From: Leifsonia sp. AK011
GTDB lineage: Bacteria > Actinomycetota > Actinomycetes > Actinomycetales > Microbacteriaceae
NCBI RefSeq assembly: GCF_013410945.1
Contig: NZ_JACCCH010000001.1
Location: forward strand, 930,001 to 994,000
DNA length: 64,000 nucleotides
Direction of reading: 5' to 3'
Of the stretch, positions 1 through 64,000 are shown one piece after another (position 1 is the first letter of the stretch; each line of letters opens with the position of its first letter). The translations under genes and the position numbers were made by a program. The notes under the pieces were generated by a model. That model was given only the letters and a program-made list of their open reading frames with translations, did no database searches and had not been told where the DNA came from.

Positions 1-25
1 CTGTGGATACGTGAGCGTTGTGGAA

Positions 26-916
26 TCACTCCTCCGGGATGACACGATCGAAGAACTCGGTGCGCTCCTCGTCCGGGTCCGGCCCGCTGCGCACGCCCGT
101 GTCGAGTGCGTCGAGTTGAGCCATCTCCTCGGCGCTGAGCTCAAAGTCGAACACGTCGAAGTTCTCCGCGATGCGCGTCGGGTTGGTCGACTTCGGTATC
201 ACCGAGCGCCCCTCCTGGATGCCCCAGCGCAGCATCACCTGCGCGGGGCTCTTGCCGTGGGCGGCGGCGATGGCGGCGATGGTGGGGTCATCCATCACGC
301 TCCTGCGGTGGTCGCCCCAACCCGGGTAGAACGTGATTCCGCCGATGGGCGACCACGCCTGCGTGAGAACGCCGGCCGCGGCATCCGCCGCCTGAACTGT
401 GGGCTGGCTGAAGTAGGGGTGCAGCTCCACCTGGTTGAGGGCGGGCACGACCTCGGTCTCGGCGAGGAGCCGCGCGAGGTGGTCGGGCATGAAGTTGCTG
501 ACGCCGATGGCGCGCACACGTCCGTCGGCGAGGAGAGTCTCTAGCGCCCTGTAGGCGGCGAGCGTTTGCTCGAGGCGGTGCGTGGCGGGCTGGTGCAGGA
601 TGAGCAGGTCCAGCTCGTCGAACCCGAGCTTGCGGGTTGACTTCTCGAACGCGTGCAGGGTCTCGTCGTAGCCGTAGTCGCTCACCCAGACCTTCGTCTC
701 GATGACGATCTCCGAACGGTCGATGCCGGATGCCCGGATGCCCTCGCCCACCTGACGCTCATTGCCGTACACCGCAGCCGTGTCAATGTGGCGGTAGCCA
801 ACCTTGAGAGCGGATGCGACGGCCGCCGAGGTCTCCTCGGGCTTGCTCTGGAAGACGCCGAGGCCGATCGCGGGGATCTGGACGCCGTTGTTGAGGGTGA
901 AGGTGGGGGTGGTCAT
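26..916 (-). CDS. aldo/keto reductase
   Basis: NAD(P)H-dependent aldo/keto reductase of 296 aa, a full-length single TIM barrel, expected to reduce aldehydes or ketones in the cytoplasm (2,5-diketo-D-gluconate reductase-like branch by overall look). The catalytic tetrad is readable: Asp in HIDTAAVYGNE, Tyr in the same stretch, Lys in IETKVW and His in LILHQP; IGVSNF is also typical. I chose the ATG at 916 because the protein then begins MTTPTFTLNN, the usual start just before the first strand; the reading frame stays open another 22 codons upstream but that part looks unrelated. A shortened second copy of its first 112 or so codons lies at 4285-4650. Substrate unknown. Confidence 0.93.
   Translation of the reverse strand: MTTPTFTLNNGVQIPAIGLGVFQSKPEETSAAVASALKVGYRHIDTAAVYGNERQVGEGIRASGIDRSEIVIETKVWVSDYGYDETLHAFEKSTRKLGFDELDLLILHQPATHRLEQTLAAYRALETLLADGRVRAIGVSNFMPDHLARLLAETEVVPALNQVELHPYFSQPTVQAADAAAGVLTQAWSPIGGITFYPGWGDHRRSVMDDPTIAAIAAAHGKSPAQVMLRWGIQEGRSVIPKSTNPTRIAENFDVFDFELSAEEMAQLDALDTGVRSGPDPDEERTEFFDRVIPEE
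580..916. repeat. direct repeat copy A (5' half of the aldo/keto reductase gene)
   Basis: About 337 bp shared in the same orientation with 4314-4650; I count 12 mismatches by eye (about 96% identity). The match stops abruptly on the coding side at codon 112 or so, and fades on the promoter side with weaker similarity for another 100 bp. The two copies enclose 916-4313. Confidence 0.85.
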
Positions 917-1182
917 AGGTGGATGGTACGCCGGGTGCGTGACGTCAAAGGGCGGGTCGCTCTGAGCACGTCTGCAAGCCACACGGAGTTGTAAACCAGG
1001 GTGGAATCGCCGTTGCCGGTTCGCTGCCTCGCAAGGTTGTCCCAGGACTCAGCGGCTTGTCCGATGGTCAGCTCAGGACTGCAGCGCACATCGAAAAGGT
1101 CCTTGCCCGGGACCGACCAGAAGTAGTCGACAGCGAGAGGGACGTCCGGTCCAGTCTTCGACTCGATGTGGGCGACCAACAC
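913..1182 (-). CDS. hypothetical protein, probably disturbed by the AKR duplication
   Basis: GTG-initiated frame of 89 codons whose stop overlaps the reductase start (ATGA at 913-916). No recognised domain. The middle reads like a real protein (AVDYFWSVPGKDLF) but the last 15 or so residues look like read-through. The matching stretch upstream of the truncated reductase copy (around 4690-4730) encodes a related ending (RTTDGDSTLV then TAG, against RTGNGDSTLV here), so the ancestral gene probably ended at that point and this copy has lost its stop. The frame is also open upstream to a TGA at 1228, so the N-terminus may be lost too. Could be a remnant rather than an active gene. Confidence 0.4.
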   Translation of the reverse strand: MLVAHIESKTGPDVPLAVDYFWSVPGKDLFDVRCSPELTIGQAAESWDNLARQRTGNGDSTLVYNSVWLADVLRATRPLTSRTRRTIHL

Positions 1183-1240
1183 CTCGAAGACCCGGCGGAG
1201 TTCTGAAGTGTAGTCGGCGGGCAGGCCTCAGCGGGAGGGC

Positions 1241-1693
1241 ATGCGGTATGTGTCAGCCAGCTTGCTCGATAGCCTCAAGTGCATTGATCGGGGGCATACA
1301 GGTCGGTACCGTGAGCGCGTGGTCGACTACGTTGCGCTTCCTGCCTTGCGGCACTTTGTGCTCGAAGACAGCTACGTCCTGGAAATTCTGGAGTCCGGCG
1401 ACACCGTCTCAATCCGGATGGATCTCGTTTACGCGAAAGACCATCCCGAACTGCGCCCGCCGCGACTGGGCGAGTGGGCATACGTGCGAGAAGGCGTGCT
1501 GCGCTTCAGCGGAGTCACTGAGTTCGAATGGACTGATCGATCGGTCCCAGCAAGAGAACCAGACGGCTCACGTTCGTGGGACGGCCTCGAAGTGTTCAGA
1601 CTGCAGGGGAGGGAATACCAGCTTGCTGGCGATGTCGGATCACTGCGAATCGTCGCGCAGCGCCTCGAGGTGGAGATGACGGGGCCGATCTGA
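1241..1693 (+). CDS. hypothetical protein (orphan accessory gene)
   Basis: 150-aa soluble protein with no catalytic motif that I recognise. The central part (a hydrophobic strand-like stretch VLEILESGDTVSIRMDL, then HPELRPPRLGEWAYV) resembles small actinobacterial proteins of unknown function in which a HP-x(3-5)-PP-x-PGE block follows a beta strand. Start uncertain: the ATG at 1241 adds about 28 residues before the conserved-looking part beginning VVDYVALPALRHF. First of a run of unrelated short genes between the reductase repeats; single short orphan genes like this are often immunity-type or defence cargo, but that is only a contextual guess. Confidence 0.6.
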   Translation: MRYVSASLLDSLKCIDRGHTGRYRERVVDYVALPALRHFVLEDSYVLEILESGDTVSIRMDLVYAKDHPELRPPRLGEWAYVREGVLRFSGVTEFEWTDRSVPAREPDGSRSWDGLEVFRLQGREYQLAGDVGSLRIVAQRLEVEMTGPI

Positions 1694-1824
1694 CGACGCT
1701 GACGACGCGGTGACGCTGCAATCGTGGTTCGGACGACGGCGATCCGGCGAGCAGAGGTGGGTGAGGGGGTCGCCTCCTACCGCCTGCGATTGCTGAGGCC
1801 GCCTGCGCCTGTGAGACTCTCACC

Positions 1825-2448
1825 GTGACGAGCGCGTGGAATGAAGCTGACCGAATGCTGCCGAGACCGTCCCTAACGGAGCTCATCGAGTCGTGGAGCG
1901 AATTGAAGTGGGAGTCTCGGGAGCTTGACGAGCCGGAGCTCGACCGTTATCTAGACGCGCTCGCCTCAACTCATACAAATGGCGGGTACCTCATAGGCCG
2001 ATGGAAAGCTGTCCAACTCCCTGACGCCGCCCGATGGTGCATTGCCATGAACCAGTTGAGCTACTACGAGCTATTCAGGACGCTCTTCGACAGTCAGGCA
2101 TTCCGCGAACACATGTCCCGCTTAGAGGTGCCGAAGGATCTCCCGCGGGTGCCGGCCGGTCTAGTCGAACAACCCTTGGGGTCGCTCACTCTCGACGGAT
2201 TGTGGGCCGGGCAGTTGGTGTCGGGGGGTGCGTACGACAAGTTCGAGGGAAGCGCACTTGAAGCAAAGGAATTGGCTTCCTCTGCCGTCGAATCGATCTT
2301 TGAAGGTCGGTTCGAAGAGTTCCGGGTCGATATCTCCTACGAGGCGTGGACTCCATGGTTCTGCGACATTGCGTGGGACTCCACCTACGTGCTCACAGAT
2401 AGGCGCCACGCAGAGATCACGGTCTTGTGCGTAACGGATAGCGACTAG
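1825..2448 (+). CDS. hypothetical protein (orphan accessory gene)
   Basis: 207-aa soluble acidic protein, GTG start at 1825 (an ATG at 1855 is the alternative). No known domain seen. It is rich in Trp and Tyr (YEAWTPWFCDIAWDSTYVL near the C-terminus), looks alpha/beta, and has no signal peptide or membrane segment. It is followed 47 bp later by another orphan gene on the same strand, so the two may be co-transcribed. The style (short, acidic, aromatic-rich, C-terminal strand run) is like immunity proteins of polymorphic toxin systems, but no toxin gene is present in the window and the assignment is not supported by a motif. Confidence 0.6.
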   Translation: MTSAWNEADRMLPRPSLTELIESWSELKWESRELDEPELDRYLDALASTHTNGGYLIGRWKAVQLPDAARWCIAMNQLSYYELFRTLFDSQAFREHMSRLEVPKDLPRVPAGLVEQPLGSLTLDGLWAGQLVSGGAYDKFEGSALEAKELASSAVESIFEGRFEEFRVDISYEAWTPWFCDIAWDSTYVLTDRRHAEITVLCVTDSD

Positions 2449-2495
2449 GCGATCGTTTTCTTCAGCCGACTGGACGAGGGCGATACCTTGTCTGA

Positions 2496-3032
2496 ATGGA
2501 CGATGACCATGCCGCTCGGGCTGATCACGGGGGCAAGAAGCAGCGGGCGCTCTGGCGAGCGCTGCGCTATTCCTGGATCGATGGTTGGTCAGGGCATGTG
2601 GGCGAACCTTGGGACGAAGAGTGGTCAACGGAGGTCCTCCAGAGTGCTCCCTTCACCTACCTGAACTGGCTTACTGCGGAAAGCCATTTCGGCGGTCGAC
2701 TTGCGATTCTCGCGCACATCGAGTCCGGTCTCTACATTGAGCCAGGATTGAGTAGCAATGAGGGCGAACTCTTGGTTCCTGATGCCTCCCTAGAGTCACT
2801 TCCCACTGGACTGGTCGAGCGGCTTGAGCTCCATCTCGAATCCGGGAGCGGCTACTGCGTTGAAGTTCTTCTGACCATCGCGGGGCGACCGCTGCTCATC
2901 GTCGCCGGCGACGTTGTCGAGGGTCAGGTGAGGTGGCTCGACGAGGAACTTCTCGTGTTCGAGCAACCAAGCGACGCCGCGAGGGTCCCGTGGAGGGACC
3001 CTCGCGACTTCCATGTACTCGAGATCGACTGA
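2496..3032 (+). CDS. hypothetical protein (orphan accessory gene)
   Basis: 178-aa soluble protein with ATG start at 2496; the first 16 residues are polar and poorly structured (MDDDHAARADHGGKKQ), so a later start is possible. The body alternates strand-like stretches (RLAILAHIESGLYIEPG; YCVEVLLTIAGRPLLIVAGD) with acidic loops and ends FHVLEID. No motif recognised, no membrane segment. It converges with the minus-strand membrane protein gene that begins 27 bp further on. Part of the orphan cassette between the reductase repeats; function unknown. Confidence 0.6.
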   Translation: MDDDHAARADHGGKKQRALWRALRYSWIDGWSGHVGEPWDEEWSTEVLQSAPFTYLNWLTAESHFGGRLAILAHIESGLYIEPGLSSNEGELLVPDASLESLPTGLVERLELHLESGSGYCVEVLLTIAGRPLLIVAGDVVEGQVRWLDEELLVFEQPSDAARVPWRDPRDFHVLEID

Positions 3033-3059
3033 GTAGTACGAGGTTGTGGCGGTCGTCGA

Positions 3060-3707
3060 CTAGTGCGGCCACCCCGATGGCACTGCTTCTCCCGACAGCG
3101 CCCTGAGAATGTTCGCCGACAGTTCCGCGAACTCCGCGGGTGTGAGCTGGCGCGCGGGATTGCCCCTGATCCACATCGGTACAAACGGGAACTCGATGTC
3201 ACCCTCGTCCGTTGAAATCCGGAGCCTCAGGCTCGTCATCGCGCGCGCCCCCAGGAGCGATCGTCCGTAGCCGTCCACCGTCACCCGATCGCGAGTGATG
3301 AGCCCGAAACCACCTGGGTGATCGGATGCGACATGCAAGCCGTCCCCGTCCACCGCCAGTGCCGCGTAAGAGGTTGGGCGTAGCGCGACCCTGTCGTCGC
3401 CGAGTACCTGCGCAATTCGCTTACTCGTGTCTGCGAGTTCGTGCCCCACGGTGATCGGGATAATCATGGCCCCGGGGAACGCACTCGCGAGATCGCCAAG
3501 GCGGCGACGCATGCTGAGTGCGACGAACGCCAAGACCAGTCCCACGATCACGATCACGGTCGCTAAACCGATCGCGATCGCGGCGGCCTGAGATCCTGCC
3601 CACGCGATCCTTGCTATCAGAACGCCAAGGGTGATCACCGAGGCGACGACGGTGATCCAGAAAACTGGCGGCTGGCCTGGTGACTTGGCGGGTTCGCTCA
3701 CAGTCAC
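3060..3707 (-). CDS. two-TM membrane protein of unknown function
   Basis: 215-aa protein, GTG start at 3707 (a second GTG two codons in). Two membrane helices near the N-terminus (about residues 15-37 and 42-65) are followed by a cytoplasmic-looking Arg cluster (MRRRLGD) and a soluble domain of about 145 residues. The soluble part has a PH-like beta pattern (ALAVDGDGLHVAS, FGLITRDRVTVDGYG, IEFPFVPMWIRGNPARQL), a layout seen in many uncharacterised actinobacterial membrane proteins. Short distance (31 bp) to the upstream gene at 3739-4251 on the same strand suggests a two-gene transcript. Function unknown. Confidence 0.6.
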   Translation of the reverse strand: MTVSEPAKSPGQPPVFWITVVASVITLGVLIARIAWAGSQAAAIAIGLATVIVIVGLVLAFVALSMRRRLGDLASAFPGAMIIPITVGHELADTSKRIAQVLGDDRVALRPTSYAALAVDGDGLHVASDHPGGFGLITRDRVTVDGYGRSLLGARAMTSLRLRISTDEGDIEFPFVPMWIRGNPARQLTPAEFAELSANILRALSGEAVPSGWPH

Positions 3708-3738
3708 GAATCTATCGTCCGAGGAATCTGCCTAGTAC

Positions 3739-4251
3739 CTAGGTGACTGTCGTGAGTAAGTCGTGGCTGTACAGGCACCACACGTACTTGGCGGATCGTT
3801 GGCCCCCCTCCGCTGTCTGAAAGTGCTCCCGACCGACATGGGGCTCTACGGCGACTGCGTCACTCGGTTGAATACCTTCGGGCCAGTCCGGGAAGTCAAC
3901 CGCGTTCCCCGTCAGGAATGGAACGGAGGACCCATTCCTTAGACGTACAGTGAAGATGAAGTAACCCATACCGGACTCGTGAGCGTTGTATATCTGAGTG
4001 GCAAGCGCCGCGGGCATCCTCATCGGGCTTTCCTCGATCGACTCAATCTCGTTCGGGTCCAGCACGGGTCGTCTTTGCTCCTCGCCCCAGTACTCGAGAA
4101 AGGTCGACTCCTCGACCAGGTATACGCGCGGCAGAACTTCGCCTGACTTCAGCCGTACGAGGCACGGCGCGTAGACCACTGAGCGGTCGTGGCTAGTCGA
4201 AACGCGAGAGAGCTGCTCGGCGAGCTCGGGTGTCAGAGTGGGCGCTGGCAT
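3739..4251 (-). CDS. hypothetical protein (orphan accessory gene)
   Basis: 170-aa soluble protein. I chose the ATG at 4251; a TTG three codons upstream is also in frame. Strand-rich core (YAPCLVRLKSGEVLPRVYLV; GMGYFIFTVRLRNGSSVPF) with a Trp/Pro-rich segment (VDFPDWPEGIQPSDAVAV). No catalytic motif or known family recognised. It sits 31 bp upstream of the two-TM protein and is probably co-transcribed with it. Its 5' end abuts the truncated reductase fragment, so this pair marks the right-hand edge of the cassette between the repeats. Confidence 0.6.
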   Translation of the reverse strand: MPAPTLTPELAEQLSRVSTSHDRSVVYAPCLVRLKSGEVLPRVYLVEESTFLEYWGEEQRRPVLDPNEIESIEESPMRMPAALATQIYNAHESGMGYFIFTVRLRNGSSVPFLTGNAVDFPDWPEGIQPSDAVAVEPHVGREHFQTAEGGQRSAKYVWCLYSHDLLTTVT

Positions 4252-4284
4252 CGGTGGCAATACTCGTCGCCGGCGAACTTGGGG

Positions 4285-4650
4285 TCAAGCCGAGGTCTCG
4301 GCAACCGATCGCTGCGTGGCGGGCTGGTGCAGGATCAGCAGGTCCAGCTCGTCGAACCCGAGCTTGCGGGTGGACTTCTCGAACGCGTGCAGGGTCTCGT
4401 CGTAGCCGTAGTCGCTCACCCAGACCTTCGTCTCGATGACGATCTCGGAACGGTCGACACCGGATGCCCGGATGCCCTCGCCCACCTGACGCTCGTTGCC
4501 GTACACCGCAGCCGTGTCGATGTGGCGGTAGCCGACCTTGAGGGCGGATGTGACGGCCGCCGAGGTCTCCTCGGGCTTGCTCTGGAAGACACCGAGGCCG
4601 ATCGCGGGGATCTGGACGCCGTTGTTGAGGGTGAAGGTGAGGGTGGTCAT
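4285..4650 (-). pseudogene. truncated second copy of the aldo/keto reductase
   Basis: Codons 1 to about 112 match the reductase at 26-916 almost exactly (starts MTTLTFTLNN, ends at LILHQPAT), after which the frame runs into unrelated sequence (QRSVAETSA) and stops at 4285. The catalytic Asp, Tyr, Lys and His remain, but the second half of the TIM barrel and the cofactor-binding end are absent, so no working enzyme is expected. Differences from the full copy (about 12 in 337 bp) are mostly third-base changes, so the duplication either is not recent or came from a related strain. Confidence 0.85.
4314..4650. repeat. direct repeat copy B (5' half of the aldo/keto reductase gene)
   Basis: Partner of 580-916, same orientation, about 96% identical by eye. 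Recombination between the copies would remove about 3.7 kb carrying the orphan genes. Confidence 0.85.
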
Positions 4651-4811
4651 GGGTGGGATGTTACGCCGAGTGGATCGTCGGTAAGCCACTGGTGCCTAGA
4701 CCAGAGTGGAATCGCCATCTGTCGTTCGTTCTCGCAAAAAGGGCGCCGGTTGGCGAGAGGCGCCCGGGAAACGAGCAGCGGCTGTGGGAAGTGTCGGTGC
4801 CTTGGCGTAAC

Positions 4812-4839
4812 GTGAAAACCCCACCCGAAGGGATTTCAC
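4812..4839 (+). promoter_or_regulatory. hairpin enclosing the RBS of the CD-NTase gene
   Basis: GTGAAAACCC (4812-4821) pairs with GGGATTTCAC (4830-4839), 9 of 10 positions, with an 8-base loop. The right arm ends at the base before the ATG at 4840, and the purine-rich RBS (GAAGGGA, 4827-4833) lies in the loop and right arm. It could be an operator dyad or an RNA stem that hides the RBS of the defence operon. Confidence 0.55.
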
Positions 4840-5727
4840 ATGTCAACTCTATTTTCTGATCACAGATCTTGGACTACCCCCGGTGCTCAGGATGCTGCGC
4901 AGAAGACGTTCGCGTCAGTCCAGGCCGCAATAAAGGCGTCGGAACAGCTCTCAGCTCTCAATCTCGATGTATTCCTGCAAGGTTCCTACCCCAATGGAAC
5001 CAACACCCGCGGCGACTCTGACGTTGACGTGGTGGTGATGATGCGGAGGACGTACATGCCGAATACCACGCTCCTCAGCGCGGAGGAGAAGCAAGTTCAT
5101 GAGCAGATGAGGGTTCCCGGTACGACCACGGCGGCACAACTTCGGGCGGGTGTGCATTCGGCGCTAAACGGCTATTACGGGGCTAGCGAGGTCGAATCTC
5201 GGAACAAATGCTTACGAGTCGCAAGGCGTGAAGGGTACGTGGACGCCGACGTGGTCCCAGCCCTACAGGAGAAGAGGTTCACCAGTTACCCCAGGTTCGG
5301 AAGCCCGAAATTCATAGAGGGGATCTCGATCTCGCCCCTAGAGGGGCCAAGAATTGTCAACTATCCGAAGGAGCATCTGAAGAACGGAAACGCTAAGAAT
5401 GCACGCGCGGGCGAGTACAAAACTACTGTCCGCCAGGTCAAACGACTACGCAGGGCGGCCGTGGACGCGGGCGTCCTTGAAAGAGGGGTAGCGCCGGGCT
5501 ATCTGCTGGAGTGCATGGTGTATAACGCTCCCGACCATCTCTTCGTTGGGGATGACTCCCGTCGCCTCGTGAATGTTGTGACTTGGATGCACGAGCAGAG
5601 CGCCGAGCAGATGGCGAGTGCTTTTTGGGCGGTGGATAGGATCAATCACTTATTCGTTGAAGACCCAGGTGCACACAACCAGTACACCGCAAAGAGAATC
5701 GCGGATACGCTCTGGGATTTCCTCTAA
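4840..5727 (+). CDS. CD-NTase (cyclic oligonucleotide synthase of a CBASS-like system)
   Basis: 295-aa nucleotidyltransferase of the cGAS/DncV-like (SMODS/CD-NTase) superfamily, expected to make a cyclic nucleotide signal on phage infection. The signature is clear: G48-S49 in LQGSYPNGT followed by D61-V62-D63 (GDSDVDVVVMM), and a third acid in VDADVVPAL (D135/D137). The helical C-terminal half (from about residue 180) fits the OAS1-type C-domain. Its stop overlaps the start of the next gene (TAATG, 5725-5729), which encodes a membrane effector, the usual two-gene CBASS layout. ATG at 4840 follows an RBS inside a hairpin. Product and clade cannot be read from sequence alone. Confidence 0.88.
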   Translation: MSTLFSDHRSWTTPGAQDAAQKTFASVQAAIKASEQLSALNLDVFLQGSYPNGTNTRGDSDVDVVVMMRRTYMPNTTLLSAEEKQVHEQMRVPGTTTAAQLRAGVHSALNGYYGASEVESRNKCLRVARREGYVDADVVPALQEKRFTSYPRFGSPKFIEGISISPLEGPRIVNYPKEHLKNGNAKNARAGEYKTTVRQVKRLRRAAVDAGVLERGVAPGYLLECMVYNAPDHLFVGDDSRRLVNVVTWMHEQSAEQMASAFWAVDRINHLFVEDPGAHNQYTAKRIADTLWDFL

Positions 5728-6317
5728 TGCATGCCTATGCAGGTGGCAATCGGATTCCGATGCTCTCCACGTTGGCCAGTATCTCGGTTCTCATCGCAAT
5801 TGTGACGTCCGCGCTTCTTCAGAAGATCGAGTTCGAGTATGACTGGCTCGTCAGCGCACCGACAGTCGCTGCCTCCTTCGCGCTCCTCTACAAATTCGTG
5901 GACATCGTCGCTTGGCGTTGCCAGTGGCTGCGAGCCCTGGGGCTTATCGACATTCCCGTCGTTGACGGCACGTATGTGGGGCTCCTGCACTCAAAGCACA
6001 CTGGCGAGGCGATTCGCGCTCGGGTTCGGATCGAGCAGACCTGGAGTCGAATGCAAGTGCGGCTTGACCTTCCAGAGGCGGCCACCTCGTCCTCAACATC
6101 AGTCGCTGCCTCACTAACTCCCATCGGCCACAATGATGTTCAACTTGTTTACACGTACAAGAACCAGATAATGCCCGCAAGCGCAGACGACGACATGCGC
6201 GATCACGATGGAACCGCGGACGTCGTAATCGAACCGGGTGGGCGACTTACGGGTCGATACTTCAACGCGCGTGGCAGACAGGGTGAGCTGAGGCTCGAAC
6301 GTGAGGCGGCGAAGTGA
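5727..6317 (+). CDS. Cap15-like two-TM beta-rich CBASS effector
   Basis: 196-aa membrane protein. Two N-terminal helices (about residues 12-31 and 44-63) are followed by a short linker and a strand-rich soluble domain starting at IPVVDGTYVGLLHS and running to the end. This matches the SMODS-associating 2TM, beta-strand-rich effector family, whose member Cap15 binds a cyclic dinucleotide with a small beta barrel and then disrupts the inner membrane. The gene overlaps the CD-NTase by one base and the next gene by four (GTGA at 6314-6317), so all three are translationally coupled. Identification rests on topology, the domain's first strand and the genetic context; ligand not readable. Confidence 0.78.
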   Translation: MHAYAGGNRIPMLSTLASISVLIAIVTSALLQKIEFEYDWLVSAPTVAASFALLYKFVDIVAWRCQWLRALGLIDIPVVDGTYVGLLHSKHTGEAIRARVRIEQTWSRMQVRLDLPEAATSSSTSVAASLTPIGHNDVQLVYTYKNQIMPASADDDMRDHDGTADVVIEPGGRLTGRYFNARGRQGELRLEREAAK

Positions 6318-7708
6318 ACGTGGGTGACACTATTCGCTCTCGTGAAGTCAGAGTCGGTCACGTCCTAGCGTCTTATGTCCATTCCGACTACGTCCAAGGT
6401 GCCACACTCACGTTTGACGATCGCGGTGCCGAGCTCCGGGTCGCTTACCTCCACGAACCAAGGGCAAGTGACAAAGGGTCGCGCCAATTTCTTCAAGCCA
6501 CTACCTGGTTCGGTTTTAGCGACGGCGACCTGCCTGAGACATTGTTGTTCGCGGACAACCATGGATGGGTGACTTTGCTGGGTGCTCGCGTCAGTGGCAG
6601 ATCGATTGGGAATCTCCCTCTGGGTCGAGTGAGAGCCCGAGCGCTGATACTCAATCGGCCGCGAACTGTAAAGGCTGAGTATCCAGTTGCCCAGTTCATC
6701 TCGACGATCGATGGTCTAGAGGCGTTCGCGCATTTCGAGCCAGTCAGAATTCGTACACAGTATGAGGAGGATGGCAGACATCGCGTTGAAGTAACTGTGG
6801 ACGCATCCGAAAGCGTGAACTGGAGCGCGTGCGGCTTTGAATACGAGATTCACGCAAACGTCTCATGGTCTGGCCAAGATGGCGTCAGCTTCGACATCCA
6901 CGACAACCAGCCTTACTTGCAGACGACAACCGAGGGCGGTGCGACTGTGTACGACCATTATCAAGCGCAGCTACCCATTCGAGCGCTGTTGACCTTGGTG
7001 CACGGACGCGCACTGGCCTGGAGATCACATCGCCTTCGCGACCACGAGTTCCCGACGTGGATGCTGGACGGTAGCGACCGTGAGCCATCTGCGGTTGAGG
7101 TGGTCCTGGAGGCAACGGTTCGGCAGCATCGCGCAGAAGTCCCAGCGTCAAGCGACTTCGTTTTTTCTGCGTTCGGACTAAACGACCTCGGCCCGAAGGG
7201 TCTGACGAGTTGGGTTGAGCTTTGCCGAGATGACGACTTTCGCCGAGCAGTCGAACCGGCCGTCGAGGTTATCAACGGCGCAACGAGGTTCTTGGAACCG
7301 CAGCTGATGATGCTCGCGATCTCACTCGACCGTTTCGGCTACTTTCGGTTCCAAGATGGCAACCGAAGACCAATGCACGATCACATCAACAAGTGTCTCG
7401 AGCAGGCCGGACTGGATTGGCCGGAGATTGGGCCTCGACTAGGGATCGCGAAAGCGATTTCGAATGTCAACAATGACCTCAAACACCCAGACCGATCTGA
7501 CTATCCTGAGACCGACGAGCTCGCGGCGATCACCCGTCTCGCTGAGCTGATCGTGCGGATGCAGCTCTTTGACATCCTTGGTGTAAGCGATGAGCTCCGG
7601 GCGGCATTTCTTCGATCGAACGACGCTCTTCAGGCTGTACAGGCTTTCACTACGCTTGGAATCACCGTCACGCTTGGGGGCAAGTTCGTTCACTCTATTT
7701 CTATTTGA
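6314..7708 (+). CDS. ApeA/HEPN-like protein, third gene of the CBASS operon
   Basis: 464-aa protein, GTG start inside the effector gene's stop. The N-terminal half is strand-rich and reads like the ApeA N-terminal domain (a WVTLLGARVSG block after a variable strand region). The C-terminal third (about 330-450) is helical, as in ApeA-type HEPN RNase domains, with NNDLKHPDR at 386-394. In HEPN RNases the active motif is R-x(4-6)-H; here the expected Arg before the His is Asn (N386/N387...H391), so the RNase site may be altered or dead. Tight coupling to CD-NTase and effector argues that it belongs to the same defence unit. Family call is by pattern and moderately sure. Confidence 0.6.
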   Translation: MNVGDTIRSREVRVGHVLASYVHSDYVQGATLTFDDRGAELRVAYLHEPRASDKGSRQFLQATTWFGFSDGDLPETLLFADNHGWVTLLGARVSGRSIGNLPLGRVRARALILNRPRTVKAEYPVAQFISTIDGLEAFAHFEPVRIRTQYEEDGRHRVEVTVDASESVNWSACGFEYEIHANVSWSGQDGVSFDIHDNQPYLQTTTEGGATVYDHYQAQLPIRALLTLVHGRALAWRSHRLRDHEFPTWMLDGSDREPSAVEVVLEATVRQHRAEVPASSDFVFSAFGLNDLGPKGLTSWVELCRDDDFRRAVEPAVEVINGATRFLEPQLMMLAISLDRFGYFRFQDGNRRPMHDHINKCLEQAGLDWPEIGPRLGIAKAISNVNNDLKHPDRSDYPETDELAAITRLAELIVRMQLFDILGVSDELRAAFLRSNDALQAVQAFTTLGITVTLGGKFVHSISI

Positions 7709-8010
7709 GACATCCCTTGCGTTCCCTACTCTTGTCCGGACGGTGTACGGCACCATGCAGCGCGGTAATGTGGGCGGTTTCCGTAGAGTGTTGGCGCGGT
7801 AATTGCCTCCGGTGGTACGACGCCCCTGCAAACAACGATGCGATAAAGCGTCGATGAGTGCGGTGAGACCAAGTCCATGCAGTTTCACGTTTTCTCTTTG
7901 TCGTAGCTTTCGTCCGTTGAGTCATGCGAGACAATCGCATTCCCACGTGCGATCAAGTCCTGTGCAAGGCGAAGTTCCACACCGAGGCGAGCAGAAAGAC
8001 AACGACCGAT
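7709..8010. other. intergenic, 302 bp, no gene seen
   Basis: Gap between the CBASS-like operon and the nuclease gene. The frame of the downstream nuclease is open back to 7924 but that part does not look coding. No strong hairpin or tandem repeat. Less GC-rich than the core genes, as is the whole 4.8-9.5 kb block. Confidence 0.4.
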
Positions 8011-9534
8011 ATGCGCAGCGAGCCGGCCATTCCTAGAGAGTCCGTGATTCGCGACAAACTTGCGGAGCGGCTCGACTTGATTGAGCCGAATCTCGAACTT
8101 GTCGCCGTCGAGCACTATCTGCCTAACCCCGACGGTGCAAGTGGCTTCGTTGACATCCTCGTTCGCGATGCCAGGGGTGATCTTGTCATCATCGAACTGA
8201 AACGTGATGACAAGTCAGCGAGGCAGGCTCTTCACGAGCTCGAAAAGTACGTGGGACTCATGTCGCAGGTCAGCGGTCTTCGAACTGACCAAATGCGCTG
8301 CATTCTCGTCTCGACCTCCTGGCACGAGCTCGCGCTGCCGTTTTCGCGCTACAAGAAGCACGCCGACTTCTATCTAAAGGGACTGCATCTTTTTCTGGAC
8401 ACCGAGGGTGAGTTGAGTCATTGTGACGAATTTGTCGGTTACGCGGGCTCGGTCGGGAACGAGCTTTGCCCGATGTATATGGGGATGCTCTTTGGGAATC
8501 CCGAGTCGCGCGATAACGCAGCAGAGCAGATCGTCGCGCAGCTAGCCAGCTTCTCGATCGAGGACTACATTTTGATCGATGTCGACCACACCGGGCCTTC
8601 TGGGTGGGTCAGTAGTCCGTTTGGCATCTTCGTTGCATTTGCGATGTTCCCGCCTGCAGTCGAACAACATGTCTGCGCCCTGTTCCCCGAGGAAACCGAG
8701 GACGTCTATGAGGATGAGGACTACTGGCACGAGCAAGTAATTCAGACTCAGTTGTCCGAATCAATCCAAAGTGAGGAGATCGAGAACAGTTCTCCGGACG
8801 GTTTGGCTTCAGAGGTTGAGTGGACAAAATCGAATGCTAGGGGATTCGGCGCCTATGGCAACTCGCTCGTTTGGCCGGAAAACGTCCTGCTTCGTTTGAT
8901 CGCAGGTGCAGATTCCGCGCACACCGTGAACTACACGACACTCGTGTCCACCGCCCATGCGCAAGCTTGGTCCCGCATGCGCAGCACAGTCGCTCGCGTA
9001 ATCGACGGTGACGGTGCGTGGCCCGAAGTCATTGGCGCCTGGCTTGACGAGTCCGAAGACCTTAATGCAGAGATCAACGTTCAAATCTACTCACCGTCGA
9101 ACGTGCTGAGCGGCTTGGAGGCACTGGCACGATCGTCGGATGATTCATACATCGCGGCTCTGGCTATCGGGCGGAAATTCGGTTCGAGAAACAACCTTGT
9201 TTGGGGCACGATCGTTTGGGACGGCACCGCGCGAGACTGCTCGCTTCAGGACGTGCTCAATCGCGCCGACACTGATCTCCTTGACTATCTCGCGGGCAGC
9301 AGTTGGGTCGTTGAGCCTTCGATCATGAACAGCCTCGGACTCCGATACGTAACGATGGAGTCATCGCCTGGATCAAGTGATTTGCCAGGCGACGCAGCCC
9401 GGGAGCTGTCCGTCGTGTCTGGGGCGCTCGCTCGGGGGGACGGATCAGGGGACAGCCTCGCGAGCTTCTTGGTAGCTCATCCGATCTTCACAGAGAGCCT
9501 TCTCGCAGCCTACGAACGCACGATCTTTCGATGA
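8011..9534 (+). CDS. NucS-like PD-(D/E)XK nuclease with a long extra domain
   Basis: 507-aa protein. Residues 10-110 match the NucS/EndoMS C-terminal nuclease fold: VIRDKLAERLDLIEPNLEL, then D48 in FVDILVRD, E62-L63-K64 in VIIELKR, and the Q-x(7)-Y region (RQALHELEKY). These acids and Lys are the metal-binding core that cuts DNA. I chose the ATG at 8011 because families of this type begin just before the (V)IRD helix; the 29 codons upstream look non-coding. The remaining 390 residues are of unknown type and acidic (EETEDVYEDEDYWHE), without membrane helices. Sits between the CBASS-like operon and the micro-ORF operon, so a defence role is likely but unproven. Confidence 0.75.
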   Translation: MRSEPAIPRESVIRDKLAERLDLIEPNLELVAVEHYLPNPDGASGFVDILVRDARGDLVIIELKRDDKSARQALHELEKYVGLMSQVSGLRTDQMRCILVSTSWHELALPFSRYKKHADFYLKGLHLFLDTEGELSHCDEFVGYAGSVGNELCPMYMGMLFGNPESRDNAAEQIVAQLASFSIEDYILIDVDHTGPSGWVSSPFGIFVAFAMFPPAVEQHVCALFPEETEDVYEDEDYWHEQVIQTQLSESIQSEEIENSSPDGLASEVEWTKSNARGFGAYGNSLVWPENVLLRLIAGADSAHTVNYTTLVSTAHAQAWSRMRSTVARVIDGDGAWPEVIGAWLDESEDLNAEINVQIYSPSNVLSGLEALARSSDDSYIAALAIGRKFGSRNNLVWGTIVWDGTARDCSLQDVLNRADTDLLDYLAGSSWVVEPSIMNSLGLRYVTMESSPGSSDLPGDAARELSVVSGALARGDGSGDSLASFLVAHPIFTESLLAAYERTIFR

Positions 9535-9672
9535 GTTTTTCAGAATACTGGGAGCCTGTTTCTCGCCGACCGAGCCGATTGTCGGTCGTTGACGTGCGGC
9601 AAAATCCTCACCCAACCGCCACTCTAATCGACGCCAGCTGACGATCCCCCGGCCAGAACTAGAATTGGTTTC

Positions 9673-10158
9673 ATGCGCAGCAGGAAGAAGAAGCCAGAGG
9701 TTCAACCTCCGCCCCTGCACCTCATCCACGAGGAGGTGAACCGGCAGCGCGAGTCCACCGCTCGGCGCTCTGACGCGATGAATGGCCGGGCCACGGTGCT
9801 CATCGGTGCCGCTGCGATCGCGGGGAGTCTGCAGGCCTCCGACCTCTTCGGAAACGGCTGGCTTATCATCGCGGTTGCCGCAACTGCCCTCGCAGCGCTC
9901 TGTGGGATTCTTGCCGTTACACCGAAGCCCAGACGCGAGCTCGACATGAAAATGGTCCGCAACACGCTCTTCCGTAAGACCGATGACGAGGCACTTCTTT
10001 TCCTCATCGATCACAAGAATGATGCGCTTGCCGAGATCGAGAAGCTGTTGAGCCACCGCGCACGCTGGCTTCGCCGTGGATACGTCTGCCTTGTGATCTC
10101 CATCCTTGCGTTCGTCCCCCTTGTGGCCCGTGCTCAGTTGACCATCACAATTCAGTAA
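9673..10158 (+). CDS. small membrane protein, head of the micro-ORF operon
   Basis: 161-aa protein. A basic N-terminus (RSRKKK) is followed by VQPPPLHLI (10-18), an amphipathic helix, two membrane helices (about 40-54 and 62-82), a cytosolic helical stretch (88-130) and a last helix at 136-153. This layout is like small SLATT/PycTM-type membrane effectors of bacterial signalling immunity, but no motif proves membership. The V-x-P-P-P string near its N-terminus resembles the motif shared by the three micro-ORFs directly downstream. The first of these starts 10 bp after the stop, with its own RBS (AAGGAG), so the four genes are most likely one operon. Function unknown. Confidence 0.65.
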   Translation: MRSRKKKPEVQPPPLHLIHEEVNRQRESTARRSDAMNGRATVLIGAAAIAGSLQASDLFGNGWLIIAVAATALAALCGILAVTPKPRRELDMKMVRNTLFRKTDDEALLFLIDHKNDALAEIEKLLSHRARWLRRGYVCLVISILAFVPLVARAQLTITIQ

Positions 10159-10167
10159 GGAGTAGAT

Positions 10168-10275
10168 ATGCAGGACAGAGATGGTGTTCCCCCCGAGGAC
10201 ATCGATGACTCCGTGTGGGCGATAGTTGACGAAAGCGCCAAGAGTGACGGCGCGGGCGAGAAGCTCAATGGCTGA
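10168..10275 (+). CDS. micro-ORF 1, 35-aa VPPxx[IV][DE] peptide
   Basis: ATG with an AAGGAG RBS 6 bp upstream. Acidic peptide beginning MQDRDGVPPEDIDDSVW; residues 7-17 carry V-P-P-E-D-I-D-D-S-V-W, aligned without gaps to both following peptides. Its stop lies inside the next ORF (8-base overlap, 10268-10275), so translation of the two is coupled. No signal peptide or membrane segment. The shared motif over three successive frames is hard to explain by chance and is the main evidence that it is translated. Confidence 0.6.
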   Translation: MQDRDGVPPEDIDDSVWAIVDESAKSDGAGEKLNG

Positions 10276-10402
10276 CGACGCACCGCCCCCGGCCGACGTG
10301 CCTCCCCCGCAGGTCGACCAGAAGGCGTTCAAGGAAGCGCAGTTCGCGCCGCGGAAGAAGGGCACCGCGCAAATGACAAACCAACCGAAGGCCGAAAAGT
10401 GA
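10268..10402 (+). CDS. micro-ORF 2, 44-aa VPPxx[IV][DE] peptide
   Basis: ATG start inside micro-ORF 1. Begins MADDAPPPADVPPPQVDQKAF; residues 11-21 give the shared motif V-P-P-P-Q-V-D-Q-K-A-F. The second half is basic (APRKKG, then NQPKAEK), unlike the acidic first peptide. Ends in a four-base overlap with micro-ORF 3 (GTGA, 10399-10402). No membrane segment. Too short for domain assignment. Confidence 0.6.
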   Translation: MADDAPPPADVPPPQVDQKAFKEAQFAPRKKGTAQMTNQPKAEK

Positions 10403-10518
10403 GCGACGACAAGGACAACGGCCCAGACTCAGTTCCTCCCCCGAACGTTGAGCCGTCCGCATTCCAGTACCTCGAGCATGCCGAAGAGACGACAACAGAG
10501 CGACGAGGTCGGAAGTAG
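10399..10518 (+). CDS. micro-ORF 3, 39-aa VPPxx[IV][DE] peptide
   Basis: GTG start overlapping the stop of micro-ORF 2. Begins MSDDKDNGPDSVPPPNVEPS; the shared motif reads V-P-P-P-N-V-E-P-S-A-F. The tail changes from acidic (EHAEETTT) to basic (ERRGRK). Last gene of the operon; downstream is structured non-coding DNA. Confidence 0.58.
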   Translation: MSDDKDNGPDSVPPPNVEPSAFQYLEHAEETTTERRGRK

Positions 10519-10983
10519 CGTTGCCATCACGCCTAGCGAGCGTGGACGTGTTAATTTGAGGCTCGCCCAAGCCGATCCCGGAGGAGCCCGGTTGGGCACT
10601 GAGTTGTTCGGCGACCAAGGCCGAGGAATGGACCAAGACGAGTGTCTTTTGCGACGAGCAGTGTCTGGAGTTGAATCCTCAGTCGGCGCGCCGGCACCCA
10701 GGCCTGCGGGCTGATCGGGCTTTTGGAGCGTCAAGGATCCACCGAAGTAGCAGGGCGTGGTCGGGCTCAAGTGTTGCTTGTGACGCGATGCGTCACAAGC
10801 GCGGTGGGGCTCGACTCCCCATCGGCACGGCCGCCACGTCGCGGTTGTAGGTGGGTGCATCGTGGATACGAGGCGCGACGCGTCGGAACCGGCGCGATGG
10901 GGCCCCACGAATGGTTCTTCTACATCCGGGCCGACGAGACGTCGCCGCCCGACGGGCGACGCCGTCTCGTGGGGCTGTAGAGC
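10519..10983. other. non-coding, palindrome-rich segment between the micro-ORFs and the IS
   Basis: 465 bp without a convincing gene. It contains a 10-bp perfect inverted repeat (10777-10799), GGGGCCCC at 10899-10906, and a long dyad made of GCCCCACGA (10902-10910) and TCGTGGGGC (10967-10975) that encloses smaller palindromes. GCCGTCTCGTGGG at 10961-10973 recurs at the 3' end of the tRNA-Lys gene (12342-12354). It may hold the operon's terminator and an old attachment site, or a structured RNA. Confidence 0.4.
10777..10799. repeat. perfect 10-bp inverted repeat
   Basis: CTTGTGACGC, 3-base spacer, GCGTCACAAG. The tight spacing suits a dimeric-regulator operator better than a terminator; no T-run follows. 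Confidence 0.5.
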
Positions 10984-11004
10984 TTCGGGTGATGGGTTAC
11001 ATCA

Positions 11005-12255
11005 CTATTTCGGTTGAGTGGTAACACTCGTGTGCACTGTAGCTTGCGCGCTCGGGATTGAGGCACGCTTCTTTCGGATGTCGCCGGTGCTTTTGCGAAG
11101 TGTGGTGCGCAGCAGTTGGTCTCCGTCGAATGCTTGGATGACTTCGTCTGTGACCCACACGTCAATGTCTCGCCCTGCCGCTGCTCGTCCGAGTGCGATC
11201 TGTTGCCAGGCCACGCAGATCACCCCGATCGCCGATGCTCGCCTGGCAACCCAGGTCCCGTCACGTCGATCGTTACCGGGTTTGGAGTGTGATGGTGTCG
11301 ACCGGATCGGGATCGGAACTGTCGGAGAGGCTGTCTCGAAGCGTGTTACCGGCGCCACCATTCCGATCCCCTGATGCGGTCGACGATGGTTGTAATCCTC
11401 AACCCACACGTCGAGCTCGGCTTGGGCGTCCTCGAGGGAGGCGAACACCCGATCAGTGCGGAACTCGGTTCGCAACGCCCGATGGAACCGCTCTACCTTG
11501 CCCGTGGTTGTCGGCGAACGCGGCTGCGTCAACAGGTGCTCCACGCCCTGTTCCCGAAGGATCCGGTCGAACAACATCTCCACCGGAGGTTGATTGAACC
11601 TGCCGGTGAACACCTTGCCGTTGTCCGTCAGCACCTGCCCAGGTAACCCATAACGCTCGAACGCCAACAACAGCCCATCAGCGACGCTGCGAGCACTCTC
11701 ACGCACCATCAGAAACGCCGACACACAAAACCGGGAGTGATCATCGATGCCCGTCAACGCTTTGGCGCGACGCCCATCAGCCAGAAGGAATCCGCCGACA
11801 ACATCCATCTGTCACAGCTCCATCGCCGCGCCGCGCTCCCACCGCTTCCACTTCCGATCCCGGGGACGTCTGGCCGCCGGATCGATCAGCCCCAGCCGCA
11901 GCAACGCCCGATACGCTCCTGACTCCGAGGGCAACGGCTCAACACCCTTCCGGCGCAGTTCATACACAAGCCGTCTCGGGCCCCACGACGGATGCGCCCG
12001 CCGCAACGACGCCAACTCGATCTCGACAGCCGCCGGCATCTGATGCGGCACCGACAACGGGCGATGCGACCGATCGCCCAACGCCTCAAGCCCGCCATCT
12101 TCATAACGGCGAAGCCACACATGAATCGTCTTGCGAGACACCCCGAATCGGGCAGCAACCTCGGTCACCGTCGCGCCCCCGCTAATCACGGCCAACACAG
12201 CCTGATACCGCTGCTCCGTCACAGATAACTCCCTCATATCGGGAGTGTCACCCAT
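11005..12255 (-). pseudogene. IS481-family transposase interrupted by an in-frame TGA
   Basis: A single frame of 416 codons (about 415 residues with read-through) is split by TGA at 11812-11814, where intact relatives have TGG in the string ELWQMDVVGG. The N-terminal part (147 aa) holds the helix-turn-helix (GATVTEVAARFGVSRKTIHV) and the IS481 linker (SWGPRRLVYELRRKG). The C-terminal part is the DDE core: Asp in QMDVVGGF, Asp in LTDNGKVF, Glu in GKVERFHRALRTE. Frame is kept on both sides, so one base change (G to A) accounts for the break; an ATG two codons after the stop could allow re-initiation but would not give a full enzyme. Element likely inactive unless helped in trans. Confidence 0.85.
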
Positions 12256-12333
12256 CAGCCGAAACCAGTGTCACCCATCAGGCGAAACACTGTTACCCAT
12301 CACCCGAATGCCAAACGGCACCCATCAGGCGAA
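12246..12333. repeat. four iterated IS-end units
   Basis: 18-bp units at 12246-12263, 12269-12286, 12291-12308 and 12316-12333, following the pattern TGTCACCCATCAGSCGAA with few changes, spaced 22-25 bp. Together they sit upstream of the transposase, where its promoter and terminal inverted repeat must lie. They may be transposase-binding iterons or traces of repeated insertions. Confidence 0.6.
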
Positions 12334-12350
12334 GTAATACAGCCGTCTCG

Positions 12351-12423
12351 TGGGCCCGGTGGGGCTCGAACCCACGACCCGCGGATTAAAAGTCCGATGC
12401 TCTGCCAACTGAGCTACAGGCCC
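12351..12423 (-). tRNA. tRNA-Lys (anticodon TTT)
   Basis: On the minus strand the 73-base gene begins GGGCCTGTAGCTCAG, has anticodon loop CTTTTAA with TTT in the anticodon position, T-arm GTGGGTTCGAGCCCCAC and acceptor end CGGGCCCA. The acceptor stem pairs over 7 bp with one G-U. No CCA is encoded. Its 3' end faces the accessory island, the usual side for integration into a tRNA gene. Confidence 0.93.
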
Positions 12424-12457
12424 TACACCTCAAGCGTACCGAGGGCGGGGACCCCTA

Positions 12458-13774
12458 TTAGAACCAGATGCCCAGGCGCGGGGGGACGGGGGAGTGGAAG
12501 AGGCGGTCGACGAGAGTGGCGGCATCCCTCGTCGCGGTGAGGCGGCCGGCGGCTCGGAGGGTGGTGGCGGAGACGCCGCCCAGGAGGAGGGCGCCCACCT
12601 CGGCGACGTTGAGGTGCACCTCCGCGTCGGCGGGGGCGTCGCTGCGCGTGCAGGTGGGGGAGCCCGTGGCATCCGTGGACAGCACGAAGCGGCCGGCGGC
12701 GAAGCCGAGGTCGTCGGTCACGGTGAAGGCGACAGAGCCTGCGGCGGCGTAGCGGCGGGCGGTCAGGGTGGCGGGAACATCGAGAACACGCAGCCACAGG
12801 TGGTCGCTCACGAGGGTCTCGCGCAGGGCACGGGCGTCCGCGATCATCCAGCGCAGCGGCTCGTCCACCGAGCGCAGGGATGCCCGCACCTCGGTCACCA
12901 GGTCGAGCTCCAGCAGGTAGCGCCAGAGGCCTGCGTACGCGTCATCCGTCACAGCGACGAACTCGGTCACCGTCACCGTGTGGGCGGAGAAATCGTTGTC
13001 GTCGCCCTTGAGCTTGTAGAGCGCGAAGCCCTGGGGCTCGCCGTTCTCGTCGTCGTAGCGCACGGCGCGCAGACCCTTCGACTCCTTCTCGGTGTCGGGG
13101 GTGAGGCCGAAGAACTCGTCCCAGCGGCGACCCCAGCGGTCGACCTCGCCCGGGATGCCACGGCGCGCACGCCGCTCGATGTCGTCAGCCTGCGCACGCA
13201 ACGTGGCCCTCTCGACGAACTGGACCCGCCCGCGAGCGGCAGGTCCTGTCCACTTCGCCCGACGCGTGTCGATCGTCATATCGGCCACGAGCGCTGCACA
13301 CGCGAAACCGAAGCGGCGGTAGATCGTCGCCTCCGACACCGTGAGCGCAGCGAGCGGGAGGCCACCGGCGACGGCCGTGCGCAGCTCTCCCTCGAGGAGG
13401 GCACGGGCGATACCGCGGCGGCGGTGGGTGGGGGAGACGGTGACCGAGCTGATCGCCCAGGCGTCGACAGTCTGGGTCTGCTCGGGGGTGCCCGGGGTCG
13501 TCAGCGACGTGACCCAGGAGCTGACCGTGGCGACAGGGATCTCGGGGCTTGCAGCCGCGTCGTCGTAGACGCCGATCATCCGCCGCTCGGTGAAGGCGCG
13601 CAGGTAATCGAGAGCGTCCTTGTGGTCCACGTCGTCCGCGTGGAAGCCGCGCACATCCGCACGCACCCACGCGACGCCGCCCGTCTCATCGCCCGGGTCG
13701 ACGAGCGCGTAGCGCAGCCCGGTGTCGGCGATGGCGGCGGCGGAAGTGGGGTCGAGGGGCAGTGAGTGGTGCAT
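12458..13774 (-). CDS. eis: Eis-like GNAT acetyltransferase
   Basis: 438-aa protein of the Eis (enhanced intracellular survival) family, cytoplasmic acetyl-CoA-dependent N-acetyltransferases that modify amines such as aminoglycosides or protein lysines. Three-part layout: an N-terminal GNAT domain with the acetyl-CoA loop VSPTHRRRGIARALL (about 112-126) and ASWVTSLT-like strand before it, a second GNAT-like domain in the middle, and a C-terminal sterol-carrier-like domain (VHLNVAEVGALLLGG near the end). The final carboxylate follows LGIWF, as in Eis, where the C-terminus takes part in catalysis. Start codon ATG at 13774. Symbol given by family; substrate not established. Confidence 0.85.
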   Translation of the reverse strand: MHHSLPLDPTSAAAIADTGLRYALVDPGDETGGVAWVRADVRGFHADDVDHKDALDYLRAFTERRMIGVYDDAAASPEIPVATVSSWVTSLTTPGTPEQTQTVDAWAISSVTVSPTHRRRGIARALLEGELRTAVAGGLPLAALTVSEATIYRRFGFACAALVADMTIDTRRAKWTGPAARGRVQFVERATLRAQADDIERRARRGIPGEVDRWGRRWDEFFGLTPDTEKESKGLRAVRYDDENGEPQGFALYKLKGDDNDFSAHTVTVTEFVAVTDDAYAGLWRYLLELDLVTEVRASLRSVDEPLRWMIADARALRETLVSDHLWLRVLDVPATLTARRYAAAGSVAFTVTDDLGFAAGRFVLSTDATGSPTCTRSDAPADAEVHLNVAEVGALLLGGVSATTLRAAGRLTATRDAATLVDRLFHSPVPPRLGIWF

Positions 13775-13827
13775 CCCTCGAGCGTATCCGGGCGACCTGA
13801 CAACGCGGCAGGGCCAACGGTGGGGGT

Positions 13828-14733
13828 GTGGACCCCACCCATAATGGATGCGTCGACACTCCAGCCGCAGCAGAGCCCTCGAACGACGCCCTCGCGTCGT
13901 TCACCGCAGTGCGCCCGCGTCTATTCGGGATCGCCTACCGCATGCTCGGGAGTGCGGCGGATGCCGAGGAGATCGTGCAGGAGGTCTGGATTCGCTGGCA
14001 GGAGTATGACCGCGGCTCGGTCGAGAATCCCGCCGCCTTTCTCGCCACGATCACCACGCGGTTGTCGATCAACTCCGCACAGTCGGCCCACTCCACGCGG
14101 GAGACCTACATCGGCCCGTGGCTGCCCGAGCCCATCGACACGTCCGCGGATCCCGCGGTGGGGGCCGAGCGTGGCGAGGCGATCGAGCTCGCCGTGCTGG
14201 TGCTGCTCGAACGTCTCACTCCGACCGAGCGCGCGGCATATATTCTCCGCGAGGCATTCGACTACCCGTACCCGATGATCGGCGAGATAGTGCAGCAGAA
14301 GGAGCCAGCCGTACGCCAGCTCGTGAGCCGGGCCCGCAAGCACCTCGCGACCGCGCGGCGCAAGCCCGTCGCCAGCGACGAGCATCGGCGCCTGCTCAAC
14401 GCGTTCCTGGAGGCGGCGCAAGCGGGCAACATCCAGAAGCTCGAGCACCTCTTCGCGGCCGACGTCGTGAGTTACACCGACGGCGGAGGCGCAGCGAAGC
14501 AGGCCGCGCGCATCCCGATCATCGGGCGCGAGAAGGTCGCGAAGTTCATCGCCGCGTTCTCCAGCCACTTCTGGGTCGGCATGGAGATCGTCGAGTCCGA
14601 GACCAACGGGCTCCCCGCAGCGCTGCTCAGCCGCGACGGTGAAACGGTCGCGGTGCTGAGCGTCGTGGCATCCGACGACGGTATCGACCAGCTGCTGTGG
14701 GTCATGAACCCGGAGAAGCTCACGCGAGTGTGA
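13828..14733 (+). CDS. ECF41-type sigma factor with SnoaL-like C-terminal domain (SigJ-like)
   Basis: 301-aa RNA polymerase sigma factor. Sigma-2 region: PRLFGIAYRMLGSAADAEEIVQEVW (about 30-54). Sigma-4 region: LTPTERAAYILREAFDYPY, ending in an HTH before RKHLATARR. The last 110 residues form a SnoaL-like domain with the ECF41 signatures TDGGG (about 217-221) and NPEKL at the very end. In ECF41 proteins this fused domain replaces an anti-sigma factor and controls activity. The genes just downstream are NAD(P)-binding reductase-like, the typical ECF41 target type, and a matching promoter lies between (14741-14767). GTG start at 13828; an alternative start further in is possible. Confidence 0.88.
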   Translation: MDPTHNGCVDTPAAAEPSNDALASFTAVRPRLFGIAYRMLGSAADAEEIVQEVWIRWQEYDRGSVENPAAFLATITTRLSINSAQSAHSTRETYIGPWLPEPIDTSADPAVGAERGEAIELAVLVLLERLTPTERAAYILREAFDYPYPMIGEIVQQKEPAVRQLVSRARKHLATARRKPVASDEHRRLLNAFLEAAQAGNIQKLEHLFAADVVSYTDGGGAAKQAARIPIIGREKVAKFIAAFSSHFWVGMEIVESETNGLPAALLSRDGETVAVLSVVASDDGIDQLLWVMNPEKLTRV

Positions 14734-14740
14734 ACGAACC

Positions 14741-14767
14741 CGTCACAGATCGGGAGACACGTTTGTC
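14741..14767 (+). promoter_or_regulatory. ECF41-type promoter
   Basis: CGTCACA (14741-14747), 16 bases, TGTC (14764-14767). The published ECF41 consensus is TGTCACA-N16-CGTC, so each box differs by one base. It lies directly upstream of the reductase pair and just after the sigma gene. Confidence 0.6.
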
Positions 14768-14814
14768 CTAGCTGGTGACCGACGCCGAACGAGCGCTCGG
14801 CAGAAGGGCACACC

Positions 14815-15558
14815 ATGAAGATCCTCGTTATCGGCGGAACCGGCCTCATCGGCTCGCGCGCCATCCAGCGCCTCATCGAGCACGGGCACAAGGCGATCTC
14901 CGCGTCGCCGAGCTCGGGCGTGAACACGCTCACGGGCGAAGGGGTCGCGGATGCCATGGCCGGCGTCGACGTCGTCATCGACGTCTCCAACTCCCCGTCG
15001 TTCGCCGACGACGACGTGATGAACTTCTTCGTCACCTCCACCACAAACTTGCTCGCCGCGGAGAAGGACGCGGGCGTGAAGCACCACGTGGCGCTCTCGG
15101 TCGTTGGCACGGACCGTGTGCCCGAGAGCGGGTATCTGAGGGCGAAGGTCGCCCAGGAGAAGCTGATCACGGAGTCGGGCATCCCCTACTCCCTCGTGCA
15201 CGCCACCCAGTTCTTCGAGTTCGTGAAGGGAATCGCGGATTCCGCGACCGAGGGAGACACCGTGCGCCTCTCGCACGCGAGCATCCAGCCGATCGCCGCC
15301 GACGACGTGGCGGCAGTCGTGGCACGCACGGCGGCCGGCGCCCCGCTCAACGGAACACTCGAGATCGGTGGACCCGAGAAGTTCGGCATGGACGAACTCA
15401 TCGCCACCGGCCTCGCCGCCTTCGGTGACCCGCGCACGGTGGTGACGGATGCCACGGCCCCCTACTTCGGCGCAGTGCTCACGGGCGACGAGCTCATCCC
15501 GGGCCCCGACGCCGAACTCTCCACCACGACGTTCTCGGAGTGGCTGGCCCGCTCATGA
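14815..15558 (+). CDS. NAD(P)-binding atypical SDR (NmrA-like), ECF41 target candidate
   Basis: 247-aa protein of the NAD(P)H-binding atypical short-chain dehydrogenase group. The Rossmann loop is at the N-terminus (IGGTGLIGSRAIQ, residues 6-18); the mid part has GVKHHVALSVVGTDR, and PYSLVHATQFFEF follows, all typical of the NmrA/SDR-a5 type. It lacks the classical YxxxK pair, so it may be a sensor or isomerase instead of a dehydrogenase. The stop overlaps the next gene (ATGA), which encodes a close paralogue. The pair follows an ECF41 sigma gene and a fitting promoter. Confidence 0.85.
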   Translation: MKILVIGGTGLIGSRAIQRLIEHGHKAISASPSSGVNTLTGEGVADAMAGVDVVIDVSNSPSFADDDVMNFFVTSTTNLLAAEKDAGVKHHVALSVVGTDRVPESGYLRAKVAQEKLITESGIPYSLVHATQFFEFVKGIADSATEGDTVRLSHASIQPIAADDVAAVVARTAAGAPLNGTLEIGGPEKFGMDELIATGLAAFGDPRTVVTDATAPYFGAVLTGDELIPGPDAELSTTTFSEWLARS

Positions 15559-16298
15559 GAGTCGCGGTCATTGGCGGGACGGGGCTGATCGGCACGCGGG
15601 TGGTGCAGCGGCTCCGCACCGACGGACACGACGTGGTCGTGGCATCCCGCGCGACCGGCGTGAACTCGTTCACGGGCGAGGGCCTCGAGGAGGCGCTACG
15701 GGAGGTCGAGACCGTGATCGACACCTCGAACTCGTCGTACCTCGACGAGGCCGGTGCGATCGAGTTCTTCTACGGGTCAACGCTCAACCTGTTGAACTAC
15801 GGGCGTGCCGCTGGTGTGAAGCACCACGTCGCACTCTCGGTCGTCGGTACCGATCGACTTGCGCGCAACGAGGGTGGCTACTTCGCGGCCAAGCTCGCGC
15901 AGGAGAAGCTCATCGAGACATCCGCGATGCCTTACTCGATCGTTCACGCGACGCAGTTCTTCGAGTTCATCGCGAGCATCGCGGATGCCGCGACCCGCAG
16001 CGGCATCGTGACGCTCTCGCGTGCGCTCATCCAGCCAATGGCCGCGGACGATGTCGCTGACGCTGTGGTGCGCACCGCGCTGGCGTCACCGCAGGGGCGC
16101 ATCGTGGAGTTCGGCGGGCCGGAGCAGTTCCGGTTGGAGGAGGTCGTCCGCCGACAGCTCGCACTGCAGAACGACACGCGAGAGGTGGTCGCCGACCCGC
16201 TCGCGCGCTACTTCGGCACGCAGCTCGACGAGCGCGACCTGCTGCCCGGTCCGGATGCGACGCTGGCCCCGACGCGGTTGGCTGACTGGCTGGGGTGA
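15555..16298 (+). CDS. NAD(P)-binding atypical SDR (NmrA-like), paralogue
   Basis: 247-aa paralogue of the preceding gene, with the same blocks (VIGGTGLIGTRVVQ, GVKHHVALSVVGTDR, YSIVHATQFFEF). I chose the ATG at 15555, which overlaps the upstream stop by four bases; a GTG 15 bp earlier is in frame but would add residues not seen in the paralogue. Tandem duplication gave the pair, now clearly diverged in the second half. Probably co-expressed under the ECF41 sigma factor. Confidence 0.85.
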   Translation: MRVAVIGGTGLIGTRVVQRLRTDGHDVVVASRATGVNSFTGEGLEEALREVETVIDTSNSSYLDEAGAIEFFYGSTLNLLNYGRAAGVKHHVALSVVGTDRLARNEGGYFAAKLAQEKLIETSAMPYSIVHATQFFEFIASIADAATRSGIVTLSRALIQPMAADDVADAVVRTALASPQGRIVEFGGPEQFRLEEVVRRQLALQNDTREVVADPLARYFGTQLDERDLLPGPDATLAPTRLADWLG

Positions 16299-16310
16299 CC
16301 CTGCGGGCGT

Positions 16311-16368
16311 CGAGTGTTCCGAAAGTGCCGCTATGCGGGCATCCATAAGGGCACTTTCGGAACACTCG
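16311..16368. repeat. long hairpin, GAGTGTTCCGA family, copy 1
   Basis: Perfect 19-bp arms: CGAGTGTTCCGAAAGTGCC (16311-16329) and its complement (16350-16368), 20-base loop. It lies after the reductase pair and can end transcription, but it shares its outer 12 bp with the hairpin at 25313-25370. Confidence 0.85.
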
Positions 16369-16434
16369 GCGCAGGGGGCCCACAAGGTGCACCCCCGCGG
16401 AGTGCCCCGGCGCCACCGGCGTACTCTGGTGGCG

Positions 16435-17064
16435 ATGGCCGACGATTTCCACAAACCCACGCAGTACTCCGGCGACAAGTTCGACACCTTCGAGGGTGGC
16501 GAGGATCCAGCGCAGATCATGCGTGTCGCCCACGACACCGCCCACGCGCTCGTGAACCGCGCGCGGGAGACGGATGACCCGGCAGTACTCGAACGCCTCG
16601 TGGCGTACACCGATGCCCACGGTATCGACTCCATCGCCGAGCTCTGGGCGCGTGCGAGCCCGCGCTCGCTGCCCGGCGCGCTGTGGCGCATCTACCTGCT
16701 GCGCGTGGTGATCCGGCAGGACCCTGCGGGCACGGCGTTTCTCTTCCAGCGCGGCACGGAGGTGCTCGCCACGATTGACGCCGCGGTTGCCGGGGCGCAG
16801 GCGCCGACCGGCCCCGAGGAGATCACGCAGCTCGCCGACCAGATTCTGCGGGGACTGTTCCGCGGGGACTTCGGGGTAGCGCTCGACCGCGCGGCTGCGT
16901 TCTGTCGCATCCTGTCGGCCGGATGCTCGAACGAGGCCGACACCGCAGAGCTCACCAGCCCCGACCGGGCCACCGAGCTCACCACCCGCGCCGACCGCTT
17001 CACGATCACGGCCGAGGAGCTCACGGCCTGCGCGCGCCTCTACCGCAGCGACTCGCTCGAGTAG
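16435..17064 (+). CDS. conserved actinobacterial protein of unknown function
   Basis: 209-aa soluble, helix-rich protein beginning MADDFHKPTQYSGDKFDTFE. I recognise the pattern (a FHKPTQYSG opening, SLPGALWRIYLLR in the middle, RAAAFCRILSAG and EELTACARLYR near the end) as a family widely conserved in Actinobacteria and often mislabelled as an RNA polymerase subunit. No catalytic motif; function unknown. ATG at 16435 is supported by the conserved N-terminus. Monocistronic, between a hairpin and a REP cluster. Confidence 0.8.
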   Translation: MADDFHKPTQYSGDKFDTFEGGEDPAQIMRVAHDTAHALVNRARETDDPAVLERLVAYTDAHGIDSIAELWARASPRSLPGALWRIYLLRVVIRQDPAGTAFLFQRGTEVLATIDAAVAGAQAPTGPEEITQLADQILRGLFRGDFGVALDRAAAFCRILSAGCSNEADTAELTSPDRATELTTRADRFTITAEELTACARLYRSDSLE

Positions 17065-17244
17065 AGGCGAAGCTGGGAGTCAACGGAATAGCCTCCCGCC
17101 GAGGTGTGTTTAGACTTGTATCGCCGGGCCGCAGTAACCCCGGGCTCCACTAATAGCCGCTTCGAGCGGCCTTGCGCCGAGAGGCGTTCTGCGGCCCGGC
17201 ATTCTCTTTGCGCGCGCGGAGCTCGCGAGGCTCGCACCCTTTCT

Positions 17245-17720
17245 AGTGGGTTGAGTGGGCCCGCGAAGCGGCCCCTACCCTGCGGGTTGAGTAGGCCCGC
17301 GCAGCGGCCGCATCGAAACCTCACCACCGTTGAACGTTGGCGTGGTTTCGATAACGCCGGGCTTCGCCGCGGCTACTCAACCAGCGGGTGGTTGTCAGCC
17401 CGCGCAGCGGTTCCAACTCTGTGGGTTGAGTAGGCCGCGCAGCGGCCGTATCGAAACCTCATCACCGTTGAACGTTGGCGTGGTTTCGATGACGCCGGGC
17501 TTCGCCCGATGCCCGAGACGGGCATCGGCGCTGGCGTCGCGGCGAAGGCCAGAAATGGCCTTCGCTCCAAGCTCCAGCGCGCTACTCAACCAGCGGGTGG
17601 TTGTCGGCCCGCGCAGCGGTTCCAACTCTGTGGGTTGAGTAGGCCGCGCAGCGGCCGTATCGAAACCTCACCACCGTTGAACGTTGGCTTGGTTTCGATA
17701 ACGCAGGGCTTCGCCGCGGA
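17245..17720. repeat. REP-like cluster 1
   Basis: Several copies of GGTTGAGTAGGCC(C)GCGCAGCGGCC...CGAAACCTCACC, facing inverted copies ending in GGCTACTCAACC, so they can fold into long hairpins. Within it, a stretch of about 90 bp from 17410 recurs almost exactly from 17605, and a GGCCAGAAATGGCC hairpin with CCAGCGCGCT sits at about 17545-17585. No gene seen. Confidence 0.85.
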
Positions 17721-17769
17721 ACCCGACGGCTGAGCAATCCACCCCCACCCGCGTCTCCGAAGTACCTGC

Positions 17770-18405
17770 ATGAACGCGCAGCCCGGCACGTTACCTGCGA
17801 TGCTTGATGTCGTGTCCCATGACTTCAGCCTCGGCCAGGATGACTCTGCCGCGGCCGTCGCGCGTCGGTTGCAGGTGCTACTTGAGAGGGTGGCATCCGC
17901 CGACAAGAACGCGTTCAGCGAGCTGTACGACGAGATCGCGCCACGCGTGTTCGGTCTCGTCAAACGGGTACTTATCGACCACGCACAGGCTGAGGAGGTG
18001 ACGCAGGAGGTGTTCCTGGAAATCTGGCAGAACGCCGCGCGCTTCGACGCATCGAAGGGCAGCGCGATCACCTGGATGCTTACGATGACCCATCGCCGGG
18101 CCATCGACCGCATCCGTGCCTCGCAGTCGTCACGCGACCGCGACCTGCGCATCGGCATCCGCGACTTCGAGCCCGGCCACGATGGTGTCGCCGAGCACGT
18201 CGAGGTGAGCATCGAGCACGAGCGGGTCGCCCGCGCGATGGCTCGCCTCACCGAGCTGCAGCGGCAGGCCATCGAGCTGTCGTACTACGGCGGCTACACA
18301 AACAGCGAGGTGGCGGGCATCCTGAGCGTGCCCCTCGGTACAGTCAAGACACGCATCCGTGACGGGATGATCCGACTCCGCGACGAACTGGGGGTGACCT
18401 CATGA
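17770..18405 (+). CDS. sigK: ECF sigma factor SigK (ECF19)
   Basis: 211-aa extracytoplasmic-function sigma factor. Sigma-2: FSELYDEIAPRVFGLVKRVL (about 53-72), then QEVFLEIWQ and ITWMLTMTHRRAIDRIR; sigma-4: LTELQRQAIELSYYGGYTNS with HTH and VPLGTVKTRIRDG. It is followed with a four-base overlap by an RskA-type anti-sigma gene. SigK call: RskA partner, and a fasciclin lipoprotein and dipZ a few hundred bases on, the same partners as mycobacterial SigK (mpt70/mpt83 and dipZ). Start ATG at 17770 with a second Met at residue 11. Confidence 0.87.
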   Translation: MNAQPGTLPAMLDVVSHDFSLGQDDSAAAVARRLQVLLERVASADKNAFSELYDEIAPRVFGLVKRVLIDHAQAEEVTQEVFLEIWQNAARFDASKGSAITWMLTMTHRRAIDRIRASQSSRDRDLRIGIRDFEPGHDGVAEHVEVSIEHERVARAMARLTELQRQAIELSYYGGYTNSEVAGILSVPLGTVKTRIRDGMIRLRDELGVTS

Positions 18406-19184
18406 CCGACAACAACAGTGCCGACAACAAGCGCGACGACGTCGACCCGAGCACCCAGACGGGTTCGTACGCGCTTGGTGCGCTCGACGCCGGCGAGGTT
18501 GCCGCCTTCGAGAAGCACCTTGCCGAGCACGCGGAGACCCGCAACGAGGCCACCGAGCTGAGCGACACCGCGGTGCTGCTCGGGCTCGCCGTGCCGCCCG
18601 TTGCGCCGCCGCCCTCGCTCAAGGCGAGCATCATGGACCAGCTGGATGCCACCCCGCAGCTTCCCGCGGAGGCTCCGCCCGCACCGCCCCTCCTCGCCGG
18701 CCCCGCCGAAACGCGCGCTCGTGCACGCTGGGCCTCGCGGCCGGTTGTGGCGCTCGCGAGCGCTGCCGCCGTGATCGGTCTCATCGCCGGTGGTGGTGTG
18801 GTCGCGACATCCGTGTTCCAGAACAACCAGCGCCAGGAGCAGGCCGACCTGTTCGCCGCCATCAACGCGGCCAGCGACAGTCAGCGCCGCTCCGTGGAGT
18901 TGGCGGATGGCACGGCGACGCTGGTCTGGTCGGACGAGCTCCAGGCCTCCGCGCTCATCGTCGATGGGCTGGAGCCCCTGCCCTCGGACAAGGACTACGA
19001 GCTCTGGTACATCGGGGAGTCGGGCATCCGCTCCGCCGGCATTCTGTCGGCCGACGGTTCGCGCACCTGGCGCGTACTCGAGGGCTCGAAGGAGCCGGGT
19101 GACACCATCGGCGTGACCGTCGAGCCGCGCGGAGGATCCGAGCAGCCCACGACCGACCCGATCATCGCGATCGAGAGCGCGTAG
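18402..19184 (+). CDS. rskA: anti-sigma-K factor RskA
   Basis: 260-aa single-pass membrane anti-sigma factor. The N-terminal cytoplasmic part (1-100) carries the zinc-less anti-sigma helix (GSYALGALDAGEVAAFEKHL); one TM helix lies at about 113-137 (VVALASAAAVIGLIAGGGVV). The C-terminal extracytoplasmic RskA domain has LVWSDELQASALIVDGLEPL and YELWYIG, typical of the family. It holds SigK at the membrane until regulated proteolysis releases it. Coupled to sigK through ATGA (18402-18405). Confidence 0.9.
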   Translation: MTDNNSADNKRDDVDPSTQTGSYALGALDAGEVAAFEKHLAEHAETRNEATELSDTAVLLGLAVPPVAPPPSLKASIMDQLDATPQLPAEAPPAPPLLAGPAETRARARWASRPVVALASAAAVIGLIAGGGVVATSVFQNNQRQEQADLFAAINAASDSQRRSVELADGTATLVWSDELQASALIVDGLEPLPSDKDYELWYIGESGIRSAGILSADGSRTWRVLEGSKEPGDTIGVTVEPRGGSEQPTTDPIIAIESA

Positions 19185-19225
19185 CCCCTACACTCCCGCT
19201 GGGTCCCCTGGCGTAGCTCCCACAC

Positions 19226-19620
19226 TTCCGCTGGTTGAGTAGCGCGCTGGAGCTTGGAGCGAAGGCCATTTCTGGCCTTCGCCGCGACGCCAGCGCCGAT
19301 GCCCGTCTCGGGCATCGGGCGAAGCCCCGGCGTTATCGAAACCACGCCAACGTGTCACGTGGGGTGGGGTTTCGATAACGCTCGCTTTGCGAGCTACTCA
19401 ACCCACGAAAAGGAGTAGCTCGCTGCGCGAGCCACTCGACCTGCCTAGAGGCCCGCCTCGCGGACCCTTCCGCTGGTTGAGTAGCCGGGGCGAAGCCCGG
19501 CGTTATCGAAACCACGCCCACGTGATACGTCGGTGGGGTTTCGATAACGCTCGCTTTGCGAGCTACTCAACCCACAGAAGGGGGTTCCCGCTGCGCGAGT
19601 TCCTCAACCCACTGCAGGGG
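19226..19620. repeat. REP-like cluster 2
   Basis: Inverted and direct copies of the GGTTGAGTAG / CTACTCAACC unit with CGAAACCACGCC...GGGTTTCGATAACGCTCGC, plus a second composite block (GCGAAGGCCATTTCTGGCCTTCGC then GATGCCCGTCTCGGGCATC) also found in clusters 1 and 6. Lies between rskA and the convergent fasciclin gene. No gene seen. Confidence 0.85.
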
Positions 19621-19650
19621 TAGCTCGCAGCGCGACCTCCGCGCACCACA

Positions 19651-19682
19651 AAGGCCCGCCCTCCGGGAGGAGGACGGGCCTT
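19651..19682. terminator. bidirectional terminator hairpin
   Basis: AAGGCCCGCCCT pairs with AGGACGGGCCTT (11 of 12), followed by T then G-rich DNA. Between the convergent rskA and fasciclin genes. Confidence 0.6.
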
Positions 19683-19727
19683 GGGGGATGACCGGGCGTG
19701 CCCCAGCAGTTGCCGGGCCATCCAGAA

Positions 19728-19758
19728 GGCCCGTCCCCCTCTGGGTGGGGCACGGGCC
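19728..19758 (-). terminator. terminator hairpin after the fasciclin gene
   Basis: GGCCCGTCCCC against GGGGCACGGGCC with one bulge; 16 bp past the fasciclin stop. Confidence 0.5.
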
Positions 19759-19773
19759 AGTCTCTGGCGCTAC

Positions 19774-20424
19774 TTACATCGCGGGCGGCGTGAGAACCGT
19801 GTCGATGAGGTAGACGGTCGCGTTGGCGGTGTGCACGCCACCGCAGATCACGGTCGCGTCGTTGACCTTGAGGTTGTCGCCGCTTCCGGTGACGGTGACG
19901 GTGCCACCGTTGACGGTGGTGAGCTCACCATCGATGTCGCTCGGCAGGATCTGGCCGGGCACCACGTGGTACGTGAGGATGTCGCTCAGCATCTGCGCGT
20001 TCTCCGGCATCTGCAGCGCGGCAACGGTGTCGGCGGGCAGCTTGGCGAACGCGTCATCCACCGGTGCGAACACCGTGAACTCGGAGCCGTTGAGGGTGTC
20101 GACGAGGTCGACGTCGGGGTTCAGCTGTCCGGAGACCGCTGCGACCAGCGTGGTGAGGAGCGGGTTGTTGGATGCCGCGACCGCCACCGGGTCCTGGGCC
20201 ATTCCGACGATCGAGCCGCTGCCGTCCGGCACGGCTTCCGCGTAGGCGGCGCAGCCGGAGCCGACCAGGTCGGCCGTGTAGTCCATCTCGGTGGCGGGGG
20301 CCGACGCGCTGGGGGCCGGCTCGCTCGACTCGTCCATTGAGGTGGTCGGCGAACAGGCCGAGACGCCGAAGGCGGTGGCGGCGATAGCGAGGGCCACCAG
20401 GGTGGTGCGGTGTGTGGTGCGCAT
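19774..20424 (-). CDS. secreted fasciclin-domain lipoprotein (MPT70/MPT83-like)
   Basis: 216-aa exported protein. Signal peptide with lipobox (FGVSAC, Cys24), a Ser/Pro/Ala-rich linker, and one fasciclin (FAS1) domain with both conserved blocks: [19 protein letters not shown] (H1) and [11 protein letters not shown], then the end [11 protein letters not shown] (H2). Start ATG at 20424 has a good RBS (AAGGAG); the frame is open further but upstream does not look coding. In mycobacteria such proteins (MPT70, MPT83) are the main SigK targets, and sigK-rskA is adjacent here, so the same control is likely. Function of the protein itself is unclear (adhesion-like). Confidence 0.9.
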
Positions 20425-20644
20425 GTGTTGCTCCTTTGTGAAAGTGATCGGCTCGATCGCAACTGAGCCTGGAAGGCATCTGTGCCGACCGTCATGGGGT
20501 CTTCGGGGTCGTCTCGAGAACGGTTTGGGGGCAAGCCCGAAAAAGTTCGACGGATGCGACATCCAAGCCGTAGCGCGCATCTCTCCGAAGACCTCCCCGA
20601 CCGCACCTGCGGCCAGCAACCGCATCCCGACCACGGAGGTCATC

Positions 20645-22357
20645 GTGCTCAGCCTCGCCATCATCGGCTTCCTCGGAGGCCTCATCACCGGCATATCGCC
20701 GTGCATCCTGCCGGTACTACCGGTCATCTTCCTGTCGGGTGGCGCCATGAGCGCCCGAGATTCGGATGCCCCGCAGAAGGTGAGTCGCTGGCGCCCGTTC
20801 CAGGTCATCGCCGGCCTCGTCGTGGCCTTCAGCCTCTTCACGCTGATTGGATCGCTCATCCTCGCGCTGCTCGGACTGCCCCAGGACTTCCTGCGCTGGG
20901 CTGGCATCGTCGTGCTGGTGCTCATCGGTGTCGGGCTCATCGTGCCGGCCTTCCAGCACATCCTCGAGAAGCCGTTCTCCTGGATACCCCAGAAGAACGT
21001 CGGCACCGAGCGCGGGGGCTTTGTCCTCGGCCTCGCGCTCGGTGCCGTCTACGTGCCGTGCGCCGGTCCAGTGCTCGCGGCGATCACGGTGGCGGGGTCG
21101 ACGGGCAACATCGGCGTCGAGACGATCGTGCTCACGCTGAGCTTCGCGGTGGGTGCTGCCCTCCCGCTGCTCATCTTCGCGCTCGCTGGCCGTGGGGTCG
21201 CCGAGCGGGTCAAGACGTTCCGCAAGCATCAGGCCAAGATCCGCACCATCGGTGGCATCGTGATGATCGCGCTCGCCGTCGGTCTCGTCTTCAATCTCCC
21301 GCAGCTGCTGCAGCGTCTCGTGCCCGATTACACGAGCGTGCTGCAGGACCAGTTCGCGAGCGACGAGGCCATCGCCGAGCAGCTCGACCTCGGCGGTCTC
21401 GAGAACGACCAGAACAAGGACCTCGACCTCTGCACCAACGGTGCGAGCGAGCTCGAGTCCTGCGGAACCGCCCCCGACATCAAGGGCATCCAGGAGTGGT
21501 TCAACACCGAGAACAATGAGGCCATCGACCTCGCCGACCTCAAGGGTCAGGTTGTGCTCATCGACTTCTGGGCGTACTCGTGCATCAACTGCCAGCGCAG
21601 CATTCCCCACACCGTTGCGTGGAATGAGGCGTATGAGGATGCCGGACTCCAGGTCATTGGCATCCACTCGCCCGAGTACGCCTTCGAGAAGGAGCCGCGC
21701 AACGTGAAGGCTGGCGCGCAGAACTTCGGCATCACCTACCCGGTGGCTCTCGACAACAACCTCTCCACCTGGACCAACTACCGCAACCGCTACTGGCCGG
21801 CGCACTACCTGATCGACGCGGAGGGTGTCGTGCGTCATGTGAAGTTCGGCGAGGGCGGCTACGCCAACACCGAGAAGCTCATACGGGAGCTGCTGCTCGA
21901 CGCCAACCCCGACGCGCAGCTGCCCCCGGCGACGGATGTCGCGGACGACACCCCCGAGGCCGGCTCCACCACCCCCGAGACCTACCTGAGCCTCGGCAAG
22001 ATGGTGAACTTCGGTGGGGACGAGGAGTACGCGTCCGGCGTGAACACCTACGCGTATCCCGCCGACCAGCCCCGCGACACGTTCGCGCTCAAGGGTGACT
22101 GGGAGCTGGACTTCCAGAACGCCACTCCGGTCGGCGGTGAGGGGAGCATCCGTCTCAACTACACCGCTCGCGAGGTGCGCATGGTGCTCGGCGGGGAGGG
22201 CACGGTGAAGCTCACCATCGACGGCGTGACAACCGAACTGGGGGTATCCGGGACGCCGAATTCCTACTCGCTTGTACCCCTCGGGGATGCCCGCGAGGGT
22301 AGCCTTGAGGTCACACTTTCGCCCGGTGTGGAGGCATACTCCTTCACTTTCGGGTAA
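20645..22357 (+). CDS. dipZ: DipZ: CcdA-type transporter fused to thioredoxin
   Basis: 570-aa membrane protein that moves reducing power to the cell exterior. N-terminal CcdA part (1-230) has six or so membrane helices and the paired membrane cysteines SPCILP (about Cys20) and VPCAGP (about Cys139). An extracytoplasmic thioredoxin domain follows with CINC (Cys313/Cys316 in [11 protein letters not shown]), and a strand-rich C-terminal domain (about 440-570) as in mycobacterial DipZ. GTG at 20645 has GGAGG five bases upstream; the longer open frame upstream lacks coding character. Divergent from the fasciclin gene, which matches the mpt83-dipZ-mpt70 arrangement of mycobacteria. Confidence 0.9.
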
Positions 22358-22368
22358 CCGCAGGGCCA

Positions 22369-22408
22369 CGCGGGGCGCGGTCGGCTTCGGATGCCGACCC
22401 GCCTCGCG
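22369..22408 (+). terminator. terminator after dipZ
   Basis: CGCGGGGCGCGGTCGGC pairs with GCCGACCCGCCTCGCG with small mismatches; 12 bp after the stop, then TCTGCGTTT. Confidence 0.65.
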
Positions 22409-22475
22409 TCTGCGTTTAAGCGGCGAGGTCCGGCGTCCCACCTAGTTGGTTGGGCGAAGCCCCGGAGTACAAATC

Positions 22476-22585
22476 TGTTGGTTGAGTAGCCGCGGGCGAA
22501 GCCCCGGCGATATCGAAACCTCACCGACGTTCAACGATGGTGAGGTTTCGATACGCGCACTTCGTGCGCTACTCAACCCACGGGG
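22476..22585. repeat. REP-like cluster 3
   Basis: One complete hairpin unit: GGTTGAGTAGCC...CGAAACCTCACC, a spacer of about 15 bases, then GGTGAGGTTTCG...GCTACTCAACC. Confidence 0.85.
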
Positions 22586-22626
22586 AGGGGGCATCCCTTG
22601 ACACCCCGCACCCCACCCCGTAACCT

Positions 22627-22642
22627 ACAACCAAATGGTTGT
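22627..22642 (+). promoter_or_regulatory. operator dyad over the ArsR start codon
   Basis: ACAACC-N4-GGTTGT, perfect, covering the ATG at 22635. An analogous dyad precedes the second ArsR gene (41353-41376). Likely autoregulatory site. Confidence 0.55.
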
Positions 22643-22970
22643 ACATACAGAACCCAGTGACGCGGAGGTCGACCGCATCTTCCATGCGCTCGCCGATGCG
22701 ACGCGACGTGACATCCTTCGGCGCACGCTCGTCGGGGAGGCGTCGGTGAGCGAACTCGCCGACGCCTACGAGATGTCGTTCGCCGCGGTCCAGAAGCACG
22801 TCGCCGTGCTGGAGGGAGCCGGACTTGTGACCAAAGAACCCCGGGGGCGGGAGCGCATCGTGCGCGGCGACCCCGCGACGATCGCGCGGGCGCAGAAGCT
22901 GCTCGACGCGTACGCCGACCTGTGGCGCAGCCGCATCGACCGACTCGATGCGTTGCTCGCCGAAGACTGA
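22635..22970 (+). CDS. ArsR-family transcriptional regulator
   Basis: 111-aa winged-helix repressor. The fold is clear: FHALADATRRDILRRTL, then SVSELADAYEMSFAAVQKHV (recognition helix) and LEGAGLVTKEPRGRERIV (wing). No Cys-rich metal site, so it is of the SRPBCC-linked ArsR type and not a metal sensor. The gene after it, 27 bp on, encodes a tandem SRPBCC protein, its usual partner. An inverted repeat covers the start codon. Confidence 0.9.
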   Translation: MVVHTEPSDAEVDRIFHALADATRRDILRRTLVGEASVSELADAYEMSFAAVQKHVAVLEGAGLVTKEPRGRERIVRGDPATIARAQKLLDAYADLWRSRIDRLDALLAED

Positions 22971-22997
22971 ACACCCACGAAACCAAGGAGATACGAA

Positions 22998-23984
22998 ATG
23001 CCCGTCACCTCTGTCACCACCGACACCGAGGCCCTCAGCATGACCCTCGTGGCCGAATTCCCCGTGCCGGCGGAGCGGCTGTGGGATGCGTTCGCCGACC
23101 CGCGCCAGCTCGAGCGCTTCTGGGGCCCGCCCGGGTACCCGGCAACCTTCGGCACCTACGACCTCCGCCCAGGCGGCTACGTCCACTACTGGATGACGTC
23201 GCCCGAGGGTCAGACGTTCTATGGGCGGTGGGATGTCACGGCCGTCGACGCCCCGCGCACATTCACGGTCACCGACACCTTCGCCGACGAGAACGGTGTC
23301 TCCGACCCATCCCTCCCTGCCGGCACGATGACCGTGACCGTCGAGCCCACGGACTCCGGATCCCGGCTCACCGTGCTGTCGACGTCGCCGACACTCGAGG
23401 CGCTGCAGCAGGTCATCGAGATGGGCCAGGTCGAGGGCATGACGCAGGCGATGTCGCAGCTCGACACCGTGCTCGCCGACCTGCGCGAGTACGCGCTCGG
23501 CAAGGGCACCCAGACGGAGATCGTGGATGACACGCACGTCAAGATCACGCGGGCCTTCGAGGCTCCCCGCCACCTCATCTGGCGTGCCCACACCGAGCCG
23601 GAGCTCATGAAGAAGTGGCTGCTCGGCCCTGACGGCTGGGTCATGACGGTGTGCGAGTCCGACCTGAAGCCGGGCGGCGCCTACCGCTACGCGTGGGCGC
23701 CCGAGGAGGGCACACCGGGGGAGCCGTTCGGCTTCGAGGGCGAGAACGTGGTCATCGAGCCCGAGCGGCGGCTCGTCTCCACCGAGGCCATGACGGGTGC
23801 CGACTTCCCGGCGAACGTCAACGACCTGGGCTTCGCGGAGGCCGACGGGGTGACCCTGCTCACGCTGTACATCACGTACCCCAACAAGGAGCAGCGCGAC
23901 TTCATCCTCGCCACGGGCATGACCGACGGCATGGAGGCCAGCTACGCAAGGCTCGAGCAGGAGCTGGTGGCAACCGCTGGTTGA
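22998..23984 (+). CDS. tandem SRPBCC (AHSA1-type) domain protein
   Basis: 328-aa protein with two START/AHSA1-type domains. Domain 1 (about 18-165) begins FPVPAERLWDAFADPRQLER FW-style and domain 2 (about 175-325) begins FEAPRHLIWRAHTEPELMKK; both have the G-rich PGGxY strand (LRPGGYVHYWM and LKPGGAYRYAW). The fold binds hydrophobic ligands; the function in this family is not known. ATG with AAGGAG RBS. Co-transcribed with the ArsR gene. The duplication of the domain in one chain sets it apart from the single-domain version at 41734-42174. Confidence 0.88.
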   Translation: MPVTSVTTDTEALSMTLVAEFPVPAERLWDAFADPRQLERFWGPPGYPATFGTYDLRPGGYVHYWMTSPEGQTFYGRWDVTAVDAPRTFTVTDTFADENGVSDPSLPAGTMTVTVEPTDSGSRLTVLSTSPTLEALQQVIEMGQVEGMTQAMSQLDTVLADLREYALGKGTQTEIVDDTHVKITRAFEAPRHLIWRAHTEPELMKKWLLGPDGWVMTVCESDLKPGGAYRYAWAPEEGTPGEPFGFEGENVVIEPERRLVSTEAMTGADFPANVNDLGFAEADGVTLLTLYITYPNKEQRDFILATGMTDGMEASYARLEQELVATAG

Positions 23985-24118
23985 GGAGCGACCGCAGGTC
24001 GCGTCTCGAAACCTCACATCGGAACAACCTCGGGTGTGAGGTTTCGATGACGGCCGCTTCGCGGGCCTACTCAACCCACCGGGTTTCGATGACGGCCGCT
24101 TCGCGGCCCTACTCAACC
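23980..24118. repeat. REP-like cluster 4
   Basis: GGTTGAGGAGCGACCGCAGG...CTCGAAACCTCAC, then TGAGGTTTCGATGACGGCCGCTTCGCGGGCCTACTCAACC and a partial repeat. Between the convergent SRPBCC and pstS genes, and probably part of both 3' ends. Confidence 0.85.
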
Positions 24119-24120
24119 AG

Positions 24121-25194
24121 CTAACGGATGCTGGCTACCGCCGCCTGCACCTCGGCAAGGAGGCCCGGCGCGAGCGGCGCGGAGCCCGCGATCTCCTCGG
24201 CAGCGGCCTGACCCTCGGGGCTCGCGATGTGCTCGAGGTAGCCGCGCACGATCTCGCCCGTGTTCGCGTCGCCGTACTCCTGGCAGGCGATGAGGTAGCT
24301 GATCAGCACGAGCGGATACACGCCCTGCGCCGTCGAGGTGCGGTCGACCTCGAGCGCGATGTCGTGTTCCCCGCGGCCCGGGAGGCGCGGCGAGAGGTCC
24401 ACGAGTGCTGCTGCGCCCGCCGCGGACGGTTGCACGAACTCGTCTCCCACGAGGATGCTCGCAATCGCGAGATCGCCGGCCTTCGAGGCATCCACGTACC
24501 CGATCGTGCCCACCCCGCCATCGACGGCACCCACGATGCCCGAGTTGCCGAGCGCGGACTCACCCGACCGGAACGGGAACGTGCCGCTCGGCTCGGCCGG
24601 CCACGCCTCCGGCGCGACGGCGTGCAGGTACTCGGTGAAGTTGGTGGTGGTGCCCGAGTCATCCGAGCGGTGCACCGCCGTGATCTCGGCGGCGGGCAGC
24701 GACACCCCGGGGTTCAGGTCGACGAGGGCCGCGTCATCCCACCGGGTGATCTCGCCGCTGAAGATGCGGGCGAGGGATGCCGCGTCCAGACGCAGCTCGT
24801 CAACCCCGGCGATGCTGAACACCACCGCGATGGGCGAGATGTACAACGGCAGGTCGATGGCTTCCGAGCCGGGAGCGCAACCGGGCAGTTCCCCGGCGAG
24901 TTCCTCCTCGCTGAGCGGGGTGTCGGAGCCCGCGAAGTCGGCGCCGCCGGCGAGGAACGCCTGGCGCCCTGCGCCAGAGCCGACGGGGTCGTAGTTGACG
25001 CTGACGCCGGCGTTGGCCCGCTGGAAGCCGGCGACCCACACCTCCTGCGCGGAGCCCTGCGAGCTGGCGCCGGAGCCGTCGATCGTGCCGGCGAGATCAC
25101 TCGGGGTGTCGCCCTGCTCGTTGACCGCGCACCCGGACAGCAACAGGGCCGCGAGCACACCCGCTGTGCACACGAGAAGGCCACGCTCGATCAT
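24121..25194 (-). CDS. pstS: phosphate-binding lipoprotein PstS (copy 1)
   Basis: 357-aa periplasmic-type phosphate receptor anchored outside the membrane. Lipobox LLLSGC (Cys22), then GTIDGSGASSQGSAQEVW; phosphate-binding blocks are DPVGSGAGRQAF, FAGSDTPLSE and VHRSDDSGTTTNFTEYL. It feeds the Pst ABC transporter encoded upstream (pstCAB at 26-29 kb). It has its own PHO box (25257-25278) and is separated from the pst operon by a strong hairpin, so it is transcribed alone. Clearly paralogous to the PstS at 29005-30093 (same blocks, diverged N- and C-termini). Confidence 0.94.
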   Translation of the reverse strand: MIERGLLVCTAGVLAALLLSGCAVNEQGDTPSDLAGTIDGSGASSQGSAQEVWVAGFQRANAGVSVNYDPVGSGAGRQAFLAGGADFAGSDTPLSEEELAGELPGCAPGSEAIDLPLYISPIAVVFSIAGVDELRLDAASLARIFSGEITRWDDAALVDLNPGVSLPAAEITAVHRSDDSGTTTNFTEYLHAVAPEAWPAEPSGTFPFRSGESALGNSGIVGAVDGGVGTIGYVDASKAGDLAIASILVGDEFVQPSAAGAAALVDLSPRLPGRGEHDIALEVDRTSTAQGVYPLVLISYLIACQEYGDANTGEIVRGYLEHIASPEGQAAAEEIAGSAPLAPGLLAEVQAAVASIR

Positions 25195-25256
25195 CTAGTC
25201 CCTTCGGCGCCAGCCTGCCGCCCCGAGGTGAGCGTCGAGTTAAGCATTGTCGTGCC

Positions 25257-25278
25257 GTTAGGTAAACGCAAGGTGAAC
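25257..25278 (-). promoter_or_regulatory. PHO box of pstS copy 1
   Basis: On the minus strand GTTCACCTTGC then GTTTACCTAAC, two 11-bp direct repeats, the known actinobacterial PhoP/RegX3 site. 63 bp upstream of the gene start. Confidence 0.7.
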
Positions 25279-25312
25279 ACGGTGAGCATGACCGTGCTAG
25301 GCCGGATCCCGT

Positions 25313-25370
25313 CGAGTGTTCCGATATGGCTGCTAAATCAGCCAAAATAACGGCCATATCGGAACACTCG
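25313..25370. repeat. long hairpin, GAGTGTTCCGA family, copy 2
   Basis: Perfect 18-bp arms: CGAGTGTTCCGATATGGC (25313-25330) and its complement (25353-25370), 22-base loop. It shares the outer 12 bp with 16311-16368, while the inner stem differs but stays paired. Lies 9 bp past the regulator gene stop, so it also works as its terminator. Confidence 0.85.
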
Positions 25371-25379
25371 GCGTGAGAA

Positions 25380-26054
25380 CTAGCGTGTGATGCGGTACCC
25401 GACGCCCCGAATGGTCTCCAGCGCCACCGGTCCGGTCGGCGCGGGTCCCTCGAGTTTGCGGCGAATACGCCCGATCATCACGCGGATGCCCTGCACCGAG
25501 GCATCCGGAAGCCCCGACGCCATCTCGGCCAGCTCGTCGGCGCTCACGACTCGATCGGCCGCCAGGAGCAGCTGCAGCAGCTCGAACTCGCGCGCGGAGA
25601 GGTACACGTCCCGCCCGTCGACCGACACCCGGTGCGACAGCAGGTCCATCGTGAGGTTGCCCGCGTGCAGCGTGGTGGGTGAGCGCGGCTGGGGCACGGC
25701 GGCGCGCGCCTCCATCTCCAGTTCGCGGGCGACGAGCGGAAGGCCCAGGATGCAGCGAGCTCCCCGATCGAGAGCTGCAACGGCTACGGCCTTGTCGTCG
25801 TCGTGCGCAAGCCCCACCATGACGGGGATCCCACCGCGGCGCACCGCGTCGATGTAGTCGAGCAGGTCGACCCCCTGCACGTCGGTGGGAACGACGACGA
25901 GGTCGGGGAGGGCGCGCCCCATCGCCAACAGCGACGAGGCGCCATCATTGTGCACGTGAACGGCGATGTCGACGTTCGCGAGTTCCGCGATGACAGTGGC
26001 GGTCGGTTGGTGACGAGGCGAGACGACCGTGGCGACGGAGAGCAGCGGTCGCAT
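25380..26054 (-). CDS. response-regulator-like protein, degenerate receiver, winged-helix DNA-binding
   Basis: 224-aa protein. C-terminal OmpR/PhoB winged helix is complete (VSVDGRDVYLSAREFELLQL ... SVQGIRVMIGRIRRKLE ... ETIRGVGYRITR). The N-terminal receiver-like part has lost the phosphorylation site: where the strand usually ends in Asp (D-L-x-L-L-D), it reads DLVVVPTDVQG, with Pro at the Asp position, and the acidic pair at the N-terminus is absent. It should therefore act without a histidine kinase. It starts 5 bp after pstB and is probably the last gene of pstSCAB, suggesting a phosphate-linked regulator. Confidence 0.8.
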   Translation of the reverse strand: MRPLLSVATVVSPRHQPTATVIAELANVDIAVHVHNDGASSLLAMGRALPDLVVVPTDVQGVDLLDYIDAVRRGGIPVMVGLAHDDDKAVAVAALDRGARCILGLPLVARELEMEARAAVPQPRSPTTLHAGNLTMDLLSHRVSVDGRDVYLSAREFELLQLLLAADRVVSADELAEMASGLPDASVQGIRVMIGRIRRKLEGPAPTGPVALETIRGVGYRITR

Positions 26055-26059
26055 CGGGG

Positions 26060-26839
26060 CTATCCGAACTTGCCGGAGACGTAGTCCTCGGTTGCCTGGA
26101 TGGTGGGCTTCGAGAAGATCGTGGTGGTGTCGCTGTACTCGATGAGCTTGCCCGGCTTGCCGGTGCCCGCGATGTTGAAGAACGCGGTCTTGTCGGAGAC
26201 GCGCGACGCCTGCTGCATGTTGTGCGTGACGATCACGATCGTGTAGTCGCTCTTGAGCTCCTCGATGAGGTCCTCGATGGCGAGGGTGGAGATCGGGTCG
26301 AGGGCCGAGCAGGGCTCGTCCATGAGGATGACCTCGGGCTCGACGGCGATCGCGCGGGCGATGCAGAGACGCTGCTGCTGGCCGCCGGAGAGGCCCGAGC
26401 CAGGCTTGTCCAGGCGGTCCTTCACCTCGTTCCAGAGGTTGGCGCCCTTGAGGGACTTCTCGACGAGCTCGTCGCCGACGGACTTCGACATGCGCGTGTT
26501 GTTGAGCTTGACGCCCGCGAGCACGTTGTCGCGGATCGACATCGTCGGGAACGGGTTGGGGCGCTGGAAGACCATACCCACCTGGCGGCGCACGAGCACG
26601 GGGTCGACGCCGGGACCGTAGAGGTTGTTGCCGTCGATGAGCACCTCACCCTCGACGTAGGCGCCGGGGATGACCTCGTGCATGCGGTTGAGCGTGCGGA
26701 GGAACGTGGACTTGCCGCAGCCGGACGGGCCGATGAAGGCGGTGACGGTGCGGGGCTCGATCGTGAGCGAGACATCCTCCACGGCCTTGAACTTGCCGTA
26801 GTAGACGTTCAGGTCGTTGACCTCAATGCGCTTTGACAC
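26060..26839 (-). CDS. pstB: phosphate ABC transporter ATPase PstB
   Basis: 259-aa ATPase of the Pst phosphate importer. Walker [10 protein letters not shown], signature [14 protein letters not shown], Walker [14 protein letters not shown] and H-loop [14 protein letters not shown] are all intact, and FQRPNPFP is the PstB-specific motif. GTG start at 26839, 25 bp after pstA. The encoded ATPase also commonly passes phosphate status to PhoU/PhoR; no phoU is seen in the window. Confidence 0.96.
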
Positions 26840-26864
26840 GTGGGTTCCTGTTCTGGGTTCTGGC

Positions 26865-27953
26865 TCAGCGGCCGAGCTTGGGGGAGAAGATGCGGGCGAT
26901 CAGGCGAGCGATGAGGTTGAGCGCCATCACGATGAGAATGAGGGTGAGCGCACCTGCCCACGCGCGCTCGAGGTACGCGTTGACGTCGGTGCCCGGGTTG
27001 GCGTACTGGGTGTAGACGAAGACGGGGAGCGTCATCATCCGGTTCTCGAAGAGGTCGTAGTTCATGCTCGCCGTGAAGCCGGCGATGATGAGCAGCGGTG
27101 CGGTCTCACCGATGACGCGCGCGATGGCGAGCGTCACACCTGTGGCGATACCGGCGATGGATGTCGGGATCACGACCTTCAAAATCGTGAGCCACTTCGG
27201 CACGCCGAGTGCATACGCGGCCTCGCGCAGTTCGTTGGGAACGAGCTTCAGCATCTCCTCGCTCGAGCGCACGACCACGGGGATCATGAGCAGCGAGAGG
27301 GCGATCGAGCCACCGAAGCCGAAGCGGATGCCCGGGTCGTCAAAGATGAGCGCGAAGAACGCGAAGGCGAAGAGGCCGGCGACGATCGACGGGATGCCCG
27401 TCATCACGTCCACGAAGAACGTGATTGCACGAGCCAGGGGCCCGCGACCGTACTCGACAAGGTAGATCGACGTGAGCAGACCGACGGGCACCGAGATGAG
27501 CGTGGCCATACCGGTGATGAGGAGCGTTCCGGTGATCGCGTGGAGCGCTCCACCACCCTCACCGACGACGTTGCGCATCGAGCTCGTGAAGAACTGGAGG
27601 TCGAAGCGGTGCAGGCCCTCGGTGAGCACCGTGAAGATCAACGAGATGAGCGGCAGGAGCGCGATGATGAACGCCGTCGCCACGAGTGAGGTGACGAGGC
27701 GGTTGCGAGCCTGGCGAGCGCCCTCCACGAGGTAGGCGAGCACGAAGATCAGCACGTCGAAGAGGATCGTTCCGAGGAAGATCGCGAGTGCGATGTTGAG
27801 CTCGCCACCGCTGCCGGCGGCGACCAGGGCGAAGATGATGCTCATCACGGCCCAGCTGCCCGCGAGGAGCGCCCAGGGGGCCCACTTGGGGAGGCGGCCC
27901 GTGGTGAGGGAGTTCGTGATGCCGCGGGTTTCGGTCGGCGTTGTCGTGGTCAT
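26865..27953 (-). CDS. pstA: phosphate ABC transporter permease PstA
   Basis: 362-aa inner-membrane permease, longer than many PstA because of an N-terminal extension with extra membrane helices (about 22-100) before the permease domain. The domain itself carries [11 protein letters not shown] and the EAA loop ([17 protein letters not shown]). Its start overlaps the pstC stop (ATGA, 27952-27955). Forms a heterodimer with PstC. Confidence 0.95.
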
Positions 27954-28894
27954 CAGTTGGCTCCGGAGAACGCCTTGCGGCGGTTGATGACGATGCGCGC
28001 GATCGAGTTGATCACGAGCGTGATGACGAAGAGCACGAGGCCGGTGGCGATGAGCAGGTTCACGTCAACGCCGTGGGCCTCGGGGAAGTTCAGTGCGATG
28101 TTTCCTGCGATGGTGGAGGAGTTCTGCGAGCTCGTGAGCACCCAGGTGATGAGTCCCGGCGAGACCGACAGCACCATGGCGACCACCATCGTCTCGCCGA
28201 GCGCGCGGCCGAGGCCCAGCATCGCGGCGGAGATGATGCCGGGGCGACCGAACGGCAGAACGGCCATCTGGATCATCTCCCAGCGGGTGGCGCCGAGCGC
28301 GAGCGCGGCCTCCTCGTGGAGCACGGGGGTCTGCAGGAAGACCTCGCGGCAGATGGCGGTGATGATCGGGATGATCATGACCGCCAGCACGATGGCGACG
28401 GTCAGGATGGTGCGTCCCGTGCCGGAGACCGGAGGAGCGAAGAACGGGATGAACCCGAGGTTCTCCGTCAGCCAGGTGTAGAGCGGGGTGACGGCGGGGG
28501 CGAGAACCTTGATGCCCCAGAGGCCGAAGACGACCGACGGCACGGCGGCCAGCAGGTCGATGATGTAGCCGAGGCCCTGCGCGACGCGGCGCGGGGCGTA
28601 GTGCGAGATGAAGAGCGCGATGCCCAGGGAGACCGGGAGGGCCATGATGAGCGCGAGGAGCGCTGCCCAGACCGTTCCGAAGGCGAGCGGGGCGACGTAG
28701 GCCCAGAAGCTGGAGGGTGAACCCTTGAGGTCGGCCGGGTCTGCGACCAGGGCCGGGATGCTCTGTGCGATCAGGAAGACCGCGACAGCCGCGAGGGCCG
28801 CAAGGATCAGGCTTCCGGCGACGACTGTCGCGCCGGAGAAGATGCGGTCAGCGGGCCTGAGCTTCGCCCGGGGTGACCTGGCTACTGTCGTCAT
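27953..28894 (-). CDS. pstC: phosphate ABC transporter permease PstC
   Basis: 313-aa inner-membrane permease with a first helix at about 20-45 and the EAA loop (HEEAALALGATRWEMIQMAV). The region SIPALVADPADLKGSPSSFWAYV after the first helix is typical for PstC. Overlaps pstA by four bases; about 110 bp after pstS copy 2, with a strong hairpin between that probably lowers its expression relative to the binding protein. Confidence 0.95.
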   Translation of the reverse strand: MTTVARSPRAKLRPADRIFSGATVVAGSLILAALAAVAVFLIAQSIPALVADPADLKGSPSSFWAYVAPLAFGTVWAALLALIMALPVSLGIALFISHYAPRRVAQGLGYIIDLLAAVPSVVFGLWGIKVLAPAVTPLYTWLTENLGFIPFFAPPVSGTGRTILTVAIVLAVMIIPIITAICREVFLQTPVLHEEAALALGATRWEMIQMAVLPFGRPGIISAAMLGLGRALGETMVVAMVLSVSPGLITWVLTSSQNSSTIAGNIALNFPEAHGVDVNLLIATGLVLFVITLVINSIARIVINRRKAFSGAN

Positions 28895-28949
28895 ACCTGT
28901 CTTCCTGCAACCTGGCGTTGGGGGATGTCGTTGAGGGTAATCATGTCAG

Positions 28950-28990
28950 TCGGGCTGCGTCTCGTGCACGGAGCACCGGACGCAGCCCGA
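28950..28990 (-). terminator. attenuator hairpin between pstS and pstC
   Basis: TCGGGCTGCGTC (28950-28961) pairs perfectly with GACGCAGCCCGA (28979-28990), 17-base loop. It sits just downstream of pstS copy 2, where partial termination or mRNA protection would give more receptor than permease. Confidence 0.7.
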
Positions 28991-29004
28991 CCGATCATGG
29001 GGTG

Positions 29005-30093
29005 TTACTTGATCGCCTCGAGGGCGGTTGCAACCTTGGCCGAGAGCTCAGCCGAGAGCGGCGCGGCACCGGCGGCGGATGCTGCCTCAGCCTGGCCGGC
29101 CTCGCTCGTGATGTAGCTCACGTAGCCCTTGACGAGCGGTGCGACCTCGGCGTCCTCGAACTCGACGCAGGTGATGATGTAGCTCACCAGAACGAGCGGG
29201 TAGTGCGTCGGGTCGGTGGTCTCGCGGTCGAGCTTGATCGCGAGGTCGGTCTCACCGTTGTTGGTGTCACCGGCGGGCGAGCCGTCGACGACGGCCGCTG
29301 CGGCCTCGGGGCTGTAGTTCACGAACTCGTCGCCGACCTTGATCGCGGCGGTGCCGAGGTCGCCAGCCTTGGAGGCGTCGGCGTAACCGATGGTGTTGGT
29401 GCCGTTGGTGACAGCGTCGACAACACCGGAGGTGCCCTGAGCGGCCTCACCCGAGGTGTAGGGGAAGGCGTCGGCCGGCTCGGCGTCCCAGACATCCGGG
29501 GCGACCTTGAAGAGGTAGTCCGCGAAGTTCTTGGTGGTGCCCGAGTCGTCGGAGCGGTGAACGGCGGTGATCGGGGCGGACGGGAGCGTGGTGCCCTCGT
29601 TCAGTGCCGCGATGGCCGGGTCGTTCCACGTGGTGATGTCGCCCTTGAAGATCTTGGCGAGCGTGGTCGCGTCGAGGTTGAGCTCGTCAACGCCCTCGAC
29701 GTTGAAGATGACCGCGATCGGCGAGATGTAGGCGGGAACCTGGAGGTAACCGGTGTCGGGCACGCACGCGGCGAAGCCTCCGTCGATCTCCTCCTGCTTG
29801 AGGGCGGAGTCGGTACCGGCGAACGAAACACCACCGGCGATGAAGGCCTCACGGCCAGCACCCGAACCGGAGGGGTCGTAGTTGATGGTCAGGTCGGGGT
29901 TCTCGCCCTGGAACGCGGCGATCCACGCCTCCTGCGCTGCGCCCTGCGACGACGCGCCCGCGCCGTCGATCGTGCCGGAAAGGCCCTCTGCTGCGTCGGG
30001 GGTTGTTCCACCCTCGTTGGCTGCACAGGAGGAGAGGAGGATGGTGCCTGCGATAGCAATGGCACCTATGGTGCCAAGACGCTTGAAGTTCAC
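29005..30093 (-). CDS. pstS: phosphate-binding lipoprotein PstS (copy 2)
   Basis: 362-aa phosphate receptor, first gene of pstSCAB. Lipobox ILLSSC (Cys23) and the blocks GTIDGAGASSQGAAQEAW, DPSGSGAGREAF, VHRSDDSGTTKNFADYL. I chose the GTG at 30093 (RBS GAAGGG seven bases upstream), which gives a normal signal peptide; the longer open frame would add 17 polar residues in front. Preceded by three 11-bp PHO-box units (30184-30216). Paralogue of copy 1 at 24121. Confidence 0.93.
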   Translation of the reverse strand: MNFKRLGTIGAIAIAGTILLSSCAANEGGTTPDAAEGLSGTIDGAGASSQGAAQEAWIAAFQGENPDLTINYDPSGSGAGREAFIAGGVSFAGTDSALKQEEIDGGFAACVPDTGYLQVPAYISPIAVIFNVEGVDELNLDATTLAKIFKGDITTWNDPAIAALNEGTTLPSAPITAVHRSDDSGTTKNFADYLFKVAPDVWDAEPADAFPYTSGEAAQGTSGVVDAVTNGTNTIGYADASKAGDLGTAAIKVGDEFVNYSPEAAAAVVDGSPAGDTNNGETDLAIKLDRETTDPTHYPLVLVSYIITCVEFEDAEVAPLVKGYVSYITSEAGQAEAASAAGAAPLSAELSAKVATALEAIK

Positions 30094-30183
30094 AGTTTTC
30101 CCTTCGGAATTTTTGATTACGAGACGGGGCCTGGTGCGACCCACTGAATGAACCTAGGTAGCGCGGTTAACTACCGTCGTCCC

Positions 30184-30216
30184 GGAAGGTGAACAGGACG
30201 TAAACGCGTCGCTAAC
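30184..30216 (-). promoter_or_regulatory. triple-unit PHO box of the pst operon
   Basis: Minus strand: GTTAGCGACGC, GTTTACGTCCT, GTTCACCTTCC, three adjacent 11-bp units matching the GTTCACC-type repeat; 90 bp upstream of the pstS start. Confidence 0.72.
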
Positions 30217-30233
30217 ATCCCGCCGTCACCCTC

Positions 30234-30293
30234 GTGAGTTGCCGACTTCCGCCAGTGCCGAGCGAGTCGAACTGTCCGAAGTCGGCAACTCAC
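30234..30293. repeat. 16-bp-arm hairpin between the pst promoter and the Nudix gene
   Basis: GTGAGTTGCCGACTTC (30234-30249) and its perfect complement (30278-30293), 28-base loop. GAGT-T-CCGA order resembles the two GAGTGTTCCGA hairpins loosely. It is 12 bp past the Nudix gene stop, so it may be its terminator. Confidence 0.75.
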
Positions 30294-30304
30294 GGAAGTT
30301 CGGG

Positions 30305-31230
30305 TCAGGAGGGGGTGTGGCTCTCCACGGCGACGAGCTGGGGCGTCTTGCCGAGCGAGACGTGCAGCACCGAGAAGTCGCCCGTGCCCGGGTAGGCGGC
30401 GTGGCGCAGGCTCGCGGTGTCGCCAGCGCCCGTGAGCAGCGCAACCTCGCGAATGATCTGCGGGATGACAGGACCATGGCTGCACAGGGCGACGGCGGTC
30501 TTGCGCTTGAGCTGCTTGGCCACAAGCTCCGGCACCCGCGACTGGCCCTCCTCGTAGGCCTCCTGGCTGATCGCCGTCGTCTCCTTGACGGGCACGCCCG
30601 TGAGGCCGGCGAGCGGCGCGATCGTGGAGACGCAGCGCACCGCCGTGCTCGTGATGATCTTCTCGGGGGCGAAGGCGGCCATGGAGGGCGCGATGGTGGC
30701 GGACTGGTCGACGCCCCGTTGCATGAGGGGGCGTGTGGCATCCGGGCCGTCCCACGTGCCGGGGGGCACGGCCTTGCCGTGGCGCGCGACGACGATCGGG
30801 AATGTGCGGGCCGTCTTGTTCTTGATGCGGGCGGCGAGCGCCTCGATCATCTCCACGTCGTGGCTGTAGCTGACCTTCTTGATCGCCTTGTCGATGGGCA
30901 GCCACTCGAGGCCCGAGATCTCGCCGTTGGGGCGGAACTTGGCGAGTTCAAGGGTGTGGTCGTCGATCTCGGCCGACCAGTAGTACACGGTCTTGGGGCG
31001 CCCGTTCGGCAGCGTGTAGTGCACCTCGCCGAGGGGGGCACCCAGGTGCACCGCGAGTCCGGTCTCCTCGAGCAGCTCGCGCTGGGCGGTCTGGGGGAGG
31101 AGCTCGCCCGGGTCGAGCTTGCCCTTGGGGAGCGAGACATCCTTGTGCTGCGTGCGATGCACGAGGAGCACCTTGGCCTGCTTGCCGACGAGGCGCCAGC
31201 ACACGACACCAGCGGCGAGAACCGTTTCCG

Positions 31231-31234
<4 letters not shown>
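30305..31234 (-). CDS. Nudix hydrolase fused to histidine phosphatase (MutT1-like)
   Basis: 309-aa two-domain protein like mycobacterial MutT1, which degrades oxidised nucleotides and diadenosine polyphosphates. Nudix domain first, with box G-x5-E-x7-REL-x-EE-x-G ([10 protein letters not shown] then QRELLEETG, about residues 38-60); then a phosphoglycerate-mutase-like domain with the RHG motif ([10 protein letters not shown]) and a later CSHGPVI. The GTG start at 31234 overlaps the ppk stop (GTGA), so the two are co-translated; a longer frame runs into ppk. Confidence 0.9.
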
Positions 31235-33429
<2,195 letters not shown>

Positions 33430-33474
33430 GAACTCCGGGTTAAGAAGGAGCCTGCGGGCCTGTGCTCATTCCGG

Positions 33475-33592
33475 GGGTTGAGTAGCCGCGGCGCAGCCCG
33501 GCGTTATCGAAACCTCACCCAACGTGGTCGGTGTAGTTCGTTGGTGAGGCTTCGATACGGCCGCTTCGCGGCCTACTCAACCAGCGGAAGGT
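33475..33592. repeat. REP-like cluster 5
   Basis: GGGTTGAGTAGCCGCGGCGCAGCC...CGAAACCTCACCCAACG, spacer, then GGTGAGGCTTCGATACGGCCGCTTCGCGGCCTACTCAACC: one full hairpin unit between ppk and the GlnR-like gene. Confidence 0.85.
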
Positions 33593-33599
33593 CCCTCCG

Positions 33600-34295
33600 T
33601 CAGCTGGAGGCGGAGTCCGCCGTGAGGCGCTCGGCCTCGTCGTCGTAGACGTTGAAGCGGTAGCCCACGTTGCGCACGGTGCCGATGAGGGACTCGAGGT
33701 CGCCGAGCTTCGCGCGCAGGCGCCGCACGTGCACGTCGACGGTGCGGGTGCCACCGAAGTAGTCGTAGCCCCACACCTCGCTCAGCAGCTGCTCGCGGGT
33801 GAAGACGCGCGACGGGTGCGTCGCGAGGAACCGCAGCAGCTCGAACTCCTTGAACGTCAGGTCGAGGGGTCGCCCGTGCACCTTCGCAGAGTAGGAGGCC
33901 TCGTCGATGATCACGCCGGATGCCTGGATCTTGCTGCTCGAGGCATCCTGCGCCTGTCGACCGAGCGCAAGCCGTATGCGTGCATCGGCCTCGGCGGGCC
34001 CCGCCGTCGCGAGGATGACATCGTCGACGCCCCAGTCGGCGGACACCGCCGTGAGGCCACCCTCGGTGAGGATCAGGATGAGCGGAACGGTCACGCCCGT
34101 GGTGTTGAGGATCTTGCAGAGGGACTTCGCGCTGGCCAGGTCCTGGCGGGCATCCACGAAGATGAGGTCGCACGTGGGCGCTGAAATGAGCGAAGCAGGG
34201 GATGCGGGTATCTGCTTCGTCGTGTGGCTCAGGAGCCCCAGTGCAGGAAAGACTTCATTGTCGACTGCAGAGGTCAGTATTAACAGCTGCGCCAA
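33600..34295 (-). CDS. glnR: GlnR-family OmpR-type regulator
   Basis: 231-aa orphan response regulator of the GlnR type, the global nitrogen regulator of Actinobacteria. The receiver has [21 protein letters not shown] and [17 protein letters not shown] followed by [21 protein letters not shown], all GlnR hallmarks; the winged helix ends in [20 protein letters not shown]-type and [11 protein letters not shown] segments. I chose the TTG at 34295 because GGAGG lies five bases upstream and GlnR proteins start at this point; an ATG 24 bp earlier has no RBS. In mycobacteria glnR lies close to phosphate genes, as here. Confidence 0.85.
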
Positions 34296-34391
34296 TAGTC
34301 CTCCAAAGTGCGTGCCCACAGTCTATGCGTGTGACTGGGCATCACGGTTTCCCGGAGTTCGGCCCCCGGTAACCGTCGGTACACTCAGGGG

Positions 34392-34646
34392 GTGACCTGG
34401 CAACTGTTCAGCGTGCTTCCCGTGTGGGTGGCATCCCTCGCTGCTGCCATTGTGATCGCCCTGGTGAGCGTGCCCGACAAGGCCATCACCTGGATCGCCA
34501 TCGCCTTCGCGGGCGCCGTGATCGCAACCTTCACCATCCAGCTGGCCATCCAGCGCAAGGAGGGTTTCGTGGTGCGGGCCATGGCGAGTATCGGCGGTTC
34601 GCTCCTCGTGTTGGCTGCAGCCACGGGCATCCTCGCGCTCCTTTGA
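34392..34646 (+). CDS. small membrane protein
   Basis: 84-aa protein with three membrane helices (about 7-27, 33-54, 62-83), GTG start. No known family recognised. It is followed by a 36-aa membrane peptide and a nitrobindin-like gene on the same strand. Confidence 0.7.
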   Translation: MTWQLFSVLPVWVASLAAAIVIALVSVPDKAITWIAIAFAGAVIATFTIQLAIQRKEGFVVRAMASIGGSLLVLAAATGILALL

Positions 34647-34697
34647 CGACGCGCCGCGCCGGGTGGTGTGGTCGACACGTTCGGGTAGGCTGAAGCC

Positions 34698-34808
34698 ATG
34701 CTTCTCGCCCTGGAACTGTTCTTCGTCGGACTCCTCGGCCTTGCGGTGCTCGCGATCGGTTACGTGTCCATCGTGGTGCTCTACAACCTCTTCCGCGGCC
34801 AGCGCTAG
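34698..34808 (+). CDS. 36-aa single-TM peptide
   Basis: ATG-initiated; sequence begins MLLALELFFVGLLGLAVLAI and ends NLFRGQR. One membrane helix over residues 5-29 with a short basic tail. I recall an identical-style peptide gene upstream of nitrobindin-like genes in relatives. The gene is 26 bp from the next start. Function unknown. Confidence 0.65.
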   Translation: MLLALELFFVGLLGLAVLAIGYVSIVVLYNLFRGQR

Positions 34809-34834
34809 CGCGCCGCGATTAAGGCGGATCTCGC

Positions 34835-35428
34835 GTGATCGAGCTCGATGCCGACATCCCGGCAGAACTCGCCCCCCTCTCCTGGCTGATTGGCGTGTGG
34901 GAGGGTACCGGCGTGGTCAGCTTCGACCATGGCGAGTCCACCGAGACGCTCGAGTTCGGCCAGCGGGTGAGCTTCTCGCACGACGGGCTTCCGCACCTCA
35001 ACTACTCGTCGACGACCTGGCGCCTGTCCGACGGGCTACCGCACGTCTCCGAGATGGGCTACTGGCGATTGAGTCGCCCCGCGACTCCCGGCGATGCCGG
35101 CCCGGGGATGCTCGGACCGGTCGGTGACCGCCCGTACACGACCGCGTCGCAGGTGGAGGAGCTCCGCAACGACGCCGACGGCTTCGATATCGAGGCATCC
35201 ATCGTCCACCCCGAGGGGGTGACCGAGCTCTACCTCGGCCAGGTGCGGCAGGCGCGTATCGACCTCGCGACGGACGCCGTCGTGCGCACCGCGGGCGCGA
35301 AGGAGTACGCGGCCGCCACCCGGCTCTACGGTCTCGTCGAGGGGCACCTGCTCTGGGCGTGGGATGTCGCGGCCCTGGGCCGACCCCTCGCCACCCACGC
35401 AAGCGGACGGCTGGCCAAAGTTGATTGA
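34835..35428 (+). CDS. nitrobindin-like (FABP-family, DUF1794) protein
   Basis: 197-aa beta-barrel protein of the nitrobindin/THAP4 C-terminal family, which binds heme and reacts with peroxynitrite. The family motif G-x-W-x-G-x-G appears as LIGVWEGTGV (about 18-27); a His near the centre/C-terminus is expected as heme ligand. Next gene ygfZ overlaps by 8 bases at TTG 35421, so co-translation is likely. Confidence 0.83.
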   Translation: MIELDADIPAELAPLSWLIGVWEGTGVVSFDHGESTETLEFGQRVSFSHDGLPHLNYSSTTWRLSDGLPHVSEMGYWRLSRPATPGDAGPGMLGPVGDRPYTTASQVEELRNDADGFDIEASIVHPEGVTELYLGQVRQARIDLATDAVVRTAGAKEYAAATRLYGLVEGHLLWAWDVAALGRPLATHASGRLAKVD

Positions 35429-36554
35429 TTTCACTGACCGTGAGGGTGCCGTCGGCACTCCGCCCCAGCACTACGGCAACCCGCTCGGCGAGCAGAAGGC
35501 GCTCGCCGCAGGCACCGCCATCGTCGACCTCTCCGACCGTGGCATCATCACCGTGACCGGCCCCGATCGCCTCACCTGGCTCGACTCGCTCACGTCGCAG
35601 GCGCTCGCGAAGCTGCAGCCGGGGGAATCCGCCGAGACTCTCCTGCTCGACCCGACCGGCCGCGTGGAGCACTCGATGCGCATCGTCGACGACGGTGTGA
35701 CCGCGTGGCTGCTCGTCGACGGCGAGCAGGTGGAGAAGCTCTCCGCCTGGCTCGACCGGATGCGCTTCATGCTGCGCGTCGAGGTTGCCGTGCCCGAGGA
35801 CTACGTGACGGTGGGGGCGTTCACCCCGCTCCCTGAGGAGCCGCGCAGCGGCGGCACCTCGCTCCCTGAGGAGCCGCGCAGCGGCGTCTCGAAGGGCGCC
35901 ATCGAGCAACAAGCGGCCGCCCCCAACGGCGTCCCGCTGGTCTGGGTCGACCCGTGGCGCGAGGTCGTAACCGGCGGGCACCAGTACTCGACGACCACCG
36001 AGCATCCCGGTGCCGAGTGGACCTACCGCGAAGTGCTCGTGCCCCGCGACGCCGACCTCTCCGCGTTCCCGGCCGCGGGTTCGCTCGCGCTGGAGGCCCT
36101 GCGTATTGCTGCATGGCGCCCGCGGCTCACGACCGAGGTCGATGAGCGCAGCATCCCGCACGAACTCGACTGGCTGCGGTCGGCCGTGCACCTGAACAAG
36201 GGGTGCTACCGCGGGCAGGAGACGGTAGCGAAGGTGCACAACCTGGGGCACCCTCCGCGGCGCCTCGTGATGTTGCACCTCGACGGATCGGAGGGGCTGC
36301 TGCCGGCACCCGGGTCAGAGGTGCTTCTCGGTGACGCGGTTGTTGGGCGCGTGACATCCGTCGCCCTGCACCACGAGTTCGGGCCGATCGCGCTTGCCGT
36401 GATCAAGCGTTCCGTCGACCCTGCGGCCGACCTGATCGTGCGCGGTGAGGTGGATGTCGCGGCCGCCCAGGAGACGATCGTTCCGACTGATGCCGGGGCT
36501 GAGGCCAACGTACCGAGGATCCCGCGTTTGGGAGCAGTCACGAGGCAGCGATGA
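35421..36554 (+). CDS. ygfZ: folate-binding protein YgfZ with REP-like in-frame insertion
   Basis: 377-aa tetrahydrofolate-binding protein that supports iron-sulfur cluster assembly. The family motif K-G-C-Y-x-G-Q-E is present (NKGCYRGQETVAK), with folate-binding N-domain (DLSDRGIITVTGPDRLTWLD). I chose the TTG at 35421, which overlaps the upstream stop; a longer open frame reaches back into that gene. At about residues 136-158 there is a low-complexity repeat, PLPEEPRSGG then SLPEEPRSGV, coded by a 33-bp tandem repeat of REP-like DNA. Such a block is not expected in YgfZ. Chain still in frame and probably functional because it is in a loop. Confidence 0.85.
   Translation: MIDFTDREGAVGTPPQHYGNPLGEQKALAAGTAIVDLSDRGIITVTGPDRLTWLDSLTSQALAKLQPGESAETLLLDPTGRVEHSMRIVDDGVTAWLLVDGEQVEKLSAWLDRMRFMLRVEVAVPEDYVTVGAFTPLPEEPRSGGTSLPEEPRSGVSKGAIEQQAAAPNGVPLVWVDPWREVVTGGHQYSTTTEHPGAEWTYREVLVPRDADLSAFPAAGSLALEALRIAAWRPRLTTEVDERSIPHELDWLRSAVHLNKGCYRGQETVAKVHNLGHPPRRLVMLHLDGSEGLLPAPGSEVLLGDAVVGRVTSVALHHEFGPIALAVIKRSVDPAADLIVRGEVDVAAAQETIVPTDAGAEANVPRIPRLGAVTRQR
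35827..35892 (+). repeat. 33-bp tandem repeat of REP-like DNA inside ygfZ
   Basis: The 27-bp string beginning CGCTCCCTGAGGAG and ending GCAGCGGCG occurs at 35827 and again 33 bp later (35860). TGAGGAGC...GTCTCGAA is also found in the intergenic repeat at 23980-24010. Confidence 0.7.
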
Positions 36555-36592
36555 CTGCGCGGAGCACTCGTGCAGTCACGGGGCAGCGATGA
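36534..36592 (+). repeat. 21-bp direct repeat at the ygfZ end / FUSC start
   Basis: GCAGTCACGAGGCAGCGATGA (36534) and a copy with one change (36572). The first contains the ygfZ stop, the second the ATG of the FUSC gene. Confidence 0.7.
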
Positions 36593-37740
36593 GCGACAGC
36601 CCTCCGCTTCGGCGCCTCGCGCGTCGCGTGCGAATGCGTGCGCACTTCGCCGCCGGATGGCGCAGGGCCGTCGATAGCCTGCCCGCGGCGCTCCAGCTGA
36701 CCCTCGCGGTGATCGCCTCCTACTCGATCGCGCACTTCGTTTTCGGCCACGCGACGCCGCTCATCGCGGTGACCGCCACCATCAGCACCCTTGGCCTCGC
36801 GCGCAACGCGAAGCCGCGTGCTGTGCTCGAGACTGCACTCGGCATCACGGTGGGCATCGCCCTCAGCGAGGCGATCGTGCTCCTGATCGGCAAGGGCGGC
36901 TGGCAGCTCGGCGTGGTGCTGTTCGCGACGATCGTCGTCGCGCGGGCATTCTCGTCGAACCCCGCGTTCGCGATCGCCGCAGCGGTGCAGGGCATGATTG
37001 TGGTGCTGCTGCCCGACCCGGCCGGCGGTGTCTTCACGCGAAGCCTCGACGGTGTGATCGCCGGTCTCGTGGCGCTCGCCGCCACCGCGCTCATCCCGCG
37101 CGACCCACGGCGCGAGACCAAGAGGGATGCCCGGCTTCTCTTCTCCGTCTTCCATGAGGGTCTCGGCGGCCTCGCCGACTCCCTGAGCAACGCCGACGCA
37201 CCGGCGGCGGAGCTCGCTCTCGACCGGCTGCGCCGAACCCAGGTGCTCGTGGATGACTGGGCCACCTCCCTCGACAACGCCCAGTCGATCGCGAGCATCT
37301 CGCCGTGGCTGCGGCGTCACAAGCCTGAGCTCGAGACCCAGGAGCGCATCCTCGCCGGGGCCGACCTCACCGCCCGGCACCTGCGCGTGGTTGCTCGACG
37401 CATCGCGGTGCTCGTGTCCGACGGGGTGAAACGGCCGGAACTCGCGGCGATGATCGCCGAGCTTTCTCACGGGGTCGACCTGCTCGGCCAGCAGGTTGAG
37501 GATCGCAGCCTGGTTGGCGCGTCCCGCTCGGTGTTCGAGGATCTCGCCCGCCGGCTCGACCCCGCACTCATCGTGCCGGATGGGGCGCTGCGGGAGTCCG
37601 TCATCGTGGTGCTGCTTCGGCCCTTCGTGGTGGACCTGCTCGTGGCATCCGGTATGGACGCCCAGGCAGCGCGCGACCTGCTGCCCCCCGTGGAGGACCA
37701 CCCGGGCTCGGAGGAGCACCCCCTGGGTGCCCCCTCCTAG
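36589..37740 (+). CDS. FUSC-family membrane protein
   Basis: 383-aa membrane protein. The N-terminal half has about six membrane helices (LQLTLAVIASYSIAHFVFGH ... IVVARAFSSNPAFAIAAAVQ ... GVIAGLVALAATALIPRDP), and the C-terminal half is helical cytoplasmic. This arrangement matches the fusaric-acid resistance/aromatic acid exporter (FUSC/ArAE) group. ATG at 36589, the longer frame upstream is the ygfZ shadow. Transport direction and substrate unknown. Confidence 0.8.
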   Translation: MSDSPPLRRLARRVRMRAHFAAGWRRAVDSLPAALQLTLAVIASYSIAHFVFGHATPLIAVTATISTLGLARNAKPRAVLETALGITVGIALSEAIVLLIGKGGWQLGVVLFATIVVARAFSSNPAFAIAAAVQGMIVVLLPDPAGGVFTRSLDGVIAGLVALAATALIPRDPRRETKRDARLLFSVFHEGLGGLADSLSNADAPAAELALDRLRRTQVLVDDWATSLDNAQSIASISPWLRRHKPELETQERILAGADLTARHLRVVARRIAVLVSDGVKRPELAAMIAELSHGVDLLGQQVEDRSLVGASRSVFEDLARRLDPALIVPDGALRESVIVVLLRPFVVDLLVASGMDAQAARDLLPPVEDHPGSEEHPLGAPS

Positions 37741-37767
37741 TGGGAGTAGCGACCGAAGGTCGCGCCC

Positions 37768-38125
37768 CCTTGTGGGTTGAGTAGCGCCCGGAGGTGCGCC
37801 CCCTCGTGGGTTGAGTAGCGCCCGGAGGTGCGCCCCCTTGTGGGTTGAGTAGCGCCCGGAGGTCGCGCCCCTTTGTGGGTTGAGTAGCGCCGCAGGCGCG
37901 TATCGAAACCTCACCGACGTAGTACGCGGGTGAGGTTTCGATACGCCGGGCTTCGCCGCGGCTACTCAACCCACGGACGGGACGCCGGGCTTCGCCGCGG
38001 AACCTGACGGCCGAGACGGCCGTCAGCGCTGGCGTCGCGGCGAAGGCCAGAAATGGCCTTCGCTCCCAGCTCCAGCGCGCTCACCCACGGACGGGACGCC
38101 GGGCTTCGCCGCGTGCAACCAGCGA
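37768..38125. repeat. REP-like cluster 6 with 34-bp tandem units
   Basis: Four near-identical units of GGGTTGAGTAGCGCCCGGAGG plus CGCCCCC-type tail in tandem (37771-37890), then a full hairpin unit to 37976 and the composite GGCGAAGGCCAGAAATGGCC block (about 38036-38085). No gene in 358 bp. Confidence 0.85.
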
Positions 38126-38126
38126 G

Positions 38127-39578
38127 CTAGGACGCCGCCGGCACCTCGATCGCGGCCGTGTCGTCCACGACGCGGCGCGACGCGAGGATCGAGCCGACGA
38201 TGGTCACGAGGATCGCGCCGCTTCCGATGATGGCGACGGTGAGGAAACCGGTCTCGTAGGCCTGTTCGGTCGGCAGCTCGTTGCCCATCGACGACCCGGC
38301 CACGATCGCGGTCATGATCGTCACGCCGAGCGAGCTGCCGATGGTGCGCAGGTTCGCGTTCATGCCGCTCGCGACACCCGTCTCTGTCGGCTTGACCGAC
38401 TGCACGACCACACTCGTGATCGCCGAGTAGACGAGTCCCAGCCCGAAGCCGAAGACCGCGCCGGCGATCGCGACCTGCCACGTGGTCGCGTGGATGAAGG
38501 CGAGCGCGATCGTCGAGAGCACGATGAGCCCGGATGCCCCGGCGATCTGTGCACGGAACCCGATGACTCGCCCCAGCGGCCCGCTCAGGAACCCGGCGAT
38601 CGCCATCGTCGCAAGCATGGGAAGCGTCAGCAGTCCGGACTCGGCGACGGTCGCGCCCAGGCCGTAGCCCGTCGACGTCGGCACCTGCACGAACCGTGGG
38701 AAGTACGCGAACACCGAGAACATCACGGCGCCAATGAGCACAGCAGCCACGTTCATCGGCCAGATGGCAGGGCTGATCATGGTGCGGATGTCGACGAGCG
38801 GCTGCTCGGCCCGCCACTCGACCACGATCCAGGCGGCGAGCAGCACGGCCGCGAGGGCGAAGAGTCCGATGACCAGCGGGGAGTTCCATCCCCAGACGTT
38901 GCCGTCGCTGAGCGGAAGGAGGAGCGCGACCAGCCAGCCGGAGAGCAGGAAGGCCGCGGGGATGTTGAGGCGGCCGGGGGAGCGTTCCGGGGACTCTGGC
39001 ACGAGCATCCGCGCCAGGATCAGGCCGGGAACGGAGAGCACGAGCGGCACAAGGAAGAGGCCGCGCCATCCGATCACGGAGGAGAGCGGGCCGGCCAGGA
39101 CCGCGCCGATGCCACCGCCGATGGCGATGATCGCCGACATGGCGCCGATCGCGGAGGGCACGCGGTCGCGGGGGAAGACGTCGCGGAGGAGACCGAACGC
39201 GAGCGGGAACATCGCGCCACCCATCCCCTGGATGATGCGTGCGGCGATGAGCACCTCGAGGTTCGGTGCGAAGGCGGCGAGCACGCTGCCGACCATCACC
39301 CCAGCCAGCGAGATGAGCAGCACCCGGCGACGGCCGACCATGTCACCGACACGACCGAGGAGCGGCGTGGCGACGGCAGCGGCGATGAGCCACGCGGTCA
39401 CCGTCCAGGTGACGCCTGCGGTCGACGTGTTGAAGTCGTCCTGGATGACGGGCAGCACGGGTACGACGAGATTCTGCAGCGTGGCGAAGGCGCCGACGCA
39501 GAGGGAGAGCACGAAGAACGTGCGCCAGGGGTTGATGATGCGAGCGGTTGTGCGCTCGGGAGCGAGAGTGGTCGACAT
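38127..39578 (-). CDS. MFS multidrug exporter (DHA2, 14-TM type)
   Basis: 483-aa major-facilitator transporter of the 14-helix drug:H+ antiporter type. Motif A-like loop GRVGDMVGRRRVLLIS (about 76-91), motif C-like GPLSSVIGWRGLFLVP and many membrane helices throughout. ATG at 39578; five more in-frame codons precede it. Divergent from a TetR regulator with two operator-like palindromes in the 130-bp gap, the typical repressor-efflux pair. Substrate unknown. Confidence 0.9.
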   Translation of the reverse strand: MSTTLAPERTTARIINPWRTFFVLSLCVGAFATLQNLVVPVLPVIQDDFNTSTAGVTWTVTAWLIAAAVATPLLGRVGDMVGRRRVLLISLAGVMVGSVLAAFAPNLEVLIAARIIQGMGGAMFPLAFGLLRDVFPRDRVPSAIGAMSAIIAIGGGIGAVLAGPLSSVIGWRGLFLVPLVLSVPGLILARMLVPESPERSPGRLNIPAAFLLSGWLVALLLPLSDGNVWGWNSPLVIGLFALAAVLLAAWIVVEWRAEQPLVDIRTMISPAIWPMNVAAVLIGAVMFSVFAYFPRFVQVPTSTGYGLGATVAESGLLTLPMLATMAIAGFLSGPLGRVIGFRAQIAGASGLIVLSTIALAFIHATTWQVAIAGAVFGFGLGLVYSAITSVVVQSVKPTETGVASGMNANLRTIGSSLGVTIMTAIVAGSSMGNELPTEQAYETGFLTVAIIGSGAILVTIVGSILASRRVVDDTAAIEVPAAS

Positions 39579-39640
39579 AGTGTTCTTTTCCACTGGGGGG
39601 ATGACCCGGTTCCGGGTCGTATGATGGTGACGAGCTCTTA

Positions 39641-39682
39641 CGGAGGGCGCCTCCGGTTACTGTACCGGAGGGTGCCTCCGGT
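39641..39682. promoter_or_regulatory. two palindromic operators between the MFS and TetR genes
   Basis: CGGAGG-GCG-CCTCCG (39641-39655) and ACCGGAGG-GTG-CCTCCGGT (39664-39682), both perfect dyads, centres 25 bp apart. Predicted TetR sites controlling both divergent genes. Confidence 0.7.
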
Positions 39683-39708
39683 TTGCAACTGATCCGGAAA
39701 GGAATGCG

Positions 39709-40266
39709 ATGACCACGATCAACGACGTCGTGCGCAGACCCCAGCGAGCGGATGCCCGGCGCAACTTCGACGCCCTGATTGCTGCCGCGCGCGAGGTGTT
39801 CTCTGATGACGGGTCCAACGCATCCCTCGAGGAGATCGCGCGCAGGGCGGGAGTCGGCATTGGAACGCTGTACCGCAACTTCCCGACGCGCGAGGCATTG
39901 CTCGAAGCCGTCTACGTCGAAGAGGTGCAGGCACTCGGTCGTGCCGCCGATGGTGTGCTCGACCTGGAGCCCTGGGACGCTCTCGAGACGTGGCTGTACC
40001 GCTTTCTCGAGTACCTCCGCACCAAGCGCGCCCTCGTGGAGGGGCTCAACAAGACGTCCGAGGTGATGACGGTCTGCCGCACCGCGATGTACGAGGCCGG
40101 CGGACCGGTGCTCGCCCGAGCCCAGGCAGCCGGTGTCGCCCGCGACGATGTCACCATCGAGGACGCCGTGCGCATGCTCGCGGGTGTCTCCGCGGTCGTC
40201 TACTCGGACGACGCCCAGCGCGAGCGCGTGCTGGGCGTCACGATCGACGCACTCCGCTCACGGTAG
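39709..40266 (+). CDS. TetR-family repressor of the divergent MFS exporter
   Basis: 185-aa regulator. HTH: ASLEEIARRAGVGIGTLYRNFPTREAL (about 43-69); the rest is a helical ligand-binding domain. ATG at 39709 with RBS GGAAAGG. Adjacent, divergent from the MFS gene, with two perfect palindromes between them. Confidence 0.9.
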   Translation: MTTINDVVRRPQRADARRNFDALIAAAREVFSDDGSNASLEEIARRAGVGIGTLYRNFPTREALLEAVYVEEVQALGRAADGVLDLEPWDALETWLYRFLEYLRTKRALVEGLNKTSEVMTVCRTAMYEAGGPVLARAQAAGVARDDVTIEDAVRMLAGVSAVVYSDDAQRERVLGVTIDALRSR

Positions 40267-40285
40267 CGTCCCGGCATCCTCTCGT

Positions 40286-40385
40286 CTTCTCCTCTCGCCA
40301 AAGAGCTACTCCTCCTGCCAAAGAGCTTCTCCTCTCGCCAAAGAGCTTCTCCTCTCGCCAAAGAGCTTCTCCTCTTGCAAAAGAG
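40286..40385. repeat. 5 x 20-bp tandem repeat
   Basis: Units at 40286, 40306, 40326, 40346 and 40366 with consensus CTTCTCCTCTCGCCAAAGAG; units 3 and 4 are identical, others differ at 2-5 sites. No spacers, so it is not CRISPR. The plus strand is strongly pyrimidine-biased. Confidence 0.9.
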
Positions 40386-40440
40386 CGCGCTGATGAGCAA
40401 CCTGCGGCGAAATTTCACCGCAGGTCGTCAACCAGCGCGC
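40385..40440. terminator. nested hairpin between TetR and methyltransferase genes
   Basis: Outer arms GCGCGCTG (40385-40392) and CAGCGCGC (40433-40440), inner arms CCTGCGG (40401-40407) and CCGCAGG (40418-40424), loop with AAATTT. Between convergent genes. Confidence 0.6.
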
Positions 40441-40476
40441 GGATTGGCAGGTAGTTTCAGCAGCAGGCGAGGGCAC

Positions 40477-41241
40477 TCAGCGCGGGGCGACCGCGTTCCA
40501 GGCGAGCGTGATCTCCCCGAGGCGCCAGCGGTTCTTACCGCCGAGCACGGGCCACCCGCCGTCCTTCAACCCCGCGACGGATGCCACCCACCGCTGCACC
40601 GGCGAGTACACGCCGAGCCCCGCATGAGTGGCCCACTGGCGGTCGAGGTCTTTCAGGAGATCGTGGATACGCTCGCCGGGGACGTTTCGGTGGATGAGCA
40701 CTTTCGGTAGCCGTTCCGCGACCACGCTCGGCGCCTCCAGCGACGGCAGGTGGAGGGAGATGGTGAAGCGTTGCGGGCCGTTGGCCGTGACATCCACCCA
40801 GCTGGCGACGCGTCCGACCTCGTTGCACGTGCCCTCGACGAGCACGCCGCCGGGCTGCAGGCGCCCGACCATGAGCTGCCACGCGCTGGCGACCTCGCTC
40901 TCGTCGTACTGGCGCAGCACGTTGAGCGCACGGATGATCGTCGGCCGCTCGCCCGGCACCTCGAACCCGCCGACGCGAAAGCTCACGCCCGGCTTCTCGA
41001 ACGGCTTCGCCGCCGCCACTCGCGCTGGCTCGATCTCGATGCCGACGACCTCGACGTCGCCCCGCACCCGGCTGAGTCGTTCGTGCAGTTCGAGGGGAGT
41101 GGTCGCGGATGCCCCGTACCCGAGGTCGACCACGAGCGGATGCTCGGCCCTCCGCAACTCGGGAAGGTGCGCGATCCACCGGTCGATGCGGCGGAGCCGG
41201 TTGTGCCCGGTCGTTCCGCGGGTGACCTGGCCGATGGGCAT
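40477..41241 (-). CDS. SAM-dependent methyltransferase
   Basis: 254-aa class I methyltransferase. SAM-binding loop VVDLGYGASATTPLEL (about 37-52) and acidic strand EVVGIEIEPARV; motif-IV-like region IIRALNVLRQYDES. ATG at 41241, giving MPIGQVTRGTTGHNRLRRID. No substrate can be inferred. Convergent with the TetR gene. Confidence 0.8.
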   Translation of the reverse strand: MPIGQVTRGTTGHNRLRRIDRWIAHLPELRRAEHPLVVDLGYGASATTPLELHERLSRVRGDVEVVGIEIEPARVAAAKPFEKPGVSFRVGGFEVPGERPTIIRALNVLRQYDESEVASAWQLMVGRLQPGGVLVEGTCNEVGRVASWVDVTANGPQRFTISLHLPSLEAPSVVAERLPKVLIHRNVPGERIHDLLKDLDRQWATHAGLGVYSPVQRWVASVAGLKDGGWPVLGGKNRWRLGEITLAWNAVAPR

Positions 41242-41269
41242 GCACCCATTCTCCCGCTCAGTGCGCACT

Positions 41270-41315
41270 GAGGGTTGAGTAGGCCCGCGAAGCGGCCGTT
41301 ATCGAAACCTCACCA
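41270..41315. repeat. REP-like unit 7 (single half)
   Basis: GGGTTGAGTAGGCCCGCGAAGCGGCCGTTATCGAAACCTCACC-type half unit without the inverted partner. Confidence 0.75.
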
Positions 41316-41352
41316 ACGGGCAGCCAGCGCCCCAGTATCCACCCCTTGCGCA

Positions 41353-41376
41353 TTATTCAACCATATAGTTGAATAA
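41353..41376 (+). promoter_or_regulatory. operator dyad in front of the second ArsR gene
   Basis: TTATTCAAC-N6-GTTGAATAA, perfect 9-bp arms; ends 4 bp before the ATG at 41381. Confidence 0.7.
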
Positions 41377-41380
41377 CCCC

Positions 41381-41737
41381 ATGCCCACAGACCACCTCAG
41401 CCGCACCTTCGCGGCTCTCGCCGACCCCACGCGCCGCGCCATGCTCGCGCGCCTGGCGCAGGGTGAGGCAACGGTCGGCCAGCTGGCGGAGCCGTTCCCG
41501 CTCACGTTCGCCGCGGTGTCCAAGCACCTCGGGGTGCTCGAGCAGGCGGGGCTCGTGAGCCGCGGACGCGACGCCCGGTACCGCCCGGCCCGCATCGACG
41601 CGCGGCCTTTGGCCGTGGCATCCGCCTGGTTCGAGGACTACGAGCAGCTCTGGCAGGGCAGCTTCGACTCGCTCGGCGCCCTGCTCGCCACCCTTCAAGA
41701 AGAACCCCCACAGAACGACCAAGGAGAGACCCCATGA
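41381..41737 (+). CDS. ArsR-family transcriptional regulator
   Basis: 118-aa winged-helix repressor with FAALADPTRRAMLARLAQGE, TVGQLAEPFPLTFAAVSKHLG and VLEQAGLVSRGRDARYR. No metal-site cysteines. A perfect palindrome ends 4 bp before the start. Overlaps the next gene (SRPBCC) by four bases. I chose the ATG at 41381; a TTG 12 bp earlier lies in the palindrome. Confidence 0.9.
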   Translation: MPTDHLSRTFAALADPTRRAMLARLAQGEATVGQLAEPFPLTFAAVSKHLGVLEQAGLVSRGRDARYRPARIDARPLAVASAWFEDYEQLWQGSFDSLGALLATLQEEPPQNDQGETP

Positions 41738-42174
41738 CCGACAGCTTCACCGTCACCCGCACGTTCGCCGCGCCGCGCGAGCTGGTGTGGGATGCCTTCA
41801 CCAAGCCCGAGCATTTCGCGGTGTGGTTCGGCACTGATGCCGTGCCGATTCCGCTCGACACTGTCACGCTCGACGTGCGCCCCGGCGGCGTGCTCAAGGC
41901 GACCATGCTCATCCCGGACGGCCCGCGCATCGACTGGGAGGGGGAGTACGTGGAGGTCGACCGCCCCGCACGCCTCGTCTTCACGCTCACCGACCAGCCC
42001 GGCACCGACCCGGGCGACCCCATCGTCGTGACCTTCGACGAGGTGGATGGCGGCACTGAGGTTGCACTCACCCAGCCGCGCCACGGCTTCAGCGACGAGC
42101 AGGTCGCAGCCACGATCGCCGGCTACAACGCCTTCTTCGACACCCTCGAGGGCGTGGTGGAGTCGCTGAAATAG
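41734..42174 (+). CDS. single-domain SRPBCC (AHSA1-type) protein
   Basis: 146-aa protein: FAAPRELVWDAFTKPEHFAV at the N-terminus, VRPGGVLKATMLIP and the helix DEQVAATIAGYNAFFDTLEGVV at the C-terminus, as in AHSA1-type START proteins. Partner of the ArsR regulator just upstream. Related by architecture to the tandem protein at 22998-23984. Confidence 0.88.
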   Translation: MTDSFTVTRTFAAPRELVWDAFTKPEHFAVWFGTDAVPIPLDTVTLDVRPGGVLKATMLIPDGPRIDWEGEYVEVDRPARLVFTLTDQPGTDPGDPIVVTFDEVDGGTEVALTQPRHGFSDEQVAATIAGYNAFFDTLEGVVESLK

Positions 42175-42253
42175 CGGCGCGCGTCAACCCCTTTTCTCGT
42201 GAGCGATGCTCGGCATAGCCTGAGCGGAACCGGACGAAACGAGGGGGAGCGCG

Positions 42254-42445
42254 ATGACAGACCCATCCGCGGGCTCGTCACTCTTTCTCATCGGCGGAGT
42301 CGTGCTCCTTGTCGGCGGAGTGTCGCTGCTCGTTGTGTCGCTACTCCAGAAACGCCGACCGAAGTGGTGGGGCCTCTCCGTCGCGGTAGCCCTGGCGGCA
42401 GTTGCACTGTCCCTGGTCGTGCTCATTCCACGGTTGTTCGACTGA
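42254..42445 (+). CDS. small two-TM membrane protein
   Basis: 63-aa protein with two membrane helices (about 10-30 and 38-58) and a basic turn (QKRRPKWW). RBS GGGGGAG upstream of the ATG. Followed 22 bp later by another small membrane gene. Function unknown. Confidence 0.65.
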   Translation: MTDPSAGSSLFLIGGVVLLVGGVSLLVVSLLQKRRPKWWGLSVAVALAAVALSLVVLIPRLFD

Positions 42446-42467
42446 CAAATTTCCCGGGAGGAACACT

Positions 42468-42878
42468 GTGAAGAAAATCGCAATAGGCCTACTACTGTGC
42501 GGTGTGCTCGGGTCTTCGGGGGCTCTCGTCACTCTCGTCATCTCGGCAACGGTCCTTGAGGGCCAAGCCAGGCCAGCAGTTGTCGCCGCTGGTGCGGTCG
42601 GCACTGTCGTCGGGTTCGCCGTTATCGTGCTCGGAGCGCTCGTCCTCCGGGCTGGGCTGCAGCCAGATGCTCGGGCGCCGGAGCCAGCCCCTGGCCTTGC
42701 GGCGCGCTTCATTGTGGTTCTCAGCGCTGCCTTCGCAGGTGCGGCCAGCGCGACGATTCCGGCGCTCCTCCAGTGGGACCCCGTCCCGCTCACCGCGATC
42801 GCGATCACGGCCGGTGTGGCCGCAGCCCTAGCTGCGGTAGCTGCCATCACCGCCCTCGCGAAGATGCCCAGCCGCTAG
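42468..42878 (+). CDS. four-TM membrane protein
   Basis: 136-aa hydrophobic protein, GTG start at 42468 with RBS GGGAGG. About four membrane helices (6-28, 36-58, 77-98, 105-128). No family recognised. Likely one transcript with the preceding gene. Confidence 0.68.
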   Translation: MKKIAIGLLLCGVLGSSGALVTLVISATVLEGQARPAVVAAGAVGTVVGFAVIVLGALVLRAGLQPDARAPEPAPGLAARFIVVLSAAFAGAASATIPALLQWDPVPLTAIAITAGVAAALAAVAAITALAKMPSR

Positions 42879-42987
42879 ACCTCCACCTGTTGCGGCACTG
42901 TTTGCGGCATCCCGTCGAAACGCGGTGCACCGAACGACGGATTGGCGCAAACAACGAGAGGCAAGCCTCGCGGCTAACGTGGACCCC

Positions 42988-43671
42988 ATGGATCTTCAGC
43001 TCAGCGGTCGTGTGGTGCTCGTCGTCGGCGGAACGGGCTACATCGGTTCCGTGATTGCACGCCGGGCGCGTCAGGAGGGCGCGACGGTGGTGGTTGCGTC
43101 GCGGCATCCGGAGGAAGAGGAGGGCATCGAGCTTGATGCATCCGACCAGCCGTCGGTGGAGAAGGCGATCGCGAGCGTCCTCGCAGACCATGGCCGCCTC
43201 GACGGGGTCGTCATCACCGCCGCCCCGCCCGCGCATCTGCTCGACCCGAAGCGCCTCTCCGACCCCGAGCAGATCACCCAGGCGATGGATGCCAAGGCCA
43301 TGAGTTTCTTGAGGGTGGCAAGCGCCGCGATCCCGCACATGGTCGACCAGGGTTTCGGCCGCGTCATCGGAATCAGCGGCCAGAACGCATTCCTCACCGG
43401 GAATATCACGGCGACCGTGCGCAACACCGTGCTGAGCATCGCGGCGAAGAGCCTCGCCGACGAGTTCGCCGGAACGGGCGTCGCCGTCAACGTGATCAAC
43501 CCGGGCCTGGTGACGGATGACCCGAGCACCGACGTTGCACTGGCGCGCCCGGGCCAGTCCTCCCCGACGCAGATCGCCGACCTCACCGCGTTCCTGCTGT
43601 CGCCGCTCGCGAACATTTCGGGGGAGAGCATCTCGATCGGGCACCACCTGCGCGGGGTCGTGCTGCCGTAG
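42988..43671 (+). CDS. SDR-family protein lacking the YxxxK catalytic pair
   Basis: 227-aa short-chain dehydrogenase-like protein. The Rossmann loop is intact (VVGGTGYIGSVIARR, about 12-26), and VVITAAPPAHL stands where NNAG normally is. At the active site, alignment to YxASK shows no Tyr and Asn in place of Lys (TATVRNTVLSIAAKSLADEF). It therefore probably does not reduce a carbonyl in the classical way. The C-terminal part VNVINPGLV is standard. ATG at 42988 after a spaced GGAC. Confidence 0.8.
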   Translation: MDLQLSGRVVLVVGGTGYIGSVIARRARQEGATVVVASRHPEEEEGIELDASDQPSVEKAIASVLADHGRLDGVVITAAPPAHLLDPKRLSDPEQITQAMDAKAMSFLRVASAAIPHMVDQGFGRVIGISGQNAFLTGNITATVRNTVLSIAAKSLADEFAGTGVAVNVINPGLVTDDPSTDVALARPGQSSPTQIADLTAFLLSPLANISGESISIGHHLRGVVLP

Positions 43672-43691
43672 CTGCTGCTTCGGCGCGACGA

Positions 43692-43756
43692 TGCGGAGGA
43701 TGACGCGCCGCGAGAGCCGCGGCATCCGTGCCCGGCCCGGCGTGTCATCCTCCGCA
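43692..43756. terminator. long hairpin between the SDR and gpmA genes
   Basis: TGCGGAGGATGACGCGCC (43692-43709) and GGCGTGTCATCCTCCGCA (43739-43756) pair in 17 of 18 positions, with a GC-rich loop. Confidence 0.65.
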
Positions 43757-43803
43757 CCGTAGCGGGCCGCGAGGCACCCCCGCCCTTCGCTACGCTTAAC
43801 CCC

Positions 43804-44547
43804 ATGACGCACACCCTGATCCTCCTCCGCCACGGCAACTCCGACTGGAACCAGAAGAACCTCTTCACCGGTTGGGTGGATGTCAGGCTCAGCGAGCAGG
43901 GCGTCGGCGAGGCCAAGCGTGCCGGCCAGCTGCTGGCCGAGTCCGGACTCAAGCCCGAGGTGCTCTACACGAGCCTCCTCACCCGCGCGATCCAGACCGC
44001 CAACCTCGCCCTCGAGGAGGCCGACCGCCTCTGGATCCCGGTCAAGCGCAGCTGGCGCCTCAACGAGCGTCACTACGGTGCGCTGCAGGGCCTCGACAAG
44101 GCGGAAACCCTCGAGAAGTACGGCCCCGAGCTCTTCCAGACCTGGCGTCGCAGCTTCGACACCCCGCCGCCCGTGCTCGACGACGACGCCGAGTACAGCC
44201 AGGTGCACGAGGAGCGCTACCAGGGCATCGACGGCGAGATCCCCCGCACCGAGAGCCTCAAGATCGTGATCGAGCGGATGCTCCCCTACTGGTTCTCGGA
44301 CATCACCGTCGACCTCGCCGCAGGCAAGACCGTGCTGGTCACCGCGCACGGCAACAGCCTCCGCGCCCTCGTGAAGCACCTCGACGGCATCTCGGACGAG
44401 GACATCGCCGAGCTGAACATCCCGACGGGCATCCCGCTGGTCTACGAGCTTGACGAGAACTTCATCCCGACCGGCCCCGCCGCGTACCTCGACCCCGAGG
44501 CTGCTGCCGCTGGTGCCGCGGCGGTTGCCGCGCAGGGCAAGAAGTAG
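43804..44547 (+). CDS. gpmA: 2,3-bisphosphoglycerate-dependent phosphoglycerate mutase
   Basis: 247-aa glycolytic enzyme. Phospho-His site [18 protein letters not shown] (His11), [26 protein letters not shown] and [14 protein letters not shown] are all present. The C-terminal tail is Ala-rich. It converges with a PspC gene with only two bases between. Confidence 0.96.
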
Positions 44548-44549
44548 GG

Positions 44550-44747
44550 CTACACCCCCGACGGCACCACGATCCACAGCGCGACGTACAGGATCAACCC
44601 GACGCCCGTGAAGAGGATCGCGATCGCGGTCAGCACTCGCACGAGCGTGACATCCCACCCGAAACGGTTGGCGATCGCGAGCGCGACCCCCGCGAGCACG
44701 CGACCCTGCCTCGGACGAATGAGCACTCCACTACCTGCGTTTGTCAT
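44550..44747 (-). CDS. PspC-domain membrane protein
   Basis: 65-aa protein. PspC signature: VLAGVALAIANRFGWDVTLVRVL followed by a membrane helix (TAIAILFTGVGLILYVALWI). It normally controls or senses membrane stress. The gene ends beside gpmA; divergent from the membrane gene at 44863. Confidence 0.85.
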   Translation of the reverse strand: MTNAGSGVLIRPRQGRVLAGVALAIANRFGWDVTLVRVLTAIAILFTGVGLILYVALWIVVPSGV

Positions 44748-44862
44748 GCTCTCGAGCGTACGGATGCCATCGCCGCCGCACTATCGGGGTAACCCCCGAT
44801 CTATCTCTGAAAGCACGGCAAACGACGAGCGGCCTCCCAGCATCCGGGCGTAGCGTGAGGGC

Positions 44863-45132
44863 ATGCGCGAATCAGTCAGCGTCTTCTCCGTCATCCGGGC
44901 CCTCCTGGTCGCGGCCGGAGTCGTGGTGCTTCTCGTGGTGGCCTTCTGGATCGCCCTGGCCGTGATCGCTGCCGCGGCCGTCTACTTCCTGGCCCGCTTC
45001 GTCGTGCGCGCCGTCACGGGCCGCGGTCGCGCCCCTAAGCCCACGGATGCCACGATCATCATCCAGCCCGGACACCGCCAGACCTACGACAACGGCAACG
45101 TGATCGTGCTGCCGCTCGAGGCGCGGCGCTAG
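44863..45132 (+). CDS. small membrane protein
   Basis: 89-aa protein, two adjacent membrane helices in residues 12-52, then a basic polar tail (FVVRAVTGRGRAPK) and a strand-like end (NVIVLPLEARR). No family recognised. Overlaps the 3' end of the convergent DUF4190 gene by four bases. Confidence 0.65.
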   Translation: MRESVSVFSVIRALLVAAGVVVLLVVAFWIALAVIAAAAVYFLARFVVRAVTGRGRAPKPTDATIIIQPGHRQTYDNGNVIVLPLEARR

Positions 45133-45476
45133 CTGTACTGAGAGGTCGCCGCAGACCCGGCGATCGCGAGCATCCAGAAGATGGTCGTCACCGCGATCAG
45201 TCCTACTGTGACGTACCCCAGCGCCAGCCCCGCGATGGCCTGGCCGCGCCCGACTCCACCGACCGACGCCGCTCGTCGGACTCCGATGTGCCCGAAGATC
45301 ACCGCGAGAGCACCGGGCAGGAACGCGAGGAACGCGAATACCAACCCGACAAACGGGATGATGACCCAGACACCGAGAGCGATGGCAACGATCCCGAGCA
45401 CGAGGGCCGCAACCGCGTTCCCGTTCCCGGGAGGGCGGACGACCTGCTGATAGATGACTTGGTTCGGATAACTCAT
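45129..45476 (-). CDS. DUF4190-type membrane protein
   Basis: 115-aa membrane protein with the usual pattern: AALVLGIVAIALG helix, IIPFVGLVFAFLAFLPGALAVIFGHIGVRRAA loop and helix, then GRGQAIAGLALGYVTVGLI. ATG at 45476. Found as isolated small genes in Actinobacteria; function unknown. Confidence 0.8.
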   Translation of the reverse strand: MSYPNQVIYQQVVRPPGNGNAVAALVLGIVAIALGVWVIIPFVGLVFAFLAFLPGALAVIFGHIGVRRAASVGGVGRGQAIAGLALGYVTVGLIAVTTIFWMLAIAGSAATSQYS

Positions 45477-45589
45477 TCCGCGAGTGTATTGCTGAGGTGG
45501 ACTCGCGAACAGCCCACGATCGGGTGACGCTAAGGCGAGGCGCCAGCCGCCATACTTGGCTAATTGAGATTTCATCGAACGAGGTTCAC

Positions 45590-46705
45590 ATGAGCACCAG
45601 TGCAGGTAGTGCCACACCAGCGGAAGCCAAGTCTGGCGCTCTACCGCCGGACTTCCAAGACCGGGTATTCAAGGCCATCGCCGTCCAGCGCCCTGCAGCG
45701 GCCGCATATATCAAGGAGATTCGGCGCAAGAATCCGGCTGCGAGCCCAGCTGACGTGATGAAGAAGATCGAGGCGCAATACGTAGCAACGACAACGACAG
45801 CCAGCGCAGCGATCGGCGCCTCGGCGGCCATCCCGGCCGTAGGGGTTCCCATCGCGATAGGTCTCGGCGTCGCAGATCTTCTGTTCTTCTACGAGACGAC
45901 AGCTCTCTTCGCGCTGTGTATGACCGAGCTGCGCGGAATTCCGATCGACGACCCCGATCGCGCGAAGGTCGTCGTTCTTGGCGCACTACTTGGTGAGAAG
46001 AGGAAAAGTCCGGTCACTCAGATTGTGATGGGCGCTCTGCCGGCCGGAGCGACGATCGCGGGTGCGCAGGGCGTAGTCGGAGCGACGCTGAGTGGAGCTG
46101 CTCCGAAATGGGGAGATCTCTTGTCTCAGCAGCTTCCGGACTCTGCACTCGTTCCGGTGTCGATTGTGCTGGCGAAGCAGGCGATCGCTCAAGGTTCGGT
46201 GATGGGTGTCGTGAAGATCAGCTCGAAAGCGATCCCCGTAATCGGCGCGGTCGCTGGAGGGGCAACCAGCTTCTACTTCGGCAGTAGTGTCGTGAAGTCG
46301 TGTCGCGCGGGATTCTCCGCGCCGGTCGAGACGTGGCCGACCTGGCTAGAGCTCGACGACGCCGACGACGAGCCGCGCGAACCCTCTCGAGCCGTGGTTG
46401 CGATGCGAGCGGCATCGTCTTCTGCTAAAGACTTCGGCGAGAGCATGTGGGGGCGCGTTGTGGATGCAACGGATACGTTCCGAAGCATCGACCTCGACGG
46501 CGATGGCGTCCCAGATGAGGCGAAGGCACTTACTGCGGTCAAGGGAGCGGGCGCTGCAGTTGGGACTGCCGCTGGGGGAGCTGCGAAAGCCGTCGGGGGT
46601 GTTGCGTCAAATGCAGCCGGTGCAGTCTCCGGGATGTTCAAGCGGGACAAGCGAGCGGCCTCTAAAGAAGTCACGGGCGACACTACCCTCGAGTCGGAGG
46701 GCTGA
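45590..46705 (+). CDS. EcsC-like membrane-associated protein with EF-hand-like tail
   Basis: 371-aa protein. Gly/Ala-rich hydrophobic segments (TTTTASAAIGASAAIPAVGV, then GAVAGGATSFYFGSSVVKSC) follow the EcsC-family style. Near the C-terminus DLDGDGVPDEAKAL (about 300-313) has D-x-D-x-D-G-x-x-x-E spacing, an EF-hand/dockerin-like calcium loop, followed by an Ala/Gly-rich region (AAVGTAAGGAAKAVGGVAS) and a basic end. EcsC assignment is tentative. ATG at 45590. The 3' end overlaps the convergent DUF429 gene by 23 bp. Confidence 0.6.
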   Translation: MSTSAGSATPAEAKSGALPPDFQDRVFKAIAVQRPAAAAYIKEIRRKNPAASPADVMKKIEAQYVATTTTASAAIGASAAIPAVGVPIAIGLGVADLLFFYETTALFALCMTELRGIPIDDPDRAKVVVLGALLGEKRKSPVTQIVMGALPAGATIAGAQGVVGATLSGAAPKWGDLLSQQLPDSALVPVSIVLAKQAIAQGSVMGVVKISSKAIPVIGAVAGGATSFYFGSSVVKSCRAGFSAPVETWPTWLELDDADDEPREPSRAVVAMRAASSSAKDFGESMWGRVVDATDTFRSIDLDGDGVPDEAKALTAVKGAGAAVGTAAGGAAKAVGGVASNAAGAVSGMFKRDKRAASKEVTGDTTLESEG

Positions 46706-47702
46706 TCTCGTTGCGGTGCGCGTCGACGTAGGCAACCACAGCGGCCTCGACAATATCTGACTTCGAGCGCGCCATGAGATTCGATGCTTCGGTGAGCAGA
46801 ATGTCAGTTTCGCGGCTTACTGTCACCGATCGCGAAAGGTCACTCGCTGATTCATCCTCGACGGTCAGGATTCGCTTGGGACGGGTGCTCTGCCGTTGTT
46901 CCGATCGCGCGAGGGCGATTATTGTCGCTCGACGCCCAGCTTCATCTGGCTCGCTCAAGGCTCCGAGCACCTGGCAGCGATCGAGCCCTTCTTCAGCCCA
47001 TACCGCGGCCGTCCACGCGCACAGCAGCGCGTCGAGGAGATCTTCGCGATGCTTGTAGTCCCGATCGGTGGTGGGCGAGAGCGTGATGGAGAGGTCGGCT
47101 GTGGATGCGTGACTGAGCAAGTCGAGTGGCACCGAGGCATCCCTTAGGGCCAACATCCTTGAAACGAGATCGTCGAACACTGCTGCGCGTGCGGACCGGC
47201 GCTCGGTCGACGGGAGGCTGGTGTTCGGGCGCTTATAGCGCGGGCGCTCGACCTCATAGCCGAGCTCATGAGCGCCGACGAGAGTCGTGTAGGGGTAGCA
47301 CTCGAACATGGTGGTCGCCCCGGGGTCGGGCCGATGCACCCCGTCGTCGTACTGCACGCCGCTCGCCTCGAGGCTTTGGCGGAGTGTCACGCCGCCGAGC
47401 CAGGCGCGAGTGAGGTTCGTCGAGTTCGCGGCGACCTTCCAACGGCCATAGCGCTGGCCCACCTCGCGCTCACACTCGCGCATGCCCGTCGGGTTTACCA
47501 CGACAAGCGGAGCGTCGATAGCGATGGTGTCGCCCTCTCCGATACGGTCGGCGATCCAGCGGGTCGTCTCCTCGATGCCGGTCGTCCACCCAACATCTGC
47601 TACCGAGCCGTCCTCGCGAACCATGGCGACGCCGGTCTCTTTGGCTGCCTTTTCGGCGGAGCCTTCACCCCAAGCGAGGTCGATACCGAAGTAGTTAGGC
47701 AT
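46683..47702 (-). CDS. DUF429 (predicted RNase H-like) protein with RHH-like tail
   Basis: 339-aa protein. N-terminus YFGIDLAWGEGS is the DUF429 first strand with the conserved Asp; AIDAPLVVVNPTG supplies the second block, and DALLCAWTAAVWAEEGL the C-terminal helix. DUF429 is predicted to have the RNase H fold. The last 45 residues (SRETDILLTEASNLMARSKS onward) resemble a ribbon-helix-helix segment, an unusual addition. The gene overlaps the preceding glycosylase-like gene by 8 bases. Confidence 0.78.
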   Translation of the reverse strand: MPNYFGIDLAWGEGSAEKAAKETGVAMVREDGSVADVGWTTGIEETTRWIADRIGEGDTIAIDAPLVVVNPTGMRECEREVGQRYGRWKVAANSTNLTRAWLGGVTLRQSLEASGVQYDDGVHRPDPGATTMFECYPYTTLVGAHELGYEVERPRYKRPNTSLPSTERRSARAAVFDDLVSRMLALRDASVPLDLLSHASTADLSITLSPTTDRDYKHREDLLDALLCAWTAAVWAEEGLDRCQVLGALSEPDEAGRRATIIALARSEQRQSTRPKRILTVEDESASDLSRSVTVSRETDILLTEASNLMARSKSDIVEAAVVAYVDAHRNEISPPTRG

Positions 47703-48354
47703 AAGTTCGCTTCGCCAGGAGCTCCCCCACCAAACGCATCTTCTCGATGCGGTCGGCCCGGCGAGCTTCACGAACTTCTGGGTCGCGGTGGAACAGCGCT
47801 TGTCGGGCAGGATGAAAGCTCGAGACCACTGTCAACCCACGCGTAAGCAGGTCGGGCCTGGCGATGACCGCTCGCCGCCAAGAATCCTGAGCGGACGCTC
47901 CTTGAAGAAGGACAATTTCGAGGTCAGGGAGCATATCCAGGACTCCGAACAGTGCCTCAAGCCCTGCTTTGATCTCCGAAACTCGAGGGTGACGGTTGAT
48001 GTACCAGGGGTAGGCGTTCCAAGGCAGAACGTCGGAAGGGTGAATGCCTGCCGCATCCATCATGTTCGCTTGGTTTTCGGCCGCGGGGTCATCATTCTCA
48101 ACGCAGAGCATTCCCGAGCCGGATCCATCGAGTGTGCCAGGGCCGGGATCCCGAAGCACAGTGAGGAGGCGGGAGGAAACTCCGCCATGCATTGGCGCGA
48201 CGTACGGCACCCATCCGCGGCCTTGCTGCCGGAGCTCATCGACGAGTCGAGTGATTGGCGAGATGTGTGGCTCGTGAAGACGTGCCTTCTGTTCGTCTCG
48301 AAACCATTCATAACGCATCATTCGGTGTGAAACTTTGTCGGGAGTTTCGGGCAT
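47695..48354 (-). CDS. uracil-DNA-glycosylase-like protein
   Basis: 219-aa protein. Motif-1 region LLTVLRDPGPGTLDGSGSG with CVENDDPAAEN, then WNAYPWYI, VLLQGASAQDSW and a final SFHPARQALF all fit a family annotated as uracil-DNA glycosylase-like. Typical UDG catalytic residues (Asp or Asn after GxDPG, and the HPS motif) are changed, so activity is uncertain. ATG at 48354 (66 codons into a longer frame). Overlaps DUF429 gene; the pair likely forms one operon. Confidence 0.7.
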   Translation of the reverse strand: MPETPDKVSHRMMRYEWFRDEQKARLHEPHISPITRLVDELRQQGRGWVPYVAPMHGGVSSRLLTVLRDPGPGTLDGSGSGMLCVENDDPAAENQANMMDAAGIHPSDVLPWNAYPWYINRHPRVSEIKAGLEALFGVLDMLPDLEIVLLQGASAQDSWRRAVIARPDLLTRGLTVVSSFHPARQALFHRDPEVREARRADRIEKMRLVGELLAKRTYA

Positions 48355-48477
48355 GATCGTCAGCATACGGTCCAGCGCTGACGCAGCCCGGGAGGAGAGC
48401 GAGATGCAGCAGTTCGAAGCCCGAGGGTCCGAGCTTCTCGGCAGCAAGTACGCGCTCGCCGTACGCGCGGACATCTC

Positions 48478-48972
48478 GTGATCGCGCTTCCAACGTGGGA
48501 TGTCGCGGGCGCGGCGCACGCCGGGTTCGAGGGTTTCGTGACCTTCGAACAATTGGCAACGGCAGATGTACCGCCTCGGCCCGGTGTCTACCTCGTCCTT
48601 CGCCCTGCTCTTCCGCCGATCTTTCTCCCGCTCAGCCCTGCTGGTCGATTCAAGGCCAGGGAGCCTTCCGTCTCAACGGATCGCCTCGAAAGAGAATGGC
48701 TCCACGCCACCGAGGTCATCTATATAGGGAAGGCATCGGCACGAAAGACACGAGCAGACGGTCTTCGTAAGCGCCTCGATGAGTACCGTCGGTTTGGGGC
48801 GGGGGAGCCGGTCGGCCACTGGGGTGGACGTCTCATCTGGCAGCTCGCCGATTCGCGTTCTCTGCTCGTGGCATGGAAGGAATCTGATTCTCCTCACGAA
48901 CTGGAGTCGCAGCTCATCGCCGATTTCGTGCAAGACCACGGTCGACTGCCGTTCGCGAACCTCCGGCACTGA
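48478..48972 (+). CDS. GIY-YIG nuclease-like protein
   Basis: 164-aa protein. GIY-type strand PGVYLVLRPALP (about 34-45), YIG strand EVIYIGKAS (about 78-86), and LRKRLDEYRRFGAG with the catalytic-type Arg; Glu in ESQLIADFV and Asn in PFANLRH at the end correspond to the rest of the active site. Homing-type or restriction-type role not decidable. GTG start at 48478, divergent from the glycosylase-like gene (123 bp apart). Confidence 0.75.
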   Translation: MIALPTWDVAGAAHAGFEGFVTFEQLATADVPPRPGVYLVLRPALPPIFLPLSPAGRFKAREPSVSTDRLEREWLHATEVIYIGKASARKTRADGLRKRLDEYRRFGAGEPVGHWGGRLIWQLADSRSLLVAWKESDSPHELESQLIADFVQDHGRLPFANLRH

Positions 48973-49023
48973 CCCCCGAACCCGGGGCCGCGAGACTGTA
49001 CCCCGGTGAGTTACTCTCACAAC

Positions 49024-50244
49024 ATGCCCGGATTCGCCGTGATCGACCTAGAGACCACGGGGCTCAACCCCCACACCCACGACCGCGTCGTCGAGCTCGC
49101 CATCGTGCACGTCGACGAGTACGGCAACACCACCGAGCGATGGGAAACCCTGATCAACCCCGCCCGCGACCTCGGACCGCAGCACATCCACGGCATCCGC
49201 TCGGCGGACATCCTGGATGCCCCCGCCTTCGCCGATATCGTCGGCGACGTCATCGAGCTGCTGCAAGGCAGGGTGCTCGTAGCGCACAACGCGAGCTTCG
49301 ACTCGCGCTTCCTCTACTCCGAGTTCGAACGCTCAGGGGTGCCCCTCTGGCAGCAGCCGAACTGGCTCTGCACGATGCAATTGGCCCGGCAGTGCATCCC
49401 CGGTTCGGGACGCTCGCTCGCGGACTGCTGCGCCGCCTACGACATCGAGCTCGTCGGCGCCCACCGCGCGTGCGTGGATGCCGTCGCCACCGCCCAGCTA
49501 CTCTCCGCCTACATGGGCGCGGTCGAGCGCGAGTTCTGGTACTCGCACATCGATGCTGCCCTCGACTTCACGTGGCCACTTGCTCCGACGGTGGACGCCA
49601 CCCGCGCGTGGAAGCCCCGCCCCGAGTATTCACCCGACTCGACCGCCGCGAGCTTCCTCGAACGCATCACTCTCAAGCTCCCGGAACACGCCGGCCCCGC
49701 CGAACACACCGACTACCTCGCGCTCCTCGATCGCGCCCTCCTTGACCGTCACCTCTCGGTGCACGAGACCAACGCCCTCGTCGATCTCGCGGAGACCCTC
49801 GGGATCAGCCGCACGACGATCATCGGCCTCCACGCCGAGTACTTCGATGCCCTCACGGCCGTCGCGTGGGCTGATGGCGTGCTCACGGATGCCGAACTCG
49901 CCGACCTTGTAGCCGTAGCCGTCCTCATCGACATCCGCACTGACCGAATCGCGGATGCCACGGCACCCCGCATCACCGAGGCCCCGCCCACCCCAGGCAT
50001 TGGCGACTTCACCCTCTCGCCCGGCGACCTCGTCGTGCTAACCGGCGAAATGCGCCGGCCGCGCGAGCAGATCGAAGCGGACCTGATCGCTCGCGGCTTC
50101 GTGCCGTGGAGCGGAGTCACGAAGAAGGTGAAGCTGCTCGTGGCCGCCGACCCGGACTCCCTCTCGGGTAAGGCCCAGAAGGCTCGCGACTACGGGATTC
50201 CAGTGGTGGGCGAGGACGCGCTGAGGCGGTTGTTGGGTGTTTGA
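49024..50244 (+). CDS. DEDDh exonuclease with C-terminal BRCT domain
   Basis: 406-aa protein. DnaQ-type exonuclease: ExoI VIDLETTGLNP (Asp/Glu), ExoII NASFDSRFLYSEF, ExoIII HRACVDAVATAQLL (His/Asp), covering residues 1-170. A linker of about 160 residues contains a TerB-like acidic helical part (AVAWADGVLTDAELADLVAV). The C-terminal 75 residues (LSPGDLVVLTGEMRRPREQI ... VVGEDALRRLL) form a BRCT domain. Start ATG at 49024 chosen from the exonuclease alignment; GTG at 49006 is also open. Overlaps the next gene by 8 bases. Confidence 0.82.
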   Translation: MPGFAVIDLETTGLNPHTHDRVVELAIVHVDEYGNTTERWETLINPARDLGPQHIHGIRSADILDAPAFADIVGDVIELLQGRVLVAHNASFDSRFLYSEFERSGVPLWQQPNWLCTMQLARQCIPGSGRSLADCCAAYDIELVGAHRACVDAVATAQLLSAYMGAVEREFWYSHIDAALDFTWPLAPTVDATRAWKPRPEYSPDSTAASFLERITLKLPEHAGPAEHTDYLALLDRALLDRHLSVHETNALVDLAETLGISRTTIIGLHAEYFDALTAVAWADGVLTDAELADLVAVAVLIDIRTDRIADATAPRITEAPPTPGIGDFTLSPGDLVVLTGEMRRPREQIEADLIARGFVPWSGVTKKVKLLVAADPDSLSGKAQKARDYGIPVVGEDALRRLLGV

Positions 50245-50815
50245 CGCAGCCACCTGGGGCGTACTCGTTGCGGCGGCCGGCATCGTGATTGGGGCTGGAA
50301 CGTTCACCGTCACGCGGGTTCTCGAGTGGAGGGCATCGGTAGCCGATCGGCGCGGGAAAGGGGTGGCTCGGGTGCTTGCCGTCGCGGAGGCCTCAGCGCG
50401 CAACCTCAGAAACCCGTGGCGATCGTCGAATTCATATCTCGAGTTCGCACTATTGCTGCCACACCTTGTTGCTGAACTGCCGAAAGAAGACGAAGACATC
50501 GCAGTATGGGTTGCTCGTCGATTGCAAGAAATGTCGATGACTACAAGTGACCGCGCCGCGGCGAACATAGCGATCGATACAAGCGTGAAGCTTGCCGCAT
50601 GGCGAAGTGGGCGGACCAAGACCGCATGGTTCCGAAAGCAGAACAAGTCGAATCCATTCCTCAAGGACTTTGCTGTCCCGAAGAAGGTCAAGATCAGGCG
50701 CTACATCTCACAGGGGTGGAGTCAGTTCCTCACCGCATTTGGAGGTGCGGCAATCTTGGGAGCCGTGGTTTACGTAGTCCGCAGCGCCTGGTTGCCTAGC
50801 GGTGGTGAGAAGTGA
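50237..50815 (+). CDS. two-TM membrane protein of unknown function
   Basis: 192-aa protein, GTG start within the exonuclease gene. One N-terminal membrane helix (about 7-29), a long cytosolic middle with basic clusters (SGRTKTAWFRKQNKSN, VPKKVKIRRYI) and a C-terminal helix (FGGAAILGAVVYVV). No family recognised. Could work with the exonuclease because of the overlap. Confidence 0.6.
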   Translation: MFDAATWGVLVAAAGIVIGAGTFTVTRVLEWRASVADRRGKGVARVLAVAEASARNLRNPWRSSNSYLEFALLLPHLVAELPKEDEDIAVWVARRLQEMSMTTSDRAAANIAIDTSVKLAAWRSGRTKTAWFRKQNKSNPFLKDFAVPKKVKIRRYISQGWSQFLTAFGGAAILGAVVYVVRSAWLPSGGEK

Positions 50816-51200
50816 TCGGCACAATGACAACCTCTCTCCAGATCATTCTGACCCCAGCCGTCAAGAATTCCGGGCGGGCGCTCACGTCTTCTTCCTGCCG
50901 AAACGTGTCACCACACCTAATCCATCCATTTGTCGCTTGGGATAGTGCGAGGGCCGCCGAGGGCATGTCCTCCCATGTCGGTGACTCGAGTGTGATGTCC
51001 TCCAGTGTTACGCGAGCACCTGCAACCGTCTCGAAACCCTCGCTCGTCCGGACTGCCCACTTCTTCACCTCTACATTTGACGACAGCGCAACACCGGCAG
51101 ATGTCTGCGGTATCGGATCATCCGGATACCCAGTCCGAGTGCGCGCTGTTGAGGAGAAGTGCCACCGCTGACCGGTACTGTCAAAACGTCCGCACCGCAC
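50796..51200 (-). CDS. possible hypothetical protein
   Basis: 134-codon minus-strand frame divergent from the Type ISP gene, 14 bp between starts. The middle looks like protein (WAVRTSEGFETVAGARVTLE, GWIRCGDTFRQEEDVSARPE). The N-terminal 30 residues look weak and the start is uncertain. It overlaps the tail of the preceding gene by 20 bp. Might be spurious. Confidence 0.4.
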   Translation of the reverse strand: MRCGRFDSTGQRWHFSSTARTRTGYPDDPIPQTSAGVALSSNVEVKKWAVRTSEGFETVAGARVTLEDITLESPTWEDMPSAALALSQATNGWIRCGDTFRQEEDVSARPEFLTAGVRMIWREVVIVPITSHHR

Positions 51201-51214
51201 AGCAAGGAATACTC

Positions 51215-54200
51215 ATGGCCGGGAGCATTCACGACATCCTCAACGAACTGAGGTCTGTCGCTTACGACGAGCGTGACAAGGGCGACCGCTTCGAGCGGCT
51301 TATGCAGTCCTACCTGGCCATCGAGCCGCAGTATGCCCAGCTGTACGACGCGGTGTGGATGTGGACTGACTACCCACAGCGCGGCAACCGCAAGGACACG
51401 GGTATCGATCTCGTCGCCCGTGCTCGCGACACCGGCGAGCTTACGGCGATCCAGTGTAAGTTTTTCGACCCCTCAACGACCGTCACCAAGCCGATGTTGG
51501 ACTCGTTCTTGGCAGCCTCCAGCAAGAATCTGGATGACAAGCCGGAGTTCTCTGCTCGGCTCGTGATCTCGACGAGTGACAACTGGGGCAGCAACGCCGA
51601 GGATGCCGTCGAGAACCAGAACCCGCCTGTCCAGCGCCTTCGCGTGCAGGATCTCGATGACTCCTCTATCGACTGGGGCCAGTTCTCGCTCAACACTCCT
51701 GAGGAGCTGACGAAGAAGGCCGCGAAGCAGCCGTTCCCGCATCAAGAGTTGGCAATCTCCAAGGTCGTCACTGGCTTCGAGACCGCCGACCGCGGCAAGC
51801 TCATCATGGCCTGTGGCACCGGTAAGACGTTCACGAGCCTCAAGCTAGTCGAGCAAGTCGTGCCCCGCGGCGGCACGGTGTTGTTTCTCGTTCCTTCTAT
51901 CTCGCTGCTTTCACAAACGCTGAAGGAGTGGACCATCGAGTCCGCCATACCGCTGCGCTCGTTCGCGGTGTGCTCGGATGTGAGCGTCGGCAAGCGCAAG
52001 TCCGACGAGGACATCCCGGTCACTGACCTCGCCTACCCAGCGACGACGAACACCACAAAGCTCGTTCACAAGTTCTCGGAGATCCCCGCCGGCTTTGATG
52101 GGATCACCGTCGTGTTCTCGACCTATCAGTCGATCGACGTAGTCGCTCAGGCGCAAGGCAAGGGCATCCCTGAGTTCGATCTCATCGTGTGCGACGAGGC
52201 GCATCGCACCACCGGTGTCACCCTGGCGGGCGAAGAAGAATCTGCGTTCGTGAAGGTTCACAACCAGAACTACATCAAGGGCAAGCGACGGCTCTACATG
52301 ACAGCCACTCCCCGTATCTATGCAGACGCGAGCCGCTCGAAGGCCGAAGAGGCCGGAGCCGTGCTCACCGACATGGATAGCCCCGAGTACTACGGCGAGG
52401 AGTTTCACCGTCTCGGATTCGGCGAGGCCGTCTCTATGGGCCGCCTCACCGACTACAAGGTGCTCGTGCTCGCGGTGGATGAGTCCTACATCTCCACACG
52501 CTTCCAGCGCCTCCTTGCAGACGACAACAACGAACTAACGCTCGATGACGCAGCCAAGATCGTGGGTTGCTGGAATGGTCTCTCCAAACGTTCGCTGTCG
52601 CCGGAAGAGTTCGCCCTTGACCCTGAGCCGATGAAGCGTGCCGTGGCATTCGCGAAGAACATCAACGAGTCGAAGAAGATCGCGGCTCTGTTCGAGGGTG
52701 TCGTCGAAGCGGAGATTGAGGCGATCGACCGTGAGAGCGACGAGAGTGCTGCAGATCTGTTGGACGTCGAGGTCCACCACGTCGATGGCACGTTCAACGT
52801 ACTCGACCGGAACAAGGAACTCGACTGGCTGAAGCAAGACCCAGGCGCAGGTAGTGCCCGCATCCTCACCAACGCAAAGGTGCTCTCCGAAGGAGTGGAT
52901 GTTCCCGCCCTCGATGCGGTGATGTTCCTCAACCCCCGTGACTCTGTCGTAGACGTAGTTCAGTCCGTGGGCCGAGTCATGCGCAAGCTCGAAGGCAAGA
53001 AGTACGGCTACGTCATCCTTCCCATTGGCGTGCCCGCCGACATGGACCCGGCCACCGCGCTGAACGACAACAAGAAGTACAAGGTTGTCTGGCAGGTGCT
53101 CCAGGCTCTCCGCGCTCACGACGAGCGCTTCGACGCCATGGTCAACAAGATCGACCTCACGAAGTCCACCGAGGGCAAGCTCTCCGTCATAGGTGTCGGC
53201 GATGGTGGCAATGACGGCGACAAGACTGAGACCGGGAACACCGCTGTCACCCTCGACTTCCCTGCCCTCGACCAGTGGCGCGATGCCATCCTCGCCAAGA
53301 TCGTCCAGAAGGTCGGCGAGAAGCGCTACTGGGAAAACTGGGCCAAGGATGTCGCGAGCATCGCCTCCAACCACATGACCCGCATCAGGGGCCTAGTCGA
53401 GGGATCAGACGCCACACTTAACGACGAGTTCGCCAGGTTCTTGAAGGGCCTCCAAGACAACCTCAACCCTTTCATCACCGAACGCGACGCGATCGAGATG
53501 CTCTCCCAGCACCTCATCACCAAGCCGGTATTCGACGCCCTCTTTGAGGGCTACGCCTTCAGCGACCACAACCCAGTCTCCCAGGTCATGCAGCACATGA
53601 TCGACGCGCTCGAAGAGCAGCGCCTTGAGAAGGAAACCGAGAAGCTCGACAAGTTCTACGAATCCGTGCGGACCCGTGCATCTGGAATCACGGATGCCGC
53701 CGCGAAGCAGCAGATCGTGAAAGAGCTGTACGAGAAGTTCTTCCAGACGGCCTTCTCCGGAACGAGCGACCGGCTGGGCATCGTCTACACGCCCAACGAG
53801 ATCGTGGACTTCATCATCCACTCCGTCGATGACGCCTTGAAGGCCGAGTTCGGAGCCAGCCTCTCCGACCAAGGCGTCCATGTACTCGACCCTTTCACTG
53901 GCACCGGCACGTTCATCGTTCGCCTGCTCCAGTCGGGCCTCATCAAGCCCGAAGACCTCTCCTACAAGTACCAACACGAGCTGCACGCGAACGAACTCGT
54001 GCTGCTCGCCTATTACGTGGCTGCCGTCAACATCGAAGAGACTTACCACGACCTCGCAGGTGGCGACTATGTGCCGTTCGAGGGCATCGTGCTCACCGAC
54101 ACGTTCCAGATGAACGAGGCTGACGATGAACTCGACAACCACGGCGTCTTTCCGGAAAACAACGAGCGGGCCGAGGCGCAGAAAGCACTCGACATCCGCG

Positions 54201-55999
54201 TGGTGATCGGTAACCCTCCATATTCGAAGGGTCAAGAGTCAGGCAACGACAACAATCAGAACCTGAAGTACCCGACTCTGGACGCGAAGATCGCGGCGAC
54301 CTATGCCGCCCGATCCACGGCGCAGAACAAGAACAACCTCTACGACTCCTACATTCGTGCAATCCGCTGGGCGTCAGACCGCGTCGGCGACCGAGGCATC
54401 GTCTCGTTTGTCTCCAACGGTGGCTTCATCGACGGCAATACTGCCGACGGTCTCCGGAAGACCTTCGCCGCAGAGTTCAATAGCATCTACGTCTTCAACC
54501 TCCGAGGGAACGCCCGCACCTCTGGTGAGCAACGCCGCAAGGAGAAGGATAACGTCTTCGGGCAGGGCACTCGCACCACCGCAGCGATTTACTTGCTCAT
54601 CAAGAACCCTGACGACACGAGCCTCGGCAAGGTGTTCTATCGAGATATTGGCGACTACCTCACTCGCGAACAAAAGCTCGAAGCTATCCGAACCGCGGGC
54701 AGCTACACCGGTATAGATTGGACGCCCATCACGCCCAACACCGAAGGCGACTGGGTCAATCAGCGAAACGCCGAATTCGAGTCGTTCACGCTCCTCGCGT
54801 CAAAAGACAAGGCGGAGAGCAACAGGCAGCGGTTCCTCGGCGTCTACTCGCCTGGACTTCAAACGAACCGCGATGCCTGGGTCTACAACTTCTCCCATGA
54901 ACGTCTCGTCTCTAATGTTATCCGCACGGTTGAGAGTTACGAGAGCGAGTTGCAGAGGTGGAAAGACGGCGGTCGGCCAAGCCCAGTTGAGGACTTCATC
55001 GACCCTGATCCCAAGAAACTCAGTTGGTCACGTAGCCTGCGAGGGCACCTGAGCAGGGAGCGAGAGATCCACTTCGACGAGAGTCACGCAAGCTACATTG
55101 CGTTGTATCGCCCGTTCACCAAACAGCACGTGTATTTCGATTCTCGGCTCAACCACGAGCGTTCGCAGACCCCGAAGTTCTTCCCTGCTGCCGAATCAGA
55201 GAACTGGGGCTTTTACACGACTGCTCCTGGTGCGGGTCACAAGTTCTCGTCGCTCGCAGCGAAGGCAGTTCCTGACCTTGCACTTTGGGGGTCCGGCAGC
55301 GGTCAGTTCTTCCCGAGGTACACGTTTGAGGAGCGTGACCCGGAAGGCGACCTTCTCGCTGAGCTGGATGACGACGGAACGCCGTATCGCCGCATCGACA
55401 ACGTGACAGATGGAATCCTCGCTGACTACCAGACGAGCTTTGGTCCAGAGGTCTCGAAGGACGACATCTTCTTTTACCTCTACGGCATCCTTCACTCGCC
55501 CGACTACCGCGAGCAGTTCGAGAGCGACCTGAAAAAGATGCTCCCGCGCATCCCGAAGGCTAGGGACTTTAGAGCATTCAGCAATGCAGGTCGCAAACTC
55601 TCAGAGCTTCATATTGGCTACGAGACCGTGGAGCCGTACCCGCTCGACGAGCAACGCAGCGTCAACGCCAGCTACCGCGTCGAGAAGATGAAGTACGCCA
55701 AGACGGGTCGCGTGGCCGATAAGTCCACGGTCATCTACAACAGCTGCATCACTGTGTCGGGCATCCCCGAGGAGGCTCACGAGTACATGCTCGGTTCCCG
55801 CTCCGCAATCGACTGGATCATCGAGCGCTACCAGGTCAAGACCGACAAGGCCTCCGGCATCGTCAACGACCCTAATGACTGGGCCGAGGAGCAGAGCAAA
55901 CCGCGCTACATCCTTGACCTCCTCGCTCGGATCGTCACGGTCAGCGTCGAGACAGTGAAGATCGTGAGATCTCTCCCCACCTTGGTCGTGCTGGACTAA
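51215..55999 (+). CDS. single-chain Type ISP restriction-modification enzyme
   Basis: 1594-aa fusion resembling LlaGI/LlaBIII. Domains in order: Mrr-like nuclease (D65 in TGIDLVARA, Q80-x-K82 in AIQCKFF); superfamily 2 helicase with Walker A ACGTGKTFTSL (about 199), DEAH (about 326), TATPRIY (about 362) and QSVGRVMRK (about 583); a coupler; N6-adenine methyltransferase with motif I DPFTGTGTF (about 891) and motif IV NPPY (about 1001); C-terminal target recognition region. ATG at 51215 has AAGGA 7 bases upstream; 70 more codons are open upstream. It methylates one strand and, when enzymes meet head-on, cleaves by translocation. Full length, no frameshift seen. Confidence 0.9.
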   Translation: MAGSIHDILNELRSVAYDERDKGDRFERLMQSYLAIEPQYAQLYDAVWMWTDYPQRGNRKDTGIDLVARARDTGELTAIQCKFFDPSTTVTKPMLDSFLAASSKNLDDKPEFSARLVISTSDNWGSNAEDAVENQNPPVQRLRVQDLDDSSIDWGQFSLNTPEELTKKAAKQPFPHQELAISKVVTGFETADRGKLIMACGTGKTFTSLKLVEQVVPRGGTVLFLVPSISLLSQTLKEWTIESAIPLRSFAVCSDVSVGKRKSDEDIPVTDLAYPATTNTTKLVHKFSEIPAGFDGITVVFSTYQSIDVVAQAQGKGIPEFDLIVCDEAHRTTGVTLAGEEESAFVKVHNQNYIKGKRRLYMTATPRIYADASRSKAEEAGAVLTDMDSPEYYGEEFHRLGFGEAVSMGRLTDYKVLVLAVDESYISTRFQRLLADDNNELTLDDAAKIVGCWNGLSKRSLSPEEFALDPEPMKRAVAFAKNINESKKIAALFEGVVEAEIEAIDRESDESAADLLDVEVHHVDGTFNVLDRNKELDWLKQDPGAGSARILTNAKVLSEGVDVPALDAVMFLNPRDSVVDVVQSVGRVMRKLEGKKYGYVILPIGVPADMDPATALNDNKKYKVVWQVLQALRAHDERFDAMVNKIDLTKSTEGKLSVIGVGDGGNDGDKTETGNTAVTLDFPALDQWRDAILAKIVQKVGEKRYWENWAKDVASIASNHMTRIRGLVEGSDATLNDEFARFLKGLQDNLNPFITERDAIEMLSQHLITKPVFDALFEGYAFSDHNPVSQVMQHMIDALEEQRLEKETEKLDKFYESVRTRASGITDAAAKQQIVKELYEKFFQTAFSGTSDRLGIVYTPNEIVDFIIHSVDDALKAEFGASLSDQGVHVLDPFTGTGTFIVRLLQSGLIKPEDLSYKYQHELHANELVLLAYYVAAVNIEETYHDLAGGDYVPFEGIVLTDTFQMNEADDELDNHGVFPENNERAEAQKALDIRVVIGNPPYSKGQESGNDNNQNLKYPTLDAKIAATYAARSTAQNKNNLYDSYIRAIRWASDRVGDRGIVSFVSNGGFIDGNTADGLRKTFAAEFNSIYVFNLRGNARTSGEQRRKEKDNVFGQGTRTTAAIYLLIKNPDDTSLGKVFYRDIGDYLTREQKLEAIRTAGSYTGIDWTPITPNTEGDWVNQRNAEFESFTLLASKDKAESNRQRFLGVYSPGLQTNRDAWVYNFSHERLVSNVIRTVESYESELQRWKDGGRPSPVEDFIDPDPKKLSWSRSLRGHLSREREIHFDESHASYIALYRPFTKQHVYFDSRLNHERSQTPKFFPAAESENWGFYTTAPGAGHKFSSLAAKAVPDLALWGSGSGQFFPRYTFEERDPEGDLLAELDDDGTPYRRIDNVTDGILADYQTSFGPEVSKDDIFFYLYGILHSPDYREQFESDLKKMLPRIPKARDFRAFSNAGRKLSELHIGYETVEPYPLDEQRSVNASYRVEKMKYAKTGRVADKSTVIYNSCITVSGIPEEAHEYMLGSRSAIDWIIERYQVKTDKASGIVNDPNDWAEEQSKPRYILDLLARIVTVSVETVKIVRSLPTLVVLD

Positions 56000-56059
56000 C
56001 CAGCGCGCAGGAGCTGAGACCCTGTAGCTACACCGACATTATGCGGAGGGAGAACGAAA

Positions 56060-57001
56060 ATGCGGGCTAGAGCCAAGAGCGGGCCTAGGAATGCTGGCCG
56101 TTCGCTATCAGGACCGTGGTTGGGTTTATCTAGAAGAGCGCTCATTCTTGGAGTTGCTGGATTCGTGGCGTGGACCGTTCTCGTCGTCGCGCTGCCAGCA
56201 ATTCTGGTCAAACCCTGCGCCGTCGGTTTTCCGTGCCTTGGTATCTCTGCTGACGAAGAGTCTCTCCGGCTAGCCGTTCTCTGGTCACTCGGGGGATTGA
56301 TCGGCTCTATCACGCTCTGGTTTACCTTCAAGCGCCATCAACTGGATCAGGATTCGGACTGGACAACTAGGTATACAGAAGCGGTTACTCAGTTGGCAAA
56401 CACTAGTGAATCGGTTCGAATCGGCGGTCTCTACGCATTGGAACGCATTGCACGAGACTCCGAGAAGGACCGTGCCATGATTTCGAAGGTGGTCGCTTCG
56501 TACATCCGGACTCCCCCTCTTGAGTCATCCGACGCTCGACCGGCGGATGGGAGCCTTCCCGCGTCTCCTTCCGTCTTGGTTGCGGCTGGGGTGCTACGCG
56601 AGGTGTCCAAACTCGGCGGATCGGTTTCGGAGATCAACCTCCGTGGTGCCTACTTGGTCAATGCCGACCTGCGACGATCAGACTTTTCGGGCCTGGATTT
56701 CACAGGCGCGATCCTCCGAAATGTCAACTTTGACGGCGCGATCCTGAGCGACTCGGATTTCTACGAAGCGAACCTCGAACACGCGCGCTTTGTAGGCGCG
56801 GACCTGCGACGCTCGGTGTTTTTCAAGGCAGACCTTCACAATGCGATTTTTCATAGGTCGCGGCTTGAGGGAGCCCGGTTCCGCAGGAACATGAATCAAG
56901 CGTCGGCGAAACGGTGTGATGTGAAGAGTCTGCATTCTGCGGCGTCCTGGGACGAGAGCACGGTTTGGCCCAAGGGGTTCGAGACCGAACCCAAAGACTG
57001 A
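56060..57001 (+). CDS. membrane pentapeptide-repeat protein
   Basis: 313-aa protein. Two N-terminal membrane helices (about 29-51 and 70-90) precede a helical part (VRIGGLYALERIARDSEKDR) and a pentapeptide-repeat domain at about 190-275 (A-D-L-R-R, A-N-L-E-H, A-D-L-H-N type repeats: GAYLVNADLRRSDFSGLDFT, GADLRRSVFFKADL). RBS GGAGGGAG and ATG at 56060. It begins 60 bp after the Type ISP stop, on the same strand, and may be co-transcribed. Similar membrane pentapeptide proteins often occur in defence neighbourhoods; function unknown. Confidence 0.78.
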   Translation: MRARAKSGPRNAGRSLSGPWLGLSRRALILGVAGFVAWTVLVVALPAILVKPCAVGFPCLGISADEESLRLAVLWSLGGLIGSITLWFTFKRHQLDQDSDWTTRYTEAVTQLANTSESVRIGGLYALERIARDSEKDRAMISKVVASYIRTPPLESSDARPADGSLPASPSVLVAAGVLREVSKLGGSVSEINLRGAYLVNADLRRSDFSGLDFTGAILRNVNFDGAILSDSDFYEANLEHARFVGADLRRSVFFKADLHNAIFHRSRLEGARFRRNMNQASAKRCDVKSLHSAASWDESTVWPKGFETEPKD

Positions 57002-57242
57002 CGAGAAATGCGGGGTCTTCGCCCCCCTCGCCCCCCGACAAGGCCACCGGTCAGACCCAGGCGGAGACACGACGATCCGCGTGGCACCGGCAGTCGTCCA
57101 GCACAGCAAAAGCGGCCTACGCCTGATGCGGGCTCGGCATTAGGTATCGACATGGTTGCCCTACTGGGTGGGCCGAAGCCAGGCGCGGCGAAGAAAAAAC
57201 TCGCGTACGTCGAGGGCTGGGTCGTCCCTAGTGAGGGGTGAA

Positions 57243-57272
57243 GTGCCCGCCTCGATCTCTCGAGACGGGCAC
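57243..57272 (-). terminator. terminator of rtcB
   Basis: GTGCCCG-C-CTCGA pairs with TCGAG-A-CGGGCAC across TCTC; lies 6 bp past the rtcB stop. No strong T-run. Confidence 0.7.
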
Positions 57273-57278
57273 CCGTGC

Positions 57279-58445
57279 TCAGTCCCCCTTCACGTTGACG
57301 AGCTGCCTCAACGTGTGCCTGACACGAACGAGGGTCGCGGCATCCGCCATCACCTGGTCGATGTCCTTGTAGGCCGCGGGGATCTCGTCGATGAAGGCGT
57401 CGGTGTCGCGGTACTCGATGCCCTCCATTGCTGCCCGAAGGTCAGCGCCGGTGAACGTCTTACGTGCCGCAGTACGCGAGTACTCACGCCCAGCACCGTG
57501 CGGTGACGAGTGCAGGGCCACGGGGTTGCCGAGGCCCTCCACGACGTAGGACGCGGTGCCCATCGATCCGGGGATCAGGCCGAGCTCTCCCTCGCGAGCA
57601 GAAATGGCTCCCTTGCGGGAGAGCCACACGCTCTTGCCGAAGTGCTCCTCCTTCTGTGTGAAGTTGTGGTGGCAGTTGATGCGCTCCTGCTCGATGACAG
57701 GCTCGCCCATCCACTCGCTCACCTGGCGAACAACGCGGTCCATCATCTCCTCACGGTTGAGAAGAGCGAAGTGCTGTGCCCACCTGAGCTCCGCGATGTA
57801 CCGCGAGAACTCGGGTGTGCCCTCCACGAGGTAGGCGAGGTCCGGGTCGGGCAGAGTGATCCACCACTTCTCCATCTGGGCCTTCGCGATCTTGATGTGC
57901 GTCTGCGCGATCCTGTTGCCGACACCGCGGGAGCCGGAGTGCAGGAAGAGCCAGACGGCATCCGTCTCGTCCACCGACACCTCGATGAAGTGGTTGCCCG
58001 AGCCGAGAGTGCCAAGCTGCAGGTCCCACCGGCCGACGTACTGTGCCGGGTCGAAGCCCGCCTGCTCCGCGAGCTCGGTGAGCTCCTGGATGCGCGGCTC
58101 TGCAGTCGCAACGATCTTGCTGTTGCGCGCACCAGCAGAGAGGGGGATGGCACGCTCGATCTGCTCGCGGAGGGACTTGCGGTCCTCCGGGAGCTCGTCG
58201 CGCGTGAACTGTGTCTTGACCGCGATCATGCCGCATCCGATGTCCACACCCACGGCCGCCGGCATGACGGAACGCAGGGTGGGGATCACCGACCCGACCG
58301 TCGCGCCGAGGCCCAGGTGGGCGTCCGGCATGAGTGCGACGTGCGGGTAGATGAACGGCATGGTCGAGGTGGTGCGAGCCTGCTCCAGGGCGTTGTCGCC
58401 CAGGATGCTCGCCCAGCTGATCAGCCGGTCGTTGATCTTCTCCAT
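57279..58445 (-). CDS. rtcB: RtcB-family RNA ligase
   Basis: 388-aa 3'-phosphate RNA ligase, shorter than E. coli RtcB (408 aa) but complete. Metal-binding motifs: VGVDIGCGMIAVKT (Cys), TLGSGNHFIEV (His), LFLHSGSRGVGN (His), NCHHNF and the guanylylation loop ALHSSPHGAGREYSRTAA (His). ATG at 58445 with RBS GAAAGGA; 29 codons upstream are open but non-coding looking. No rtcA or repressor adjacent. It joins 2',3'-cyclic phosphate or 3'-phosphate ends to 5'-OH, in RNA repair. Confidence 0.93.
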   Translation of the reverse strand: MEKINDRLISWASILGDNALEQARTTSTMPFIYPHVALMPDAHLGLGATVGSVIPTLRSVMPAAVGVDIGCGMIAVKTQFTRDELPEDRKSLREQIERAIPLSAGARNSKIVATAEPRIQELTELAEQAGFDPAQYVGRWDLQLGTLGSGNHFIEVSVDETDAVWLFLHSGSRGVGNRIAQTHIKIAKAQMEKWWITLPDPDLAYLVEGTPEFSRYIAELRWAQHFALLNREEMMDRVVRQVSEWMGEPVIEQERINCHHNFTQKEEHFGKSVWLSRKGAISAREGELGLIPGSMGTASYVVEGLGNPVALHSSPHGAGREYSRTAARKTFTGADLRAAMEGIEYRDTDAFIDEIPAAYKDIDQVMADAATLVRVRHTLRQLVNVKGD

Positions 58446-58562
58446 GGTCCTTTCGATTCTGTGTGTTGTGTTTGTCCGTAAACCGGGACAGACCACGACC
58501 GTGCACAGTCGAAAGAAGGAGTCCCGGGCCATCGGAGGCGCGGGACAGGATGTCCGTTGCCC

Positions 58563-58757
58563 CTAGATGGGCTGCTGGAGGGTACGCGAATAGAGCGCGT
58601 TGATCAGACGCCCCTGCTCGCTTTTGCGCTCGATATCGAACACTTCTACCTCCATGAAACGGGATGTGCCGGATGGCACGGACTTGCGAGCATACACACT
58701 CGAAGCCGAACGCTCCACACTTCTGGTCGAGAATGGCGCACCACGGGTCACGTACAC
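58563..58757 (-). CDS. possible small hypothetical protein
   Basis: 64-codon minus-strand frame (GTG start at 58757; open to a TTG at 58778). The end FMEVEVFDIERKSEQGRLIN looks protein-like. No RBS is seen, and the operator palindrome overlaps the upstream end, so translation, if any, may be leaderless. Low confidence. Confidence 0.3.
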   Translation of the reverse strand: MYVTRGAPFSTRSVERSASSVYARKSVPSGTSRFMEVEVFDIERKSEQGRLINALYSRTLQQPI

Positions 58758-58760
58758 TGG

Positions 58761-58780
58761 TTTTGGACGAACGTCCAAAA
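58761..58780. promoter_or_regulatory. perfect TetR-type operator
   Basis: TTTTGGACG-AA-CGTCCAAAA, a 20-bp perfect palindrome 19 bp upstream of the membrane gene that is followed by a TetR gene. Predicted autoregulatory site. Confidence 0.7.
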
Positions 58781-58799
58781 CTTAGAAAGGCACCTTGCC

Positions 58800-59177
58800 A
58801 TGTACGACATCCTTCTCTCGTCAACTCTCGTCGCGGCAGTGCTCCTGCTCATCGTCATGGTGCCCGGTGGCCCACTGGAGACACGCTCGTTTGCCCACCT
58901 GCCCCGGGCGGTCTTCTGGGGTTTCAACCTGTTTCTCATCTCCCTCGGAATCGCGAGTTTCGTGGTTGCTGGCGGCGCGATACTTGGAGCTGCGTGGGCA
59001 CCGATCGCGGCTCTTGTGATCGGGGTCGGCTACGTACTCGTCTTCGCTCTCGACCTTGCGAAGATCTTCCCGGCCACACCCGACGAGATGAGCTCGCCGC
59101 TGCTCCTGCTCGAAGTCGCCGACCTTGTTGTGGGCGGCATCGTTGTGGTTGTGGCAGTGGGAGGCATGATTCAGTAG
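58800..59177 (+). CDS. four-TM membrane protein under TetR control
   Basis: 125-aa membrane protein, ATG at 58800 after GAAAGG. Four helices: LLSSTLVAAVLLLIVMVP, VFWGFNLFLISLGIASFVVA, AAWAPIAALVIGVGYVLVFA and LVVGGIVVVVAVGGMI. No family recognised. Its stop TAG shares a base with the GTG of the TetR gene (59177), so the pair is translationally coupled and the 58761-58780 palindrome governs both. Confidence 0.72.
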   Translation: MYDILLSSTLVAAVLLLIVMVPGGPLETRSFAHLPRAVFWGFNLFLISLGIASFVVAGGAILGAAWAPIAALVIGVGYVLVFALDLAKIFPATPDEMSSPLLLLEVADLVVGGIVVVVAVGGMIQ

Positions 59178-59779
59178 TGGCAGGTGCAGGAGAGACGCGC
59201 GAAGCCCTGATTGCGGCCGCACGGCGACTGATCCCGAGACTCGGATGGGAAGGCGTGAGTGCGCGAGCTCTCGCGGCCGAGGCTGGCGTGCGATCCGGGG
59301 TGGTTCACTATCACTTCGAGTCGGTGAGCGCCGTGCTGCGCGCGGCCGCGGCTAGTGCATCCGAGCAGGTGTTCGGTCCGCCTGTCGAGGCCATGCTCGC
59401 CAGCCCCACGCGTGCAGAAGGGCTGACGTCGCTCCTGGCCGGGCTCGCTGCCCTCGATCGCCAAGGCGAGTCCGTGCGCCTCCTGTTCGAGTCGGCTCTC
59501 GCCTCGACTCGGGATGCCGCGCTTCGCGAGCAGACCGCGGATTCCGTTGCCGCGCTCCGAGTGCGCATCGCGGAGTGGCTACTGCCGGAATCCGGTGACC
59601 AGGCCGACCTCCACGCCGCGATCATCACCGCCATGCTCGACGGACTGCTGTTCCAGCAGGGCGTCGATGCTGAGGCTGCCGACGCGGACCCGGCGGCCAT
59701 GGCGCGGACCCTGGAAATCGGCATGTCGGGGGACTCAAGCACTGCGCCGAGAAGTTTTCCACAAGGGAGAAATTATTAG
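59177..59779 (+). CDS. TetR-family transcriptional regulator
   Basis: 200-aa regulator, GTG start overlapping the upstream stop. HTH: EALIAAARRLIPRLGWEGVS and ALAAEAGVRSGVVHYHFES (about 9-52). Helical ligand domain after. The stop lies within the SOS-box-like palindrome of the next gene. Predicted to bind the 58761-58780 palindrome. Confidence 0.9.
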   Translation: MAGAGETREALIAAARRLIPRLGWEGVSARALAAEAGVRSGVVHYHFESVSAVLRAAAASASEQVFGPPVEAMLASPTRAEGLTSLLAGLAALDRQGESVRLLFESALASTRDAALREQTADSVAALRVRIAEWLLPESGDQADLHAAIITAMLDGLLFQQGVDAEAADADPAAMARTLEIGMSGDSSTAPRSFPQGRNY

Positions 59780-59794
59780 AACACCAGTTCTAAT
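59775..59794 (+). promoter_or_regulatory. SOS-box-like palindrome
   Basis: ATTAGAAC-ACCA-GTTCTAAT, 8-bp perfect arms; the core GAAC-N4-GTTC matches the LexA site of Actinobacteria. 18 bp upstream of the HNH gene start and over the end of the TetR gene. Confidence 0.7.
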
Positions 59795-59812
59795 GTTTGG
59801 TAAACTTGCTGC

Positions 59813-61132
59813 ATGCCCACCACCTCGACCGCCGCACCGTCCGTCGTGACGCTGCCTGCCGTGGAGGGCATCGCGCACGTCACCGACGAGCGACTTCTCG
59901 AGCTGGAGCGGCAGGCTACCGCCGCCCGCCGACAGGTGGATGCTGTGACCATCGCAATCACCTCGGAGATCGTGCGGCGTTCTGACAGTTCGCTCGGCCA
60001 TGCCGGTCTCTCTGCGCGACTCGGGGCGGCGAGCCCGGAGAAAGCCATCCAAGCGCTCACGGGCGTGAGCTTCGCGGAGGCCAGGGCGCTCGCGACCGTC
60101 GCGACCTCGGTGGGGGATGACTCGCCCTGGCTCTCACCCGTGCGCAGTGGCGTCGCCGACGGTTCCCTCTCCGTCGCCTCAGCGGCCGCCATCGCCACAG
60201 GGCTCGGCACACCGGATGCGGATGTCGCGGCCGACGACCTCCTCGATGCTGCAGACCAGCTCGTGGATCTCGCGGCCACCGCAACGCCCGAGTCGGTCGG
60301 CAAGTCGGCCCGGATCCTCCGTGAGCAACTGGCGGCCGCGAACATCGCTGACCTCGAAGCGCACCGCCGCTCGCGCCGGAGCCTCACGTGGCATCAGCAG
60401 CCCGACGGGATGACTCGACTCAACGCACTCCTCGACCCCGAATCGGCGGCCGTCATCACTGGTGCCATCGACACCGTGCTGTCACCGCGGCGCGGCGGGC
60501 CGCGATTCGTCGACCCCGACGAGCAGGAGCGGGCCGACGAGCTAGTCGCGGACACGCGCACCACGCCGCAGCTCGCCGTCGACACTCTCGTCGACATCGT
60601 GGAGCTTGCAGTGCGGGCATCCGGCACGGACATCGACCCCGCGTCGCTCTTCGGAACCCGCTCACCCGCCGTGCGTGTGCACGTGCCGCTCGAGGCTCTC
60701 GAGACCGGAGAGGGTGCCGGCTACTTCGAGGGTCAGACCGCACTCGTGAGCGCTGAGACCGCCGCCCGTCACGTCTGCGTTTCCGGGATCATCCCCATCC
60801 TCTTCGCCGGAGCGAAGGCCATCGACGTAGGAAACACTCACAGGCTGCACTCGGCTCGACAGCGTGTGGCGCTCGCCGCCCAGTGGAACGGATGCCCCAT
60901 GCCCGGCTGTGATCGACCCCCGAGCATGACCGAGATCCACCATCCCGAGCCCTGGAACGGCCACAATACGACGCTCAAGAACGCCATACCCTTCTGCAAG
61001 TTCCACCACGTCGAGATACACGCCAACCACTGGACGATCGAGCGACGCGGAAGCGAGTACTGGCTCGTGCCTCCGCCGGACCATCCGGGCAAAGCCGATC
61101 CGCAACGTCTCGTTCCCCGCTCGCTGATCTGA
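59813..61132 (+). CDS. DUF222/HNH endonuclease (13E12-like)
   Basis: 439-aa protein. N-terminal DUF222 (13E12) domain covers residues 25-290 (LERQATAARRQVDAVTIAI ... HRRSRRSLTWHQQPDGMTRL). The C-terminal HNH has TEIHHPEPWNGHNTTLKN and PFCKFHHVEIHANHW with the Cys pair around CPMPGCDRPP. Such genes are in the LexA regulon in mycobacteria, and an SOS-box-like site lies just upstream here. ATG at 59813. Multi-copy family in actinobacteria, possibly mobile-derived. Confidence 0.9.
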   Translation: MPTTSTAAPSVVTLPAVEGIAHVTDERLLELERQATAARRQVDAVTIAITSEIVRRSDSSLGHAGLSARLGAASPEKAIQALTGVSFAEARALATVATSVGDDSPWLSPVRSGVADGSLSVASAAAIATGLGTPDADVAADDLLDAADQLVDLAATATPESVGKSARILREQLAAANIADLEAHRRSRRSLTWHQQPDGMTRLNALLDPESAAVITGAIDTVLSPRRGGPRFVDPDEQERADELVADTRTTPQLAVDTLVDIVELAVRASGTDIDPASLFGTRSPAVRVHVPLEALETGEGAGYFEGQTALVSAETAARHVCVSGIIPILFAGAKAIDVGNTHRLHSARQRVALAAQWNGCPMPGCDRPPSMTEIHHPEPWNGHNTTLKNAIPFCKFHHVEIHANHWTIERRGSEYWLVPPPDHPGKADPQRLVPRSLI

Positions 61133-61152
61133 GCGTGCCCTAGCCGCGCAAC

Positions 61153-62505
61153 TCAGCACTCCACGACGTTCACTGCGAGCCCACCCTCGCTCGTCTCCTT
61201 GTACTTCGTCGACATGTCCGCACCCGTCTGGCGCATGGTCTCCACAACGGTGTCGAGCGACACAAAGTGCGAACCATCACCACGCAATGCAAGCCGAGCT
61301 GCAGTAACAGCAGTCGAGGCTGCAATCGCATTCCGCTCAATGCAGGGAATCTGCACCAGCCCACCCACCGGGTCACACGTCAACCCAAGGTGGTGCTCAA
61401 TAGCGATCTCCGCAGCGTTCTCCACCTGCTCGGGGGTTCCACCCATCACAGCGGTGAGACCACCAGCCGCCATCGCACACGCCGAACCGACCTCCGCCTG
61501 ACAGCCGCCCTCGGCACCAGAAATCGACGCGTTCGCCTTGAAGAGAGAACCGAGAGCAGTCGCTGTAAGAAGAAACTCCCGCATACCCGGGGCCGGGTCA
61601 TCCGTCGGGCACACGAACTGAGCCCAATACCGCGCAACCGCCGGAAGGATGCCAGCCGCACCGTTCGTCGGAGCAGTCACAACGCGACCACCCGACGCGT
61701 TCTCCTCGTTCACCGCAAGAGCGAAAGTCGCGAGCCACTCACCAGGCAGAACGCGGCCAGTCCGGGCATCCGACTCGAGCTGCTCCCGAATCGCACCCGC
61801 GCGACGACGCACACCGAGCGCACCCGGCAGAGTGCCGCTCGCGTGGAGGCCAGCAGTAATGCAATCGTCCATCGCACGCCAGATCGCATCGAGCGCGCCA
61901 TCCACCTCGGCCGGAGAGCGTCGGGACTCCTCGTTGCGACGAGCGACATCCGCGATAGTGACCCCCTCGAGAGAGCACAGCGCAAGAAGACTTACCGCAG
62001 TTCCGTACGCCATCGGGTACTCGACCGCCGAACCCCTCGGCTCACCATCGCGACGGATGAACCCGCCCCCGATCGAGAAGTAGGTCTCCTGCAGGAGCAC
62101 CTCGCCACCCGCCCCGAGAGCAGTGACCATGAGAGCATTCGGATGCCCCGGCAGTCGAACTCGAGGCTGCAACTGCGCATCGCCCCGAGCAAACGTCACC
62201 GGCCACAGCCCATCAAGCAGGAGCGGTGACCCGTCCACCCAGTCTGACCAGACCCCGCGGACGTCGGCAGGGTCCACGGTCTCGGGAGCGTGCCCTTGAA
62301 GCCCCGCAACGATGGCATCGGGGGTGCCGTGACCAAGACCAGTTGCGCCGAGCGAACCGTAGAGATCACAGGTGATGCGAGCGGGACGAGCATCCACCGC
62401 CCGCCCAGCGAAGTCGAGCGCAGCGCGCATCGGACCGACGGTATGAGAACTCGAAGGCCCCACACCGACGGAGAACAACTCGAACGCCGAGACGTACGCG
62501 GTCAT
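61153..62505 (-). CDS. sdaA: L-serine ammonia-lyase (iron-sulfur, single chain)
   Basis: 450-aa enzyme that turns L-serine into pyruvate and ammonia. N-terminal beta domain starts SVGVGPSSSHTVGPMRAA; the alpha domain has APTNGAAGILPAV and the iron-sulfur cysteines in GAEGGCQAEVGSACAMAAGG and LTCDPVGGLVQIPCIERNA. One-chain type as in E. coli SdaA. ATG at 62505; the frame runs upstream without coding character. Stop near the HNH gene end, convergent. Confidence 0.94.
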   Translation of the reverse strand: MTAYVSAFELFSVGVGPSSSHTVGPMRAALDFAGRAVDARPARITCDLYGSLGATGLGHGTPDAIVAGLQGHAPETVDPADVRGVWSDWVDGSPLLLDGLWPVTFARGDAQLQPRVRLPGHPNALMVTALGAGGEVLLQETYFSIGGGFIRRDGEPRGSAVEYPMAYGTAVSLLALCSLEGVTIADVARRNEESRRSPAEVDGALDAIWRAMDDCITAGLHASGTLPGALGVRRRAGAIREQLESDARTGRVLPGEWLATFALAVNEENASGGRVVTAPTNGAAGILPAVARYWAQFVCPTDDPAPGMREFLLTATALGSLFKANASISGAEGGCQAEVGSACAMAAGGLTAVMGGTPEQVENAAEIAIEHHLGLTCDPVGGLVQIPCIERNAIAASTAVTAARLALRGDGSHFVSLDTVVETMRQTGADMSTKYKETSEGGLAVNVVEC

Positions 62506-62539
62506 GTGTCCGAGGGTACGCCTGGGCTGCACGACATCG

Positions 62540-62881
62540 TCAGTCTCCGCGATCGACTTCTCCGTCGTCGAGGAGGTCGTTGGCGTCGACGGTGTCCTCG
62601 CCACCCATCGCGGCATCCGTCTCGATGAGGCCGCCGTCGACCTCGGGAATCACGCCATCCGGGAGCGCCTCACCGGCGGCATCGCCGACAGGTGCATCAG
62701 GCGGTGTGGGGTCCTCGGGAGCGCCCTCGGGGGGAGTGGGTGCCGGCGGCGGTGTCGACACCGGTCCGCCGCCGGCAGTCTTGGGGTCCGAGTCCTGCGA
62801 AGAGGCGGGCACTTCGCCACCGGCCGACGGCGCGGAGCGACGGATGGGGTCGGGGTCTGCTGACGAGATCGTGTCGGACAT
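62540..62881 (-). CDS. acidic, disordered protein of unknown function
   Basis: 113-aa protein, ATG at 62881, Pro/Ser/Gly-rich (PVSTPPPAPTPPEGAPEDPT) and acidic at the end (TVDANDLLDDGEVDRGD). No folded domain or membrane segment. 34 bp upstream of sdaA and on the same strand, so it could be co-transcribed. Function unknown. Confidence 0.55.
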   Translation of the reverse strand: MSDTISSADPDPIRRSAPSAGGEVPASSQDSDPKTAGGGPVSTPPPAPTPPEGAPEDPTPPDAPVGDAAGEALPDGVIPEVDGGLIETDAAMGGEDTVDANDLLDDGEVDRGD

Positions 62882-63074
62882 GAACCCAGTAAAACCAGCG
62901 GACGGGCATCCGTGAAGGGCTGGACACGGTGCCCTCTCCAAGCTAGAGGCAATGGAAGTACTTTCATCCTGCAACGGTAACCAGCGCTTCACCCTGCGGA
63001 CACCGAGCGCGGGGAGGCTGGAGCTTGTCCCCCGCTCCGGGGTACAAAACCCTCGATCCCCTAAGGACCTTCTC

Positions 63075-64000
63075 GTGCCCTTGTCGCATCGCTTCCGCCG
63101 GATCCTCGGCACAGCTCTCGTCGCCTCCGTGGCGACGGGCGCTCTCGTCGCAACACCACTCTCGGCAACAGCCGCAGAAGACGAAGATCTCGCGTCGCGC
63201 TTCACCTTCGCGGTGTTGCCCGACACGCAGTTCTACTCGCGCTATTCCCCCGACCAGTTCCACCCTCGCTATGGCGCTGACCCCTATGAGGTGCAGACGC
63301 AGTGGCTCGCCGACCACGCAGACGACCTCGACATCCCCTTCGTCGCCCACCTCGGTGACATCGTCGACCGCGTCGGCACCAATCACGAATGGGTGGCCGC
63401 AGACACAGCCATGAAGAACCTCGAGAACGCGAACGTGCCGTACTCGATTCTTGCTGGCAACCACGACGTGCGTAACAGCAACGACCAGCTCGACGACACC
63501 AGCTACAACCTGTCCAACGAGCCGTTCCTCACGTGGTTCGGAGTGAACCGCCGAGAGAATCTCTCCACCTACGAGGGAAGCGATCCCACGGGCTTCAGCC
63601 AGTACCACATCTTCGAGGCCGAGGGCCAGCAGTTCATGGTGCTCGCTCTCCCGTGGCGTGCATCCGACGCGACGATGGCGTGGGCGGATGCAGCGATGGC
63701 GGCTCACCCGACGCTTCCCGTCATCCTCACCACCCACTCCCTGCTCAACATCGCACCCGACGGCATCTCGCCGCTCGAGACGGAGTACGGCCTCGAACTC
63801 TGGGACAAGCTCATCCGCAGCAACGACCAGATCTTCATGACGCTCAACGGTCACTTCCACGGTGCCACCCAGCTGGTGAAGACGAACGATGCAGGCCACC
63901 CCGTCTACGAGATCCTCATGGACTACCAGATGGCGTACGAGGGCGGTAACGGTTACCTCGGTCTCTTCGAGTTCGACCTGACCAACAACCTCATCGATGT
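63075..64000 (+). CDS. secreted calcineurin-like metallophosphoesterase, 3' end outside the window
   Basis: At least 308 codons, GTG start at 63075 with RBS AAGGAC. Signal peptide with ALVATPLSATAAED cleavage region; then metallophosphoesterase motifs: VLPDTQFYSR (D-x-Q variant), HLGDIVDRVG (GDxxD), LAGNHDVRN (GNHD), VILTTHSLL (H) and NGHFHGATQ (GHxH). It runs open to the last base of the window, so the end is missing. An exported phosphodiesterase or 5'-nucleotidase-like enzyme is likely; substrate unknown. Confidence 0.88.
   Translation, partial: MPLSHRFRRILGTALVASVATGALVATPLSATAAEDEDLASRFTFAVLPDTQFYSRYSPDQFHPRYGADPYEVQTQWLADHADDLDIPFVAHLGDIVDRVGTNHEWVAADTAMKNLENANVPYSILAGNHDVRNSNDQLDDTSYNLSNEPFLTWFGVNRRENLSTYEGSDPTGFSQYHIFEAEGQQFMVLALPWRASDATMAWADAAMAAHPTLPVILTTHSLLNIAPDGISPLETEYGLELWDKLIRSNDQIFMTLNGHFHGATQLVKTNDAGHPVYEILMDYQMAYEGGNGYLGLFEFDLTNNLID

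Follow-up and report, generated by a model that had tools for sequence, protein, structure and literature searches.

What do a small membrane protein gene and the three overlapping short open reading frames (ORFs) directly behind it encode together, and what could such short proteins do for a membrane protein? The locus lies in Leifsonia sp. AK011 (Microbacteriaceae; GCF_013410945.1, contig NZ_JACCCH010000001.1, positions 930,001-994,000, forward strand), and this 64,000-nt stretch, with positions counted from its first letter, is called the window throughout. A preliminary description had read the locus as a multi-peptide system of short ligands, antitoxin-like partners or cofactors, and had known of no named family like it. 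Here we examine the genes themselves, their relatives and their neighbours, and weigh the explanations that they allow.

Results

The window micro-ORFs look like genes and share a peptide block

A check of positions and frames confirmed the four ORFs with their overlaps of 8 and 4 bases (Table 1), and a purpose-written gene caller, unprompted, picked all four; for micro-ORF 2, the mechanical ORF list begins the frame at an upstream TTG (58 aa). By codon position, the GC content of the three micro-ORFs (0.69-0.70, 0.40-0.46 and 0.67-0.82) resembles that of the membrane gene (0.65, 0.44 and 0.73) and of the neighbouring genes, and the micro-ORFs look like real genes. The spacing between the membrane gene stop and the first micro-ORF start (TAA GGAGTAGAT ATG) suggests translational coupling, as do the overlaps of 8 bases and of GTGA. 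Seven bases separate the end of a promoter-like site from the membrane gene ATG, and the membrane gene and micro-ORFs possibly form a separate, leaderless transcription unit. A 306-aa frame on the other strand (9445-10365) was rejected: the gene caller skipped it, and the membrane gene that it overlaps has relatives.

Table 1. Features of the locus and its surroundings, in window positions
Feature	Position	Strand	Remarks
CD-NTase-like nucleotidyltransferase	4840-5727	+	
Cap15-type receptor	5727-6317	+	PF18153, E 1.6e-16
ApeA/HEPN-like protein	6314-7708	+	below cut-offs
NucS_C-domain protein	7924-9534	+	
Promoter-like site CTGACG-16-TAGAAT	9638..9665	+	consensus match only; 1 in 9300-10900 vs 0.3 expected
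161-aa helical membrane protein, remote PycTM/SLATT relative, putative toxin/effector	9673..10158	+	
Micro-ORF 1, 35 aa	10168..10275	+	GGAG 5 bases before ATG; coding-like codon-position bias
Micro-ORF 2, 44 aa from ATG, basic tail	10268..10402	+	8-base overlap with ORF 1
Micro-ORF 3, 39 aa, GTG start	10399..10518	+	GTGA (4-base) overlap with ORF 2 stop
Shared motif copy 1, VPPEDIDDSVWAIVDES	10186..10236	+	shuffle test
Shared motif copy 2, VPPPQVDQKAFKEAQFA	10298..10348	+	shuffle test
Shared motif copy 3, VPPPNVEPSAFQYLEHA	10432..10482	+	shuffle test
Two transposase-like frames	11005-12255	other strand	
tRNA-Lys	12350-12423		

The three micro-proteins share an 11-residue block (VPPEDIDDSVW, VPPPQVDQKAF and VPPPNVEPSAF) that scores 94, a value reached by none of 4,000 composition-preserving shuffles (maximum 78); widened to 20 residues, the block takes in AIVDES, KEAQFA and QYLEHA and scores 97 against a shuffle maximum of 80 (0/4,000). 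The shared motif of the preliminary description is therefore beyond chance. The idea that the membrane protein carries the motif as well did not hold, as VQPPPLHLI is present at its residues 10-18 but the PPP is missing in the aligned relatives L007 and L025. Absence of the motif outside this strain had been named as grounds for giving up the reading; a same-genus relative has a micro-ORF (L052/L009) that matches ORF 3, with an alignment score reached by 1 of 2,000 shuffles, the corresponding numbers against this micro-ORF being 21 for ORF 1 and 911 for ORF 2. Against the L051 micro-ORF, 64, 1,527 and 797 of 2,000 shuffles reached the scores of ORFs 3, 1 and 2, respectively.

The pair of membrane gene and micro-ORF recurs in relatives

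A family-wide search with the membrane protein (E ≤ 1e-3) found it in the window and in 20 of 298 other genomes sampled, five of which were set aside as doubtful; counting its own genome, the gene occurs in 2 of 27 genomes of the genus and 21 of 299 of the family. An alignment search matched 15 genomes out of 396 in the order and 14 out of 394 in the class, some of them already counted. The 30 loci counted here, the window not among them, are 15, 12 and 3 loci from the family, order and class searches, after rows with short matches in long frames that seemed to be on the wrong strand (family: L015, L017, L018, L019 and L021), one order row (L036) and partial weak matches (class: L041-L049) had been dropped; a 36-aa ORF stands behind L043, which is left out of the counts. 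The window protein had no relatives in genome_contigs, plasmids or phages, nor had queries A2, A3 and A4 in viral contigs, L003 in plasmids or phages, or L025 in plasmids, and a further genome search recovered the known loci alone.

Around each of the 30 loci, 6.5-19.5 kb was fetched and genes were called. Behind 17 of the 30 membrane genes (16 of 29 in the first count) stands an ORF that is 30-75 aa long, has a ribosome site and starts -20 to +40 bases from the stop (the downstream rule); the same holds for 17 of 467 control genes, namely the other genes of at least 100 aa in the same loci (Fisher p 1.2e-14). Together with the nine of nine loci of clade B described below, this bears out the expectation that the genes travel together. 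The L058 membrane gene, whose start was miscalled, was counted downstream only, by a special rule. Upstream short ORFs are not enriched (5/30 vs 55/467, p 0.29).

The remaining 13 of the 30 relatives fail the downstream rule. By reading, beyond the rule, short ORFs stand behind the membrane genes of L075 (42 aa), L076 (44 aa) and L062 (37 and 36 aa), and a 94-aa ORF behind that of L067, while no acceptable short ORF was read behind those of L074, which is near the window protein, L069 and L077-L079. The L070-L073 clade is arranged differently: a short ORF (51-61 aa) precedes the membrane gene in L070, L072 and L073, and a longer one follows it in L070 (123 aa) and L071 (110 aa). By eye, these front short ORFs and rear longer ORFs share the pattern [DE]xWxKx[VI][FQ]K.

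The flanking genes vary among loci, and among genes with homologues in at least three other loci, the membrane gene excepted, there is one group, ABC-transporter-like where read and at least 2 kb away. Individual loci show further arrangements: in L059 the membrane gene and micro-ORF are immediately preceded by a TIR-like protein and followed by recombinase- and integrase-like genes; the L056 membrane gene begins at the end of a 1018-aa protein reading like a type I restriction subunit; and ThsB models of PADLOC match in the neighbour-protein set.

In one clade B pair, the micro-ORFs are under selection as proteins

A clade B scan of named genomes found 10 loci, nine of them with a full membrane gene, in Microbacterium, Leucobacter, Humibacter, Clavibacter and one unclassified actinomycete; L089, a 38-residue fragment, is excluded from the nine, and L080, L084 and L088 duplicate three of the 30 counted loci. 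Directly behind each of the nine membrane genes stands a micro-ORF whose product starts with MGRP (one MMGRP; start codons vary), and in seven of the nine a second tandem micro-ORF, again with an MGRP start (one MARP), overlaps the first by 14 bases. In L080, L082, L085, L086 and L088 the micro-ORF starts one codon past the membrane gene stop in the same frame, a spacing that raises the question of read-through or reinitiation.

For the clade B pair L082/L085, dN/dS is 0.024 for micro-ORF 1, 0.116 for micro-ORF 2 and 0.086 for the membrane gene, so in this one pair the micro-ORF frames are under selection as proteins. The codon-substitution test suggested in the preliminary description thus returned purifying selection in one clade B pair, while the window copies have no close enough relative among the genomes searched. 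A motif built from the seven second peptides has nine sites in the nine first peptides, with 0.5 expected: two in one peptide, one in each of seven and none in one. The by-eye idea of several motif copies within one clade B micro-protein was discarded, and only sharing between peptides holds. Many first peptides end in NGTP, which may be a by-product of the 14-base overlap with the next MGRP and is therefore not read as functional.

Scanning 299 genomes for the MGRP micro-ORF pattern gave two places: one is the L012 pair already known, the other lies opposite a decarboxylase-like gene and is taken as chance. Three plasmid records match the clade B search; in a Curtobacterium plasmid the same pair lies next to a restriction system of the BsuBI/PstI type, and both genes of the pair are annotated as hypothetical.

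A short core is shared across loci and the two proteins diverge together

An ungapped motif search over 34 micro-proteins scored 245.7 at width 9, compared with 194-208 in 12 shuffled sets, and 255.6 at width 11, compared with 211-233, with a less consistent block; the real set had more restarts than the shuffled ones in this search. With equal search effort for real and shuffled sets, 18 less redundant micro-proteins scored 144.3, 154.4 and 167.5 at widths 8, 9 and 10, and none of 60 shuffled sets reached these values (maxima 138.1, 147.1 and 155.6). The core follows x-[hydrophobic]-x-x-[ILVF]-x-x-[SA]-[GA], with instances such as TVRIVKESG, AFTELTEAA, TLTSISKSG, ITVSLKASG and YFTPLHESA, and AFQYLEHAE in the window; some micro-proteins fit it badly, as several instances are poor and the site shifts with width. 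The longer form of the window, P-x-[VI]-[DE]...[AV]-[FW], recurs in L062 (RPDVEEAFETLT and RPDVEEAFTELT) and is partly present in L055 (DPDVDEVIKRITES). Tandem copies sharing a motif occur in the window (three), in seven of the nine clade B loci, in L062 and in L064.

The membrane protein and the micro-protein diverge together: over 28 loci, each represented by one hand-chosen micro-protein, their distances correlate with a Mantel r of 0.705 (0/5,000 permutations), and over 19 less redundant loci with an r of 0.365 (5/5,000), the hand-chosen micro-proteins including upstream or rule-failing ones in seven loci (L062, L070-L073, L075 and L076). Micro-proteins of different loci are little alike, the best similarity being 0.15-0.30 of the self score in 23 of the 28.

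A remote relationship links the membrane protein to PycTM/SLATT effectors

In an AlphaFold2 model built with 32 sequences (mean pLDDT 91.7), the 161-aa membrane protein is all-helical, with a long first, a second, a short and a long last helix (15-57, 62-82, 92-99 and 104-160), and in our reading of the model the three long helices span the membrane. The PycTM family PF18967 matches it at 16.7 bits, below the Pfam cut-off of 27.2, with no PF18967 match in the window's own genome, and NCBIfam SLATT_1 at 12.7 bits (E 0.094), below the cut-off of 41; among 15 family members, the PADLOC PycTM models PDLC02363 and PDLC02364 match four and two, respectively, at E ≤ 0.1. HHalign between alignment A5 (32 rows, 31 used) and alignment A10, which holds 11 proteins of PycTM loci, from 11 of the 12 matches above the cut-off (the short L102 excluded), gave 95.2% and E 2.5e-8 over 122 columns. 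Judged by these profile comparisons, the membrane protein and the PycTM/SLATT effectors are remotely related. It is similar in size to PycTM, and in both the first membrane helix reads as opening with a [KR]A[ST]-like stretch.

The genetic setting differs from that of PycTM. By the downstream rule, none of 11 PycTM genes has a micro-ORF behind it, whereas the window type has them; 10 of the 11 PycTM loci carry a recurring protein read as a cyclase, whereas the window type has no such neighbour. From its sequence and the known features of PycC, we take this recurring protein to be the PycC cyclase. When the 39 proteins of the 11 PycTM loci were searched against 674 proteins from the 30 loci, the 10 named loci and the first 20 kb of the window, three matches appeared, none by a protein recurring among PycTM loci, and no PycC-like cyclase was thus found near the membrane gene there. 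No Cyclase model is among the matches listed, which cover 25 of 28 PADLOC families and 66 of 109 neighbour proteins of the relatives' loci. The CD-NTase of the window is of another kind than the class III pyrimidine cyclase PycC. The reading as an ordinary Pycsar PycTM was rejected, given the sub-cut-off match, the lack of a PycC-like neighbour in the flanks compared, and the micro-ORFs behind the gene.

A SpoIISA homologue was also rejected, since there is no profile match: SpoIISA_toxin (PF14171) had no match in the window's own genome, with Bacillus subtilis positive as control, and was absent among the Pfam matches of the membrane protein at E ≤ 1. The likeness to SpoIIS taken up in the Discussion is one of plan, not sequence.

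The locus appears to be its own unit inside a defence island

The defence-island setting was upheld, as a CD-NTase and a Cap15 lie upstream of the membrane gene. The two transposase-like frames and the tRNA-Lys (11005-12423) border the island, and a CBASS-like CD-NTase and Cap15 followed by ApeA/HEPN-like and NucS_C-domain proteins (4840-9534) is unusual company. The nucleotidyltransferase also matches NCBIfam DS2_2_antiphage at 199.3 of 350 bits, below the cut-off. We do not favour placing the membrane gene in the upstream CBASS operon: a Cap15 already belongs to that operon, the membrane gene is preceded by a gap of 138 bases and a promoter-like site, and the contexts of the relatives vary. 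Judging by the sequence, the membrane gene and micro-ORFs appear to form an independent unit within the island. Several relatives' loci contain defence genes, and such genes are not more frequent beside the module than among the outer genes of the same loci.

Elsewhere in the window, a full aldo/keto reductase-like gene (by eye; 26-916) has a shortened second copy at 4285-4650, with 96% identity over 300 bases (576-875 vs 4310-4609), as if from a recombination or insertion event. A 1664-aa frame at 51005-55999 reads like a helicase-methylase restriction enzyme, with an NPPY motif by eye.

Discussion

Based on these findings, we propose, at roughly even chances, a stand-alone toxin-antitoxin-like (or abortive-infection) module with a SpoIIS-like plan, in which a membrane effector would be restrained by micro-proteins. 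First, the leading gene would encode a small PycTM/SLATT-like membrane effector, and the micro-genes would be translated from the same message, probably by coupling, into short disordered proteins with one conserved core of about 10-17 residues. This core would then bind the effector and keep it inactive, and loss of the micro-protein upon infection, host shut-off or gene loss would release the effector, which would then damage the membrane. Where Pycsar uses a cyclic nucleotide as its switch, this module would use a protein, as Bacillus SpoIISA/SpoIISB/SpoIISC does. The computations show a coding signal, a linkage that recurs, a motif in common, co-divergence, copies in tandem, remote homology to PycTM and fetched flanks in which no PycC-like cyclase was found; binding, inhibition, toxicity, lability and a trigger are what we infer.

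The proposal of a restrained effector follows from the SpoIISABC plan, which recurs in the window with another membrane protein and with the small gene in three copies. In the parts of the SpoIIS reports consulted, a membrane toxin gene leads and is directly followed by two small antitoxins (41 and 58 aa in one Bacillus cereus strain), whose duplication arose independently in two lineages (PMC4526809; PMC4926146). The window, as well as seven of the nine clade B loci, likewise has the membrane gene first and adjacent small paralogous genes behind it. Two further traits described in those parts count as likenesses, namely tandem copies that are closer within than between lineages and an 8-residue core, DFSLIKGD in the B. 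cereus group, in an otherwise weakly conserved chain (PMC4526809; PMC4926146). As for differences, SpoIISA is described in the same parts as having a cytoplasmic domain bound by SpoIISB, whereas the 161-aa window protein is modelled as all-helical; SpoIIS has two copies and the window up to three; and neutralisation is described there as demonstrated for SpoIIS, whereas for the window module it would follow by analogy. The view that no named family resembles the locus can thus be set aside, as the membrane protein is PycTM/SLATT-like, if remotely, and the architecture resembles SpoIISABC as far as the available parts of those reports describe it (PMC4526809; PMC4926146).

Other systems offer partial parallels. 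The parts of the literature consulted describe SLATT and PycTM proteins as effectors predicted or reported to damage membranes (PMC12632851; PMC7159879; PMC11224242). The SLATT proteins of DRT10 are, in the excerpt available, small membrane proteins predicted to form pores and thought to be controlled by a partner, as proposed for the window; the proposed partner there is a reverse-transcribed cDNA, whereas here it would be the micro-proteins (PMC12632851). Butters gp30/gp31 of a mycobacteriophage, compared by description only, is likewise given in the part consulted as an actinobacterial phage defence made of two genes, with an interaction proposed between a soluble protein and a membrane protein, but gp30 is about 40 kDa (tagged) and not a micro-protein (PMC7542560). 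Among the open-access papers listed, we recognised none that describes a module such as this one.

Several points count against the module. When the L073 micro-ORF/membrane pair was modelled as one chain, the micro-protein was a low-confidence coil and no docking was seen (pLDDT 53-57 over the motif), a result that is weak either way, as a single sequence covered the micro part. Besides, 13 of the 30 relatives fail the downstream rule, and defence genes are not enriched beside the module. A toxin gene ahead of its antitoxin is also an unusual order, though SpoIIS has it. The genes travel together in relatives, and of the three roles suggested in the preliminary description, the antitoxin-like one appears the likeliest.

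The strongest alternative, which we consider unlikely, is that the micro-proteins act as activators or infection sensors, with the motif serving as bait or substrate; a phage factor that binds or cleaves it would turn the effector on. It would suit the low similarity between micro-proteins of different loci, the copies multiplied and diversified in tandem and the presence of defence genes in several loci, but the strong purifying selection in one clade B pair is less expected of a fast-changing sensor, and no phage target is indicated. Improbable in our judgement is a role as constitutive subunits or assembly factors of a non-toxin membrane complex, like CydX or AcrZ, which are subunits or assembly factors and themselves membrane helices. 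Linkage and co-divergence would be expected of such subunits too; the micro-proteins, however, are hydrophilic and often proline-rich by reading, one is modelled as a coil, and the patchy distribution and varying flanks suit an accessory module more.

It seems highly improbable that the micro-ORFs encode bacteriocins or signalling peptides that are secreted or processed, and that the membrane protein exports them or confers immunity. Diverging small proteins beside a membrane protein would fit this explanation, and precursors of the FxSxx type are described, in the part of the source consulted, in actinobacterial conflict systems (PMC7159879). Against it, no Sec leader or cysteine-rich core was read in the micro-proteins, whose C-termini are KLNG, KAEK and RGRK rather than FxSxx-COOH, no metallopeptidase or radical-SAM partner recurs in the loci, and no enzyme recurs immediately beside the pairs. 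Finally, chance frames in GC-rich DNA are scarcely credible: short ORFs are indeed abundant (98 of at least 25 aa overlap 7000-14000), but dN/dS, co-divergence, codon-position bias, linkage and the shared motif argue against chance by different routes.

Returning to the proposed effector restrained by micro-proteins, a wider version is possible, if on the doubtful side, namely that such loci form a widespread and so far undescribed class of immune or addiction modules in actinobacteria, built on a PycTM/SLATT-type pore former whose nucleotide switch has been swapped for tandem one-motif micro-proteins, whose copy number and charge might tune the threshold or the phage specificity. A membrane effector with small protein partners is a known kind of system, and the recurrence of the pair merits a bench test. 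If the proposal is true, a large effector superfamily known for nucleotide-gated cell death would have a protein-gated form as well, the controlling genes of which, at 35-65 codons, would be easily overlooked or annotated as hypothetical. The locus would also provide a simple test system for the restraint of a membrane effector by a short disordered motif, and an effector gene with tandem overlapping micro-ORFs would be a handle for finding more modules of this kind.
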